Assembly (NCBI GenBank): GCA_027075325.1 | Contig: JALTBN010000051.1 | Location: 154,745 to 218,744, forward strand | Length of the DNA: 64,000 bases | DNA from: Thermococcus sp. | Lineage (GTDB): Archaea > Methanobacteriota_B > Thermococci > Thermococcales > Thermococcaceae | Direction: 5' to 3' | Part shown: piece by piece, positions 1 through 64,000 of the stretch | Layout of the letters: the number at the start of each line of letters is the position of its first letter | How positions within the stretch are numbered: position 1 is the first letter of the stretch | The notes under the pieces: generated by a model | What the model saw: only the letters and a program-made list of their open reading frames with translations | The model's database searches: none | Told to the model about the DNA's origin: nothing | Made by a program: the position numbers and the translations under genes

Positions 1-8
1 GGAAGAGC

Positions 9-332
9 ATGGACGAAGCGGTTTACGAGATGCAGGAGCCGCTTCACGCGCGCTGGCGCCTCAGGAAGGAACTCCCAAAAAGGGCCATCCGCTATAAAGT
101 GGACGGGAGAACCTACCGCGTCGTGGAGAAGGAGCTTTTCGATGAATACTCCAAGTGGCTCAAAATCCGCTGGGAAGACTTTGTAAAGGTGCTGAGAGAG
201 CTTGACCTCATAGCCCTCGAGCGGAAGAGCATACACCACCTCAACAAGATATCCAGCGCGAGGATAATCAACGGCAAGGCCTACCGCGTCCTGCTCCTCA
301 AGAAGGCCGCGATGCTGTGTTATAACTGCTGA
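9..332 (+). CDS. hypothetical protein, basic, 107 aa (may be the C-terminal part of a longer gene that starts upstream)
   Basis: Open frame at the window edge; no family recognised. Confidence 0.5.
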   Translation: MDEAVYEMQEPLHARWRLRKELPKRAIRYKVDGRTYRVVEKELFDEYSKWLKIRWEDFVKVLRELDLIALERKSIHHLNKISSARIINGKAYRVLLLKKAAMLCYNC

Positions 333-355
333 GCATGTTAAAAAGGTAAAAAACC

Positions 356-2170
356 TCAGAGAACGTAGAGAAGATATGCGAGTGCCACCGCCACGGCGAG
401 CAGGATGTAGGCGACGTACACACTGTCCGAGCCTCTCATTATTCCGTGTCTGAACCATTCTGAGAAGTTCAGGTAGGCCTTTGAGAGCCTATTGTAGGCC
501 AGGTTTATCCTCTCGCGCCAGTAGAGGCGTCCCTTCTCTTCCCTCGTCCCGTAGAGCCAGCCCTCGGTTACGAGGAGTATCGCGGAGTGTGCTATCGGTG
601 GATACTCCGGGTTGCTCAGGCCACCGCTCCACGGCCTGACGCGCCTTACCCGCAGGTTTGTGGTCGGTTTTAAGACGAGGTATGTGCCCAAGGCAAAGAT
701 GAAGACTAAAAGGGCCAGATACGTGGGGGAGATTCCACCGAAGCCCTTGGCAACTACGAGGAAACCCTCCTTTATTCCGAGTGCGCCCCCGAGGAAATCA
801 GTGGCTTTATGACCCGTTAGCGCTTCCATAGGCTCATTTATAATGCGGAAGAGGAGTCCCGGAAGTATGCCAACGGTGAAGAGAATCACCGTTGAGATGA
901 CATAGCCAATGTCCTCAATCGAGTAACTTCTCTTCCCTCCTGCCCTCTGAACCCCCTGGGTTATTATCTTGGTCATCGCAACCCCTGCGATTCCGGCAGT
1001 TAAAGCGACGAGAGAACCCACGAGCATCATCAGGACTTTAAGGCCCGGGTTGGGTATCCTGAAGCTCTGGAGGAGGCTCTCTATGCCGAACCATTCGCCG
1101 AGAAAGCCCGGGAATGGCGGGATTCCGGCGAGGCTTAGGGCGGAGGCGTAGCCCGCTATAACGCCGAGGAGTGAAAGTCTGCCGTGCACGACCTCCGAGA
1201 ACCTCCCCGTGCCGTTCTCAAGCCTTCCCGCAACGAGGAAGAGCAGGCCCTTTGAGACGCTGTGAGCGAAGGCAAAGAAGAGCAGAGCTAAGAACGTGAA
1301 TGAGGCCAAATCAACGTTGCCCTGGTTCAAAGTGATTACCGTGCCCCCAAAGAGGGCCAGCAAAACCCCGTCGTTCTCGACCGTGCTGTATCCGGGAAGC
1401 CTCTTGACGTACTCCGTTCCAGCGGCATAGGCCGCCCCCAGGATTGCGGTGAGGCCGCCGAAGAGCAGGAAGAAGGCCCCGACCCAGTCCGCTGGCCTTG
1501 CTATAATGAGTAGCCTGACCATCCCGTAGAGGCCCATCAGCGTCAGAACGGCACTCAGCTGGGCGGAAAGGTTGGCAGGAGCTTTGCCGTGAGCCTGCGG
1601 AAGCCAGATGTGGAAGGGGAAGATTGCCATCTTCACGGAAAAGCCGAGGGCCGCCAGGAAGAAGGCGACGTTCCAGACTGGCGAGCTTTTCCATGCTGAA
1701 AACTCCGCCGAACCGCTCTGAACTGTCAGGAGACCGAAGCCCGCCAAAATCAGGAGCGCGCTCAGCTCACCAAAGGCGAGGAACCTGTAGGCGCCCTTTC
1801 CATCCTTTTCCTTCGCCGTTATTCCGAGGTAGCTCGCTACCGTCATAACCTCCCAGCCGACGAGGAACGTGACCGCATCTCTGGCGAGGAGTATGACCAG
1901 CATTCCTGCTATCGCTAGGGAGAAGGAACCGGCGAGGATTTTTGGATAGTGGTCGTAGTCCACGCTGAAGAGCGATGCCGTCAGCCAGACTATGGCGGAG
2001 ATGAGCATGAAGTATCTAACAGTCCCATCAATGCCCCCCGGCTGAAAGAGGAGGAGGTAGAGTAGGGCAGAGGATAAAGCCACGTCGAGCCAGTAGGTGA
2101 GCTTCCTCGATGCGAGCGAGATTAAGGAAGTTGCCGCAAAGCCAAGGGTTATGAGATAGTATGGGTTCAT
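356..2170 (-). CDS. NuoL/HyfB-like antiporter-type membrane subunit of a group 4 hydrogenase-related complex
   Basis: Multi-TM protein with the Mrp/NuoL signature (GWEVMTVASYLGI, FPFHIWLPQAHGKAPANLSAQLSAV); overlaps the next gene in the cluster. Confidence 0.9.
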   Translation of the reverse strand: MNPYYLITLGFAATSLISLASRKLTYWLDVALSSALLYLLLFQPGGIDGTVRYFMLISAIVWLTASLFSVDYDHYPKILAGSFSLAIAGMLVILLARDAVTFLVGWEVMTVASYLGITAKEKDGKGAYRFLAFGELSALLILAGFGLLTVQSGSAEFSAWKSSPVWNVAFFLAALGFSVKMAIFPFHIWLPQAHGKAPANLSAQLSAVLTLMGLYGMVRLLIIARPADWVGAFFLLFGGLTAILGAAYAAGTEYVKRLPGYSTVENDGVLLALFGGTVITLNQGNVDLASFTFLALLFFAFAHSVSKGLLFLVAGRLENGTGRFSEVVHGRLSLLGVIAGYASALSLAGIPPFPGFLGEWFGIESLLQSFRIPNPGLKVLMMLVGSLVALTAGIAGVAMTKIITQGVQRAGGKRSYSIEDIGYVISTVILFTVGILPGLLFRIINEPMEALTGHKATDFLGGALGIKEGFLVVAKGFGGISPTYLALLVFIFALGTYLVLKPTTNLRVRRVRPWSGGLSNPEYPPIAHSAILLVTEGWLYGTREEKGRLYWRERINLAYNRLSKAYLNFSEWFRHGIMRGSDSVYVAYILLAVAVALAYLLYVL

Positions 2171-2772
2171 TCCACATCCCTCCCGGCCATCTTGAGGAGT
2201 CCCCTAATTATCTGAACCGGGTTTGGCGGACAGCCGGCCACGTAGCCGTCCACCGGGACAAAGTCCTCGACTTTCCTCCCGCACAGGGCACCGCTGGAGC
2301 ATGCCCCAAGAACGAGGACGCGCTTCGGTTCAGGCATTAACTCGTAGGCCTCCTTGAGAACCGGTATCATGCCGTCAGTAGGGCAACCAGCAACTAATAG
2401 AACGTCCGCGTGCTTCGGCGTTGGCGTGAAGAATATCCCGAGCCTGTGAACGTCGTAGTACGGGCTGTGAAGCTGGGCCACCTCGCGGTTGCAGGCGTGG
2501 CAGGTTCCGACGTCGAGGAAGAAGACGTGGAGCGAGCGTTTGAAGTCGAGGGGGTTTGTTACTTCGTCAACGTCAAGCTTCCTTCCAAAGGGAACGCTAC
2601 AGAGGCGGCAGGAGATGCACCTCTTCAAGTCAAACTTTCCGTCCTCAACGGCTCCGAATGGACACTCAGCTGGGGCTTTTAGTGGAAAGCTCGGTGAAAG
2701 CTCATCGTCACTGACCTTTTTCGGGTAATCGCTCGTTATGACGCCCTTCCTGAGGCCTTTGACTATCCACAT
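2167..2772 (-). CDS. NuoB-like small subunit fused to a short N-terminal ferredoxin-like segment
   Basis: CISCRLC plus an upstream CP in the N-terminus; NuoB-type cluster residues CHAC...GAC...GCPPNP. Confidence 0.85.
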   Translation of the reverse strand: MWIVKGLRKGVITSDYPKKVSDDELSPSFPLKAPAECPFGAVEDGKFDLKRCISCRLCSVPFGRKLDVDEVTNPLDFKRSLHVFFLDVGTCHACNREVAQLHSPYYDVHRLGIFFTPTPKHADVLLVAGCPTDGMIPVLKEAYELMPEPKRVLVLGACSSGALCGRKVEDFVPVDGYVAGCPPNPVQIIRGLLKMAGRDVE

Positions 2773-2789
2773 CAGTCCTCACCCCCCTG

Positions 2790-3977
2790 CTAGAGGTCAG
2801 CATCGGCAAAGTTCAGCCCGAAGCTCTCAAGGCCAAACGGGAAGTCCGTGAAGATGTTTCCAGTTATTCCCTTTGCGAAGGCGATGTAGTTGATTCTGGA
2901 GGCCCCCCTGAGGCCTATCCACATCAGCCTTCCGCCTTCAAGCTCCGCCAGAACGAGCACGTCTCCGTGGGATGCCTCAGCCAATCCAAGGTTCAGGCCC
3001 TCCCTAAGGGACGGGTCGGAGCGAACACTCCTCACTTCTGAACCCTCTATAATCTCAAAGGACTTCTCAACCTCCTCAATCCTGACCATCAGCCTCGCCA
3101 GGGCGTCTCCATCTTTACACGTCACCGGCTTGTAGGAGTAAAAGCGGTCGAAGGTTCTCACGTCTCTCTCAACAGAGGAACCCCTCGCCGCTATGCCAAC
3201 GGCATCCAGCTCCATAACGTCTTCTCTGGTGAGCCTGCAGGTCGTGTGGAGACGGTCTATGAATATCTTGCTCTCAAGGAGTTCATCCCTGAGCGAGCGG
3301 AACTCCTCTTTAATCCCCCTGAGCCTCTCCATCACTTTGGGTTCCAGAATCCTGACCTCGCCGGGCCGGTTTGCCCCAAAGCCGTAGCGGTGGCCCGTTA
3401 GCCCGCTGAATATTCTGAGAACGTCCTCTTCTAAGGCGTGGAAGTGCATGGTGGCAACCTTCTGCGATGCCGCTCCCGCCAGCTTGTGTATGGCGTTGAA
3501 GTGGTTGTAGAGCCTCTCAAGTTCAAGCAGAACCTTCCTGACCTCCCATACCTCTTCGTCGGGGTTCTCCTCGACTGCCTTCAGGAAGGCGTAGGTGTAG
3601 GCCATCGCGAAGTTCCCGGTTGCCCTCTCCAGAACTGCGAGTGATTCATCAATCGGGCGGTTGAGCATTGCTCTCTCCAGCCCGCGCCTCTTGTAGCCGT
3701 AGACGGGCCTTATGGCCACTATCCTCTCACCGTAGGTGAGTATCTCGAAGGCTCCTGCCTGGCCGAGGCCACCAGCCGCCGGGCCAAAGGTTAAGGGGAC
3801 GGCGTTTGTTCCGGGCGGTATCTTCATGTAAACTTGAGTCTCGCCGATGAGCGCTGGGGCTATCTTTCTGTCGGGGAGTGAATCCCTAAACTCAAGCTCT
3901 GCCTTACCGTTATTGTAATCAAGCCAGACCGTCAGGTACTTCTCGCCCCTCTTGAATATCGCTGAAAGGGCCTTCAT
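2790..3977 (-). CDS. NuoD/HycE-like large subunit lacking NiFe-ligand cysteines
   Basis: Family-like HRG/ER context (RRGLERAML, ERATGNFAMAYTYAFLKAVEE) and DFPFGLESFG C-terminus; no CxxC at either end. Confidence 0.88.
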   Translation of the reverse strand: MKALSAIFKRGEKYLTVWLDYNNGKAELEFRDSLPDRKIAPALIGETQVYMKIPPGTNAVPLTFGPAAGGLGQAGAFEILTYGERIVAIRPVYGYKRRGLERAMLNRPIDESLAVLERATGNFAMAYTYAFLKAVEENPDEEVWEVRKVLLELERLYNHFNAIHKLAGAASQKVATMHFHALEEDVLRIFSGLTGHRYGFGANRPGEVRILEPKVMERLRGIKEEFRSLRDELLESKIFIDRLHTTCRLTREDVMELDAVGIAARGSSVERDVRTFDRFYSYKPVTCKDGDALARLMVRIEEVEKSFEIIEGSEVRSVRSDPSLREGLNLGLAEASHGDVLVLAELEGGRLMWIGLRGASRINYIAFAKGITGNIFTDFPFGLESFGLNFADADL

Positions 3978-5383
3978 ATTATCAGACCTCCCGTTAGGAT
4001 AAGGTACCAGGCGTAGAGACTTATCCCGAGGGCCACCACCGTCATTGTAAGGGCTATGGCCCCCTCCCCGGCCGGAACCTCCCTGTCTTCTCCCTCTCCA
4101 AAGGCCATCCTCGCGGAATGCCAGTTAAGGGCAAGGAACGATAACAACAGGCCTGTCCCTATGAAGAGCGCCCACCAGTAGCTCCTCGAGAGTGCAACGC
4201 CTATTATCCCGAGTTCGGCTATGAACGTCCCGAAGGGGGGACTTCCCGTCACAGAGAGGGACGAGAGGACGAGCGAAAGGCCGCTCATGGGGTTTGACCT
4301 CATCAGCCCTTTTATCTCCCCTATCTCGTGGGTTTCGTAGGCCTTCATCACGCTCCCCGCGGTTATGAAGAGCGCCCCCTTGGAGAAGGCGTGAACCGCC
4401 AGGAGGAGGAAGACAAGCTTAAGCAGGGCCGGATGGTAGTAGGCCAGGCCGAGACCGACCGTGGCAACTCCCATCATGTCCATGCTGGAGTAGGCGAGCA
4501 GTCTCTTGAGGAACCGCTGGGAGGCCATAAGGATTGATGCAACGAGGAGCGTGAGAACACCGAAAAGGAGCGTCATTTTTGTCGGAGTGCCTGAAGGTGA
4601 TGCATCGAGGATTCTGTAGTAGACGAGAAGGGCCGTTGGTAATAGCGTCCCGGAGAGCATGGCACTAACAGGGGAGGGTGCGCTTCCGTGGGCGTCTGGA
4701 AGCCAGCCGTGCATCGGGAAGAGGCCGACCTTAGTTCCGAAGCCGATTAAAGCTAACGTGGAGACAAGCAGGGCCTCCTTCGGGGTGAAGGTTAGGTGCC
4801 TCACGTCGAGGGTTCCCGAGGAAGCGTAAGCCAATATAACCGAGAGGAAGGCTATTCCAAGTCCGGCAGAGGCCACTATCATGTATCTCCATGCTCCCTC
4901 GACGTTTCTCTTTTCTCCCTCCTCGACGTTTCTCTTTTCTCCCTCTGTAAGGATGAGCAGTGCGCTTACAACCGTGGTAGCTTCCAGTCCAATCCACATC
5001 CAGCCGAGGTTTGAAACTATTGCAGTGAAGTTCATCGTGAGGGCAAAGAGCGAGAGGAAGCTCCAGTAGTAGCGGAGGTCGAAGAAGGGCCTCTCTATTC
5101 CCTCGGTGTAGTAGAGCGAGGCGAGTGAGGCGAAGAAGTAGACCCAGGAGACTATGCCCGCGATTACGAGGGAGTACCAGTCCGCGTAGAAATTCTGGGT
5201 CGAGACGGTCTTTCCGCCGTAGAGCATCATGGTCGAGAGGATGGCCGTTGCGAACGCAAAGGCAGGTGTGAGAGCTTTTCCCCACTTCTCACCCGCCAAT
5301 GAGAGGAGGGAGGCAATGAGGGGCAGTAAGAGGAGGTAAATCACTGCTTCCATGCTATCACCCCACCAGCTCCTCAACCTCAA
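3974..5383 (-). CDS. NuoN/HyfF-like antiporter-type membrane subunit
   Basis: Multi-TM; GTKVGLFPMHGWLPDAHGSAPSPVSAMLSG signature; overlaps both neighbours. Confidence 0.9.
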   Translation of the reverse strand: MRLRSWWGDSMEAVIYLLLLPLIASLLSLAGEKWGKALTPAFAFATAILSTMMLYGGKTVSTQNFYADWYSLVIAGIVSWVYFFASLASLYYTEGIERPFFDLRYYWSFLSLFALTMNFTAIVSNLGWMWIGLEATTVVSALLILTEGEKRNVEEGEKRNVEGAWRYMIVASAGLGIAFLSVILAYASSGTLDVRHLTFTPKEALLVSTLALIGFGTKVGLFPMHGWLPDAHGSAPSPVSAMLSGTLLPTALLVYYRILDASPSGTPTKMTLLFGVLTLLVASILMASQRFLKRLLAYSSMDMMGVATVGLGLAYYHPALLKLVFLLLAVHAFSKGALFITAGSVMKAYETHEIGEIKGLMRSNPMSGLSLVLSSLSVTGSPPFGTFIAELGIIGVALSRSYWWALFIGTGLLLSFLALNWHSARMAFGEGEDREVPAGEGAIALTMTVVALGISLYAWYLILTGGLII

Positions 5384-5984
5384 CCGGCCCGTAGCGCTTC
5401 TCCGCCCCGAGGATGACCGCGAGCAGGACGAAGGCTATCATGTCGAGAAGGATTCCAAACTCTAGGATTAGGGGCATTGAGGTCATCATCGCCGCGAGGT
5501 AGAGGAGGGAATTCTCCTCGCTTATATATCCTATTATCTGGGCCATCGCGTTCCTCCTTCCGACGATGACGAGCATGCTGAGGAAGAGCAGTATGAACGC
5601 TATAACCCCGTTCCAGTCTCCAGTAATCCTGTAAACCGGGACGTAGAGGAAGTAAGCCGTCACCGCGAGGATTAGGCCGACGACTATAGCGTGGTGTGTT
5701 GTTTTAACCTCCCTGTTGCGCCATATACGCTCGTTCCTTATGTCCCTCTGGAGTATCCAGGGGATGAGCAGGGTTCTGAAGGCCACGGTAATTCCCGCCA
5801 AGATTACCAGCTCGGGGCTTGAATTCTCCCAGCCGATGATTCCCAGGATTCCGGCTATGAGGAGGGACTGGAGGGCTATGAGGTTTATGAGCGAGTGCAT
5901 GTATGACTCCGTCAGCAGGAGGAACGCTATCAGCAACGCTGTAACTCCGAGGATGTTTATGACCTCGGCCGTAACGCTCATCAT
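5358..5984 (-). CDS. HyfE-like membrane subunit
   Basis: About 208 aa, polytopic, located between HyfF-like and HyfC-like genes. Confidence 0.8.
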   Translation of the reverse strand: MMSVTAEVINILGVTALLIAFLLLTESYMHSLINLIALQSLLIAGILGIIGWENSSPELVILAGITVAFRTLLIPWILQRDIRNERIWRNREVKTTHHAIVVGLILAVTAYFLYVPVYRITGDWNGVIAFILLFLSMLVIVGRRNAMAQIIGYISEENSLLYLAAMMTSMPLILEFGILLDMIAFVLLAVILGAEKRYGPVEVEELVG

Positions 5985-6940
5985 GGCACGACACCCCCAA
6001 GGAGGAAGCTTATAACGCCCATAATGGCGAGCAGGAAGCTGGCCGAGAGGTAGTCGATTATCCTGAACAGCCTTATCTTCGCGAGGTTTTCTTCAACGAC
6101 AACAAAGGCTCCTATCAGGCCGAGCATCTTAATGAAGAGCCAGAAAGTCCCCTTGAGGATCTCGTATAGCGAAGCGCTCGTTGCCAAGCCCCAGGGAACG
6201 GCGAAGACGTTGAGGAAGACCGACATGAGGATGAAGGACTTCATGTAGCCGGCCCACGCGTTGAGCGCGTAGAGCGGGCCGGTGTACTCAAGCCCCTTCC
6301 CCTGGTCGAGCATGCCAAGCTCGTTGCTTCCGTGGGACTCTATCGGCAGCTTTCCGGTGTCGAAGAGCAGTAGCATGAAAAAGGCAGCGGTTATAAGAAT
6401 GTGCGTCGGACTCAGGTACCAGCCCTCGAAAGTTATCCTGTGGTTCATCAGGAAGGGGTTGTTGGTTCCGGTTAGAATGGCAACGCCGAAGAATACCATT
6501 ATGAGAACCGGCTCGGCAAAGGCGCCGAAGTTAACCGCTCTCGTGGCTCCTATGCCCGTGTAGTAGCTCCCTGTCCGCTCCGTTGCGAGTATCGAGACCA
6601 TCGCCGCTAAGCCGAAGATGAACGTTCCCCCAAAGAAGTCCACCGTTGGAGCCAACCAGCTCGGGAAGTTGCCGACTATTGGCAGCATCCACGGCAGCGT
6701 GAGCATCGCTCCGAACGCTATGAACGGGGCGAAGACAAAGAACGAACTCGCCCCCTCGGGAACCAGGGTTTCCTTCCTGAAGAACTTCGCCAGGTCGTAG
6801 TATGGCTGGAAGACGCTTATACCCTTCCGCGACTCTATCCTTGCCTCAGCCTTCTTGAGTATTCCAACCATCAGTGGTGAAAGCAGGAGCACGACTACAG
6901 CCTGAGCTAAACCTATAACTATCCTTCCTTCCGGGTTCAA
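5981..6940 (-). CDS. NuoH/HyfC-like membrane subunit
   Basis: ORF runs to 6949, but a TTG at 6940 is preceded by ggaggtg at good spacing. Motifs RKGISVFQPYYDLAKFFRKE and ELGMLDQGKGLEY. Confidence 0.88.
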   Translation of the reverse strand: MNPEGRIVIGLAQAVVVLLLSPLMVGILKKAEARIESRKGISVFQPYYDLAKFFRKETLVPEGASSFFVFAPFIAFGAMLTLPWMLPIVGNFPSWLAPTVDFFGGTFIFGLAAMVSILATERTGSYYTGIGATRAVNFGAFAEPVLIMVFFGVAILTGTNNPFLMNHRITFEGWYLSPTHILITAAFFMLLLFDTGKLPIESHGSNELGMLDQGKGLEYTGPLYALNAWAGYMKSFILMSVFLNVFAVPWGLATSASLYEILKGTFWLFIKMLGLIGAFVVVEENLAKIRLFRIIDYLSASFLLAIMGVISFLLGGVVP

Positions 6941-6967
6941 GGGCGTCACCTCCTGACTGGGAGAACA

Positions 6968-7007
6968 GGCGTCATTAGCCCCCTAAGGGGCACTTGGGGC
7001 GGACGCC
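6968..7007 (-). promoter_or_regulatory. structured 5' leader of the Ehr-like operon
   Basis: Outer stem ggcgtc/gacgcc (6968-6973/7002-7007) encloses hairpin gcccc-ctaa-ggggc (6978-6991), inside the predicted leader. Confidence 0.35.
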
Positions 7008-7065
7008 ATCGCCCGGAATTTACCCACGACCGGTAACGCTAACACCTTTTAAACTTTTTGTGGAT

Positions 7066-7110
7066 GGAGATGGTCTCCAATGAAATCATTTTGAAGACTG
7101 TTCATTGGAG
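7066..7110. promoter_or_regulatory. nested inverted repeats upstream of the Ehr-like operon promoter
   Basis: GGAGAtggTCTCC (7066-7078) overlaps CTCCAATGAA-N16-TTCATTGGAG (7075-7110); minus-strand TATA-like agtttaaaagg lies at about 7046-7056. Confidence 0.5.
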
Positions 7111-7269
7111 TTCTTTTTCTTGGTGTGGTGTTCTTCTATAATTTTGTCCCCGTAAAAGTTTGTTCCCCGCTATATGACCAGCGGCAAAGATTTTCCCTGG
7201 AAAGCTTGGAGAGTCTTTAAGGAATCTGCTTATGGCGGAACAGATTCGCCCAGAAAAGTGATAAAAGGC

Positions 7270-9945
7270 TCAGAAGAAGAGAACCACGGCGTCCCCAACG
7301 ACCGCGGTCTCGACTTCCTCGCCCTCGCTGAACACCGCCTTCCTGAGCACGATGTCGTCCTTAGTCAGCTCAACTTTCTGGCCGTCAACCTCGAATTCAA
7401 CTTTTCCGTTCTCCTTGAGGGCCTTCGCCACTTCTTCAGCGTTCTCCTTGAGGTAAGCGGTTATCTTTGGCACAAGCTTGCCGTAGCGCGGCCCAACGGT
7501 TCTGAAATTCGGCTTGATTTCGATGATTCTTTCCTCGAGTTCGGGCTCCCCTTTGATAATCTCAAGTCTCTCGATGTTCATGGTTCCGGCGATGTCCTTC
7601 TCTATGGCCTTGAGCATATCGTAGGAATCTGTGGCGTATATTGCCACGTGCTTGAGCTTCGCATTTAGAGCGAGGCCGTGGCCGTTCTTGTAGCGCCTCA
7701 TGACGCCGACTATTTCTCGGGCCAGCTCGCCGAGCTTCTCAGCCTCCTCGTCTATCTTCGCTTCATCGTACTTTGGCCACTCAAGGAGGTGCACGCTCTT
7801 CGCCCCGACGTGCTCCTTGAACATCCCCTGGTAGAGTTCTTCCGTGATGTGCGGCGTGAGAGGCGCGAGCAGGAGCATCACGTTGTAGAGCAGCTCGTAG
7901 AGTGCCGCTTTAGCTTTGAGCTTGCTCTCCTCGTCGTCGCCGTAGAGGCGGTACTTGATCATCTCGATGTAGTCATCGGCAACCTCGTGCCAGACGAAGT
8001 TTATCAGCTCGCGCGTGAGGAGGTTGAAGCGGTACTTCTCCATCTCTTCAGTGGCGAACTTTATCAGCCCGTGGAGCCTGCTGAGAATCCAGCGGTCGAG
8101 CGGCTCAAGCTCTGACGGCGCTTTAGTCGGGTCGAAGTTCTCCAAATGACGCTCGGCGAAGCGGTAGATGTTCCAGACCTTCTGGAGGAAGCGGTAGTTG
8201 TAGTCAACCGTCTCCCACTTGAACGGGTGGTCCTCCCCGGGCGGGGCTAAGGCAGTCCAGAGCCTAAGAGCGTCGGCGCCGTACTTCGGAATGACCTCGT
8301 CCGGCGCGACCACGTTGCCGTAGCTCTTGCTCATCTTCCTTCCGTCCGGTCCGGCGACCATACCGTTGATGAGGATGTCGTCCCAGGGCCTCTCGCCGGT
8401 GAGAACCCAGGTCCTGAATATCGTGTAGAACGCCCACGTCCTGATGATGTCGGTTCCCTGCGGCCTCAGAGCGGTCGGGAAGTTGTGCTCGAACCAGCGC
8501 TTTCCTTCCTCGTCGCCCCTTACAGCGTCGTACCAGCGGCTTATCATCAGCGCGCTCATGCTCGAGTCGACCCAGCAGTCGAGGACATCGGTTACAGGCT
8601 CCGGATCGCTTCCGTCGGAGCACTTCCTCGGCGGCTCGTCGAAGCGCGGGTCAACCGGTAAATCATCCTCGTTGGGCAGGATTATCTCACCGTTCTTGCA
8701 GACCCAGAAGGGGATGGGCGTTCCAAAGACGCGCTGCCTGCTTATGACCCAGTCCCAGTCCATCGACTCGGCCCAGTCCTTCAGGCGGAGGAACATATCT
8801 TCGGGATACCAGTTGATCTGCTCCGCCACCTTAACGATTTCATCGGTGAAGTCCCTCACCTTGATGAACCACTGCTTCTTTGGAAGGAGTTCGATCGGGG
8901 CCATACATGAGCTTCTCTCGGTGTGCCTCAGAACGCGGTGCTTTATCTTCTCCCTCTTGTAGAGCAGTCCCTGCTTCTCAAGGTCTTCGGCTATCTTCTT
9001 CCTCGCCTCCTCGGTCTTGAGGCCCTCGTATGGCCCGGCGTTCTCGTTCATGGTGCCGTCCTCGTTGATCGCTATGATTACCGGCAGGCTGTAGCGCTTC
9101 TGCCAGACGACGTCCTGCTCGTCACCGTAGGTACAGTTGTAGACCGCTCCAGTTCCGAAGGTCGGATCAACGTCGGCATCGGCTATAACGGGCACTTCCC
9201 TCTCGAATATCGGGAGCTTCACCTTCTTGCCGACGACGTCTTTATAGCGCTCGTCATCCGGGTGGACGAAGACGGCAACACAGGCGGGCATTAGCTCTGG
9301 CCTCGTCGTCGCTATGGGCACGTGGCCGGAGCCGTCGGCGAGCGGGAGCTTGATGTAGTAGAGGAAGCCGTCCTCCTCGACGTAGCCGACTTCAGCCTTT
9401 GCCAAACTCGTCCTGCAGCGCGGGCACCAGTAGACCGGGTGCTCGTCGCGGTAGAGCATCCCCTTCTTGTAGAACTCGAGGAGGGACTTCTGGACTGCAG
9501 CCTTGTACCAGTCGTCCATGGTGTGGTACTCAAGGTCCCAGTCGGCTGAATAACCTATGCGGATGAACTGGTTGCGCATTGCCTCAATGGCCTGCCAGGT
9601 CCACTCGATGCACTTCTGCAGGAACTTCTCTGGCTGGTCCTTGCTTATTCCGAACTCCTTCTCGACCTTCAGCTCGGTCGGAAGGCCGTGGTTGTCGAAG
9701 CCCTGTGGGAAGAGCACGTTGTAGCCGGTCATCCTCTTGTAGCGCGCCACGATGTCGATCCAGGTGTGGCTGAGCACGTGGCCGAGGTGGAGCGTTCCGC
9801 TTGTGAACGGGGGAGGGGTGTCTATAGCGTAAGCGGGCCTCTTCTCGTCCAGCTCGTATTTGTAGATCTTCTCATCCAGCCAGAACTTCTGCCATTTCGG
9901 CTCAATCTCGTTGGGGTCGTAGGTCTTGGGAAGCATAGCCATCAC
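7270..9945 (-). CDS. valS: valyl-tRNA synthetase
   Basis: Class I aaRS HIGH-like (TLHLGHVLSHT) and KMSKS motifs, RPQGTDIIRTWAFYTIFR; 891 aa. Confidence 0.95.
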   Translation of the reverse strand: MMAMLPKTYDPNEIEPKWQKFWLDEKIYKYELDEKRPAYAIDTPPPFTSGTLHLGHVLSHTWIDIVARYKRMTGYNVLFPQGFDNHGLPTELKVEKEFGISKDQPEKFLQKCIEWTWQAIEAMRNQFIRIGYSADWDLEYHTMDDWYKAAVQKSLLEFYKKGMLYRDEHPVYWCPRCRTSLAKAEVGYVEEDGFLYYIKLPLADGSGHVPIATTRPELMPACVAVFVHPDDERYKDVVGKKVKLPIFEREVPVIADADVDPTFGTGAVYNCTYGDEQDVVWQKRYSLPVIIAINEDGTMNENAGPYEGLKTEEARKKIAEDLEKQGLLYKREKIKHRVLRHTERSSCMAPIELLPKKQWFIKVRDFTDEIVKVAEQINWYPEDMFLRLKDWAESMDWDWVISRQRVFGTPIPFWVCKNGEIILPNEDDLPVDPRFDEPPRKCSDGSDPEPVTDVLDCWVDSSMSALMISRWYDAVRGDEEGKRWFEHNFPTALRPQGTDIIRTWAFYTIFRTWVLTGERPWDDILINGMVAGPDGRKMSKSYGNVVAPDEVIPKYGADALRLWTALAPPGEDHPFKWETVDYNYRFLQKVWNIYRFAERHLENFDPTKAPSELEPLDRWILSRLHGLIKFATEEMEKYRFNLLTRELINFVWHEVADDYIEMIKYRLYGDDEESKLKAKAALYELLYNVMLLLAPLTPHITEELYQGMFKEHVGAKSVHLLEWPKYDEAKIDEEAEKLGELAREIVGVMRRYKNGHGLALNAKLKHVAIYATDSYDMLKAIEKDIAGTMNIERLEIIKGEPELEERIIEIKPNFRTVGPRYGKLVPKITAYLKENAEEVAKALKENGKVEFEVDGQKVELTKDDIVLRKAVFSEGEEVETAVVGDAVVLFF

Positions 9946-10311
9946 CTTTTCGGTTTTTTGAAGATGGAATACCCTCAGAAGGGTGGCTTAAAAACTTTGA
10001 CGGTGGCGCCAGAATCAAGGCTACCCTAAAAGGGCGGAACACCTGGGGTTCAGGGTTCGAAACCAGTGCTACGGTGGACGATAGGCATCACCAGGGTATA
10101 GAAATGGGCAGGGGTTTAAAAATTTTGGGGTACCACGAACTCCGCGGCGGGAGCTTCACGGGCAATTAAACATTAAAAAATTAAAAACATGATTAAATAA
10201 TTAAATTGAGCATTTAATGATGCCTGTCTCATGAAGTTCCCCGAAGAAGACGGAATAACAGGATAATTTATCCATCGGCGGGTTTTTAAAATGCCTTCAA
10301 AACCCGTTGAT

Positions 10312-11571
10312 ATGATAGAAGTTTCCCTCCCCCATGTGAGCTTTGAGGACACCGGTGAGAGCATAAGGCTGGTGTGGCGGGAAACCCTCTACGCCGACTT
10401 CGACAGGAGGGAGCTCGCGAGGGCCATCAGAAAGAAATACCAGGTAAAACCTGAGCTCATCGTGAAGGATGGGAAGCTCTTCATCAACACCGATTATCCC
10501 GGGATCGAGAAGTACCTGGCCATTTACATCCAGAACAACCTTGGGGCGCTTCTCAGGAACAGGTACACGGGCAGAAAAGTGTTGTACATCCATGAGGGAT
10601 TTGACGTCCCGCTCTTAGGCTACAACGCCTTTGGTCTCATCGATAGGGGAACAAACCTGATTCAAATCAGAGGAGCGAGCGGCTGCAACCTCAGCTGCAT
10701 CTTCTGCTCCGTTGATGAGGGGCCGTATTCGCGAACGAGAAAGCTGGACTACGTGGTGGACATCGATTACCTGATGAAGTGGTTCGACGAGGTCGCGAGG
10801 ATAAAGGGCAAGGGTCTGGAAGCCCACCTCGACGGCCAGGGAGAGCCGCTCATCTACCCCTTCCGCGTTGAGCTCGTGCAGGCGCTCAGAGAGCATCCAA
10901 ACGTTTCGGTAATCTCAATGCAGAGCAACGGAACGCTCCTGAACGATAGGCTGGTCGAGGAGCTGGCGGAGGCGGGCCTCGACAGGGTAAACCTCTCGAT
11001 ACATTCCCTTGATCCTGGCAAGGCAAGGATGCTCATGGGGATGAAGAGCTACGATCTGGAGCACGTCCTGGAAATGGCCGAAGCACTGGTAAACGCTGGA
11101 ATTGACGTCCTCATAGCCCCAGTGATAATATTCGGGATAAACGACGACGAGGCCGAGTCCTTCATAGAGTTCGCGAGGAAAATAGGTGCTGGAAAGCGTT
11201 GGCCGGCCCTCGGCTTCCAGAACTACGTCCCCTACAAGTTTGGGAGAAACCCGGTTATAGCGAAGGTTAAGCCTTTCAAGGAGTTCTACGGGTGGCTCCG
11301 TTCACTGGAGGAAAAGACCGGGATGAGGCCGCTTGTCCTGAAGCCGAAGCACTTTGGTATGGAAAGGCGGGAGTTCATCCCCCTGGCTTTCAGACCGGGA
11401 GAAATCGTTAAGGCCGAAGTGGTTCTTCCGGGCAGAATAAAGGGTGAAATGATAGCAAAGGCAAGGAACAGGCTGATAGAGGTTATAAATACGAAGGCCC
11501 AAGTAGGGGACATGATAAAGGTCAGGATAGTGAGGACGAGGCACGGGATATACATAGGAACCGAGGTTTAG
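10312..11571 (+). CDS. radical SAM protein with C-terminal TRAM-like domain
   Basis: CNLSCIFC motif; C-terminus EVVLPGRIKGEMIAKARNRLIEVINTKAQVGDMIKVRIVRTRHGIYIGTEV resembles TRAM. Start moved to 10312 because tttttaaaa sits about 25 nt upstream of that ATG and abuts the ORF-track ATG at 10291. Confidence 0.85.
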   Translation: MIEVSLPHVSFEDTGESIRLVWRETLYADFDRRELARAIRKKYQVKPELIVKDGKLFINTDYPGIEKYLAIYIQNNLGALLRNRYTGRKVLYIHEGFDVPLLGYNAFGLIDRGTNLIQIRGASGCNLSCIFCSVDEGPYSRTRKLDYVVDIDYLMKWFDEVARIKGKGLEAHLDGQGEPLIYPFRVELVQALREHPNVSVISMQSNGTLLNDRLVEELAEAGLDRVNLSIHSLDPGKARMLMGMKSYDLEHVLEMAEALVNAGIDVLIAPVIIFGINDDEAESFIEFARKIGAGKRWPALGFQNYVPYKFGRNPVIAKVKPFKEFYGWLRSLEEKTGMRPLVLKPKHFGMERREFIPLAFRPGEIVKAEVVLPGRIKGEMIAKARNRLIEVINTKAQVGDMIKVRIVRTRHGIYIGTEV

Positions 11572-11597
11572 GGCAAACTTTAATACCCCCACTCTGT

Positions 11598-11614
11598 ACT
11601 CACTGAAGGTGATA
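11598..11614. promoter_or_regulatory. TGM-like operator (ACTCAC-TGAAG-GTGATA) upstream of the GH13 gene
   Basis: Right half matches TATCAC-N5-GTGATA exactly; left half 4/6; spacer is 5 nt; lies downstream of TATA-like actttaata (~11577-11585). Confidence 0.4.
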
Positions 11615-11617
11615 TAT

Positions 11618-13987
11618 GTGCGGAAAGCATTTCTACTTGCCGTAACGTTCTTTCTCATAGGGAGCGTTTTTGCTGCAGGCTGCCTGAGCGGCAGCGGAGG
11701 GCAGACTCAAAGCCCCTCCCAGAGTCGCAGTTCCGTGACGGCCCCCACTACAACCTCCGAACTCAGCGGAACAGGTACCTCAACCTCCACCACTTCTACT
11801 TCTATAAGAGAAACAACCACCACAACATCCAGAGCAGGGACCACTTCAGGCACTTCCACGACTTCCACAACGTCAACGGCCCCTGCTGATGGGACCGGGT
11901 TCGTTCTTCCTGAGGGGCACCCGCGGGTATACGTTGGCTCCTCCGGCTCTTCATGCCCAACGGGAAAGGTTCTTGTGGAGTTCGTATACACCCCAAAGAA
12001 CCTGACGCCCCGGATAGTCAGCGTTAGGGGCTCCTTCAACGACTGGGGCCAGTGGTATATGCGGAAGACGGCAAACGGCACTTGGATTCTCAGGACCTGC
12101 CTCAAACCCGGAAATTATCAGTACAAGTTCTTTATCGACGGAAAATGGGTCAAAGATATGTCCAAGGTCGATCCCACTGCCGATGGCTACGCGGACGATG
12201 GATATGGAGGCAAAAACGCAGTTAAGGTTGTTAGCGGCTTATCTACACTGGCCATAGACTTCAGGCCCGAAAGGCCTCCCTACCTTTCGATTGCTGACAA
12301 TAGGACAGTAGTGAGATTTCAGGTAGGGAGGGGACTTATCGAGAACGCCACCCTCGTTACGAGCATCGGGACATTCAAGATGGAGAGACAGGTTTGGTGG
12401 AGCTCGGGTGAGGTGTGGAGGGGGGAGGTTCCCGCGGTGGAACCCTTCGAGTACTACTTCACGATCCAGGCCAACGGCTCAAGCTACGAGGTTTTCAACA
12501 GTAGTAACGAGCCCTTCTTTAAGTTCGACGGGAAAGACCGGTTTCCACAGCTCCAGTGGGTGAGCACGGGCGTTGGATATCAGATATTTCCGGACAGGTT
12601 CTACAACGGCAACAGGAGCAACGATGCCCTTGCCCTCGACCACGATGAGCTCATCCTCAATCAGGTTAGTCCCGGAAAGCCGATACTCTCCAACTGGAGC
12701 GATCCCATAACGCCCCTTCACTGCTGCCACCAGTACTTCGGCGGCGACATAGCAGGAATCACTCAGAAGCTCGACTACCTGCAGTCCCTCGGCGTCACCC
12801 TCATCTACCTGAACCCCATCTTCCTCTCCGGGAGCGCCCACGGCTACGACACCTATGACTACTACAGGCTCGACCCGAAGTTCGGAACCGACGAGGAGCT
12901 GAGAACCTTCCTGAATGAGGCCCACAAAAGCGGAATAAGGGTTATCTTTGACTTCGTGCCCGACCACACGGGAATAGGCCACTGGGCGTTCATCGACGTC
13001 TGGAAGAGGGGTAATCAGAGCCCCTACTGGGACTGGTACTTCGTCAAGAAATGGCCCTTCAAACTTGGTGACGGGAGCGCCTACACGGGCTGGTGGGGGA
13101 TAGGGAGCCTCCCGAAGCTCAACACCGAAAACCCTAAGGTGAAGGAGTACCTCATGAACGCAGCTCTCAAGTGGCTTGACTTCGGCTTCGACGGCTTCAG
13201 AGTTGACGTTCCAAACGACCTCGTTAACGCGGACGAGTTCTTCCGCGAGCTCAGGGCGAAGGTGAAGGCGAAACACCCAGATGCATATATGGTCGGCGAA
13301 ATCTGGACTCTATCCCCTGACTGGGTGGACGGGAGTAAGTTTGACTCCCTGATGAACTACGCCTTGGGAAAGGACATCCTGCTGCCCTACGCGAGGGGTT
13401 CCCTGAGCGGAAAGGCCACCATGAACCTCCTCGGAAAATACTACGCAGCTTACGGTGAGAACGTCGCTGCCATGGGTTTCAATCTCGTGGATTCTCACGA
13501 CACCTCAAGGGTTCTCACGGACCTTGGGGGAGGAAAACTCGGCGACAAACCCGACCAGGAGGCCATCCAGCGGCAGAAGCTTCTCTCCGCCCTTCTTTAC
13601 ACCCTCCCAGGGATGCCAGTAACTTTCCAGGGTGACGAGTGCGCATTCCTCGGCGACAAGTCACACTACGACGAGCAGCGCTACCCCTTCCAGTGGGAGA
13701 AGTGCAACGGGGACATGCTTAGACACTACCGCTCACTGGCCGAGCTGCGGAAGAGCGTCCCGGCTCTAACGAGTAGCAAGATACTGTTTTACAGGACACA
13801 GGGAAGTGTACTGTCCTTCTTTAGGGGGCACAACAACGAGGTGCTCGTCATAGCCAACAACGGTGGGAGAAGCGAACTTGAGCTCCCAGAGGGAACGTGG
13901 AAGGAGATATGGCCCGAAAAGGGGAAGGAGTTTAAGGAGAGCGTTGAAATCCCGGCGGTTTCCTTGGTTGTTCTTGAGAGGGGATAA
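11618..13987 (+). CDS. GH13 alpha-amylase/pullulanase-type lipoprotein with CBM48-like N-terminal region
   Basis: Lipobox AAGC, Ser/Thr-rich linker, VRGSFNDWGQWYMRKTANGTW, GH13 motifs DFVPDHTG, DGFRVDVPN, VGEIW, LVDSHDTSR. GTG at 11618 follows aaggtgat. Confidence 0.9.
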   Translation: MRKAFLLAVTFFLIGSVFAAGCLSGSGGQTQSPSQSRSSVTAPTTTSELSGTGTSTSTTSTSIRETTTTTSRAGTTSGTSTTSTTSTAPADGTGFVLPEGHPRVYVGSSGSSCPTGKVLVEFVYTPKNLTPRIVSVRGSFNDWGQWYMRKTANGTWILRTCLKPGNYQYKFFIDGKWVKDMSKVDPTADGYADDGYGGKNAVKVVSGLSTLAIDFRPERPPYLSIADNRTVVRFQVGRGLIENATLVTSIGTFKMERQVWWSSGEVWRGEVPAVEPFEYYFTIQANGSSYEVFNSSNEPFFKFDGKDRFPQLQWVSTGVGYQIFPDRFYNGNRSNDALALDHDELILNQVSPGKPILSNWSDPITPLHCCHQYFGGDIAGITQKLDYLQSLGVTLIYLNPIFLSGSAHGYDTYDYYRLDPKFGTDEELRTFLNEAHKSGIRVIFDFVPDHTGIGHWAFIDVWKRGNQSPYWDWYFVKKWPFKLGDGSAYTGWWGIGSLPKLNTENPKVKEYLMNAALKWLDFGFDGFRVDVPNDLVNADEFFRELRAKVKAKHPDAYMVGEIWTLSPDWVDGSKFDSLMNYALGKDILLPYARGSLSGKATMNLLGKYYAAYGENVAAMGFNLVDSHDTSRVLTDLGGGKLGDKPDQEAIQRQKLLSALLYTLPGMPVTFQGDECAFLGDKSHYDEQRYPFQWEKCNGDMLRHYRSLAELRKSVPALTSSKILFYRTQGSVLSFFRGHNNEVLVIANNGGRSELELPEGTWKEIWPEKGKEFKESVEIPAVSLVVLERG

Positions 13988-14000
13988 TCTCCCCTTCTTT

Positions 14001-14555
14001 TCAAAGACCCGCAAGCTGAGGGGTTACAAAGGCCTCAATGAACGCTGCCAGTAGAAGCATTCCTATGGCGATTGCGTAAAACCTGAGGGACTCCATCGCC
14101 AGCTCTCTGCCGCCACCGCGAAGCAGGGCTCTGTAGAGCAGAACACCTGAGGAAGCGGCAAGGAGTATCGCGGGAATCTCAACTATCCCGTGCGGCAGGA
14201 TGCCCATAATCATCCTCTGAAAGCTGAGGGCTCCAGAATGAACAAGATACGTGGCTACAACACCCAGTATCAACCCGTTAAAAGCGACGACGAGGACTGG
14301 AACAATCCCGAACAGAACCCCCAAAGCGTAGGCTGTGGTGGCCACTCCGGCATTGTTGAGAAAGATGCTCACAAAGAGGTGGAATCCCGATGAATTCCCT
14401 CCGACTTTTTTGAGGAGGGCCTTTGCGAGTTCCCCCGTGAACTTTCCCGCGAAGTCAGGGTTAAGGTAGACGATGAGAGCACCGACCAAGGTGAACCCAA
14501 GGAAGATCGCAGTCATTAAAAGGAATATTCTCCAGATCTGGCTTCCCCTTTCCAT
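14001..14555 (-). CDS. SpoIIM/DUF95-family membrane protein
   Basis: FLNNAGVATTAYALGVLFGIVPVLVVAFNGLILG and PHGIVEIPAI motifs. Confidence 0.85.
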   Translation of the reverse strand: MERGSQIWRIFLLMTAIFLGFTLVGALIVYLNPDFAGKFTGELAKALLKKVGGNSSGFHLFVSIFLNNAGVATTAYALGVLFGIVPVLVVAFNGLILGVVATYLVHSGALSFQRMIMGILPHGIVEIPAILLAASSGVLLYRALLRGGGRELAMESLRFYAIAIGMLLLAAFIEAFVTPQLAGL

Positions 14556-14559
14556 TCAA

Positions 14560-14838
14560 TCACTTCCTGAGTGCGTTCTTCAAAGCTATCTTAAAGTCCT
14601 CAACGTTAACGTAGGGCATCTCAACATCAAGCCTCATTGCAAAGAACTCGTCCATAAGAGCTTCTATCTCATCAATCCGGTGCCCCTCCAGCTTCTGCTC
14701 AAGCTCGTGGACGGCCTCCTCTGGGTGCATGAAGAAGTCGCCGGTGATTTTGACGTGCTCCGCTATTCCGTTCTCCTCGTCGAACTCTATCCTTATGAGT
14801 CCTTTCTTCGCCTTGTGCTCGCCTATGTGGTGCTTCAT
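14560..14838 (-). CDS. lipoate-protein ligase C-terminal domain-like (LplB-type) protein
   Basis: KGLIRIEFDEENGIAEHVKITGDFFMHPEEAVHELEQKLEG resembles the LplA accessory domain; start moved to MKHH. Confidence 0.7.
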   Translation of the reverse strand: MKHHIGEHKAKKGLIRIEFDEENGIAEHVKITGDFFMHPEEAVHELEQKLEGHRIDEIEALMDEFFAMRLDVEMPYVNVEDFKIALKNALRK

Positions 14839-14910
14839 ACTACCCACCTCCAAAGTAAATTAGCGGGAGAAGTTTTTAAAGGTTGGGCCTAACTGGGGGC
14901 GGTGATGTGA

Positions 14911-16839
<1,929 letters not shown>

Positions 16840-16863
16840 TCCCTTTTCCATTTCTTCCTTCAG

Positions 16864-16898
16864 GTATCAGTACCGATACCTAGTATCGGGGGCGATAC
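16864..16898. promoter_or_regulatory. tandem palindromic operator, 2 x GTATC-N6-GATAC
   Basis: GTATCagtaccGATAC (16864-16879) and GTATCgggggcGATAC (16883-16898), 19 bp apart, upstream of the DHDPS-like gene. Confidence 0.6.
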
Positions 16899-16970
16899 TT
16901 AAATCTGAATCTGCATCTTTTACACCCCAACCCTAAAATACCTCTTCCCCTAAAACTCTCCGGTGATTCC

Positions 16971-17861
16971 ATGCGCGGTGTTATAGTTCCCCTAGTTACC
17001 CCGTTCAACGAGGACTACTCCATAGATGTCCCGGCGCTTGAGGAGCACGTTGAGTACCTCCAGAAGGCCGGCGTCCACGGGATATTCATCAACGCGACAA
17101 CTGGAGAGTTCACGAGCCTGAACACCGAGGAGATGAAGTTTCTCGCGGAGAAGGGGCGTGAACTGGTCACTTCAGCCTTCTACCTCGTGGGAACGGCATC
17201 TTCAAACACCTTCGAGGTGATCGAACTCACCAGATACGCCGGGGACATCGGCGCGGACTACGCGGTCATAGCACCGCCCTACTACTGCCCACTGGGCGAA
17301 GAGGCGCTCCTCAAGCACTACTCAATGGTGGCTGAGAAAGCGGATATTCCCATTATACTCTACAACATCCCCTCATGCGCCAACCCCCTGAGCGTCCCCC
17401 TGATCAGGCGCCTAGCCCTTGAGTACTCCAACATCGTGGGGGTGAAGGAGACGATAGACAGCGTAAACCACGTCAGGGACGTCATCCTCGAAGTCAAAGG
17501 CGAGAGAAAGGACTTTAAGGTTTTTACAGGCCTCGACCAGCACTTCCTCAACACGCTCGTCCTCGGCGGTGACGGCGGCATAATGGCCTGCGCCAACTTC
17601 GCCCCGGAGCTCCACCTCGCGGTGTGGAAGGCCTTTCAGGAGAAGCGCTTCGAGGACGCCTTTGAGGGCGCGCGCAGGCTGGCGAAGCTCTCAAAGATTT
17701 ACGATCTCGCTTCGTCCTTCGGCTCGGCGATAAAGCTCGCCATGTCAGTCAGGGGATTCTCGATAAAACCCGTCCTGAGGCCGCCCTACGTCATGGACGG
17801 CGAGGAAGTGAGGGATAAGATTAAGGAGCTCCTTGAGGAACTCTTTTCGGGGAGGTACTAA
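16971..17861 (+). CDS. dihydrodipicolinate synthase/KDG aldolase family protein
   Basis: DapA-family fold motifs: PLVTPFNEDYSID, NATTGEFTSL, YNIPSCANPLSV, VGVKETID. Confidence 0.88.
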   Translation: MRGVIVPLVTPFNEDYSIDVPALEEHVEYLQKAGVHGIFINATTGEFTSLNTEEMKFLAEKGRELVTSAFYLVGTASSNTFEVIELTRYAGDIGADYAVIAPPYYCPLGEEALLKHYSMVAEKADIPIILYNIPSCANPLSVPLIRRLALEYSNIVGVKETIDSVNHVRDVILEVKGERKDFKVFTGLDQHFLNTLVLGGDGGIMACANFAPELHLAVWKAFQEKRFEDAFEGARRLAKLSKIYDLASSFGSAIKLAMSVRGFSIKPVLRPPYVMDGEEVRDKIKELLEELFSGRY

Positions 17862-17913
17862 GGCTGTCGAAAACTACAAATACCTCCTCTCCCAATTTCC
17901 CTCCGGTGAGAGA

Positions 17914-18132
17914 ATGGAGCGTGCAGATAGGGTGAGTGTTGAGTACATAGTTAACGAGCTTGAACGCCTTAAGGTTGAGATACAGCGTTTGGAGGCCCTT
18001 TTGGTTCCCCTTGTTAAGAGTGAGCTCTCAGAGAAGGAACTTGATGAGATTGAAAGGGAAGCCCGGGAATTCAACGATGAAGACTGGGTCGATGCCGACG
18101 ATCTCGATTCTATCCTGGAGGACGGGGAATGA
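17914..18132 (+). CDS. putative RelB-like antitoxin
   Basis: Acidic small protein MERADRVSVEYIVNELERL...; ATGA overlap with the downstream RelE-like gene. Confidence 0.7.
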   Translation: MERADRVSVEYIVNELERLKVEIQRLEALLVPLVKSELSEKELDEIEREAREFNDEDWVDADDLDSILEDGE

Positions 18133-18401
18133 CGTTCGAGGTTAAGATCAAAAGGGAAGTCGTCAAGGCCCTTAAGTCCCTTTCAAAGTCCCACCGCCGA
18201 AAGTTTCTGGAGCTTAAGGATACCCTGAGGTACGAAGCTGTTCCCAGAGACAGGTTTGATATAGTCAAGCTGAGGGGCTCTGGGGATTTAGATATCTATA
18301 GGGTCAGACTGGGTGAGTATCGGGTCATATACTCTGTGAATTGGAGTGAGAAGCGGGTTCTGATACATCGACTGAAGAAAAGAGAAGACGCTTACAAATG
18401 A
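18129..18401 (+). CDS. RelE/ParE-superfamily toxin
   Basis: VKIKREVVKALKSLSKSHRRKFLELK...LRGSGDLDIYRVRLGEYRVIYSVNWSEKRVLIHRLKKREDAYK is typical of RelE. Confidence 0.85.
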   Translation: MTFEVKIKREVVKALKSLSKSHRRKFLELKDTLRYEAVPRDRFDIVKLRGSGDLDIYRVRLGEYRVIYSVNWSEKRVLIHRLKKREDAYK

Positions 18402-18412
18402 AATCGAGAGGG

Positions 18413-19660
18413 TTACCTTATCTTATACCTCAGGAAGGCGGCGATTCCTCCGAAGGCCTTGTAGAACTGCTGGCCTTCTTCTGTGTCGAGAGAAATGACC
18501 TCGACGTTTGAACCTGCCTCTTCCGCCATCTTTATGAGCTCCTCCGCGACGTCCCACTTGTCGAAGCTGATGTTCTGGCTGCCACACTTCGGGCAGTGGG
18601 TGAGCTTCTTCCTGTAGATGTGGAACTCCTGCTCACTCATCGTTTTTGTTTCTTCCCAGCCGCAGTTGTTGCACTTCGCCCTGACGCGCACCCTGTCGTA
18701 GCCCTCGCTGATGAGGAGTGTGTCCACAGCTCCAAGCTCGAGTGCCTGCCTTACCTCCTTCTCGCCGTAGGTTATCATTCCCGTGTCCTTGACGAGGTGT
18801 CTGAAAAAGTCCTGGATGAGGTGGCGCTCCTTGATGGCCTCGTGATCTTTGAGGATGTCGCTGGCCTTCTCGACGAGCTCTTTGAGGCCGTACTCGCCGC
18901 TGTAGCTTATGTCGACGACACCTATTATCTTCTTCTGGAGCTCGTGATGGAGATAGCCCTTCTCAACGAATTCCTCCTTCGTCGGGCCGGGACCGCCTAT
19001 TATGATGCCCCTGAGTTCTCCCTTCTCAAGGAGGGGGAGAAAGGCGTTGTTAGCATGCTCAGCTATGCGCTTCATGAACTCGTGAGTTTCCTGCTCACGG
19101 ATGCGCTCGTAACGTCTCGCCGACTGACCACCGGCGCGGGTCTTCCCCGGAACAGTTGAGTGGAGGTCATCTATGAGTTCTATCCTCTTTCCTCTGAGGA
19201 GGCCTATGGTGGCGTCGTTCTTCTCGACCGTTATGAGACCGTAGGCGTCTTTAACGCGGAGCATCTCCTCCAGGGGCTCGGTGACGAAGGTCTGGTCACA
19301 TCGATAGAGCCTCACCTTCAGGGGTTCCGGTGGAACTATAGCCCAGAGCCTGATGTCGCTCACACCTTCCTGCTCGCTGACGTTTCCGACGAAGAGGGCC
19401 AGGCCGTTTTCAGGCGTCTGCTTGTAGAGCTTGAGATGCTGCATTGCCCTCTCCAGTGCACCGAGGACGTTCTTTCGTGTTGATTTACTCTTGATGTTCT
19501 GGGCCGTTCCGTACTCCTCTCGCAACTGCTGCATAACCTTGTTAATATCATAACCATCGGGAACGTAGAGCGAGACCAGTTCAGTGGCTCGACCTCGATA
19601 ACTCTTCAGCTCCTCGACCTTTTTCTTGAGCTCATACATTTCCGCGGACTTGTGAGACAT
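18413..19660 (-). CDS. prf1: peptide chain release factor aRF1
   Basis: eRF1 family: [35 protein letters not shown] (GGQ), zinc-ribbon CNNCGWEE...CPKCGS. Confidence 0.95.
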
Positions 19661-19750
19661 GAGAATCACCCCCTGTTACTCTCGCCGAAAATGGCACGAA
19701 ATGGGAATTTATAAACCTTTGGAGAAAAGGGAAGAGAAAGGAGAGGGGGA

Positions 19751-19966
19751 TTAAACGTAATCATCAATGGTCTTTGCCCTTACCATTATACTGGCTTTTT
19801 CGCGGCCATAGAACACTTCAACAAGGCCGTCGGACTCAAGCTTCTTCAGGGTTGAGAGAAGTGCCGGCATGGGGGTTTCGAGTTCTGAGCTCAGGTGCTG
19901 AAGGGCTACGGCCCGCTTTTTGGTTGCCAGAACCTTATACACCATGTCCTTTCTCCTGCCAAGCAT
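19751..19966 (-). CDS. small winged-helix transcriptional regulator
   Basis: 71 aa HTH: ALQHLSSELETPMPALLSTLKKLESDGLVEV. Confidence 0.65.
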   Translation of the reverse strand: MLGRRKDMVYKVLATKKRAVALQHLSSELETPMPALLSTLKKLESDGLVEVFYGREKASIMVRAKTIDDYV

Positions 19967-20076
19967 CAGGGAAACACCACTGTAATCTACGCCTCAACAT
20001 AAATAAACTTTGCTGGACAAAACTTGGCAGTGTGACGACCGTAAGATTTTATAAAGGTTTCTGAGAACGGCACCAG

Positions 20077-21336
20077 ATGACGGCTAGAACTAGAATTGAA
20101 CGGCTGGACGAGGATGGGCTTGGAACGGCTTCCTTAGGAAAGAGGGAGGTTAGAGTACCTTTTACGGCTCCTGGCGACATTGTGAAAGTGGATAAAACAC
20201 GAAAGAAGAAGAGAAAGCTCCTGGCAACAGAGTTTGAAATTCTGAAGTACTCTGAGCTGAGAACGGAGCCCAAATGTCCTTATTTCGGTCACTGCGGGGG
20301 CTGCCTGCTCCAGCACCTCCCCTACCGGGATCAGATTCATTTCAAAGAGGCAAAACTCAATTCTATCTTGGGCATAGATGTTGAAGTTGTTCCATCTTCA
20401 AAGATTTTTGGACATAGAAATCGCATAGATATTGTCATTTCGACAAAGGGCATTGGCTTTAGGAGATACGGAACATGGTGGGATGTGGTTGATATAGAGG
20501 AGTGTCCGGTCTTTGGACCGTCCTCCAGGAGGGTTTTAAGCTCGGTTAGGGAGTTCATAAACGAGGAGAAGCTCACGCTGTATGAGATAGGAAAGAACAC
20601 GGGCTTTTTGAGATACGTTGTAGTAAGAGAGGGTAAATTCACCGGCGATCTCATGGTGAACCTCGTGACGTCCCAGGGAGATCTCCCCAGCAGCTTTCCG
20701 GGGTACTTTGAATACGCGGACTCACTCTACTGGAGCGTCAACAGGACTCAGAGTGATGTCTCCTACGGGGACGTTGAGATGTTCTGGGGAAGGGAGTATA
20801 TAACGGAGGAGCTCAACGGCGTGAAATACCTGATCCATCCGAACAGCTTCTTCCAGACCAACAGTTACCAGGCGGTCAACCTGCTCAAGGAGGTCGCGGC
20901 CCTGGTGGACGGGGGAAAGGTTCTTGACCTGTACTCAGGAGTGGGAACCTTCGGGATATACGTGGGCAGGGAAGGTGCATCCGTTGAAGGCATCGAGATG
21001 AATCCATTCGCCGTCGAGATGGCGCGGAAGAACGCCGAACTCAACGGTGTTGACGCGAAGTTTGAAGTTGGAGAGGACAGGGACGTGAGGAATCTATCCA
21101 GCTACGATACAGTAATAGTGGATCCCCCGCGGGCCGGTCTCCACTTACGGCTGCGGAGGCGGCTCATCCACGACGGACCCGAAAATCTTATTTACGTCTC
21201 CTGTAATCCGAAGACACTCGCGAACGATTTGAAAGAGCTTAGGGAGAGGTACCGTGTCGAGAAAGTGCGTGGTTTCGACATGTTCCCACACACGCCCCAC
21301 GTTGAAGTGGTGGTTCATCTAAGGCGCATGGAATAA
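20077..21336 (+). CDS. RumA/TrmA-family m5U RNA methyltransferase (paralogue 1)
   Basis: N-terminal TRAM-like region, [47 protein letters not shown]. Confidence 0.92.
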   Translation: MTARTRIERLDEDGLGTASLGKREVRVPFTAPGDIVKVDKTRKKKRKLLATEFEILKYSELRTEPKCPYFGHCGGCLLQHLPYRDQIHFKEAKLNSILGIDVEVVPSSKIFGHRNRIDIVISTKGIGFRRYGTWWDVVDIEECPVFGPSSRRVLSSVREFINEEKLTLYEIGKNTGFLRYVVVREGKFTGDLMVNLVTSQGDLPSSFPGYFEYADSLYWSVNRTQSDVSYGDVEMFWGREYITEELNGVKYLIHPNSFFQTNSYQAVNLLKEVAALVDGGKVLDLYSGVGTFGIYVGREGASVEGIEMNPFAVEMARKNAELNGVDAKFEVGEDRDVRNLSSYDTVIVDPPRAGLHLRLRRRLIHDGPENLIYVSCNPKTLANDLKELRERYRVEKVRGFDMFPHTPHVEVVVHLRRME

Positions 21337-21396
21337 GATGCTGAAAAAGAACCATTAAGTTAATATAGTGTAACACCGTAGTTTGAAATCAGATAG

Positions 21397-21837
21397 ATGG
21401 AGGTGAGGAATTTGCTTGATGAGAGGGACAAGGTAATAATCGATATGCTAACAAAGGACGCCAGAACTCCTTTCACCGAGATAGCGAAAGTACTCGGCAT
21501 CAGCGAGACTGCCGTCAGGAAGCGGGTGAAGGCCCTTGAAGAGGCGGGGGTTATAAAGCAGTACACGGTCGTCATAGACCCTTCAAGGCTTGGCTACAAC
21601 CTGGTCAGCCTAACGGGAGTTGATACCCTTCCAGAGAAGATATTTGAGGTCGCAGAGAAACTCAAAGAGTTCGAGTTCGTGAGGAACCTCTACCTGACGA
21701 GCGGGGACCACATGATAATGACGGAGATATGGGCCAAGAACGGGGAGGACCTCTCCGACATAATATCCAACAAAATAGGCAAGATACCCGGCGTTACAAA
21801 AGTCTGCCCCGCCATAATTCTGGAGAGGCTCAAGTGA
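21397..21837 (+). CDS. Lrp/AsnC-family transcriptional regulator
   Basis: [47 protein letters not shown]. Confidence 0.93.
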
Positions 21838-21846
21838 GCCTCAAAC

Positions 21847-22485
21847 TCAGTTTTTATCCAATTTTAACAAATCTTTGCAGGTTATCTCACTTAGTCTCCC
21901 ATCCACGAGTTCGTAAGTCCTATCGCAGAGGGGGCACATTACCTCCGGGAGATGCGTGACTATGAGCATGGTCTTTCCCGTCTCTTTCATCCGGGATAAA
22001 AGCTTCAAAACCGCGTTTCTGGAGTCATAGTCGAGAGAAACTAGCGGTTCGTCCAGTATAAGCAGCTCCGGATCCCCGATCAGGGCACACAGCAGTTCAG
22101 CCTTCTTCGCGTTGCCGTGGGACAGGTCCATGACCCTCCTGTCCATCTCACCGGTCACCCCAAGGAGCTTCACCAGCTCATCCATTTCATCCCCCACATC
22201 AACTCCCATGAGTGCGCTGAAAAGGTTCAAGTTTTCCCTGACAGTGAGACGGGGATAGAGGGTCGGGGTCTGGGAGAGGAAACCCACCCGCTTTGCTTTC
22301 ACATCTATCATTCCCTCGTACGATGTCGTGCCTGTTATGGCGTTCAAAAGGGTGGTCTTACCTGCTCCGTTCCTCCCGAGGATGCATATGGTCTCACCCC
22401 GTCTTAGTATGAGGTTCACCCCCCTCAAAACTTCTTTGTCTCCGTAGGACTTCCGGAGGTTCTCAACCTTCAGGACGCTCTCCAT
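21847..22485 (-). CDS. ABC transporter ATP-binding protein
   Basis: Walker A GRNGAGKTT, signature LSHGNAKKAE, Walker B ELLILDEP. Confidence 0.93.
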   Translation of the reverse strand: MESVLKVENLRKSYGDKEVLRGVNLILRRGETICILGRNGAGKTTLLNAITGTTSYEGMIDVKAKRVGFLSQTPTLYPRLTVRENLNLFSALMGVDVGDEMDELVKLLGVTGEMDRRVMDLSHGNAKKAELLCALIGDPELLILDEPLVSLDYDSRNAVLKLLSRMKETGKTMLIVTHLPEVMCPLCDRTYELVDGRLSEITCKDLLKLDKN

Positions 22486-23525
22486 TCCCTTATCCTCCTG
22501 TAGAGTGCAAAGTCGATGACAGCCAGAAGCAAACTGCTCAGGAGAAGAATCACCATGTAATCAGTGAAAAGGTCGATAGATACATCCCGGTACATAAACG
22601 CCCTGAGCAGAACACCAGAATAATAGGTGGGGGTGACGAGAGCGAGTTTCTGAAGGGAGGGTGGGAAAAAGCCCACAGGATAGAAGAAGCCGGAGACGAA
22701 CACCAAAAAACCCGCCAGCATCTGGAGAAAGCTCTTGGCATGCCTCTGGAACCGGAAGAGGAGAACCGTTCCCAAACCAATGAGAGAAAGGTAGAGCGTC
22801 GACAACACGAGTACGGCAACGGCTCCCCAGCTGAATCCAACACTGGCACCGGTGAGCACGTAAATCAGCTTGGTTAGAACCGCCTGGAGGAGCATTACAA
22901 GAATCGCAACGGTTATCCGGACTGTGAAATTCAGGGGGAGCGACGAGAAAGCCCTGAGCCTGGGCAAGGCAGCCCTCTCCTCAAGGGTGTTGTCTGAAAC
23001 CACCTCAAACCCAACGATCATTGCCAGAACGAGGAGAACCCCAGGGAAAAAGAACTCCGGGAGGGAAGCGTGGTCATTGACCGGATGTTTTTCTATCTCC
23101 GTCCCTCCCAATCGGACCTGGAGAAGCTCAAGTAGGTCTGAGGAGACAGAGGCAACGGGGGTCATCGAGTCGTCATAGTAGACAACGTAGCGGGCGTTCG
23201 TAAAACTCTCGTAGCTCTTTATCTCGATAACAACGTAGTATTCCTCTTTCTGAAGGCCATTAAGCGCCCGTGGGAGGTCGCTGACCAGGTATGGATGGGA
23301 AAAAGTAGAGGCTATGGCCATTATTTCCTTTACTGTGGATGGCGGAAGTTTCCCGTCGATTACTATCGCCACAGGGGTGTCCCGAGGGATGGCGCTCGTA
23401 TAGCTCGAAAAGACGAGGCCAAAGAATACCGGGAGAATGAGGAGAAGAAAGAGCACCGCAGGCCTTCTGGATATGAGCTTTAGCTCCTTTATCAGGAGGG
23501 GGGCGAGCTTTCCCACGGGCACCAC
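22470..23525 (-). CDS. ABC-2 type transporter permease
   Basis: Large extracytoplasmic loop after TM1 and a TM cluster; overlaps the ATPase gene. Confidence 0.85.
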   Translation of the reverse strand: MVPVGKLAPLLIKELKLISRRPAVLFLLLILPVFFGLVFSSYTSAIPRDTPVAIVIDGKLPPSTVKEIMAIASTFSHPYLVSDLPRALNGLQKEEYYVVIEIKSYESFTNARYVVYYDDSMTPVASVSSDLLELLQVRLGGTEIEKHPVNDHASLPEFFFPGVLLVLAMIVGFEVVSDNTLEERAALPRLRAFSSLPLNFTVRITVAILVMLLQAVLTKLIYVLTGASVGFSWGAVAVLVLSTLYLSLIGLGTVLLFRFQRHAKSFLQMLAGFLVFVSGFFYPVGFFPPSLQKLALVTPTYYSGVLLRAFMYRDVSIDLFTDYMVILLLSSLLLAVIDFALYRRIREWRAS

Positions 23526-23555
23526 CGCCAGAAAAAATGCAGACTTGCTTAAAAG

Positions 23556-23575
23556 ATTAATTAAAAATAATTAAT
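23556..23575. promoter_or_regulatory. operator-like perfect dyad ATTAATTA-AAAA-TAATTAAT
   Basis: 8-bp perfect arms, 4-nt spacer, 31-50 bp upstream of the ABC operon ORF start on the minus strand. Confidence 0.45.
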
Positions 23576-23591
23576 GAAGATACGAGGGCCC

Positions 23592-24743
23592 TCAGCCCCC
23601 GAAGTTCGGTGAGGTCGTGCTTATCTGGGTCTCCAGCTGGTTTTCGAGTTCGTTCTCTATCTCAGACTGGGCTTCATCGGAAACAACGATGTCATGTGGC
23701 ATGCTTAACTCGTCACCGGCCATCTCCATGCTGGCCAGTTCCTCCAGCTGCTTCTCTGTGACGTCCAGTCCTATCGAGACAAAACTTCCATCCTGCTTTA
23801 CGGATAGTGAGTTCAGGAGTTCGACCTCGGTCTTTAACGGGGTGACGTTACCGGCCAGCTGGGCCATGGATGTCAGTGTGGTGTTGAGGAGAGTGATGCC
23901 GGCTTCTACGTTCTTGGCTATCATCCCGGCACCGTCCTTATCATCGGCCTCGACAACGACCCGTATGGTGTACTCCTCCGAGCCCACGTTCAGTCTGAGG
24001 GCTATGTACTTCATATGATCTTCAATTGGCCGGATTAACGCATTTAAATTGCCTTCACCGGGTTTGTTCAAACCCATTCTACCAGCGAAGTATCTCGCGT
24101 CGGCAACGGCCACCAGGTTGCCTTCACCGGCTTTGCCTACAACGTCGCTGTACTGCCGGGCCCAGTTTCCCTTCCCGTTCCTGAGGTCGATGACCTGCTC
24201 AACAACGCTTTTAGCCCCAAGTATGATGTAACTGGAGGTAAAGGCGACGGCCGAGTTGTCCTCAGGGTGGTAATAGAGTGTTACTCCGCTGTATGTGATC
24301 TTCGTCAGGTTAATCTCATTTTCCTCCGCATTTTCCTTTATCTTGGACTCGAACTTCTTTGTGTCCACCTTGCCCTCAACATAGAGCGCGATATCGGGAA
24401 TTGTATCGCCGCTGGAATCCACATCGTTCACCACGAATATTGCACGCTGAAGCGTCTCGATGTCAATACCCGTCTCGTTCAGAACTTCCTCCCTAAACTG
24501 GAGGTACTTTTTGTAGAGCGTCAGATTTTCGAGAACATCCTGGACGGCCTTCTCCTTTACTGTCGAGACGTCAAAAACCGCGGCCGCAACTGCGTTTGCA
24601 GGAACGAGCTCAAGCCAGTTCTTCTCACTAGAGCCCGAGCCGCCAACACAACCGCTGGCCGTTGAAGCTGCCGCCACAACGGCAACTATCATCATTAGAG
24701 TGAGAAAGCTCGGAATAACCCCTCTCCCACTGTATCCAACCAT
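23592..24743 (-). CDS. secreted lipoprotein, DUF3352-like
   Basis: Lipobox STASGC; ELVPANAVAAAVFDVSTVKEKAVQDVLENL pattern; ATG at 24743 has an SD. Confidence 0.6.
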   Translation of the reverse strand: MVGYSGRGVIPSFLTLMMIVAVVAAASTASGCVGGSGSSEKNWLELVPANAVAAAVFDVSTVKEKAVQDVLENLTLYKKYLQFREEVLNETGIDIETLQRAIFVVNDVDSSGDTIPDIALYVEGKVDTKKFESKIKENAEENEINLTKITYSGVTLYYHPEDNSAVAFTSSYIILGAKSVVEQVIDLRNGKGNWARQYSDVVGKAGEGNLVAVADARYFAGRMGLNKPGEGNLNALIRPIEDHMKYIALRLNVGSEEYTIRVVVEADDKDGAGMIAKNVEAGITLLNTTLTSMAQLAGNVTPLKTEVELLNSLSVKQDGSFVSIGLDVTEKQLEELASMEMAGDELSMPHDIVVSDEAQSEIENELENQLETQISTTSPNFGG

Positions 24744-24900
24744 ACGCAAACACCTCAGATTCAAGTTTAATAGTCATTATATTAAAGACTTTTGGTTGTT
24801 TAAGTGGAACAAGCATAACATACAAATGTCAAATCTGAGTGCCAAAGCTTTAAAAGCAGGCAGGGAGAGGTTCAACTGAAAAATCCTCGGAGGCTGGAGG

Positions 24901-26121
24901 ATGATACTTCAGGTTGCACTCGATTTAACCGACATAGAACAGGCCATTTCTATAGCGGAGAAGGCCGCCCGCGGTGGCGCTCACTGGCTTGAAGTTGGAA
25001 CGCCCCTCATAAAGAAAGAGGGAATGCGCGCGGTGGAACTCCTCAAGAGGCGCTTCCCTGACAGAAAAATCGTTGCCGATTTAAAGACCATGGACACAGG
25101 AGCCCTCGAAGTGGAGATAGCAGCAAGACACGGGGCCGATGTCGTTTCCATTCTGGGGGTTGCCGACGATAAGACGATAAAGGACGCTGTTGAGGTGGCC
25201 AAGCGCTACGGAGTAAAGGTAATGGTTGACCTCATTGGAGTAAAGGACAAAGTGAAGAGGGCTAAGGAAATAGAGGCAATGGGGGTTCACTACATTCTCG
25301 TTCACACCGGGATAGACGAGCAGGTTCAAGGAAAGAGCCCCCTTGAAGACCTGGAAAAGGTCATCGGCGCGGTTAAGATACCGGTTGCAGTGGCGGGGGG
25401 ACTCAACCTGAAAACCATTCCCAGGGTCATAGAGCTCGGTGCAACGATAGTTATCGTTGGTGGTGCCATAACAAAGGCGAAGGACCCCGAAAAGGTCACC
25501 AGACAGATAATCGACCTGTTCTGGGGTGAGTACATGGAAACCATCAGGAAGGCCATGAAGGACATAGCGGAACACATTTCCGGCGTCTCCGACTCCCTCA
25601 AGCTTGAGCAGGTTCGCGGATTCGTTGATGCTATGATAGGCGCCAACAAGATATTCATCTACGGCGCCGGAAGAAGCGGTCTGGTGGGCAAAGCCTTTGC
25701 CATGCGCCTTATGCACCTCGACTTCAACGTCTACGTCGTTGGCGAAACCATAACCCCCGCATTCGAACCGGGCGACCTGCTCATAGCCATCAGCGGCTCC
25801 GGCGAGACCCAGAGCATAGTCGACGCCGCCAAGATAGCCAGGGAACAGGGCGGAAAGGTGGCCGCAATAACCTCCTACTCAAGTTCCACCCTCGGAAAAC
25901 TCGCCGACGTGGTCGTTGAGATACCGGGAAGGACAAAGGAGGATGTCCCAACCGATTACATAGCGAGGCAGATGCTCACCCAGTACAAGTGGATAGCCCC
26001 CATGGGAACGCTCTTCGAGGACTCGACCATGGTGTTCCTCGATGGCGTGATAGCCCTTCTCATGGCCACATTCCAGAAGACAGAAAAGGACATGAAAAGA
26101 AAGCACGCTACTCTGGAATGA
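24901..26121 (+). CDS. bifunctional 3-hexulose-6-phosphate synthase/6-phospho-3-hexuloisomerase
   Basis: N-terminal HPS domain (LQVALDLTDIEQAI) fused to a SIS-type PHI domain (IFIYGAGRSGLVGKAFAMRLMHLDFNVYVVGE). Confidence 0.95.
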   Translation: MILQVALDLTDIEQAISIAEKAARGGAHWLEVGTPLIKKEGMRAVELLKRRFPDRKIVADLKTMDTGALEVEIAARHGADVVSILGVADDKTIKDAVEVAKRYGVKVMVDLIGVKDKVKRAKEIEAMGVHYILVHTGIDEQVQGKSPLEDLEKVIGAVKIPVAVAGGLNLKTIPRVIELGATIVIVGGAITKAKDPEKVTRQIIDLFWGEYMETIRKAMKDIAEHISGVSDSLKLEQVRGFVDAMIGANKIFIYGAGRSGLVGKAFAMRLMHLDFNVYVVGETITPAFEPGDLLIAISGSGETQSIVDAAKIAREQGGKVAAITSYSSSTLGKLADVVVEIPGRTKEDVPTDYIARQMLTQYKWIAPMGTLFEDSTMVFLDGVIALLMATFQKTEKDMKRKHATLE

Positions 26122-26160
26122 TTTTAAACTCCCCCTCCTATTTTTGTCGGGTGAAAGCGG

Positions 26161-26862
26161 ATGCCAGTACTTGTTCTTCTTCGACACGGTGAAAGCCTCT
26201 GGAACAGGTTGAATCTCTTTACCGGCTGGGTTGACGTTCCCCTCAGCGAGAGGGGAATCCAGGAGGCATTGAGAGCTGGGGAACTCTTGAGGAGATGGCG
26301 CTTTGACGTCATCTTCACTTCCGAGCTCGTAAGGGCCATCCAGACCGCGATGCTGGCGATGGCGGAGAGTGAAAGGGTCCCCGTTATACTCCACAATGGT
26401 AAGATGGGGGAGTGGGGCAGGATACACGGAGAAGATGGAAAGGGATTCATACCCGTAATCAAGAGCTGGCGCCTCAACGAGCGCTACTACGGTGAGCTCC
26501 AGGGATGGAACAAGGATCGCGCAAGAGAGGTCTTTGGGGAGGAGCAGGTTCATCTCTGGAGGAGAAGCTACGATATTGCCCCGCCAGGAGGAGAAAGCCT
26601 CAAGGATACCGCGGAGAGAACGATACCGTTTTTCAAGGGGAGACTCCTGGCAGCACTGGAGGAGGGAAAGAACGTCCTCGTCTCCGCCCACGGAAACAGT
26701 CTCAGATCAATGGTGATGTACATAGAGGGACTCACAAAGGAGGAAATTCTGCGCCTCAACATCCCCACGGGAGTACCGCTGGTTTACGACTACATCAATG
26801 GGAAGCTCGTGAGGAGGGGATACCTAACCGAAAGGGGCTATGAAAAAGATTTGGGTCTGTAA
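26161..26862 (+). CDS. phosphoglycerate mutase/histidine phosphatase family protein (GpmA-like)
   Basis: LLRHGESLWNRLNLFTGWVDVPLSERG, SAHGNSLR. Confidence 0.9.
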   Translation: MPVLVLLRHGESLWNRLNLFTGWVDVPLSERGIQEALRAGELLRRWRFDVIFTSELVRAIQTAMLAMAESERVPVILHNGKMGEWGRIHGEDGKGFIPVIKSWRLNERYYGELQGWNKDRAREVFGEEQVHLWRRSYDIAPPGGESLKDTAERTIPFFKGRLLAALEEGKNVLVSAHGNSLRSMVMYIEGLTKEEILRLNIPTGVPLVYDYINGKLVRRGYLTERGYEKDLGL

Positions 26863-26889
26863 AAAGGGTTAAACCTCCCACTTTTTTCC

Positions 26890-26903
26890 CGGTGTGAACA
26901 CCG
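26890..26903. promoter_or_regulatory. palindrome CGGTGT-GA-ACACCG upstream of the FtsZ-like operon
   Basis: Perfect 6-bp arms just upstream of the TATA-like ggttttatta (26911-26920). Confidence 0.4.
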
Positions 26904-26942
26904 CATGAAAGGTTTTATTAAGAGGGTAACCCACTCTGAAAT

Positions 26943-27707
26943 GTGGGGAGACAGGTGCTGGGGTTCACCCACGTTTTCACGGGGATAGGAAAAACGGGTG
27001 GAATTGTCGTCGACGGCGTGTCTTCGGACGTTGTTAAGGTTAGAATAGACCCCGGCCGCTACATTCTGCGGACCGAGAAATATCGCGAGAGAATCCGGTC
27101 ATTTTTCTCGGCCCTCCCTGAGCGTTCCATCGTCTGGATTGTCGCCGAGGACAGGCCAGTAAACATTGAAATCCTCAACATCATCTCCAGGAGTGTTCCG
27201 GAGGATACCATAAGGCTGGCTTACATATTCACCCCCCAAAGGGAGCTCGTTAATGAGAAGAAACCGGAATGGGCGGATTCCTTCGAGACGGTCTTCTACG
27301 ATTCACTGTGGGAATTTCTGCGTCAGGATGTGCCCCTGGTTGAGGCATACAGAAGAGCCGCGGAGACCATCGCACGGGCCTTCACGTATCTTCACACAAA
27401 CCTTGAGGGGAGAATGTTAATAAACGTCGACTACGCCGATTTCTTAACCGTAACCGGAGGCGGCAACGTTGGGATTCTCAGGTTGCTGGACAGGATAGAC
27501 TTCGACTGGCACTGGGGTCTGTGGGACAGGGGAATGGTGGTGACGCTCGTTGGTGATGACGTATCCCTAAAAGAAGCTCACTCGGTGCTTGAACGGTTCC
27601 AGGAGCTCCTTCGGGAAAAAGATATAATCTGGGGGATGGTGGTCGATGGAAACCTCAGAGGGAAGGCACAGGTGCTGGCACTGCTGGTTAAGAAATGGGG
27701 GGAGTAA
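26943..27707 (+). CDS. divergent FtsZ/tubulin-superfamily protein lacking the GGGTGTG motif
   Basis: LEGRMLINVDYADFLTVTGGGNVGI resembles the FtsZ T7-loop region; DVSLKEAHSVLERFQELLREKDIIWGMVVDGNLRGKAQVLALLV resembles the FtsZ C-terminal domain. Confidence 0.65.
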   Translation: MGRQVLGFTHVFTGIGKTGGIVVDGVSSDVVKVRIDPGRYILRTEKYRERIRSFFSALPERSIVWIVAEDRPVNIEILNIISRSVPEDTIRLAYIFTPQRELVNEKKPEWADSFETVFYDSLWEFLRQDVPLVEAYRRAAETIARAFTYLHTNLEGRMLINVDYADFLTVTGGGNVGILRLLDRIDFDWHWGLWDRGMVVTLVGDDVSLKEAHSVLERFQELLREKDIIWGMVVDGNLRGKAQVLALLVKKWGE

Positions 27708-27709
27708 CA

Positions 27710-28357
27710 ATGGTAAAAGCGATTCTCTTTGATATAGACCACACACTGCTAACCGAGGAACCCTTGATGATGCTGTTCCTGCCCCAGGTTTACGAAAAAC
27801 TGGCAAAACAGAGGAACATCAACAAGGAGGAGGCCAGGAACCTCTTTCTAAGGGAGATAATGGAGAGAAAGGACTCCTATGAGTGGCACGACTGGAACTT
27901 CTTCTTTGGTCTATTTAACATCGACATGAAATACGAGGACATCCTGCGGAGGTACCCGCACAAGCTCCACGTTTACCCGGATGTGCCTCCCGTCCTGGAG
28001 TGGCTTCGGAGTGAGGGCTACTCCCTGGGAGTCGTTACCAGCGGGCCTGAATATCAGCGGCTGAAGCTTGAAATAGCAGGGCTTTCAGAATACTTCGACG
28101 TTGTGGTCACAAGGGAAGACGCCGGAACCGTAAAACCGGATCCTAAGATATTCCTGCTCGCTCTGGAGGAACTTGGGGTTAAGCCTTCCGAGTCCGTCAT
28201 GGTTGGAGATTCCCTCTGGCAGGATGTTTACGGGGGAAAAAACGTCGGGATGACCTCCGTGTGGATGAACAGGGATGGAGAACGGGATGTACACCTCGCG
28301 GACTTTAAGATTCACACTATGTACGAGCTGAGGAAGGTGCTGGAGGTGATTGGATGA
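27710..28357 (+). CDS. HAD-superfamily hydrolase
   Basis: AILFDIDHTLLTEE, VTSGPEYQRLKLE, KPDPKIFLLALEELG, MVGDSLWQDVYGGKNVGM. ORF track starts at 27695; the ATG at 27710 is preferred. Confidence 0.9.
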   Translation: MVKAILFDIDHTLLTEEPLMMLFLPQVYEKLAKQRNINKEEARNLFLREIMERKDSYEWHDWNFFFGLFNIDMKYEDILRRYPHKLHVYPDVPPVLEWLRSEGYSLGVVTSGPEYQRLKLEIAGLSEYFDVVVTREDAGTVKPDPKIFLLALEELGVKPSESVMVGDSLWQDVYGGKNVGMTSVWMNRDGERDVHLADFKIHTMYELRKVLEVIG

Positions 28358-28545
28358 GGGGGAAGGAGATATTCTCCGGGGAAGGAGTTTTCGTGGAGTT
28401 TAAGGAAAGGGAAGTGGAACTTGAAAACGGCCATAAGCTGAAGCACAGGAGCGAGGAGCCGACGGAGCTCTGGTGGAAGCTCAAAGAAGCCATAAAAGGT
28501 AAGAAGGTTCGGATCGTCGCCTACGAAGCTGGTGAGGGCGAATGA
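28354..28545 (+). CDS. small conserved-looking hypothetical protein (63 aa)
   Basis: Overlaps both neighbours in a co-directional operon. Confidence 0.55.
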   Translation: MRGKEIFSGEGVFVEFKEREVELENGHKLKHRSEEPTELWWKLKEAIKGKKVRIVAYEAGEGE

Positions 28546-29354
28546 TAGCCCATCTTATAAACACTGATGTGGGGAACAGGGGGATCCTGGATGTGTACCT
28601 CCGCTACCGGCAGAAAAATCCCAATTTTTTACATAATTCTGCAAAAATGCTTTTAGATAATTACTCTAAGGTTCTGATAATCACGGGCTTCCCCGTGCCC
28701 CCCGCCTGGAAGCCAGAGACAGACGGGCCGCCAGGAGCTCTGGCAATTTACCGGGCCGTTGAAAGGATAGGTGGGAAGGCAGACATCCTCACGTACCCCG
28801 AAGTGGAGAACGCCCTGGCTTCTTTTGGTCCATCCCTCGTCAGGAAACCAAAGGTTTCAAGCTACTCCCTTATCGTTGCGGTGGAGACACCGGGAATGGC
28901 CCCTGACGGCAACAGATACTCAATGCGCGGAATCAAAGTTGAAAGGGAGGCCCTCGACTGGGCCGTCGTCGAGGCTGCGAGCCTCGGAATTCCAACGGTG
29001 GGGATAGGGGACGGTGGCAACGAAGCCGGGATGGGGAAAGTCCGCGAACTCGTTGAGAGGTTCATCCCCAACGGAGAAAAGATAGGAAGCGTTATCGAGA
29101 CCGATGAGCTTATAGTTTCAGCGGTTTCCAACTGGGGAGCCTACGGCCTTGTGGCGGAGGCCTCGGTGGAGTTCGGCCAGAACCTGCTGGAAGACTGGGA
29201 TGAAAATAAAATCGTTTCCACATTGGCCAAAAATGGGCTTATAGACGGTGTAACCGGCGAAGCTGAGGCCAGCGTCGACGGCATCCCGCTGAAGGTTCAC
29301 GTGGCGATGGTTGAACTTTTAAAGGCACTCATCAACGCTGAACTGGGTGATTGA
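28542..29354 (+). CDS. DUF4392/D-glutamate cyclase-like protein
   Basis: VLIITGFPVPPAWKPETDGPPGALAIYRAVERIGGK; GIGDGGNEAGMGKV. Confidence 0.8.
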   Translation: MIAHLINTDVGNRGILDVYLRYRQKNPNFLHNSAKMLLDNYSKVLIITGFPVPPAWKPETDGPPGALAIYRAVERIGGKADILTYPEVENALASFGPSLVRKPKVSSYSLIVAVETPGMAPDGNRYSMRGIKVEREALDWAVVEAASLGIPTVGIGDGGNEAGMGKVRELVERFIPNGEKIGSVIETDELIVSAVSNWGAYGLVAEASVEFGQNLLEDWDENKIVSTLAKNGLIDGVTGEAEASVDGIPLKVHVAMVELLKALINAELGD

Positions 29355-29975
29355 ATGAAGCTTGAAGAGTTCCTGCCAGATCCCCATTCCAGAGCGCTGG
29401 TGGAAAAAACGAGGGAGTTCGCCAGGGGATTCTTTGAAGGGGATGGAACGCATGGATTCAGCCACGTGGAGAGGGTTTTCAACCTCTGCCTCCACATAGG
29501 GAGGGAAGAGGGGGCCGACCTGGAGGTTCTGGCCTTGGCCGCCCTACTGCACGACGTCGCCCGGCCGCTTGAGAGCGCTGGAAAGGTGGAGGACCATGCC
29601 GTTGAGGGAGCAAGGATAGCGCGGAGATTCCTGCGGGGACTCGGCTATCCGGAGGAGAAGGTGGAAGCGGTTGCCCACGCGATAGAGGCCCATAGATTCT
29701 CCCGCGGCCCCGAGCCGGAGACGCTGGAAGCCAGAATCCTCAGCGACGCAGACAAGCTCGATGCCGTTGGTGCCATAGGAATCGCAAGAGTGTTCATGTA
29801 TTCAGGGGAGCACGGGCGCGGCATCGAGGACTCAATCAAACACTTTGATGAGAAGATACTGAAGCTTAAAGATTTGATGTACACAGAAACAGCAAAGAGA
29901 ATCGCAGAGGAACGTCACCGCTTCACAGAGGAGTTTGTACGCAGAATACGGCTGGAAATCGAGGGAGAGCTCTGA
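29355..29975 (+). CDS. HD-domain phosphohydrolase
   Basis: GTHGFSHVERV, AALLHDVARPLE, AIEAHRFS, LSDADKLDAVGAIGIARVF. Confidence 0.9.
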   Translation: MKLEEFLPDPHSRALVEKTREFARGFFEGDGTHGFSHVERVFNLCLHIGREEGADLEVLALAALLHDVARPLESAGKVEDHAVEGARIARRFLRGLGYPEEKVEAVAHAIEAHRFSRGPEPETLEARILSDADKLDAVGAIGIARVFMYSGEHGRGIEDSIKHFDEKILKLKDLMYTETAKRIAEERHRFTEEFVRRIRLEIEGEL

Positions 29976-30086
29976 ATTTCCTCTGGAATTATCTAACTCC
30001 TCATCCACACGTGATTATAATAAGGTTTTTAAATGCCTCCCTGAATTTAGGTTAGCCCGTTCACGGTCATTCTGGGAGGTGAGCGA

Positions 30087-30599
30087 ATGAAGGCGCCGAT
30101 ATGTGAGGTGTGTTTGAAAACGGATGATATTCTCTGCCCCGCGGATGAGAAGAAGCTTCAGGAGGGTATAATCTCGGAGCTTGATGTTAAGGTGGCCAGG
30201 ATGCTCTACCGGTTTCTGGGCGACGTTGATATTGAGTTCAAGAAGGCCGTCGAGGCCGGGGACCTTGTGGTCATCGCCGTCGGGAAAGGAGACGTTCCCG
30301 TTGTAATCGGCAAGGGTGGAAAAAACATAAAAGCAATGGTAAAGGAGCTCGGCAAGAGGGTTCGCGTTATAGAGGTCGCAGGGGGCGAGATGACTGAGGA
30401 GCTCAAAAAACTGGCCACGGATTTGTTCTACCCCGCCAGTGTTTTCGGGGTTAACATAGTTCACAAACCCGGTGGAAAGCAGTCATATAAGGTTCTGGTG
30501 CTCAACAGAGACAGGAGAAAGCTCCCTGAGAAGCCTGAACTCCTTGAGAAGGTCATGACCCTCCTAACCGGGAAGGACGTTAAAATCGCCTTCGTCTGA
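30087..30599 (+). CDS. NusA-like KH-domain protein
   Basis: CEVCLKTDDILCPADEKKL; KH motif VVIGKGGKNIKAMVKELGKRVRVIEV. Confidence 0.88.
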   Translation: MKAPICEVCLKTDDILCPADEKKLQEGIISELDVKVARMLYRFLGDVDIEFKKAVEAGDLVVIAVGKGDVPVVIGKGGKNIKAMVKELGKRVRVIEVAGGEMTEELKKLATDLFYPASVFGVNIVHKPGGKQSYKVLVLNRDRRKLPEKPELLEKVMTLLTGKDVKIAFV

Positions 30600-30659
30600 C
30601 AGGCCCTCTGTTTCCCCTTCTTCCTATAACTTTAAAAGCATGGCAACCCGCTCTCTCCG

Positions 30660-31985
30660 GTGATGCTCATGCTGAGGACTCACTACTCCAACGAGATAAC
30701 CGAGGAACTCAATGGCCAGCGCGTTAAGGTTGCGGGATGGGTCTGGGAGGTCAAGGACCTCGGAGGAATAAAGTTCCTCTGGATAAGGGACAGGGAAGGC
30801 ATAGTCCAGATAACCGCCCCAAAGAAAAAGGTCTCGCCCGAACTCTTCAAGCTCATCCCAAAGCTCAACGCCGAGGACGTTGTTGCGGTGGAGGGTGTTG
30901 TGAACTTCACCCCCAAGGCCAAGCTCGGCTTTGAGATACTGCCTGAAAAGCTCCAGATTCTCAGCAGGGCGGAGAGCCCCCTTCCCCTCGATCCAACCGG
31001 CAAGGTCAAGGCCGAGCTCGACACCCGCCTGGACAACCGCTTCATGGACCTCAGGAACCCGGAGGTAATGGCCATCTTCAAAATCCGCTCAAGCGTCTTC
31101 AAAGCCGTCAGGGACTTCTTCCACGAGAACGGCTTCATTGAAGTCCACACCCCAAAGATCATCGCCACCGCCACTGAGGGCGGGACCGAGCTCTTCCCGA
31201 TGAAGTATTTTGAGGAGGACGCTTTTCTTGCTCAGAGCCCCCAGTTATACAAGCAGATAATGATGGCAAGCGGGCTGGACAGGGTTTACGAGATAGCCCC
31301 AATTTTTAGGGCTGAGGAGCACAACACCACGCGCCATTTAAACGAGGCCTGGAGTATAGACAGCGAGATGGCCTTCATCGAGAACGAAGAGGAGGTTATG
31401 GGCTTCCTTGAGAGACTCGTGGCCCGTGCCGTGGACTACGTCAGAGAGAACAACTCCAGGGAGCTTGAGATACTCAACTTCGAGCTGGAAGAGCCGAGGC
31501 TCCCCTTCCCCCGTGTGAGCTACGATAAAGCCCTTGAGATTTTAGCAGACCTCGGTAAAACTATAGAGTGGGGTGAGGACATCGACACTGAGGGCGAGAG
31601 GCTCCTTGGCAGGTACCTGACGGAGAACGAGAACGCCCCCCTCTACTTCCTCTACCGCTACCCCAGTGAGGCCAAGCCGTTCTATATAATGAAATATGAT
31701 AATAAGCCCGAACTGTGCAGGGCCTTCGACCTTGAGTACCGCGGTGTGGAGATAAGCTCCGGCGGCCAGAGGGAGCACCGCTACGATGTCCTCGTGGAAC
31801 AGATAAAGGAGAAAGGGCTCAATCCAGCGAGCTTTGAGTTCTACCTCAAGGCCTTCCGCTACGGCATGCCTCCCCATGGGGGCTTCGGTCTGGGCGCGGA
31901 GAGGCTCATAAAGCAGATGCTCGACCTTCCCAACATAAGGGAGGTAATCCTTTTCCCGCGCGACAGGCGGAGGCTCACGCCGTAA
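30660..31985 (+). CDS. aspS: aspartyl-tRNA synthetase (archaeal type)
   Basis: Class II aaRS: FIEVHTPKIIATATEGGTELF, FRAEEHNTTRHLNEAWSID, GFGLGAERLIKQML. Confidence 0.95.
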   Translation: MMLMLRTHYSNEITEELNGQRVKVAGWVWEVKDLGGIKFLWIRDREGIVQITAPKKKVSPELFKLIPKLNAEDVVAVEGVVNFTPKAKLGFEILPEKLQILSRAESPLPLDPTGKVKAELDTRLDNRFMDLRNPEVMAIFKIRSSVFKAVRDFFHENGFIEVHTPKIIATATEGGTELFPMKYFEEDAFLAQSPQLYKQIMMASGLDRVYEIAPIFRAEEHNTTRHLNEAWSIDSEMAFIENEEEVMGFLERLVARAVDYVRENNSRELEILNFELEEPRLPFPRVSYDKALEILADLGKTIEWGEDIDTEGERLLGRYLTENENAPLYFLYRYPSEAKPFYIMKYDNKPELCRAFDLEYRGVEISSGGQREHRYDVLVEQIKEKGLNPASFEFYLKAFRYGMPPHGGFGLGAERLIKQMLDLPNIREVILFPRDRRRLTP

Positions 31986-32050
31986 GGCCTTTATACTTTC
32001 CTTCCTATTTTGGTCAGCTTCGATAGTAATAACGTTTTGGAGGCGAAAGG

Positions 32051-34132
32051 ATGAGAAAGGAACTTAGCCTGCTGTTGATCGGCCTTCTAATTTTCATACC
32101 CCTACCGTACGGAGGAGCGGCATCCACGCTGAAGGCTTCAATCACCCCGATAACCCTCGGTCTCGGCGACAGCGTGGAGATAGCCAACTACACGATACAG
32201 TTCTACGACGTAAGTACAAACTGGAGCCTCGTCACCATTCAGGTGCTCCACCCAGGGGGTGCCCAGCTCTTCTTCCTGAAGGAGGGGGAGACCGGCTACT
32301 TCCCATCGCGAGGCTCAGAGGTATTCGACGTGACGGTGCAGTCAATAGACCGTGCGGAGGGCACGGTAACCCTGCTCATATCCTCCCCACTGAGGACCGT
32401 CAGAAAAGACCTTGAAATGACAAAAAACGAGACTGTTGTCCTCAATTCCAACGTTCAGATTCACCTGTACGATTCCTGGGAAAACGGTGCCAAACTTGGA
32501 GTTAAGATACCGCCCTACTCGGGCTTCATAACGTTCACCCTCCGCAGGTTTGAGGGAAAGTCCTTTACTTATCCCCTCTCTGAATCACTCCGCTATGAGA
32601 ACTACCTCCGCGTCTCGCTGGTCTCGGCATCGCCGTCTTCCGCGGTGTTGGACGTTTACATGCCAGCCCTGGACGCCGACAACCTGACGCTCACCACCAT
32701 TCCCGCAGGCAACTCCTCTGTGCCGGTGAAACTGAAGCAGCCAAAACCCTACGTCCCGGTATACTCCGGCTACCTGTTCACCGGCGAGTCCGTCAGTGTC
32801 ACTACAGGAAACGGGACATACGGCGTCCTCCTGACGGGAATTGAAAACGGCTCCGCGACTATTAAACTGGAGAAGAAAAGCGGGAACTCCACATCACTCA
32901 CCCTTTCCCCCGGCAGCGAACCGGTCCAGGCAGAGGGCTTTGCACTCATGCTATCCCTTGGAAACATCGACTCCGAGCACGGCAGGGTTTTCCTCAACGT
33001 GTATGCCCCAACGGGCTCCTCTGTCAGGGCTCCGAGAAGACCCGCCAATGTAAACATCTCCATTAGTGCCATCCCCACCAGCCTCATGCTTGGAGAGGAA
33101 GTCGCAGTTTACATAAACGTGGAGAACCTTGGACCTGGTGATGCCAGGGACCTCGTTGTGGCCGCACCCATACCATCAGGCTTCGAGCTCGTAGGAAACG
33201 AGACAGGATGGTCGGTTGGAGATCTTCCGGCTTATTCCCGTGTTCCAGCCCTTGTCTACATCCTCCGCCCAACTTCGCCCGGCGAGTTCAAGATTTCAGG
33301 CGTCATGGCAACGTACTACAACGAATCGGGCTCAAGGATCCAGGTTACCGCAGGGCCGGAGACTGTAAGGGTCTACTCACTTCCGGAGCTTCAGATGAAC
33401 GTTCTGGCCTCCAACTCAACCTACGGCGGAAACTGGGGAACGTACGTGAAGACGGAGAAGAACCGCCCGGTGACTCTCCTCTTCAACATCTCTGCGGGGG
33501 GGGACAACCCAAGCTTCGAGTTCGTTAAGGATGCAGCCATCCACGTTGAGTATCCTGCTGGTGTCGTTGGCCCGGCACTCATAGGAGTGGGCAATATAAG
33601 CGCAGGAAAGAACGTTCAGAAGGCCATCCAGGCCAGAGTTCTCTCAGAGGGACACTTCCCCATCAAAGTCTCACTGACTTACAAGGACCCGCTTGGAAAC
33701 GAACACGAGCTCGACATCGGCACGGCCATCGTCCTGGACAGCACACCTCCAAAGGTCGTGGTGAAGGAGGAGACAGTTCATGTCTACCCCAGTGAGGATC
33801 AGCTCCCATCCTTTGTGAACCAGAGCCTCCAGAACTCCACGAACGCGACGGCCCTTGCCCAGAGGCTCCAGGGAGTTATATCCTACTACCTGCCGAAGGA
33901 GAGCGGACCGGACTACTGGAAGATGGCCTCGGTTATCCTCCTGATATTGGCACTAATCCTGGCGTATCTGGCCTACGGGTACTACAGGGAGGTTCAGATT
34001 TTCCGCAGGGCCCTCCTGAGGAAAAGGAGGAGCAGGCCGGGAGGACTTCCAAAGCGGTGGAAGCGCGACGAGCTGGAGCAGCTCATAAGGGAGCTCAGGG
34101 TCGAGATGATTGAGAAGTTTGAGAGGCGTTAG
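32051..34132 (+). CDS. secreted/membrane-anchored protein with DUF11/CARDB-like repeats
   Basis: Signal peptide, repeated beta-sandwich-like segments ([37 protein letters not shown]), C-terminal TM. Confidence 0.7.
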
Positions 34133-34172
34133 GGAGGCCAATTTTTTAAACCCCTCCCACTTCTTTTTCATC

Positions 34173-34535
34173 ATGAGCGAGTTTAAGTTCAAACAGGTTA
34201 TGGTCACGAGAAGGGATCTCAAGCTCAGCAAGGGCAAATTCGCAGTTCAGGTCGCACACGGTGCCGTTACCGCAGCGCTTAAGGCCCAGAAGGAGAAGCT
34301 CGAGTGGTTCAAGGCATGGTTCCACGAGGGGCAGAAGAAGGTCGTTGTTAAGGCGGAGAACCTTGAGGAGCTCTTCAGACTAAAGGCGGAGGCAGAGAAG
34401 CTCGGCATTCCAACTGCCCTCGTCAGGGACGCCGGTTTGACCGAGATTCCGCCGGGGACGATAACCGTTCTGGCGATCGGCCCCGCTCCGGAGGAGCTGG
34501 TTGATAAGGTTACCGGACATCTGAAGCTGGTGTGA
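34173..34535 (+). CDS. pth2: peptidyl-tRNA hydrolase, Pth2 family
   Basis: [30 protein letters not shown]...[21 protein letters not shown]. Confidence 0.95.
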
Positions 34536-34538
34536 AGC

Positions 34539-35789
34539 ATGGACTACCGCGAGTTCTTTTCTCAATTCCGCTACCTGAGCGAGACCCCCGGGATAGGGGG
34601 GAGGATCAAGAGCCGGCCCGAGGATTTTATCGTGATTGAAGATCCCCTGCCTTCTATCTTCGAGGGGAGAAAGCACGCGATATTTCTCCTCAAAAAGAGG
34701 AACTGGGACACGATGGCGGCCGTGAAGGAGATAGCCAAGCGGGCCGGAATAAGGCACCGCGATATCGGCTTCGCCGGGACCAAGGACAGGCACGCCGTGA
34801 CCTACCAGTACATAAGCGTGCCGGCGGACGCGAAGGAGAAGGTTGAGGAGGTTCAAATAAGGGACATCGAGCTGAGGTTCGTCTCCTACGGGAGGTTCAT
34901 CAGGCTCGGCCACCTCATGGGGAACCGCTTCAGGATAATCGTCCGCGACGTCGGTGAGGGAACCTTTGAGAGAGCCAAGGCAATAGTAAGGGAGCTCCGC
35001 GAGAAGGGTGGCTTTCCGAACTACTTCGGCTACCAACGCTTTGGGGAGAAGCGCGTTACAAACCACCTCATCGGAAAGCTACTTCTGCAGGGGGACTTTG
35101 AAGGGGCAGCAAGGCTATTTCTCGGCGCCCACGAGGGGGGGATGGAAGGGGATGAGGCGAGAAGACATTTCTGGGAGACCAGAGATGTTGACAAAGCACT
35201 GGAGGAGTTTCCCAACTTCCTGAGGTACGAGAGGGCCATGCTCCACCGCTACAAGGAAACTGGAAGCTGGAAGAGGGCCTTCCTGAGCCTTCCGCTTCCG
35301 ATAATGCGTATCTTCATCCACGCCTACCAGAGCTACCTCTTCAACCTCTACATCTCAAGGCGCATCGAGGAGGGGTTGCCCCTCAACGAGGCCCTAGTTG
35401 GGGATATAGTCGTTGGGATGAAAGGAGGCATCCCCTACCGCGACAGGACCTACCGCGTCACAGAGACCAACGCCAACTTCGTGAACGGGAAGATAAGGAG
35501 AAACCGGGCTATGGTTTCAGGCCCGCTCTTCGGCTTCGCCATGAGGCGCGCAAAGGGGGTTCCGGGAAGGCTCGAAGAGGAAATCCTTGAGGCGGAGGAA
35601 ATCTCGCTTGAGGTCTTCAAGGGGCTACCAAAGCCGATGGCCGAGCCAGGGGGAAGGAGGGAGCTCTTGATAAGGCCTCTCGGGCTGACTTATGGCTACG
35701 TCCCCGATACTGGCATGTGCTTCCGCTTCTTCCTCCCAAAGGGCGTCTACGCCACGAGCGTCCTGCGAGAGATTATGAAGAACCACTGA
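34539..35789 (+). CDS. truD: tRNA pseudouridine synthase D
   Basis: [32 protein letters not shown]. Confidence 0.95.
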
Positions 35790-35832
35790 ACACGGAAAGG
35801 TTTAAAAACGGAATCCGCCTTCCTAACTTGAC

Positions 35833-35853
35833 AACCGGATGAACGATGAGGTT
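35833..35853 (+). promoter_or_regulatory. candidate K-turn/K-loop in the L7Ae mRNA leader
   Basis: aacc-GGATGAACGATGA-ggtt directly upstream of the SD and ATG of rpl7ae; GA immediately before the closing ggtt. Confidence 0.3.
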
Positions 35854-35868
35854 TCGGAGGGATGAAAG

Positions 35869-36240
35869 ATGGCGAAGCCGAGCTACGTGAAGTTTGAGGT
35901 TCCAAGCGAGCTTGCAGAGAAGGCCCTTGAGGCCGTCGAGGTCGCTCGCGACACAGGAAGGATAAGGAAGGGCACCAACGAGACCACCAAGGCCGTTGAG
36001 AGGGGTCAGGCCAGGCTCGTTGTAATCGCTGAGGATGTTGATCCCGAGGAGATAGTTGCCCACCTCCCGCCGCTGTGTGAGGAGAAGGAGATACCGTACA
36101 TATACGTTCCGAGCAAGAAGGAGCTCGGTGCCGCCGCCGGGCTTGAGGTTCCCTCGGCCAGCGTTGCCATAGTCGAGCCCGGTAAGGCCCGCGAGCTCGT
36201 TGAAGATATAGCCACGAAGGTTAAGGAGCTTATGAAGTGA
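35869..36240 (+). CDS. rpl7ae: ribosomal protein L7Ae
   Basis: [43 protein letters not shown]. Confidence 0.97.
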
Positions 36241-36296
36241 GCTCCTTTTCCTTCATTCACATCAAATTCATCGCGAGGTTTTAAGGGGTGTGAAGA

Positions 36297-36509
36297 ATGA
36301 GCGACGAAGGCTTTCCCGCTGAGGTTATAGAGATCATCGCAAGGGCCGGCGTCACCGGTGGCGTCACCCAGGTCAAGGTTCGCGTTCTTGAGGGCCGCGA
36401 CAAGGGCCGCGTCATCAGGAGGAACATTAAGGGGCCGGTCCGCGTTGGTGACATAGTCATCCTCAGAGAGACCGAGCGTGAGGCCAGAGAGATCAGGAGG
36501 AGGAGATGA
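36297..36509 (+). CDS. rps28e: ribosomal protein S28e
   Basis: [53 protein letters not shown]. Confidence 0.97.
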
Positions 36510-36511
36510 AG

Positions 36512-36715
36512 ATGGCCCGCTGGAACGTCTGCTCCTACTGCGGAAAGGAATTCGAGCCGGGAACGGGCAAGATGTACGTCAGGAACGACGGCAGAGTCCT
36601 GTTCTTCTGCTCCAGCAAGTGTGAGAAGCTCTACTTCATGGGCAGGAACCCGAGGAAGCTCAAGTGGACCAAGGCCTTCCAGGAGGCCCGCCTCCAGAGG
36701 GCCAAGAGGAAGTGA
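36512..36715 (+). CDS. rpl24e: ribosomal protein L24e
   Basis: [36 protein letters not shown]; start adjusted to MARW after an SD. Confidence 0.97.
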
Positions 36716-36837
36716 TTTCTTTTTTCTTTAGTAATTTTAATTCAATGTATGTCTCTTCTAATTGTTAATAGATCAGACAAAAAACTTAAATACTATGAAC
36801 ACATTGGTTATATCGACAACCCTACTGGGGGGGTTGG

Positions 36838-37995
36838 ATGCGACAAAAAATGGTGTGGTTCGTACTCGGAGTGCTAATTGGAAGTCTATTTGTGGTTTGG
36901 GCCCATCCACTGCAGGATGATCAACAATACGCTAATCCCTCCGTGGAAACATTCAACGGAGCCAACTACACCGCACATCTCTTTTATACCAGGAATGGTT
37001 TACCAATCGATGGGGAGTCCCTTGCAAAGAAGATTGAGCTTCTAGTTGATAAAGGTGCTCCAAACACCGGACTTCACGCCTACGCCGTTCCCAATTTGCC
37101 GGACGGCGTTGTCCTTCTTGGATACGGAATAAAGGTCATGAAGAACGGCCGCACAGAAACCTACATAATAGCCGCAAAAAAGGGCGCTACTCCCGGGAAG
37201 AACGTGAGGATGAAACTCCTTAGATGGGCAAAGGAAAAGCCGAACTTCGCAGGCAAAATTTCAATGGGTACATACGGACCCTTCGAGGGATGGAAAGTCA
37301 AACTCTCAAGCAACACCGGGAAAGAAAAAACTGCAGTAGAAGCGGTCAGCCCCTACTGGTACGACATTGGCCCGGCGGAGATACAGCTAACTTATCCCCC
37401 TTACGGAGACATATACATGAGATTTCACCTTTACATAATGTTCCACGACGGAGATCCCCAGTGGGACTACTTCCTCCTCGCTCCCGGAAGGGACGGGGAC
37501 GGTAAATACGAAATCGACCCAGGATACGGGCAGAAAGCCATGGGGATAAGCAATTACGGGGATTACGTAACGTTCTCAGCGATGATACTCCACGACTGGA
37601 ACCTCGATCCCGCCCTCGACCCGCACATAGAAACGGCAGAGCCCCTTGAGAACGGTGAGAACCAAAAGGATAGGGAAGTCCAGATAACCATCGGTGTTCA
37701 GCCATCTCTAACATTTACGGCGGTGTTCCCTAGCTCTTACATGTTTCCCTCTGTGGCCAGGTCAACCCAGAAAGCCGCCTGGCTCCTCGAATTTGCGGGG
37801 AGTGCAGCAGACTCAAGGTACTCCTTCAAAACAAACGTCGCTTCATGGGCAAAGGTCAAACAGTCCGCATTGAGGGATGGGAGGTGGCACCCCATAGTCA
37901 AGGCTAAGTTCCAGGCCAACTTCATAGAGAAAGATGAATACAAGCAGACCCACACGGGCTCGGAGATTCTAACGTGGTACGTGAAGGTCGGTTAA
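36838..37995 (+). CDS. secreted hypothetical protein (385 aa)
   Basis: N-terminal signal segment and a TATA-like promoter (aaacttaaatac); no family recognised. Confidence 0.65.
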   Translation: MRQKMVWFVLGVLIGSLFVVWAHPLQDDQQYANPSVETFNGANYTAHLFYTRNGLPIDGESLAKKIELLVDKGAPNTGLHAYAVPNLPDGVVLLGYGIKVMKNGRTETYIIAAKKGATPGKNVRMKLLRWAKEKPNFAGKISMGTYGPFEGWKVKLSSNTGKEKTAVEAVSPYWYDIGPAEIQLTYPPYGDIYMRFHLYIMFHDGDPQWDYFLLAPGRDGDGKYEIDPGYGQKAMGISNYGDYVTFSAMILHDWNLDPALDPHIETAEPLENGENQKDREVQITIGVQPSLTFTAVFPSSYMFPSVARSTQKAAWLLEFAGSAADSRYSFKTNVASWAKVKQSALRDGRWHPIVKAKFQANFIEKDEYKQTHTGSEILTWYVKVG

Positions 37996-38071
37996 TTTCT
38001 CTTTTTTGCATCTTTCTGATTTATGCAATCGAAATGGATAAATACTCCACCCCTAAACTTCTCAGGTGATC

Positions 38072-38602
38072 ATGATGAGCTGGAGGGAGAGGCTCGGTTT
38101 GGTTCACATCTACACCGGAAACGGAAAGGGGAAGACGACGGCCGCCTTCGGTCTGGCGGTAAGGATGCTGGGTTCAGGCGGCAGGGTTCTGATACTCCAG
38201 TTCATGAAGGCTCCAAAGGTATACGGGGAGCAGAAGAAGATCGAGGAGTGCGGGGCCGTTATAGAATCCTACGGATTGCCCAAATTCGTTCACGGAAAGC
38301 CGGACGAGGAGGACATAGAAGCGGCCAGGAGGGCCCTTGAGAGAGCGAGAGGGACGCTTTCAAGCGGTGAGTGGGATCTCGTTGTTCTCGATGAAATCTG
38401 CGTCGCTTTGGGCTTTGGCATGCTTTCCGTCGGGGAGGTCAAAGAACTCATCAGGAACAAGGCCAAAAACACCGAGCTGGTTCTGACGGGCAGATACTGC
38501 CCTGAAGAACTCTTCCGGATGGCAGACTACGTCACGGAGATGAGGGAGGTAAAGCATCCATACCAGAGAGGAGTCCTGGCCAGGAGAGGAGTGGAGTACT
38601 GA
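38072..38602 (+). CDS. cobO: cob(I)yrinic acid a,c-diamide adenosyltransferase (CobO/BtuR type)
   Basis: LVHIYTGNGKGKTTAAFGLAVRMLG, DLVVLDEICVALGFGM. Confidence 0.92.
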   Translation: MMSWRERLGLVHIYTGNGKGKTTAAFGLAVRMLGSGGRVLILQFMKAPKVYGEQKKIEECGAVIESYGLPKFVHGKPDEEDIEAARRALERARGTLSSGEWDLVVLDEICVALGFGMLSVGEVKELIRNKAKNTELVLTGRYCPEELFRMADYVTEMREVKHPYQRGVLARRGVEY

Positions 38603-38682
38603 GACTGGGGATAACCTGTCTTTCATGAACTTTTGAAATAGATATCGAGTACATGGACCTGCACCAAGCCAGGGTCAGGCAA

Positions 38683-38808
38683 CTTTCAATTTTCGATTGG
38701 AGTATTACTCTCCTTCAAAAAAACAATGGAGGATCCAGCGGCCAAATTTACGATTATATAGATTCGAAAAGATTATAAGTAAAAGTTGTATTATTGAAAA
38801 CGGGCACG
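38683..38808 (+). repeat. CGP cluster leader repeat, copy A
   Basis: Same block as copies B-D: tttcgattggagtattactctccttcaaaaa...ttataagtaaaagttgt...gaaaacgggcacg; hairpin half lost. Confidence 0.85.
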
Positions 38809-38869
38809 ATACTGTCTACGGCATCTCCTCCGAAGAAATGCCCATCGTCTTCGATCAGGAGGTGGAAGA

Positions 38870-40561
38870 ATGAAAAGGGGGTTATCACCTTTTTTCATTT
38901 TCCTTTTGTTCGTCATGGTCATCCCGCACACCAGCGTAAGCGCGTTTCAGACTGATTTATGGCCACTAAGCGACGATATGAGGATAGTCAGTTACCCATA
39001 TCCCCCATGTGGGGAGACCATGGACTTGACAGAGAGGCCCTTCTATACATGGGAAAACAGCACCCATCTAATCAAAGTAGCAGGGCCTGTTCTGGTTAAT
39101 TGCAGGGGAACCGAAAACTTCTCCATATTGATAAATAACACTTATGATATTACATTCCAGGATTACATCCTCCTCAAAAATAGAACGATGGTACCAATCA
39201 ATGCCACTGCGACGATAATAAACGTTACGGTAAAAACGAAGGATAAGGAGTACTCCCCTATCGAACTCTGGACAGACAATACAACACTTGAATACCTGCC
39301 TTACAACTCCACGTATGAGCTTGTTGTAATGAACTTCACCAACTTGGTGCTTCCGTGGGGTTCTGTATTCGATTTGGCCTATGGAAGTCGTAACCCCCAA
39401 GATTATGGATGGCCGGTTAACATGACTATCAAAATGTTAATCAACAAAAGAACAGGAGAAGGGTATCTAATTGACAATGGATCTTTAAAATATGTAGGAG
39501 ATACACCTTTTTGGAGCCCTCTTATTAAGCCCGAAAACTTCGCGAAGATGATTTTAGACAATGCTCAGAACCTGATCGATGAGATAAAATCAAACCCTTG
39601 GGTGGTGGAGCAGGTTTTGAATAAAGCAAACAAAGCAAAAAACCTCACTGAGAGGTCCAACCTGATATATAGTCTAGCTGAGAAGATGACCGGGAGGATT
39701 CTGGTGCCCAAGCTTACCTACCTTGGAAGAGCAATGTACCTTTACAGTGACTTCATAAACGCTACCAGTGAACATGCGATTATTCCAGGTTTTAACGCAT
39801 CCTCCGGAGATTACGTATACCTCCCACAATTTGGGGTGCCAATAAACCACACGTTCTGTGTCAAAACGAATGCAACCTGGATCTCCATCCCGGAGCAGAT
39901 TAACGGTATTCCCGTATCAAACTACACAAGAAAGGCCTTAATAGACTACACTCACGGAGATTCCTCTGAACTGATGGAGCTTTTGAGGGATTCCCTCCTG
40001 AAACAAAAGGTTTATCTTCCAAGCTTAATGGTGGGCTATGGGGACAAATGGGCGGTGGTTGCATTAGATTTACCTATGGACATCAACAAAACTGGTGTCT
40101 TCGTAGTCCCCCTCCCGACAAAGTACGTGAGGGCATTCAACGCCTCCTACCTCCTTGTGGAACCCGGAACAGTTAACAGGTTCCATGTGAAGTACGACCC
40201 ATCATTTTTCACTCCTGATGAAGTGGTAGAAGAATGGCAAAAGGTTGGAAACTGCTATATGCTCCTTCGCAATAACATAGAAAACACGTTTCTGGAGATC
40301 CTTGATAAGGAGGGGAGCAGCGGATTCAACGCAAGTGAGTTTGAGAGCATTTATCCCTTATTAGAAAAACAGCTACACCTCTGCGGCTTTAATGTTACAC
40401 CCACCGAAAACTCCCTGTCCAGAGGTAACTCAACCTCTCAGTCCCATCCGATGAGTTCTCCAGCAACCTCCTCTAACGAAAAGAAAAAGGATATTTGCGG
40501 CCCTGCGTTCCTTGTCCCGCTAGCGTTGATTCCAGCATGGCTGTGGAGGAAGAGGCGATGA
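38870..40561 (+). CDS. CGP-CTERM surface protein, type 1
   Basis: Signal peptide and terminal ICGPAFLVPLALIPAWLWRKRR. Confidence 0.85.
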   Translation: MKRGLSPFFIFLLFVMVIPHTSVSAFQTDLWPLSDDMRIVSYPYPPCGETMDLTERPFYTWENSTHLIKVAGPVLVNCRGTENFSILINNTYDITFQDYILLKNRTMVPINATATIINVTVKTKDKEYSPIELWTDNTTLEYLPYNSTYELVVMNFTNLVLPWGSVFDLAYGSRNPQDYGWPVNMTIKMLINKRTGEGYLIDNGSLKYVGDTPFWSPLIKPENFAKMILDNAQNLIDEIKSNPWVVEQVLNKANKAKNLTERSNLIYSLAEKMTGRILVPKLTYLGRAMYLYSDFINATSEHAIIPGFNASSGDYVYLPQFGVPINHTFCVKTNATWISIPEQINGIPVSNYTRKALIDYTHGDSSELMELLRDSLLKQKVYLPSLMVGYGDKWAVVALDLPMDINKTGVFVVPLPTKYVRAFNASYLLVEPGTVNRFHVKYDPSFFTPDEVVEEWQKVGNCYMLLRNNIENTFLEILDKEGSSGFNASEFESIYPLLEKQLHLCGFNVTPTENSLSRGNSTSQSHPMSSPATSSNEKKKDICGPAFLVPLALIPAWLWRKRR

Positions 40562-40570
40562 GTCCTCATG

Positions 40571-40774
40571 CTTTAAATTTTCGATTGGAGTATTACTCTC
40601 CTTCAAAAAAAACAATGGAGAACTCAACAGCCCAATTTACAATTAAAGAGATTCGAAAAAATTATAAGTAAAAGTTGTACTATTGAAAACGGGCACGGTA
40701 GTGCCCATGGGTGGATAACCATGTGGAAAAAGCTGGTAAGCCTCCTCGGAGTATTAGTTTTAGCAGCCGCCATA
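40571..40774 (+). repeat. CGP cluster leader repeat, copy B (with MWKKL signal peptide)
   Basis: GAGTATTACTC at 40588-40598, TATA-like attataag, hairpin GGGCACggtaGTGCCC at 40691-40706, then MWKKLVSLLGVLVLAAAI. Confidence 0.9.
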
Positions 40775-41560
40775 ACAACACCAGCAGTCGGAGCCGCAGA
40801 TACCGACACTATAGTCGGAACTGAAGTCTATTATCAGACGGGCGTGTATTGGTCAGGGGTTGATAGTGCAACCCTAGTTAGAACAGTCAGTCCAACCGCA
40901 GGAGGTGCCACTCCTTCAGTGTTGGTTACAATTCCCTGGGACGGACTTGCCACTGCGAATATGATAATAGTCAATCAGTTCAGTGGTATTCAGACCAACA
41001 CTGGAGATACCCAGAAGTTCACTGAGGCTATGGGGTCCGTGTTCTATGGGGAGGGAAGTTATCATACTTTCTCAGATCCTACTGGAGAGAGATATGATAA
41101 GTACTGGGTATCCCCGACAACTATGTATGTAACATCTGGAAGGAGTGGAACCACGATTACTACTGAATACTCACTAACTATATATGCCGAATCCAAAGCT
41201 GAGGCAGAAGCCAAGATAAAAGCTGGTTTTGAGGCTCTTGGAATTGGAGCCGAGGTCTCAGTGATTGCATCCCAAACAGTAGGTACAAAGGTTGGATACA
41301 CCGTTAAGGTAACGACCTCATTATACAAGTACTATTATACCACAGAATACATCGGGACAATCCAGAGACATTACCATATAGAGTCTAACTCCAACTTCAT
41401 CCCAACCTTCTTGGGCAAGGGAAGTCTTATAACCTCGGCAGGGGACTCCTACGATCGCTATGACTTCAAGGATTTTAATTTGTTCAAGCGGCCCGTCTTT
41501 TATAGTTATGAAGATGTTGACTTGGAGTCATTAGGGCATTATGGGCAGTTAACTACCTAA
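40721..41560 (+). CDS. secreted hypothetical protein (MWKKL leader), the only intact copy in the cluster
   Basis: Signal peptide MWKKLVSLLGVLVLAAAITTPAVGAA followed by a 250-aa domain rich in Thr/Tyr/Ser. Confidence 0.75.
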   Translation: MWKKLVSLLGVLVLAAAITTPAVGAADTDTIVGTEVYYQTGVYWSGVDSATLVRTVSPTAGGATPSVLVTIPWDGLATANMIIVNQFSGIQTNTGDTQKFTEAMGSVFYGEGSYHTFSDPTGERYDKYWVSPTTMYVTSGRSGTTITTEYSLTIYAESKAEAEAKIKAGFEALGIGAEVSVIASQTVGTKVGYTVKVTTSLYKYYYTTEYIGTIQRHYHIESNSNFIPTFLGKGSLITSAGDSYDRYDFKDFNLFKRPVFYSYEDVDLESLGHYGQLTT

Positions 41561-41572
41561 GGAGGTGGGATC

Positions 41573-43207
41573 GTGAAGAGCTCTAAGTTCTTTTTCTCCT
41601 TTTTTGTTCTGTCAGTTTTCATCCTGGGATCTTTTTATATGTCCCCTGCAATCGCGGGAAACATTACCTCAAATACTAATACTGATTCCTCAATTTCAGA
41701 TGATGGAGATATAAACTTCATAGTCCTCTGGCCCCTCGACGCGAACTTCAAAATAGTCCAGTTTAATATCAGCTCGTGCACCCTCTACCCTTACCTGAAA
41801 AACCGCCTGATCGGTTATTACGTAAACTCCACAGAAGCGCTGGAGATAATGGCCAACGTTTACATCGGGTGCCCCAACGTCTCGGGGATGAAGGTGGAGG
41901 TTCTTTCTCCTAAGATCACGCGGAAGGGAGAAAACTTCAGGTACGTTACCGTTCCGGTCAACGTGTACACCAACCTGCCGTTTCCATATCCGGTTGAGTT
42001 AAGGTCGAGCAACGTTTCAATATCCTACGAGTACCACAACTCGACCCATTTCTTCCTAGTGATAAAAATGCTCAACATCACGGTATCACCAGAGCTCAGA
42101 GATACCTTCGGCACGTCTGATCCGGCTCACTTCGGCTGGCCGGGGAACATGACCATCCGCTTCCTCGTGAACCGCGGAACCGGTGAAGCATACCTCATCG
42201 ACGGTGAGGAGAAGAGATATGTGGGAACGCTGCCTCTCTATCTCCCCGAGTTCAATCCCAGGCGCTACCTTCAGACCATCAAGGAGAACGCCTTTAACTT
42301 CGTTCAGAGCGTGAAGTCGAACCCGTGGGCGATAAGGGAGATAGTCGAGAGAGCCCGGCTCGCCAACTCCACACTGGAGAGGGACAAGATCATAAGCGGG
42401 GCGGTTATGAACCTCAGCGAGAGGATACTCCACGTGAACCACCGGTACTTAGGACTTCCCATTAAAATCAAAAGCAACACCATCGTAAGCCCAGCTGTGG
42501 ACATGTGGAGGAACACCACCAAGCCCCGTGCCAACATAAGCGCGATAATATCCCCCCGGATACAGAACCTCACGAAAAAGGCCGTTTTGGAGTACCTTGA
42601 GAGCGGAAACGAGAGCGGCATAATCGGGGTGGTCAATCAAACTCTTTACATGAAGAAAAGCTTCATTCCCCCCATAGCCACGAACGTTTTCATGAGCGTT
42701 GATATTCCTGTGAACACGAGCGACTTTCTGCCGCTGCCCCTTCCCGAGGAATACGGGGAGAAACTTGGGGCGAGGTATATCTTTGTCCTTCTTCTCAGGA
42801 ATGCTGAGAAATACCCTTACATACACTACGACCGCAGGATTTTTGATCCTGACAAGATCTCTGAGGAGTGGAAGAACCTGACACTATTCCTCTCGCTCCT
42901 AAGGTCAAAGGTTTACAATGAACTCTCGGAGGCGCTCTACCCTAGCGTGCCCAGCGGGGAGGTCAACTACACCAAGTTTGACAGGCTTTACAAGGATGTT
43001 TCCTCAATGATAGGCGAGTACCTCAAAGAAGTCTATGGAGCGGCCTTAGATTCTGAACCAAGCAGTCCAACCGGTGCGGAGGAGAGGGAAACATCGAACC
43101 ACGAACCGAATACGTCTACCATGACCAACAAAGGGCATATCTGTGGGCCAGCTTTTCTTGTTCCGCTGGCATTGATTCCAGCATGGTTGTGGAGGAAGAG
43201 ACGATGA
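41573..43207 (+). CDS. CGP-CTERM surface protein, type 2
   Basis: GTG start with an aggaggtgg SD; ends ICGPAFLVPLALIPAWLWRKRR. Confidence 0.85.
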   Translation: MKSSKFFFSFFVLSVFILGSFYMSPAIAGNITSNTNTDSSISDDGDINFIVLWPLDANFKIVQFNISSCTLYPYLKNRLIGYYVNSTEALEIMANVYIGCPNVSGMKVEVLSPKITRKGENFRYVTVPVNVYTNLPFPYPVELRSSNVSISYEYHNSTHFFLVIKMLNITVSPELRDTFGTSDPAHFGWPGNMTIRFLVNRGTGEAYLIDGEEKRYVGTLPLYLPEFNPRRYLQTIKENAFNFVQSVKSNPWAIREIVERARLANSTLERDKIISGAVMNLSERILHVNHRYLGLPIKIKSNTIVSPAVDMWRNTTKPRANISAIISPRIQNLTKKAVLEYLESGNESGIIGVVNQTLYMKKSFIPPIATNVFMSVDIPVNTSDFLPLPLPEEYGEKLGARYIFVLLLRNAEKYPYIHYDRRIFDPDKISEEWKNLTLFLSLLRSKVYNELSEALYPSVPSGEVNYTKFDRLYKDVSSMIGEYLKEVYGAALDSEPSSPTGAEERETSNHEPNTSTMTNKGHICGPAFLVPLALIPAWLWRKRR

Positions 43208-43214
43208 TTCCCTA

Positions 43215-43378
43215 TGCTTTAAATTTTCGATTGGAGTATTACTCCCATGTCAAAAAACAATGGAGGACTCAACGGTCAAATTTACAATTAAAGAAATTCG
43301 TAAAATTTACAAGTAAAAGTTGTGTCATTGAAAACGGGCACGGTAGTGCCCGGAGGTGGATAACCATATGGAAAAAGG
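43215..43378 (+). repeat. CGP cluster leader repeat, copy C
   Basis: GAGTATTACTC at 43234-43244; GGGCACggtaGTGCCC at 43336-43351. Confidence 0.88.
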
Positions 43379-43530
43379 CTTCTTTCAGCCCGGAATCATC
43401 CTACACTCACACATACTACCGTAGCTTCAAAGTTGGGACGGGGGGCATGCTCTATTTCATAGGGCCTGAACAGGTCTACGGACTTGGAGACTATGCAATG
43501 CCCTTAGACTTTGAGGAGGTGAACGAATGA
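43366..43530 (+). pseudogene. collapsed remnant of an upstream partner gene (start and tail only)
   Basis: Starts ataaccatATGGAAAAAGGCT like the MWKKL gene; tail reads QVYGLGDYAMPLDFEEVNE, like the tail before 38870 (TVYGISSEEMPIVFDQEVEE). Confidence 0.5.
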
Positions 43531-45185
43531 AGAGGCTTTCTCTCTTTTTTATTTTTGCTCTCCTTATCACATCAGGTTATGCCGCCGCCAGTCAGGTGAA
43601 CGTGTACCCACTAACGAAAGACCTCAAGATGATACCATATCCCATCCCTCAATGCAGTCAGATTGATAAAATTACAGACTTATACTACAAGGTCAACGAC
43701 ACGTACTGGATAGCCGTTGTTGGCCCGATAAAGATCGGTTGCCCCGGAGTGAAGAACATATCGGTCAAAATACTCGGGGTCAAAAACTTCACCATCCCTC
43801 AGTACAACCTAACCTTGACCGTAATAAACACTACTGTCAAAACTGGACAGAAGGAATACGAACCGCTGGGCCTTGTTGCGAGAAACGTGACGATTGAGTA
43901 TAAACAGTATAATAAGACGCACGAGATCGTAACAATAAAACTTGAGAACATGAAAATGTACTGGAGCTATGCCCTCCAGGATTATGTCTACCACAATCTC
44001 ACCCCAGAACACTATGGATTTCCCTCAAACATTACAATAAAACTGCTTGTAAACAGGAAAACCGGGGAGGGATACCTTCTCGACAACGGGACAGAGAAAT
44101 ACGTCGGCGTCACTCCTCTGTGGAACCCCGCTTTATACCCATCAGAGTATCCTCGCCTCGTTCTCCAGAACCTTAAAAACGTCATTAACCAGATCAAGGC
44201 GAACCCATGGATCGTTGAAAACGTCATTCAAAAGGTAAAGCTCTCCAAGAACGTAAGCGAGTCCAACGAGCTCTTAAATTCACTCGCCCTCAACTTGACA
44301 GATCAGGTCATGGGCCTGAGGGTTACATATCTTGGGCGGGAAATGTACCTGGAGGAGTTCATCACTAACGTTACCCCCCGCAACAGGATCATTGGTTCCA
44401 ATTATACTGGGTGGATTACTCTTCCCACTTTCATGCTTCCCGTTGAGGGAACGTACCTCATAAGAACCTACCAAACCGGATGGGGAAGCCTACCCATCAG
44501 GATAGACAACATGTCCTCGGACAAGTATGTGGAGAAAGTCCTGAAGGATTACATGAAAACAAGAAACGATGAAGAACTCAAAAAGCTCATAGTCGCAGGC
44601 ATATTCCACAAGAGAGTTTACCTGCCACTGCTCGTTGATTCTGATGATATTCATCATAAGATTACCGCGGTGAGCTTTACCCTCCCGCCCAGCGGAGAAT
44701 CGCACCTTCTGGTTCTCCCCCTGCCCCAAAAATACGCGGAGGCCTTCAACGCTTCATACCTAATGTTGAACTTCGTAGGGCCCAGGAGCATAGTTGTCAA
44801 GTACGACCCAAACCTCTACACCCCAGAGGGACTTATCACGGGATTGAAGAGGGAGGAAACCTGCATGAATATGATCAGATCAACTCTCATTGACAACTTT
44901 ACAAACACTTTATCTGAGTTCGAAGGGAGCGGGATGAACGTTTCGAAGCTGGATAAGGTATACTCCAGTATCGTAAACAAGATGGAGCAGTGTGGCTTTA
45001 ACGTGACGGAGAGAGATTCCCAGCCAATAACTTCCAGTGTTAATCTGGCGGGGAGTGCACCAGGTCCAAGCACTAGTGTGAGTGGAACTCCGGAGTCAAG
45101 CAAAGGGGAACATGGAATCTGTGGGCCAGCTTTTCTTGTTCCACTGGCGTTGATTCCGGCATGGCTATGGAGGAAGAGGCGATGA
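43527..45185 (+). CDS. CGP-CTERM surface protein, type 1
   Basis: SD ggaggtgaacga; ends ICGPAFLVPLALIPAWLWRKRR. Confidence 0.85.
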   Translation: MKRLSLFFIFALLITSGYAAASQVNVYPLTKDLKMIPYPIPQCSQIDKITDLYYKVNDTYWIAVVGPIKIGCPGVKNISVKILGVKNFTIPQYNLTLTVINTTVKTGQKEYEPLGLVARNVTIEYKQYNKTHEIVTIKLENMKMYWSYALQDYVYHNLTPEHYGFPSNITIKLLVNRKTGEGYLLDNGTEKYVGVTPLWNPALYPSEYPRLVLQNLKNVINQIKANPWIVENVIQKVKLSKNVSESNELLNSLALNLTDQVMGLRVTYLGREMYLEEFITNVTPRNRIIGSNYTGWITLPTFMLPVEGTYLIRTYQTGWGSLPIRIDNMSSDKYVEKVLKDYMKTRNDEELKKLIVAGIFHKRVYLPLLVDSDDIHHKITAVSFTLPPSGESHLLVLPLPQKYAEAFNASYLMLNFVGPRSIVVKYDPNLYTPEGLITGLKREETCMNMIRSTLIDNFTNTLSEFEGSGMNVSKLDKVYSSIVNKMEQCGFNVTERDSQPITSSVNLAGSAPGPSTSVSGTPESSKGEHGICGPAFLVPLALIPAWLWRKRR

Positions 45186-45194
45186 CTCCCTATG

Positions 45195-45399
45195 CTTTAA
45201 ATTTTCGATTGGAGTATTACTCTCCTTCAAAAAAAAACAATGGAGGATCCAACGGCCAAATTTACGATTATATAGATTCAAAAAAGTTATAAGCAAAAGT
45301 TGTATTATTGAAAACGGGCACGGTAGTGCCCATAGGTGGATAACCATGTGGAAGAAACTGGTAAGCCTCCTCGGAGTATTAGTTTTAGCAGCCGCCATA
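45195..45399 (+). repeat. CGP cluster leader repeat, copy D (with truncated MWKKL signal peptide)
   Basis: GAGTATTACTC at 45212-45222; GGGCACggtaGTGCCC at 45316-45331; MWKKLVSLLGVLVLAAAI then an unrelated sequence. Confidence 0.9.
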
Positions 45400-47052
45400 A
45401 ATTGGAGAAATGGCAAGTTAAGGGGTGAGCTAAACATGAGAATGAAAAGAAGTTTTGCCCCTATTTTCCTTATTTTCCTTCTTTTTATTCAGACGTTCTT
45501 AAATGCCTCCGCTTTTGTCTCAGCTCAGAATGATAACCAAAACGAGAAAGTAACATTTCCAGTCGTTATCTGGCCATTGAACGGAAGCTTCAAAGTGATA
45601 CCATACCACGTAAACGGCTGCATTCTATACCGGGAAAACAGAACCCTGGGGTATACCATCAACTCAACCTCAGCGGTCTTTGTTAAAGGGAACCTCTACG
45701 TTAACTGCAAAAACGTTACCGGTACAAGCATTGTCATAGCGGGGGAAAGCAGTAAAACAGAAAACAATTACACAACAACAACCATAACGCTCAACATTTA
45801 TATGAACACGCCGTTTCCAGAGGTTGAAGAACTCCGTTCTAAAAACCTGACGATAGAATATGACTATTACAACGAAAGCTATGCCCTTGTAAGGGTGATC
45901 TTTTCCAACGTGACTGTTTCTCCGGACATAGGCTGGGCATTCGGCTCGTTAGACCCTGCCCAATACGGCTGGCCGAGGGAGATAAAACTCTCATTTCTCG
46001 TGAACAGGAATAACGGTGACTCATACCTGATTGATAACGGTTCGAAGAGGTACGTTGGAACCCTCCCACTTCTGATGCCCCAGTTTGATATCGTGAACTA
46101 CCTCAACAGTGCGGTTAAAAACGCACGGGCTTTTGTTCAGGGGGTAAAGGCAAACCCCTGGGTGATTGAGAACATCATAAACAAGGCGAAGATGAGCTCC
46201 GGCTTTAATACCTCGATGATAATATCCAATGCGACGTTAAACTTCACATACAGGATATTCAGCGTTAAAGGCATCTACCTTGGGCTGCCGATAAAACTGG
46301 CTGCAGAAGGAAACGAATCCTCTGTCTATGCTCCCAGGGTCAACTTCTCAATGATCCTGCCCACACCCTGGGTGAATATAAGCAGGATACACAGCAACGA
46401 TACGGTGGAAGCCATAACAAAATATGTCAAAACAGGGAATGCCAGCGTACTCAAGGACGCAATAGGGCACACTCTGTACTGGAAAGAGACGTATTTACCG
46501 GGTCTATCAACAAACCATTTAATCGCCACACACATCCCGCCAAAACCGGGAGACATCATAGTTCTGCCACTGAGTAAGGAGTACGAAGAGCAACTGAACG
46601 CGCCATACGTCCTGTTCTACATTACTTTAAGCTCCGGCCAGTACCTTCACGTTAAGTACGATCCCAGGGTCCTCAACCCATTGAAGGCGGAGGAGGAGTG
46701 GAAGAGATACGGCTCCTGCGTTCCCCTCATAGAGAGCGACCTCTTTCAGAGCCTCTCGAACTTCATGAACGACGCACTTACAACGGGGAAGATAAACCAG
46801 ACCAAGCTCGATGATGTATATCTGACCGTCAAAAAAGACGTGACCGAATGCCTCGGTCAGAATGCTTCAGAGATCAGTGGGGGGTCTCTGCCCCAGGGAA
46901 ACACTACCCAACAGAGAACGACAAGTTCCAGCTCCACGCCAGCGACCCCTCTTAATGAGGCATCTACAAGCAAGAATAAGGGCATCTGTGGGCCAGCGTT
47001 TCTTGTTCCGCTGGCGTTGATTCCAGTATTGCTATGGAGGAAGAGAAGATGA
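45346..47052 (+). CDS. CGP-CTERM surface protein, type 2, fused in frame to a residual MWKKL leader (native start probably 45436)
   Basis: Ends ICGPAFLVPLALIPVLLWRKRR; 30-residue N-terminal leader precedes the native MRMKRSFAPIFLIFLLF signal peptide. Confidence 0.8.
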   Translation: MWKKLVSLLGVLVLAAAINWRNGKLRGELNMRMKRSFAPIFLIFLLFIQTFLNASAFVSAQNDNQNEKVTFPVVIWPLNGSFKVIPYHVNGCILYRENRTLGYTINSTSAVFVKGNLYVNCKNVTGTSIVIAGESSKTENNYTTTTITLNIYMNTPFPEVEELRSKNLTIEYDYYNESYALVRVIFSNVTVSPDIGWAFGSLDPAQYGWPREIKLSFLVNRNNGDSYLIDNGSKRYVGTLPLLMPQFDIVNYLNSAVKNARAFVQGVKANPWVIENIINKAKMSSGFNTSMIISNATLNFTYRIFSVKGIYLGLPIKLAAEGNESSVYAPRVNFSMILPTPWVNISRIHSNDTVEAITKYVKTGNASVLKDAIGHTLYWKETYLPGLSTNHLIATHIPPKPGDIIVLPLSKEYEEQLNAPYVLFYITLSSGQYLHVKYDPRVLNPLKAEEEWKRYGSCVPLIESDLFQSLSNFMNDALTTGKINQTKLDDVYLTVKKDVTECLGQNASEISGGSLPQGNTTQQRTTSSSSTPATPLNEASTSKNKGICGPAFLVPLALIPVLLWRKRR

Positions 47053-47143
47053 AACCCCCTTCTCCCACTTTTAAGAGTTCACCGTGCCCGTTCATGCTAT
47101 AACTCCTATGTGATATCGAAAAACCTGAATGGAGGTTGAAAAG

Positions 47144-47899
47144 ATGAAGGCCCTGCTGAAGAACGCGTTTTCAGACTACCTCCAGGTTGAGGTGCTTGCG
47201 GTCATTCTGGCAGCGGTGATGGTCGCAGCGGTCACGTCCTACATAGCGGCGGATTCCGTATACAAGGCGTCGATCATCGGGGGCTCTGTGACCCCTCTCC
47301 TCGGAGCCCCGGGTCACCTTTCGGGGCAGGTTCAGGAGAAGGCGCCGGACTACTACGCCTCCCAGTACCTGACGATAAAGGAGAGGATAGCGGGCTTGTT
47401 TGGGGCCCTCGTGTGGTCGAACTCCAGCCTGCTCTCGTCCGTTTACGTTGTGGCGGTTATGATAGCCCTCTTTCCTCTAATGTACAGAGTGAGGTCTTCT
47501 TTCGTTCCCCTGCTCTTCAGGGAGAGGGCCTCCCCGACAAAAACCGCTCTGACGGGCCTCGCGGTTTCTTTAGTTCTCTTCCTTCTCCTGGCGTTTTCGG
47601 CACTCTTTCCCCTGGGAGTGGTCTCGCTGAAATGGCTCTCCGGGATAAGCAAGGACTCACTCGTCCTGTTGAGTTCCATCCTCATTTCCCTCCTCCTGAC
47701 GGCCGCCCTCGCAGTCTACTCAACCTACATTCTGTGGGGCAGGCTCGACCTCTCCATAGTCTTCACCCTTCTACTGGCGTTTCTCCTCTCCGGAAAGCTC
47801 GGCTTTGAGTGGAGAACGGTGTGGGTTTACCTCGGCACCTCCGCGGGCCTAATCGCCGTCATGGTCTACTCATTCCACAGGAGGTGGATGAGCGTATGA
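47144..47899 (+). CDS. ABC-2-like permease
   Basis: Hydrophobic six-TM-like protein located with an ABC ATPase; SD ggaggttg before the ATG at 47144. Confidence 0.7.
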   Translation: MKALLKNAFSDYLQVEVLAVILAAVMVAAVTSYIAADSVYKASIIGGSVTPLLGAPGHLSGQVQEKAPDYYASQYLTIKERIAGLFGALVWSNSSLLSSVYVVAVMIALFPLMYRVRSSFVPLLFRERASPTKTALTGLAVSLVLFLLLAFSALFPLGVVSLKWLSGISKDSLVLLSSILISLLLTAALAVYSTYILWGRLDLSIVFTLLLAFLLSGKLGFEWRTVWVYLGTSAGLIAVMVYSFHRRWMSV

Positions 47900-48345
47900 A
47901 CTGGTCAAGAACTTTAGTAACAATAGCGACACTCTCAATCCTGCTCTCGGCTTCGGTCGCAGTACTCGGAATTCCCTACTGGAGCCCCCTGAAGTCGTCG
48001 ATGCACGCTGAGATAAGGCTCGACCAGGCAGATCAGCTCCTGAAGTTCGGCAAGGCCGTTGACAGAAACGTTACCTACTCATTCGATGTCTTCTGGCCCC
48101 TTAAAGCAGGAAAAACCAGACTCAGTGTGGGCCTCGCCAACCTCGCCTGCCCCAAGAACGTCAACTACACGATTAAGGTCGTTACAATGGACGGAAAGGT
48201 CTTTCAGGGATCCGGCCCTGAAAGCTTTGAATTCAGCAGGAGAGATCCATTCCTTTACCTCCACGTCAGCGTTGAAGTCCCGAACTCCTGTCAGGCTCTC
48301 CCGAGCAGAAACGGTCCGGAGGTGGTGATAGATGCCAGCTCGTGA
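47896..48345 (+). CDS. secreted/anchored hypothetical protein of an ABC transporter locus
   Basis: Signal peptide MNWSRTLVTIATLSILLSASVAVLG; overlaps both neighbours. Confidence 0.65.
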   Translation: MNWSRTLVTIATLSILLSASVAVLGIPYWSPLKSSMHAEIRLDQADQLLKFGKAVDRNVTYSFDVFWPLKAGKTRLSVGLANLACPKNVNYTIKVVTMDGKVFQGSGPESFEFSRRDPFLYLHVSVEVPNSCQALPSRNGPEVVIDASS

Positions 48346-49039
48346 GCTCGCCAGCGTTAAAGACCTCAAGGTAAAGTTCCGCTACAACATAGCCCTCGAC
48401 GGAGTAACCATCGACCTAAAGGGAAACAGGGTTCTCCTTCTCGGCTCCAACGGCTCTGGAAAAACGACCCTGATGCGGGTTCTTTCAGGAATCCTCAGGC
48501 CAACGGAAGGCTCGGTTAAGGTTCTCGGCCTCGATCCCTTTAAGGAGCCCTCAAAGCTTTACTCCAGAATGCTCTACGTCCGGGATGTTGAGGACATTCC
48601 TTACATGATGAGGGTCTCAAGAGTCATCGAGTATCTCTCGGAACTTTATGGTTCCGAACCCGTTAAAACCGCTGTTGAAACACTCGGACTTGAAGAACAC
48701 GCCTTCAAGCGTGTCGGAGAGCTATCAAAGGGTCTTAGAAGAAGGGTGGCAATGATAGAGCCCCTAGCCTCTGACAGAGAACTCATCCTGATGGATGAAC
48801 CCTTCAGTGGCCTTGACGCGACGAGCAGGATAATCATCGCTAAGGCCCTCAACGACCTGCCCAAGAAAACCGGCCTCGTCATAGCCAGTCACATACCGCT
48901 GAACCTCGGAATAGATCAGATGGTTGTTCTCGAAGGCGGAAAGCTCACGTATTCCGGTCCATACAAAGAGGATGTGGCGAGAAGGTACCTTGCCTGGATG
49001 GAGTTTGACTCCAAAAAACCTATTAACACCACCTCCTAA
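48332..49039 (+). CDS. ABC transporter ATP-binding protein
   Basis: LLGSNGSGKTTLMRVLSGIL, LSKGLRRRVAMIEPLASDRELILMDEPFSGLD. Confidence 0.92.
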   Translation: MPARELASVKDLKVKFRYNIALDGVTIDLKGNRVLLLGSNGSGKTTLMRVLSGILRPTEGSVKVLGLDPFKEPSKLYSRMLYVRDVEDIPYMMRVSRVIEYLSELYGSEPVKTAVETLGLEEHAFKRVGELSKGLRRRVAMIEPLASDRELILMDEPFSGLDATSRIIIAKALNDLPKKTGLVIASHIPLNLGIDQMVVLEGGKLTYSGPYKEDVARRYLAWMEFDSKKPINTTS

Positions 49040-49057
49040 TTACACCCGGTGTTGCCA

Positions 49058-49582
49058 ATGGCGGAGAACAGGATAGAAAGAACCCTCGTTATTCTCAAGC
49101 CGGACGCGGTTGTTAGGGGTTTGATGGGCGAAATCATAAGCCGCTTTGAAAAGAGGGGCCTCAAGATCGTTGGGATAAAGATGATATGGATTACCCGTGA
49201 GTTAGCGGAAAAGCACTACGAGGAGCACCGCGGAAAACCCTTCTTTGAGCCGTTAATCGACTACATCACCAAGGCACCGAGCGTCGTCATGGTGGTTGAA
49301 GGGCGCTACGCGATAAGCGTTGTCAGGAAGATGGCAGGTGCCACCGACCCGAAGGACGCAGAGCCGGGAAGCATACGCGGTGACTACGGCCTCGACATAG
49401 GCGATTCCATTTACAACGTCATCCACGCCAGCGACAGCCCCGAGAGCGCCGAGAGGGAGATAAACCTATACTTCAAGCCCGAGGAGCTTTTCGAGTACTG
49501 CAAGGCCTCCGACTGGTTCTACCACACCCACGCCAGGGCAAAGAAGGAATATATGGATGAGATGGACTGCCTGGAGCGTTAG
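49058..49582 (+). CDS. ndk: nucleoside-diphosphate kinase
   Basis: [35 protein letters not shown]. Confidence 0.96.
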
Positions 49583-50464
49583 TCCATCACTATTGCCCTT
49601 TTGTTTCTTTCCTTTGCCTTCTTTCTATAAAATTCCACGTATTCCCCCATAACTTCCTGGCAGTCCTCCCTAAGGAGCACTTTCGCCCTCCTAACCATGT
49701 AAGCTGCGTTGATAAACATCAGGACAAAGGCAAGCGAGTACACGGTTAAAGCAGAGAAGACGCCCGGATGGAGGGCAAACCCGATCACAATCAGGAGAAA
49801 GAGGGTTCCGTAGCCGAAAACCTTGTTTCCCCTGCCACCCCCCCGGGAAGTCGGCCATACACTCGGCAACCTCTCTCCAGCGCGGAAACTCCTTCACGGC
49901 CTTTCCCCCGATCAGCAGGGTGTTCCCGCTCCTGTAAACATTGTAACTTACGTCATCTGTCAGGCAGTCAAGTTCCCTGTTCTTGAGTACATCCTTCATG
50001 AATTCACCGCAGGGGGCAGCTTTTAGGGATCTCAGCGGGTTTCTGATGGAGAGATAGGTGAACCCGGCAAAGAGGCCCAGGCTCAGCAGGAAGGGGAGCA
50101 ATCCCCCGCTCGCCGCCAGACCTGCTCCAGCTGCAAGAGTATAACTAATTACGAGCGAGTTTCCAACCATCTCATCTATTGTCAGGGCTTTCTCCGAACG
50201 GAGCCACACGTAGGCGAGGGCAAGTGCGAAGGCCAGAGAGGTTTCGAGACCGATCACCTCGTCTGGGGTGAGGTCTCCGAAGGGGGTGCCCACGAACACC
50301 CGGGAGATTGCCATCCATCCGTCATAGAAAGCCGAAGATGAGATGTAGGTGAAGAGGGGGATTCCCATCGCGGCCATCGTCAGCTCTCCGGCCCTCCCTT
50401 TGAATTTACCGTAGATTAGAGCCGCCAAAATCCCAGCAACGGTGCCGATGACGAAACCTATCAT
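49579..50464 (-). pseudogene. membrane protein gene split by a one-nucleotide frameshift at a G7 run
   Basis: The frame starting MIGFVIGTVAG reads through ECMADFPGG; the +1 frame continues RGNKVFGYGTLFLLIVIGFALHPG. The homopolymer is C7 on the plus strand at 49838-49844. Confidence 0.7.
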
Positions 50465-50557
50465 CTCACCACCGGGCGGGATTACTATCGTGGTTTTTAA
50501 TTCTTGCGCCGAACCCTTTAAAAGTCCCCGCCGGAGGTAAGGTAAGGGGTGAGGAAA

Positions 50558-53500
50558 ATGACGAAGAAGATTAGGCAGCCCATCATCGCGGTTCTTGGAC
50601 ATGTAGATCACGGTAAGTGCCTCCTGCCAGATGAGAGAGTCATTCTCCCAGATGGAGGAGTCCTAACACTGAGGGAACTCTTTGAGAGAGGTAAGGAAGT
50701 CATTGAGAAAGACAACGAGAAAGAGATAAGGCTCCTGAAGAAGGCCGTTATAGCATCCACTGGCGATGGAAGGCTCTCTCTGCTTGAGAGTCCATACGTC
50801 TGGAAGCTTCGGCACAGGGGCAAAATTGTAAGGGTTAGGCTCAAAAACTGGCACAGCATTGGTGTGACCCCCGAGCATCCGTTTTTAACCACGAGGGGGT
50901 GGATGAGGGCCGACCAGCTCAAGCCCGGAGACTACGTTGCAGTTCCAAGATTCATCCACGGAAACGAGGATAAGAAAGTCTTCGTATCCCACGTAATCTC
51001 AAAGGTCTCAAACGAATGGCTCATAGCAAAGCTCGATGAGGAAGGCCTGAAGAAGGCAGAAGGACTTTTCAAGGGTGAAAAAGCATACAAAGTGAGAAGA
51101 AACGCCTTCCGCTCCGAGGACATTGAGAAGGTTGGATGGGAACACGTTGAGAGAATAGCTTTCACGCCGAGAATTCACCGCTCCGGGAAGCCCCTACACT
51201 ACGTAAAGTTCCCTAAAACTGAGGAGGAATGGAAGGCCCTCTTCTATTTCGCTGGAGTGATGTTTGGGGACGGCAGCCAGGATAAGATAGCGAACAACGA
51301 CGTTGAAATCTTTGAAAAACTGAGGAAAATTGAGAGCCTCGGTGTTGAGCTTAGGCGCGTTAAGAGGAGAACCTCATGGGAGATCGAGATAAGGAAAGGC
51401 AAAAACGCCCTTCTGCGCCTTCTCCGGCATCTCTTTAAATTCCCTGAGGAGAAGAAGGCCCACAGGATAAGGGTTCCCAACGTCCTCTTCATGGCACCGA
51501 AGGAATACACCGCCGAGTTCCTCAGGGGATACTTTGACACAGACGGATACGTTAACCTCAAGGACGCAAGGATAGAGATTGCAAGCGCCTCAAAGCAGTT
51601 CCTCGAGGACCTCTCGTTGGTTCTCCTTCGCTACGGCATCATTTCAAAGATATATCGCTCTGAGTACACGACCCTCGTAATCTCTGGAAGGAGAAACCTC
51701 ATGGCCTTCGAGAAGCACGTCGGCTTTACAGTGAAGGAGAAGGCCGAGAGGCTCAAGCGCATCATAGAGAAGAGCAAAAAGAGTGAGCCATACCCAATAT
51801 TCGAGGAACTCAAAAGGCTCAGGCTACTCTTTGGATTCACAAGGACGGAACTTAACTCATTTGTACCCTTCTACGGAAAGTATGAGGGCGAAGAAGCACC
51901 CAGCTACGAGACACTAATGAGAATTCTCGATGCCATAGAGAAAGGCTCCCCGACTCTCTCGCGCAAGCTGGCCGTTCTCGAAGGGCGCTCAAAGGACCAC
52001 AACTATTTGAAGGCCCTTGAAAAGGACGGCCTGATCAAGGACGGAAAGCTGACGGAACTCGGAAGGGAACTCCTTGAAGTGTGGCGCAACAGGGAGTTCG
52101 ACTCCAGAGACGTGAATTACCTCCGCAACATAGCCGAGAACTTCGTTTTCATCCCGGTCGAGGCGGTTGAGGAGGAGGAATACAACGGCTACGTCTACGA
52201 CCTAACGACCGAGACCCACAACTTTGTGGCCAACGGCATATTGGTTCACAACACCACACTCCTTGACAGAATCAGACGCACGAAGGTGGCAGCGAAAGAA
52301 GCTGGAGGAATAACCCAGCACATCGGTGCGACTGAGGTTCCAATAGAGACCGTCAGGAACCTGGCGGGCCCGCTCATCAAGCTCTGGAAGGGCGAGATAA
52401 AGCTCCCCGGCCTGCTCTTCATTGACACCCCAGGCCATGAGGCCTTCACGAGCCTGCGCGCCCGCGGAGGAAGCCTTGCCGACCTCGCGGTTCTCATAGT
52501 GGACATCAACGAGGGCTTCCAGCCCCAGACGATAGAGAGCATCGAGATCCTCAGGAAGAACAGGACACCCTTCATCGTCGCAGCCAACAAGATAGACAGG
52601 ATAAAGGGCTGGAAGGTCGAGGAGGACGAGCCGTTCTTGGTTAACATCAAGAAGCAGGACCAGAGGGCACAGCAGGAGCTTGAAACCAAGCTCTGGGAGC
52701 TTATCGGAAAGTTCTACGACATGGGCTTCCAGGCGAACCGCTTCGACCGCGTCCAGAACTTCACGCGCGAGCTGGCAATAGTCCCAATTTCCGCCAAATA
52801 CGGCATCGGCGTCCCCGAGCTTCTCGTGCTCATAGCGGGCCTTTCCCAGAAGTACCTCGAGGAAAAGCTCAAGATAGAGGTTGAGGGGCCGGCAAGGGGC
52901 ACAATTCTCGAAGTCCGCGAGGAGCTTGGATTGGGAACAACCATAGACGTCATCGTCTACGACGGAACTCTGAGGAAGGACGACACGATAGTGGTTGGAG
53001 GCAAGGATAAAGCTATCGTCACCAAAATCCGCGCCCTGCTCAAGCCAAAGCCCCTCGACGAGATACGCGACCCGAGGTTCCGCTTCGATCAGGTTGACGA
53101 GGTCGTTGCAGCCGCGGGTATAAAAATAGCCGCGCCCGGTCTTGAAGAGGCGTTAGCCGGTTCACCTGTCATAGCCGCCCGCTCGGAAGAGGAGATCGAG
53201 AAGGCCAAAGAAGAAATCCTGAGCCAGATACAGAGCGTCGTCATAAGCACCGGAAAGGTCGGAGTCATCGTCAAGGCCGACACGCTCGGCTCGCTTGAGG
53301 CCCTGAGCAAGGAGCTGAGCGAGAAGAACATCCCGATAAGGAAGGCCGACGTCGGGAACATCAGCAAGACCGATGTGATGGAAGCTCTAAGCGTTAGGGA
53401 CGAGGACGAGAAGTACGGCGTCGTCCTTGGCTTCAACGTGAAAGTGAACGAGGACGCCGAGGAGGTAGCGAAGGCCAAGGGCGTTCCAATCTTCGTCGGC

Positions 53501-53989
53501 AACATCATCTACAAGCTCATCGAGGACTACGAGGCATGGGTAAAGGCCGAAGAGGAAAAGAGGAAGCGCGAGCTCCTGAAGAACGTGACCTTCCCTGGCG
53601 TCATCAGGCTCTACCCGGACGAGCGCTACGTCTTCAGGAGGAGCAAGCCGGCCATAGTCGGCGTTGAGGTCATCGAGGGCAGAATACGACCCGGCGTTGT
53701 CCTCCTCAAGCAGAACGGGGAGAAAGCAGGGGTTATAAAGTCCATCAAGAGCAAGAGCGACTTCGTTCAGGAGGCCAAGAAGGGTGACGCCGTTGCGGTG
53801 GCGATCGAGGGAGCTATTGTCGGCAGGCACATCCACCCTGGCGAGACGCTCTACGTGGACGTAAGCAAGAACGACGTCATTCTGCTCGCCAAGCAGCTCA
53901 AGAACGAGCTTGACGAAACCGACATAAAGGCACTAAAAATGACGGCCAAGGTGAAGGCCCAGAAGGACCCCTTCTGGAAGGCCGTCTGA
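50558..53989 (+). CDS. infB: translation initiation factor aIF5B/IF-2, intein-containing precursor
   Basis: PIIAVLGHVDHGK|intein|TTLLDRIRRTKVAAKEAGGITQHIGATEVP; FIDTPGHEAFTSLRARGG; AANKIDR. Confidence 0.97.
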   Translation: MTKKIRQPIIAVLGHVDHGKCLLPDERVILPDGGVLTLRELFERGKEVIEKDNEKEIRLLKKAVIASTGDGRLSLLESPYVWKLRHRGKIVRVRLKNWHSIGVTPEHPFLTTRGWMRADQLKPGDYVAVPRFIHGNEDKKVFVSHVISKVSNEWLIAKLDEEGLKKAEGLFKGEKAYKVRRNAFRSEDIEKVGWEHVERIAFTPRIHRSGKPLHYVKFPKTEEEWKALFYFAGVMFGDGSQDKIANNDVEIFEKLRKIESLGVELRRVKRRTSWEIEIRKGKNALLRLLRHLFKFPEEKKAHRIRVPNVLFMAPKEYTAEFLRGYFDTDGYVNLKDARIEIASASKQFLEDLSLVLLRYGIISKIYRSEYTTLVISGRRNLMAFEKHVGFTVKEKAERLKRIIEKSKKSEPYPIFEELKRLRLLFGFTRTELNSFVPFYGKYEGEEAPSYETLMRILDAIEKGSPTLSRKLAVLEGRSKDHNYLKALEKDGLIKDGKLTELGRELLEVWRNREFDSRDVNYLRNIAENFVFIPVEAVEEEEYNGYVYDLTTETHNFVANGILVHNTTLLDRIRRTKVAAKEAGGITQHIGATEVPIETVRNLAGPLIKLWKGEIKLPGLLFIDTPGHEAFTSLRARGGSLADLAVLIVDINEGFQPQTIESIEILRKNRTPFIVAANKIDRIKGWKVEEDEPFLVNIKKQDQRAQQELETKLWELIGKFYDMGFQANRFDRVQNFTRELAIVPISAKYGIGVPELLVLIAGLSQKYLEEKLKIEVEGPARGTILEVREELGLGTTIDVIVYDGTLRKDDTIVVGGKDKAIVTKIRALLKPKPLDEIRDPRFRFDQVDEVVAAAGIKIAAPGLEEALAGSPVIAARSEEEIEKAKEEILSQIQSVVISTGKVGVIVKADTLGSLEALSKELSEKNIPIRKADVGNISKTDVMEALSVRDEDEKYGVVLGFNVKVNEDAEEVAKAKGVPIFVGNIIYKLIEDYEAWVKAEEEKRKRELLKNVTFPGVIRLYPDERYVFRRSKPAIVGVEVIEGRIRPGVVLLKQNGEKAGVIKSIKSKSDFVQEAKKGDAVAVAIEGAIVGRHIHPGETLYVDVSKNDVILLAKQLKNELDETDIKALKMTAKVKAQKDPFWKAV
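50618..52252 (+). mobile_element. intein in the IF-2 P-loop with LAGLIDADG endonuclease domain (545 aa)
   Basis: Starts CLLPDERVILPDG, ends ANGILVHN|T; motifs FAGVMFGDGSQD and LRGYFDTDGYVN; inserted at GHVDHGK/T. Confidence 0.95.
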
Positions 53990-54013
53990 GTCTCCCATTT
54001 TTAAAAAGAAAAA

Positions 54014-56590
54014 TCAGTCCCCCCTCACGTCCAGCCCAAACCAGACCTCTGAACAGCCGCCGGAAACACCGCAGACGGAATAGCTCAGCGACCAGTACTT
54101 GGTCGGAACGGCAGAGGTCTTCTCCCAGTCTAGGTAGTCGTCGTCGAGGAGTATCGTTATACCCACGTTGCCCATCGGGTCGTCGTCGTTGCCCCACTTC
54201 CCGGAGTCGCTCTCCCAGCCGGCATACTCCATGTAGAGGAAGGGAACCCTCGCATCGTCCAGTTCGAGCATGACGAGGTTGGGATCCAATCTTACCTTGT
54301 TCCCGAGGACGTACCTGTGCGGGAGCTTTGAATCGGCGCAGGAACCCCTGTGAAACGTCAGACCTTCACTGGAGCGCACGGGATAGGAGTAGGCGTAGCC
54401 ATCGGGGACTGCAACGTCAACCTGGACGCCCTCCAGCCCCCTTGTCTCTCCGTTGCTCACAAAGCCCGAGCAGGCCCGTGCGTAGTAGTAATACTCGTCG
54501 TCTCCAGGCTCGGTGTCCTTGGTGAAGCTCACCCCAAGGAGTTCTGCCTTCAGGTGGTTCCTGTAGAGTATCCTCGGCACCTCGACCTCGTAGATGACGT
54601 AGGTGACGCGCATGTTGCCGTCCTTGGATTCCGAAACCACGCGGTAGCCCCTTGTAAAGTCGGCCTCGTTGGGCTTGAGGATGTAGACGGCGTTACCGAC
54701 CTTGTCCGGTTCGGCTCCGGCAAGCCACTCGAAGACGCTTCCCCAGAAGTCGTCGGCGCTCTGGCCCGTTGCAAGCCAGTTCATCCACATCGCGCCCCTG
54801 TAGGCGTAGTCAGCTATCGTGCCTATCTCCCCGGTGGCCATTCCGATGGCGAAGTCCGTTAGGAAACCCACGCTCTTGGTCACGTATTCGCCAGGCTCGT
54901 CCCTGTCCCAGCCTGCTGTTTCGAGGACGATGACGCGGTATTTTTCGGCTTTCTCCATTGGCATCGCGATTATCGGATAGCCGTTAACGAACGCACTGCC
55001 AAGGCTCCCGGTTGCCATCTCATCGTGGTAGAGGAGCCTGCTGTTGTCTTCAGCTTCAACCCAGTGGGCAACTGGGTAGCCGAAGGTGTAAATCCGGCTG
55101 TAGTTTATCGGGTAGAGCTTGCCCTGCGGCCAGCTCACTCCATAGGTCCACGATGAGAGCTGTATCTCGCCCTCGGCCTGATCCTTGTTGCCCTTTATGA
55201 AGACGTCCTCCACCACTACAACAAGGTAGCTGTCAACGTCCTTCTCGATGGACATCCCGTTCTCTGCATCCAACCAAAGGTTGCTTCTGGCCGGGAAGCG
55301 GTCTATCCAGTTCGCGAGCCAGAAGCGGAAGCTCCTCCAGGGGATTAAACCGAAGAGGTTCTCCACCCTAAGGCTAACCTTTCTGCCGAGCTGAGTGTTC
55401 TCCATTCTCACATGCCCCTCGCGGAAGAGGTTCCCGTTGGAGTCGAGGAGCCTGAAGTTATCCTCAGACACCTTCAGAACCCAGTTTATCCTTCCGTCGT
55501 CCGTGCTGTCTATGTAAACCATGAAGGGGAGCCAGTCGTCCGGCTTCTCAAGGTAGAAGTCGAAGCTCAGGTCGTGGCCGCTCACGGTTGCTCTAAGGCT
55601 TACAGGCTCGTCCTCGATACCGAAGAACGCACTTTCTTGGTACTCTATCAGCCCCTTCGAGGCAATCAGCACGAAGGACTTTTCCGAGGGGTAGTTGAAC
55701 TCGGGCATTCTGGAGCTTGCCGGAACGGTGTGAACCCTGAGGAGGACCTTTTCGGGGAAGATCCCCGAGAAGTTCTCAACCGTGAAGCTCGCCGACGAGC
55801 CGTGGAAACTCACCTCGCCGCTCTGGAGTTCCTCTAATCCATTCCCCGTCACCCAGTAGAGCGTGAAGCGGCCCTTTATCCCACCGTAGAGGTGAACCTC
55901 CCACCGCTTTCCGAATTCACCACCTTCTTCAATCCGGATGACGGTTGGCCTGTACGTTATCTTCTCGCCGGTTTGGGGGTTCATGAAGGTCTCAGGATGG
56001 ATGTACTCACCCAGGAGGCTCTCGTTCCTGAAGTGGAGAGTTATGGCGAGGTTCTTCCCAGGGTCGGTCGAGGACGTTAGAACCGAAATCCATTCTATGG
56101 TTTCGTTTTCCCTCGGAACGCTCGCCATCGAACTTAAAGGCCCGGTGTACGTTAGGTTTGGAGTGTGAATCGGCATTGGCTTGAGAACGGGCTGGAGCGT
56201 TATGTTGAGGATGATACCATCGGGAAGCGAGAAGCCGGGGCCGCTCCCCTCGTTGGCCTCGTTGGCATCGCAACCTGAGTCTGGGTCAAACTCACCTTTG
56301 CAGAGGACGTTTCCGTCCTCGTCGTACTGGACGCTTTCGTTTGAGGTCTGAGTGTGCGTTTCGATCGTGGCTGTCGTGGAAGTTGTCATCGTATGCTGGG
56401 ATGTCGTGCTGGTCGCTGTGGTCGTGGTTGAAACCTCGATCCCCTCGGGGGTCGTTTCTGATATTGTTGACCCAGTCTGACTGCTCCCCTTGCTTTCGGT
56501 CGAGGTTATCCCGCCGGGACCACCGATACAGCCACTCACAAGAACTAACCCAATCACGAGAAGGGTCAAAATCGGATAGTACCTTCCCAT
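54014..56590 (-). CDS. large secreted lipoprotein, hypothetical
   Basis: Lipobox VLVSGC, Thr/Ser-rich linker; ATG at 56590 with SD ggggtgga. Confidence 0.7.
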   Translation of the reverse strand: MGRYYPILTLLVIGLVLVSGCIGGPGGITSTESKGSSQTGSTISETTPEGIEVSTTTTATSTTSQHTMTTSTTATIETHTQTSNESVQYDEDGNVLCKGEFDPDSGCDANEANEGSGPGFSLPDGIILNITLQPVLKPMPIHTPNLTYTGPLSSMASVPRENETIEWISVLTSSTDPGKNLAITLHFRNESLLGEYIHPETFMNPQTGEKITYRPTVIRIEEGGEFGKRWEVHLYGGIKGRFTLYWVTGNGLEELQSGEVSFHGSSASFTVENFSGIFPEKVLLRVHTVPASSRMPEFNYPSEKSFVLIASKGLIEYQESAFFGIEDEPVSLRATVSGHDLSFDFYLEKPDDWLPFMVYIDSTDDGRINWVLKVSEDNFRLLDSNGNLFREGHVRMENTQLGRKVSLRVENLFGLIPWRSFRFWLANWIDRFPARSNLWLDAENGMSIEKDVDSYLVVVVEDVFIKGNKDQAEGEIQLSSWTYGVSWPQGKLYPINYSRIYTFGYPVAHWVEAEDNSRLLYHDEMATGSLGSAFVNGYPIIAMPMEKAEKYRVIVLETAGWDRDEPGEYVTKSVGFLTDFAIGMATGEIGTIADYAYRGAMWMNWLATGQSADDFWGSVFEWLAGAEPDKVGNAVYILKPNEADFTRGYRVVSESKDGNMRVTYVIYEVEVPRILYRNHLKAELLGVSFTKDTEPGDDEYYYYARACSGFVSNGETRGLEGVQVDVAVPDGYAYSYPVRSSEGLTFHRGSCADSKLPHRYVLGNKVRLDPNLVMLELDDARVPFLYMEYAGWESDSGKWGNDDDPMGNVGITILLDDDYLDWEKTSAVPTKYWSLSYSVCGVSGGCSEVWFGLDVRGD

Positions 56591-56694
56591 AATGTCCACC
56601 CCAACTGTAAAGCCCGGGAAAAGAAGAAAACCCCATTGGACTTTGTGTTTACCAAAGTTAGATGGGATAATATTTAAAGTTTTGGAATCCTATC

Positions 56695-57957
56695 CTAGCC
56701 ATATTTCACGAGCTCCACCACGGCCTCGATATGAGGAGTATGGGGGAACATATCAATGAGAACCACCCCTTCTATGCGGTAGGTCTTCTTTAAATGCCTC
56801 TCGTAGTCAAGTTTGAACGCTTTCGGATTGCAGGAGACGTAAATGGCCCTCTCAACCCCGCCCCTAACAAGTAATTCAGCGGCTTCCTTCAGCCCCTTCC
56901 TCGGCGGATCGACGATCACAGTGTCGTAGTCTCCAATCGGCGTCTCCTCGGCCCTTCCGACATTAAAGATGGCATCAACCCCGTTGATTTCGGCGTTTCT
57001 GTTGGCCATCTCCACAGCGAAGGGGTTCAGCTCAACGCCCTCAACCCTAAACCCCTTCTCAGCCAGCCACACCCCAAAGGTGCCGACGCCCGAGTAGAGG
57101 TCGAGGACTCTCTCACCCCCGACAAAGCCCTCCACGGCCTTGAGGAGGAGCGGCAGGGCGTAGCTGTTCGTCTGGAAGAAGCTGTTCGGGTGTATCAGGT
57201 AGATAACGTCCTCAATGCGCTCGCGTATGTGGGGCTTTCCGGCCACAAGCTCGACCTCGCCCCTTGGGTCGTCCCTCTCATCTCGCTTAAGGCTCCAGTA
57301 AAGAGAATCCGCGAAGGAGAAGTAGTCTTCAAACGCCCCTAAAACTTCCTCCGAAGGTTCTGTGTGGGCAATAAGGTTCACCATGACCTCGCCCGTGAAC
57401 TTGCCCTCCCTCACCTGGAGGTAGCGGAGGTCGCCGGTTTTGTCCTTCGGGTTCCACGGTTTTAGGCCGGTTTCATTAAGGAATTCGCGGAGAGAGTGGA
57501 GGTATTCCGGCGTTTTCTTCGAGAAAACCGGGCACTCTTTTAAATCCACGGCGCTGAGAGGTTTCCCGTACTCCTTCAGCCCAATCCCTTCAGCTGTAAC
57601 TATGAAGTTGCTGACGTTGCGAAATCCCCAGATTTTGGGAGAACCCTTTATCTTCGCCCTTATTCCAGTGACTTTCTCGAAAATCTCCGCCTTCAGCCTC
57701 AACTGCTCTTTGTATTTCAGCCCCTGCCAGAGGCAGCCGCCGCAGGTCCCAAAGTGGGGACAACGGGGCCTCTGCCTCAGCGGGGACTTCTCGATCAGCT
57801 CAAAATTCAGCGCGATTCTCCTCCCAAAGCGGCGCTTTGCCTTCTCAACCCTCACAACGTCGCCTGGATAGGTGAAGGGGACGTGAACTAGCTTATCTCC
57901 GGATTCAAGCACGCCGAGGCCGTCGTCGCTGATGTCCTTTATCCTACCCTTGAGCAT
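56695..57957 (-). CDS. RumA/TrmA-family m5U RNA methyltransferase (paralogue 2)
   Basis: [45 protein letters not shown]. Confidence 0.92.
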
Positions 57958-58018
57958 CATGCCCTCGGATAGTGAACAGGCTTTTTATACCTCACTCAAA
58001 TCTAATTCGGTGGTGCCG

Positions 58019-59038
58019 ATGAAGCCGAAGGTCTTAATCACCCGCAGGATCCCTGAAAACGGTATAAAACTCCTCCGGAAGCACTTCGATGTCGAGGTCT
58101 GGGAAGACGAGCATGAGATACCAAGAGAGGTTCTCCTCGAAAAGGTTAAAGATGCGAATGCGATCGTCACGATGCTCAGCGAGCGGATCGATAGAGAGAT
58201 CTTCGACAGCGCGCCAAAGCTTAGAATCGTGGCGAACTACGCCGTCGGCTACGACAACATTGACGTTGAAGAGGCCACGAAACGAGGAATCTACGTCACT
58301 AATACCCCTGATGTGCTCACGAACGCCACCGCTGACTTCGCCTGGACGCTTTTACTCGCCGCTGCCAGGAGGCTGGTTGAAGCGGATAACTTCGTCCGCT
58401 CCGGAGAGTGGAAAAGGCACGGTGTTGCCTGGCACCCGCTCATGCTCCTTGGGTATGATGTTTACGGCAAGACGTTAGGAATAGTTGGCTTCGGAAGGAT
58501 AGGGCAGGCGATAGCGAGAAGGGCCAAAGGTTTCGGCATGAGGATACTCTACAACGCGAGGAGCAGAAAGCCAGAGGCCGAGAAGGAGCTTGGCGCGGAG
58601 TTCAGACCGCTCGAAGAACTGCTGAGGGAGAGCGACTTCGTGGTTTTAGCGGTCCCGCTCACGAAGGAGACGTATCATATGATAAACGAGGAGAGGCTCA
58701 GGCTCATGAGGCCGACCGCGGTTCTGGTAAACATAGCCCGCGGGAAGGTCGTCGACACCGAGGCACTGGTGAAGGCTCTGAAAGAGGGCTGGATCGCCGG
58801 AGCCGGCCTGGACGTCTTCGAGGGGGAGCCATACTACAACGAGGAGCTGTTTAAGATGGAGAACGCAGTCTTAGCGCCTCACATAGGCAGCGCGACTTAC
58901 GGCGCTCGCGAAGGCATGGCGGAACTCGTGGCCAGAAACCTCATTGCATTCAAGAAGGACAAAGTCCCGCCGACGCTCGTGAACAAAGGGGTGGTGAATG
59001 TAAGAAAACCGGGTTTTAGCGACGGCACAATGAGATGA
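58019..59038 (+). CDS. gyaR: glyoxylate reductase-like D-2-hydroxyacid dehydrogenase
   Basis: [75 protein letters not shown]. Confidence 0.93.
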
Positions 59039-59085
59039 ACACACAATGAGCCCCCAGTTGGGGCAGCAGAATCCGGGGTGGTAGT

Positions 59086-59907
59086 ATGCGGTGCCTCGTG
59101 ATTGGCCACGTTGTGAGGGACATCGTGAGAAATGGAGGGAAGACGTTCGAAAGACTCGGAGGGGGAGCGTACTACTCGGCCCTGGCCCTGTCCCGCTTCT
59201 GTGAGGTTGAGGTACTCACCTCTTTCTCAGAGCTCCCTGCAAACTGGCTTCTAGAACTGGAGTCTGTTGGAGTTTTGAGAGTGATCCCATCGGAGAGTAC
59301 AACCACCTACGAGCTGACATACTCTGATGGGAACCAAAGGGAGCTGAGGCTACTTGGCAGGGCTTCACCCATTGAAGAGCTCCCGGATGGCAATTACGAT
59401 GCGGTCGTTATCAACCCCGTCGCAGGGGAGGTGGGTCAGGAACTCGTGAGAAAAGCAGTGGAGAAGTTCCCCTTCGTGGCCGCAGACCTCCAGGGGTTTA
59501 TACGCTCCACAGAGCCGGGAAAGGTTTCATACAGACCCTTTAATGGCTCCACGCTGAGAGGTTTGAAAATCCTCCATGCGGATGTCTCAGAATTTGAGTA
59601 CCTAACTGACTTCTCCCCGGATGCGGTTGAGGTTCTCCTGCTCTCGGACGGACCGGAGAGGGGGAGGGCTTTCCTGCGGGGGAAGGAGTACTCCTTCCAA
59701 CCGGTTCGGAGTGAAGTTGATGAATCCACCGGGGCCGGGGACGTGTTCCTGGGGGCATTCACCGGGTTTTACACGGGGTGTCCCTTCATCCAGTCCCTCA
59801 AGAGGGCGGCCGCGTTCACTGCCCTCTTCCTGGCTCACAGGAGCGTGAACTTCTCAATGGATGATGTTGGAGAACTCGCGAAGAAGGTTGAAGTGAAAAG
59901 GGTATAA
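59086..59907 (+). CDS. PfkB-family carbohydrate kinase-like protein
   Basis: [14 protein letters not shown] and [18 protein letters not shown]. Confidence 0.85.
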
Positions 59908-59926
59908 ACCCCGAGCCGTACTTCCC

Positions 59927-59986
59927 CCACCGATGATGAAACGTCAGCACGCTGAACGCTGATGAGAAGGGACTTCCCTAAGGTGG
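59927..59986 (+). ncRNA. candidate C/D-box guide sRNA
   Basis: Terminal stem ccacc/ggtgg; C ATGATGA (59933-59939), 12-nt guide, D' CTGA (59952-59955), 4-nt spacer, C' TGATGA (59960-59965), 12-nt guide, D-like CTAA (59978-59981). Confidence 0.7.
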
Positions 59987-59991
59987 TTGGT

Positions 59992-60495
59992 ATGGACAGG
60001 TACGTTCTCCTCGTTAAGGCTCCTTCCGGGGCGGATGTTGCTCCTTTCAGAGAGGAAATGAAGGAACTGGCCAGGAGGCACGGCCTGAATGCCGAACTCC
60101 ACAGGTGCATAGGTTTAACCGTCGATGCCGTGATAGTTCACAATAACGGGATCGTTCTCATAAAAAGGAGAAACGAGCCGTTCAAAGGTCACTACGCCCT
60201 TCCAGGGGGCTTCGTGGAGTATGGTGAAACCGTTGAGGAGGCCCTCGTCCGCGAAGCTAAGGAGGAGACCGGGCTTGAAGTAAAACCTGTGAAGCTCGTC
60301 GGGGTCTATTCAGGACCAGATAGGGACCCCAGAGGGCACACCGTCACGGTTGCATTTCTCTGCATCGGGGAGGGCGAACTTAAAGCGGGAGACGATGCCA
60401 GGGAGGTCTTCGTGTTCCCCTGGAAAGAGGCCATGAGACTCCCGCTGGCCTTTGATCACAGGGAAATTCTGAAGGACGCCCTCGGCTTGAGATGA
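59992..60495 (+). CDS. Nudix hydrolase
   Basis: Nudix box GGFVEYGETVEEALVREAKEETGLE; ATG at 59992 preferred over the upstream ATG inside the sRNA. Confidence 0.92.
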   Translation: MDRYVLLVKAPSGADVAPFREEMKELARRHGLNAELHRCIGLTVDAVIVHNNGIVLIKRRNEPFKGHYALPGGFVEYGETVEEALVREAKEETGLEVKPVKLVGVYSGPDRDPRGHTVTVAFLCIGEGELKAGDDAREVFVFPWKEAMRLPLAFDHREILKDALGLR

Positions 60496-60501
60496 TCCAC
60501 G

Positions 60502-61242
60502 TCACTTGCTGAGGGTTACCACGTACTTCCTGCTTTCCCCTTCAAAACCCCTGAATGAGCCGAGTTTGAGCTTCTGGATGGCCCGTTCAATGTTCAATAC
60601 CCTCATAGCCGCGAGGTGGGTTATCCCCGTCCCTTCAACGAAATCGGGATGAAGCTGGGCCGTGGGACCAGTTAGGACAACGATCTCGGCGTTTCTTGCC
60701 CGATCGAGTATCATGTCGAGGGTCCCGTTCACGAGCGCGGAGCCGCTGACAAGGACCGCTTTTGCCCCGGGAAGGAGAAGGTATTCGAGGGCATCACTGA
60801 GGGACTCCCTGTCCCAGAGCTTTGGGTTCCTCTCGAAGACGAAGGTTTTAACCCCCTTCTCACGAAGGGCCCCCACCACAGGCGGCATGTTCCCGATAAC
60901 GGCCACCTCCCTAGAGTCCTTTACAAGCTCAACCACATCAACGTCGGGAAGATCGGAGACGTCCAGATAATACTGTGAGACCGCATTCACCGCTGCAATG
61001 CCAAGGGTTCGCTCTATAACATTTAGACTATCGATCTTCCCAAGCAAAGCCGCAAGGGAAGGTTCCTCGACTGAGTTTCTGTAGACCTGAATCTCCTCAG
61101 GGAGCGTCATGGCAACCCCAAGGGCCCTTCCATTCGGTCCCTCCACGAGAACCCATGTGTAGGGCAACGCAAAGGAGAAATCAACCAACTCAAGCCCCTC
61201 CGCCATATCGAGAGCCTTCCTTTTGAGTGTTTTCCAGAGCAT
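60502..61242 (-). CDS. DUF364-family protein (Rossmann-like; putative heavy-metal chelation)
   Basis: GIAAVNAVSQYYLD, VAVIGNMPPVVGALREKGVKTFVFER, LVSGSALVNGTLDMIL. Confidence 0.85.
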   Translation of the reverse strand: MLWKTLKRKALDMAEGLELVDFSFALPYTWVLVEGPNGRALGVAMTLPEEIQVYRNSVEEPSLAALLGKIDSLNVIERTLGIAAVNAVSQYYLDVSDLPDVDVVELVKDSREVAVIGNMPPVVGALREKGVKTFVFERNPKLWDRESLSDALEYLLLPGAKAVLVSGSALVNGTLDMILDRARNAEIVVLTGPTAQLHPDFVEGTGITHLAAMRVLNIERAIQKLKLGSFRGFEGESRKYVVTLSK

Positions 61243-61331
61243 TTAACCACCTATGGGGAGAACGTCGCTCCGCCTAAAACCCTTTCCAAAACACTTATAC
61301 ACCATTAGGCCAACCTAACTCCGGTGGTGGC

Positions 61332-62285
61332 ATGATAGCCTTCGGACCCGTTCCGTCGAGGAGACTTGGGAAAAGCCTTGGGGTGAACAACATCCCGGAC
61401 AAGGTCTGCACCTATGCCTGCGTTTACTGTCAGATAGGAAGAACCCTCAGGATGGAGATCGAGAGGAGGCCCTTCTACGAGCCGGAGCTGATATTCGAAG
61501 AGGTCTCCCGCAAGGTTGAGGAAGCCGAGGGGAGGAATGAAAAGATCGACTACATAACCTTCGTTCCCGACGGTGAACCAACCCTGGACATCAACCTCGG
61601 GAGGGAGATAGACCTCCTCGGGGAACTTGGCATAAAGCTCGCCGCACTTACCAACGCCTCTCTAATCTGGCGCGATGACGTGAGGGAGGATCTCCTAAAG
61701 CTCGACTTCGTCTCCCTCAAGGTCGATGCGGTCAGCGAAAACCTCTGGAGGAGGATAGACAGGCCCCACAAGAGTTTAAACCTTGAGAAAATCCTGGATG
61801 GAATGTTTGACTTCAGGAATGAGTTTGGAGGGAAAGTGGTCACCGAAACGATGCTAATCGACGGTGTGGACTACGGCGATGAGTTCGAGAGGATAGCGGA
61901 CTTCCTGGCGGAGCTTAAGCCTGACGTGGCATACATAGCAATCCCGACGAGGCCTCCAGCGGAAACTTGGGTTAGGCCAGCTAAGGAAGAGACAATAAAC
62001 CGCGCCTTCCAGACCTTTGTCGAGAAGCTCGGTGAGGGGCGCGTTGAGTACCTTATAGGCTACGAGGGCAACGCCTTCGCCTTTACCGGCAACGTCGAGG
62101 AAGATTTATTGAGCATAACCTCGGTTCACCCGATGAGGGAAGAAGCGGTGAAGGAGTTCCTCAGAAAGGCAAACGCCGACTGGGGCGTTGTTGAGAGGCT
62201 TTTGAGGGAAGGGAAGCTCATAGAGCTGGAGTACAACGGGAAGAGGTTTTACATGAGAAGGCTGAAGAGCAGGGAGATGTCTTAA
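61332..62285 (+). CDS. radical SAM protein
   Basis: FGPVPSRRLGKSLGVNNIPDKVCTYACVYCQIGRT; DYITFVPDGEPTLDINLG. Confidence 0.9.
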   Translation: MIAFGPVPSRRLGKSLGVNNIPDKVCTYACVYCQIGRTLRMEIERRPFYEPELIFEEVSRKVEEAEGRNEKIDYITFVPDGEPTLDINLGREIDLLGELGIKLAALTNASLIWRDDVREDLLKLDFVSLKVDAVSENLWRRIDRPHKSLNLEKILDGMFDFRNEFGGKVVTETMLIDGVDYGDEFERIADFLAELKPDVAYIAIPTRPPAETWVRPAKEETINRAFQTFVEKLGEGRVEYLIGYEGNAFAFTGNVEEDLLSITSVHPMREEAVKEFLRKANADWGVVERLLREGKLIELEYNGKRFYMRRLKSREMS

Positions 62286-62350
62286 GGTTTGTTTTTCTTT
62301 TCTTATCCTGCTTGGACCCTTAAACTTCTGTGCTTATGCACAAACCTTAA
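62282..62350. repeat. 11-bp inverted repeat ttaaggtttgt/acaaaccttaa
   Basis: Arms 62282-62292 and 62340-62350, perfect, flanking 47 nt upstream of the MinD-like operon. Confidence 0.6.
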
Positions 62351-62386
62351 AAGGAATTCGGCTTCCCTAACTCCGGGGGTGAGAGC

Positions 62387-63268
62387 TTGCAAGTGGCTGT
62401 GAGCGGTGGAAAGGGAGGAACCGGAAAGTCTACGGTAGCTGTGAACCTTGCGGTAGCGCTCAGAAAGCTGGGAGCTAATCTCACAATGGCTGACTTGGAC
62501 GTTGAGGCCCCAAACGACCACCTTCTCCTCGGGGTCGAGCTGACCAACGAAGAGCCGGTGAACCAGTTCATGCCGCGCTTTGATTACTCGAAGTGCACAA
62601 AGTGCCGGAAGTGTGCCGAGGTCTGCGAGGAGCACGCCATAATCACTATGCGCGACGGGACGCCTTTCCTCATGCCAACCCTCTGCTCCGGCTGCAGGGC
62701 CTGCGAGATAGTCTGCCCGGTTCCTGGGGCCATCCTTGAGGGCTGGAGGACGATAGGCCACACGTACGTGACGGAGACGTCCTACGGCTTCACCCTTGTA
62801 ACCGGGAAGCTGAGGGAAGGTGAAGAGAGGTCAATGCCTTTGGTGGTTGCCGCCAAGAGAAGGGCCGCCGAGATCCACGAAAACAGCGGCGGTATCTTCC
62901 TCGTCGATACTGCCGCGGGAACCGGCAACACGGTTTCAAAGGCCATTGAGTTCTCGGATCTCCTGATAGCGGTCACAGAGCCAACACCTCTCGGCATACA
63001 CGACACCGAGCTTATCCTGGAACTTGGAAAGCTCATGGAAATACCCACGTGGGTTGTGATAAACAGGGTCGACCTCGGCGAGAAGGAAAAGGTCTACGGG
63101 CTGGCTGAAAAGTACAGTGCCGAAGTGGTTGCAGAGATACCCTACAGCGAGAACATAGTGAAGAGCTACGTGGGTGGAAAGCCGGTAGTCCTGACGGACT
63201 ATCCCGAGGCGGAGATCTTTGAAGAACTTGCAAAGAGGGTTCTCAGATTCCTCGGGGGTGGTGAGTGA
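62387..63268 (+). CDS. MinD-superfamily P-loop ATPase with inserted ferredoxin domain
   Basis: SGGKGGTGKSTVAVNLAVAL; two 4Fe-4S motifs CTKCRKCAEVC and CSGCRACEIVCP; TTG start. Confidence 0.9.
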   Translation: MQVAVSGGKGGTGKSTVAVNLAVALRKLGANLTMADLDVEAPNDHLLLGVELTNEEPVNQFMPRFDYSKCTKCRKCAEVCEEHAIITMRDGTPFLMPTLCSGCRACEIVCPVPGAILEGWRTIGHTYVTETSYGFTLVTGKLREGEERSMPLVVAAKRRAAEIHENSGGIFLVDTAAGTGNTVSKAIEFSDLLIAVTEPTPLGIHDTELILELGKLMEIPTWVVINRVDLGEKEKVYGLAEKYSAEVVAEIPYSENIVKSYVGGKPVVLTDYPEAEIFEELAKRVLRFLGGGE

Positions 63269-64000
63269 TGCAGCTGGCTATAGCGAGCGGCAAGGGCGGC
63301 GTTGGAAAGAGCAGCATAACGGCCTCGCTCCTTTACTTCCTGAAGGACCGCTATAAGCTCGTAGCGGTCGACGCCGATGCCGAAGCGCCGAACCTCGGCC
63401 TTCTCCTCGGGGTCACCGAGTGGGAGGAGGAGAGGGAGCACATGGGTGCGAAGGTGGCCAGGATAAACACCGAGAGCTGCATAAGGTGCGGCATCTGCTA
63501 TGAGCGCTGCCCCTACGGGTGCATCTACATCGATGACGAGGGGAACTACGTGGTGAACGAGCTGACCTGCGAGGGCTGCAACGTCTGCGGTCTGGTCTGT
63601 CCGGTTGCGGGAACGATAAGCCTTGAGGAGGTTCGCTCCGGCGTCATAAGGAAGGCCACCACGAAGTACGGCTTCCCCATAATCTCGGCCCAGCTCGACG
63701 TTGGCAGGCCGGAGAGCGGAAAGCTCGTCACCGAGGAAAAGGAGTGGGCGAAGAAGATAATGGAGGAGCTCAACCTGGAGCACATGATCGTTGATTCTGC
63801 GGCTGGAATCGGCTGCCAGGTTATAGCGAGCCTCGGCGGTGCCGATGTGGCCATACTCATCGCCGAGCCAACCCCTGCCTCGCTCTCCGATGTCCGGAGG
63901 GCTTATAAGGTCGTCCAGCACTTCAGGGAGCCGGCCTACCTCATAATCAACAAGGCCGACATAAACCCCGGCTTCACCGCGCTGAGGGAGTGGGCTGAGA
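63268..64000 (+). CDS. second MinD-superfamily ATPase with ferredoxin insert (truncated by window end)
   Basis: ASGKGGVGKSSITASLLYFL; CIRCGICYERCPYG, CEGCNVCGLVCP. Confidence 0.9.
   Translation, partial: MQLAIASGKGGVGKSSITASLLYFLKDRYKLVAVDADAEAPNLGLLLGVTEWEEEREHMGAKVARINTESCIRCGICYERCPYGCIYIDDEGNYVVNELTCEGCNVCGLVCPVAGTISLEEVRSGVIRKATTKYGFPIISAQLDVGRPESGKLVTEEKEWAKKIMEELNLEHMIVDSAAGIGCQVIASLGGADVAILIAEPTPASLSDVRRAYKVVQHFREPAYLIINKADINPGFTALREWAE

Follow-up and report, generated by a model that had tools for sequence, protein, structure and literature searches.

Organization of the locus

We analyzed a stretch of 64,000 nucleotides, hereafter the window. The genome that it lies in is Thermococcus-like and comprises 2.30 Mb in 135 contigs, with contamination estimated at 5.7%. 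An open reading frame of 254 codons at 26943..27707 encodes an FtsZ-like protein; this and all features described below lie on the forward strand. We coined the label FZL for this 'pseudo-FtsZ' gene. Based on an alignment of orthologues, translation probably starts at the GTG at 26955 (residue 5), since Met stands at this residue in 49 of 57 same-genus orthologues; the product would then comprise 250 residues. Inspection of the sequence revealed a putative BRE/TATA-like archaeal promoter element, GAAAGGTTTTATTAA, ahead of the gene (26907..26921).

The conserved upstream partner of FZL (24901..26121) encodes a bifunctional hexulose-6-phosphate synthase/phosphohexuloisomerase, HPS-PHI (NCBIfam NF041755, 545 bits, above the cut-off). 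The conserved downstream partner, encoding a HAD-family hydrolase (27695..28357; TIGR02253, above the cut-off), overlaps FZL and is followed by a gene for a 63-residue orphan protein (28354..28545), which belongs to no Pfam family and is conserved in the cluster. HPS-PHI, FZL, HAD, and the orphan are contiguous in 74 context loci where the sequence extends, in most cases overlapping or standing a few bases apart. Farther downstream, the genes (D-glutamate-cyclase-like, HD, NusA-like, and AspRS) are common to most Thermococcus and rearranged in other genera. Between HPS-PHI and FZL, the window contains a 2,3-bisphosphoglycerate-dependent phosphoglycerate mutase-type gene (26161..26862; PRK01112-like, 312.7 bits, cut-off 320). 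Apart from the window, just two relatives (L064 and L065) have this gene there, a pattern that suggests a recent insertion.

Homology of FZL to FtsZ

Searches with the single FZL sequence yielded a modest signal. The protein matched NCBIfam ftsZ (TIGR00065) in two stretches with E = 1.4e-6 and 27.9 bits, under the equivalog cut-off of 295.2 bits, and its closest PDB sequence was M. jannaschii FtsZ1 (E = 2.6e-4). The FtsZ C-terminal domain claimed in an earlier note on this DNA is real: hhalign and the alignment place it at residues 182-252 (27486..27698), with H9 deleted and no tail, though the match to Pfam FtsZ_C is sub-threshold (E = 0.0029, 18.3 bits, cut-off 27). Across the family, the signal was consistent. 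Thus, NCBIfam ftsZ was matched by 40 of 41 diverse members, the FZL family profile found M. jannaschii FtsZ with E = 7e-7, and hhalign returned a probability of 94% with both FtsZ1 and FtsZ2 of the same genome. FZL is a true relative of FtsZ.

The AlphaFold2 model, built with 57 orthologues as input, had a pLDDT of 87.9 and a pTM of 0.87; it was weakest at the N-terminus and next at the T7 loop, where residues 158-160 fell below 50. In a Foldseek search of the PDB, all 50 of the 50 matches listed were FtsZ (best E = 6.9e-12), with TM-scores of 0.59-0.73 on the query and r.m.s.d. values of 5-7 Å among these matches. The latter probably reflect the deletions and the domain angle. The comparison with FtsZ and CetZ, which the earlier note had named as a check, favors FtsZ, and the outcome by which the note would have been refuted, no match to the tubulin/FtsZ fold, did not arise.

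Two other identities within the superfamily were rejected. CetZ, a tubulin-superfamily paralogue in the same genomes as FZL, was matched by hhalign at an insignificant 2.3% probability (E = 0.02), as against 94% for FtsZ1 and FtsZ2; unlike FZL, it keeps T4 and has another form of T7 (TLDASD here). The FtsZl-1 and FtsZl-2 proteins (Tubulin_2) are divergent prokaryotic FtsZ-like proteins (PMC2875224), and the corresponding model, PF13809, matched only one of 41 FZL members, with E = 0.39.

FZL is a fourth member of the tubulin superfamily in Thermococcaceae. PF00091 proteins occur in every Thermococcaceae genome searched, and the Pfam Tubulin model (PF00091) has three matches in the window's genome, FZL not among them. 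A major survey of the superfamily used this model (PMC9871819), and surveys so built do not see FZL. A survey of CetZ reported that T. gammatolerans and strain AM4 alone have one further protein of the tubulin superfamily, which is highly divergent (PMC9856176), a distribution that does not match a family-wide gene. Our literature search found no description of the FZL family; annotation in subscription journals, arCOG, or databases may exist beyond its reach.

Loss of the nucleotide-binding and accepting face

The anatomy of FZL was derived from alignment with FtsZ1 and FtsZ2 of the same genome and from a 46-sequence alignment. The protein retains S1-H1-S2-H2-S4-H3-S5-S6-H7-T7-H8-S7-S8-H10-S9-S10, and thus shares with the archaeal cell-division GTPases FtsZ2 and FtsZ1 not only the fold but the order of its elements, together with the N-x-D-x-x-D of T7 and the I-I-W-G of S9. 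Unlike these proteins, it escapes the Pfam Tubulin model and has no N-terminal extension, no S3 or T3, no glycine loop at T4, no H9, and little of H4/H5. There is no C-terminal linker or tail either: FZL ends at strand S10 and W252, whereas FtsZ1 and FtsZ2 of the same genome run on. In archaea, this part of FtsZ serves to bind SepF.

The GTP-site loops are remnants or replacements. T1 (residues 14-19, 26982..26999) preserves a G-x-G-x-x-G that aligns with the GVGGAG of FtsZ, and the T1 Asn has become mainly Arg or Lys in the family. In T2 (residues 36-40, 27048..27062), alignment columns and a HMMER comparison with M. jannaschii FtsZ indicate that N/D-P-x-Y-Y has replaced N-T-D-x-Q, such that Asp46 (S. 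aureus numbering) is A, G, S, or T and Gln48 is Tyr. At the GGGTGTG position of T4, reported missing in the earlier note, there is indeed an eight-column deletion relative to same-genome FtsZ1 and FtsZ2, and none of 91 distinct FZL sequences contains T4 or a T4-like glycine stretch. The site (residues 68-75, 27144..27167) now reads E/D-D/N-K-x-x-N, with N74 present in 90/91. The T5 Arg (Arg143, S. aureus numbering) is deleted. In the S6/T6 segment, VFYDSLW (residues 117-123, 27291..27311) stands where FtsZ has I-P-N-D-K-L, the T6 Asn being Tyr in 91/91. Finally, the H7 Asp is Ser, Ala, Thr, or Gly; beside it, position 136, where FtsZ has its guanine-stacking Phe, holds Phe or Tyr in every sequence. 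FZL therefore lacks the guanine and Mg/phosphate contacts of FtsZ provided by T1 Asn, T2 Asp, T5 Arg, T6 Asn, and H7 Asp (columns 21, 38, 119, and 140; T5 deletion). The earlier statement that FZL has no GTP site is borne out by the losses in T2, T3, T4, T5, T6, and H7, but it overlooked the T1 glycines (G14 and G16, 91/91; G19, 89/91), which alone among the T1-T6 motifs survive. No functional GTP site was found elsewhere in FZL.

The same losses bear on assembly. In FtsZ filaments, the lower subunit accepts its neighbor through T2 Asp46, H2 Gln48, T3, T5 Arg143, and the nucleotide (PMC8936486, PMC5414002). S. aureus numbering (D46, Q48, R143, N208, D210, D213) was mapped using our alignments and published structures (PMC8936486). 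On this numbering, FZL has lost the accepting-face assembly residues D46, Q48, R67, and R143 (PMC8936486). In S. aureus FtsZ, D46A alone or R143Q alone stops assembly (PMC8936486), so FZL should not accept a neighbor. FZL has shed most features that a subunit requires to receive a neighbor on its GTP face.

Retention of the presenting face

The surface through which the upper subunit of an FtsZ filament makes contact consists of T7, S9, and the loop before H10 (PMC8936486, PMC5414002). FZL holds on to these features presented to the neighbor's GTP. The T7 catalytic-loop motif noticed earlier is present as N161-V-D163-Y-A-D166 (27423..27440), with N161, D163, A165, and D166 invariant in 91/91 distinct orthologues. 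Given 46 invariant positions in 248, the chance that the three named positions (N161, D163, and D166) are all invariant is p ~0.006. A chance origin of the motif was ruled out by the profile, the fold, and this conservation. Similarly, strand S9, K-D-[IV]-I-W-G, has five invariant residues (91/91), and L209, just before H10, is present in 91/91. Overall, invariant positions were denser in residues 128-252 (30/125) than in residues 5-127 (16/123; p = 0.03).

Conservation is not confined to the presenting face. The most conserved segment of FZL is TVFYDSLW (S6/T6, residues 116-123), by the old guanine pocket, and T5, which adjoins the old nucleotide pocket, carries a P-x-x-E-L with invariant P98, E101, and L102. 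The invariant T5 and the highly conserved T6 indicate that simple decay does not account for the former top face. Some other ligand might still bind, given the retained T1 glycines and the conserved polar loop that has replaced T4.

The C-terminal domain also contains a family-specific loop, W-H-W-G-x-W (residues 189-194, 27507..27524), of which W189, W191, G192, and W194 occur in 91/91. It lies near the region of the deleted FtsZ H9, and its tryptophans, all three of them invariant, hint at a new contact surface.

Distribution and origin

A phylum-wide search of 116 genomes found FZL in approximately 90 of 95 Thermococcaceae genomes, which span several genera. Other families had none; the matches there, class-wide as well as phylum-wide, were ordinary FtsZ-length ORFs. 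When 85,488 species genomes were scanned by pattern, Thermococci records alone came back; as the scan depends on conserved short peptides, it would miss distant kin. Phage records and viral contigs contained no match, and a viral or mobile origin was dropped. The FZL-less genomes G002, G016, G049, and G053 are fragmented assemblies. In G016, HPS-PHI breaks off at a contig end, and G053 has only part of it; for G002 and G049, the search for its orthologue came back empty. An assembly gap is thus a likelier cause than gene loss.

In a tree based on 240 columns, FZL formed a single clade (100/100) whose nearest relative, across a very long branch and with moderate support, was Thermococcaceae FtsZ2 (83/94). 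The latter also has the local sequence around T7 in common with FZL (S-M-V-N-I-D-F/Y-A-D, as compared with M-L-V-N-I/V-D-Y-A-D in FZL). FZL likely arose by duplication of FtsZ2 in the ancestor of Thermococcaceae. Since then, identity within the family has fallen to ~42%, and FZL diverges faster than FtsZ1 and FtsZ2 (e.g., 50-65% versus 76-92% identity for comparable species pairs). The dN/dS relative to the nearest relative was 0.06, corresponding to strong purifying selection. Next to its intact FZL copy (L063), one genome (G043:C2) has a second (L062) that contains both a frameshift and an in-frame stop.

FZL as a proposed one-sided partner of FtsZ

The active site of FtsZ and tubulin is composite, with GTP from one subunit and T7 from the next. 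A search of the window's genome for canonical FtsZ, a second check named in the earlier note, found FtsZ1, FtsZ2, and CetZ alongside FZL, which makes one-sided docking on GTP-bound FtsZ the simplest mechanism. We estimate a probability of about 0.5 that FZL is a one-sided partner of GTP-bound canonical FtsZ and not a filament subunit, a reading in which docking, GTPase stimulation, and an effect on division are inferred. Specifically, FZL would dock via T7 on the exposed GTP of FtsZ2 and/or FtsZ1, either in a monomer or at a filament end. Once docked, it would provide the catalytic Asp residues, with possible hydrolysis of GTP in trans, and would present no GTP face to the next subunit. FtsZ filaments would consequently be capped, shortened, or destabilized, such that FZL may be a negative or pacing regulator of the ARC3 kind. 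One-sided docking fits the pattern of loss better than the earlier note, which had proposed it, could see, because the assembly residues of the accepting face are lost too. It has been proposed that bacterial FtsZ filaments grow at the end with the exposed T7 (PMC8936486, citing Du et al. 2018). The exposed GTP face would then be the shrinking end, and FZL would act there as a cap or else sequester monomers of GTP-FtsZ.

Known FtsZ regulators offer partial analogies. ARC3, a plant protein with an FtsZ-like domain, inhibits the assembly of chloroplast FtsZ (PMC5471200). Like FZL, ARC3 is FtsZ-like and coexists with canonical FtsZ1 and FtsZ2, and by analogy it serves as our working model; unlike FZL, it occurs in plants alone and has a MORN region at its C-terminus, and it is therefore of separate origin. 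SulA and MciZ are comparable to the proposed FZL in that their one-sided binding to FtsZ blocks filament growth, although their folds are unrelated to that of FZL. SulA binds the T7, or bottom, face of FtsZ. MciZ binds this face as well (PMC8936486), whereas FZL would bind the opposite GTP, or top, face. If the one-sided reading is correct, FZL would be a division regulator formed by subtracting one face from FtsZ. A natural subunit comprising only the T7 half, retained by a whole archaeal family, offers a ready means of telling docking, catalysis, and end-capping apart; T. kodakarensis, in the group that carries FZL, is genetically tractable.

Alternative functions

Against docking, the neighbors of FZL are sugar-phosphate genes, not division genes. 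Accordingly, the main rival holds that FZL is a metabolic accessory, whether scaffold, chaperone, or regulator, of HPS-PHI and HAD in the ribulose-monophosphate pathway that supplies pentose; it would have no role in division, and T7 would shape the central fold. In these archaea, HPS-PHI yields ribulose-5-phosphate for nucleotide synthesis (PMC12628685). The linkage in the 74 loci persists even in genera with rearranged surroundings, and in FZL-less genomes the block is broken at contig ends or wholly missing. The T7 residues could indeed be kept for folding or for metal binding. However, an accessory role leaves unexplained both the invariance of the catalytic N-x-D-x-x-D in a family diverged to ~42% identity and the retention of S9 and the pre-H10 residue. 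Moreover, the phosphoglycerate mutase gene stands between FZL and HPS-PHI in the window and the two relatives, and a promoter-like element lies ahead of FZL in the window. On balance, we consider a purely metabolic function rather unlikely, yet a serious competitor to one-sided docking.

A second alternative starts from the conserved former nucleotide-side positions (T5 P-x-x-E-L and T6 FYDS), for which a bare cap offers no explanation. FZL might be a re-purposed binder of another phosphorylated ligand, a possible one being a sugar phosphate handled by the neighboring enzymes, using the T1 glycines, E/D-D-K-x-x-N, E101, and D120 as its site, with T7 completing the site in trans within a homodimer or homopolymer. 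G14, G16, E101, Y119, D120, and S121 are invariant (91/91), N74 nearly so, and the aromatic residue at position 136 matches the guanine-stacking Phe of FtsZ. In contrast, T1 and the T4-replacing loop are conserved only to an average degree for the family, and T2, T3, and R143, required to seat a neighbor's T7, are lost. We regard this possibility as doubtful.

More speculative still, and in our estimation improbable, is a combination of these ideas in which FZL is an end cap that activates the FtsZ GTPase in trans and whose rebuilt former nucleotide pocket (T1 glycines, E/D-D-K-x-x-N, T5 Glu, and T6 Asp) serves as a sensor for a sugar phosphate, pentose or hexose, from the HPS-PHI pathway. Cell division in Thermococcaceae would thereby be tied to the supply of nucleotide precursors. 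Such a putative link would unite the conservation of T5 and T6, the room for a ligand, and the metabolic operon. Finally, that FZL is a decaying, functionless FtsZ2 duplicate, as its many deletions and fast divergence might suggest, is refuted by the low dN/dS, the 46 positions invariant in 91 sequences, and its retention at a fixed place in nearly the whole family.

The orphan protein of the cluster

An AlphaFold2 prediction for the 63-residue orphan had a pLDDT of 84 and suggested a beta hairpin and a helix. A link to SepF or the PRC-barrel was sought using this fold, which showed only two strands and a helix at a pTM of 0.58. The orphan occurs throughout Thermococcaceae and has 19 invariant columns in 21 sequences, including the motif E-x-P-T-x-L-W-W-x-L-K-E.
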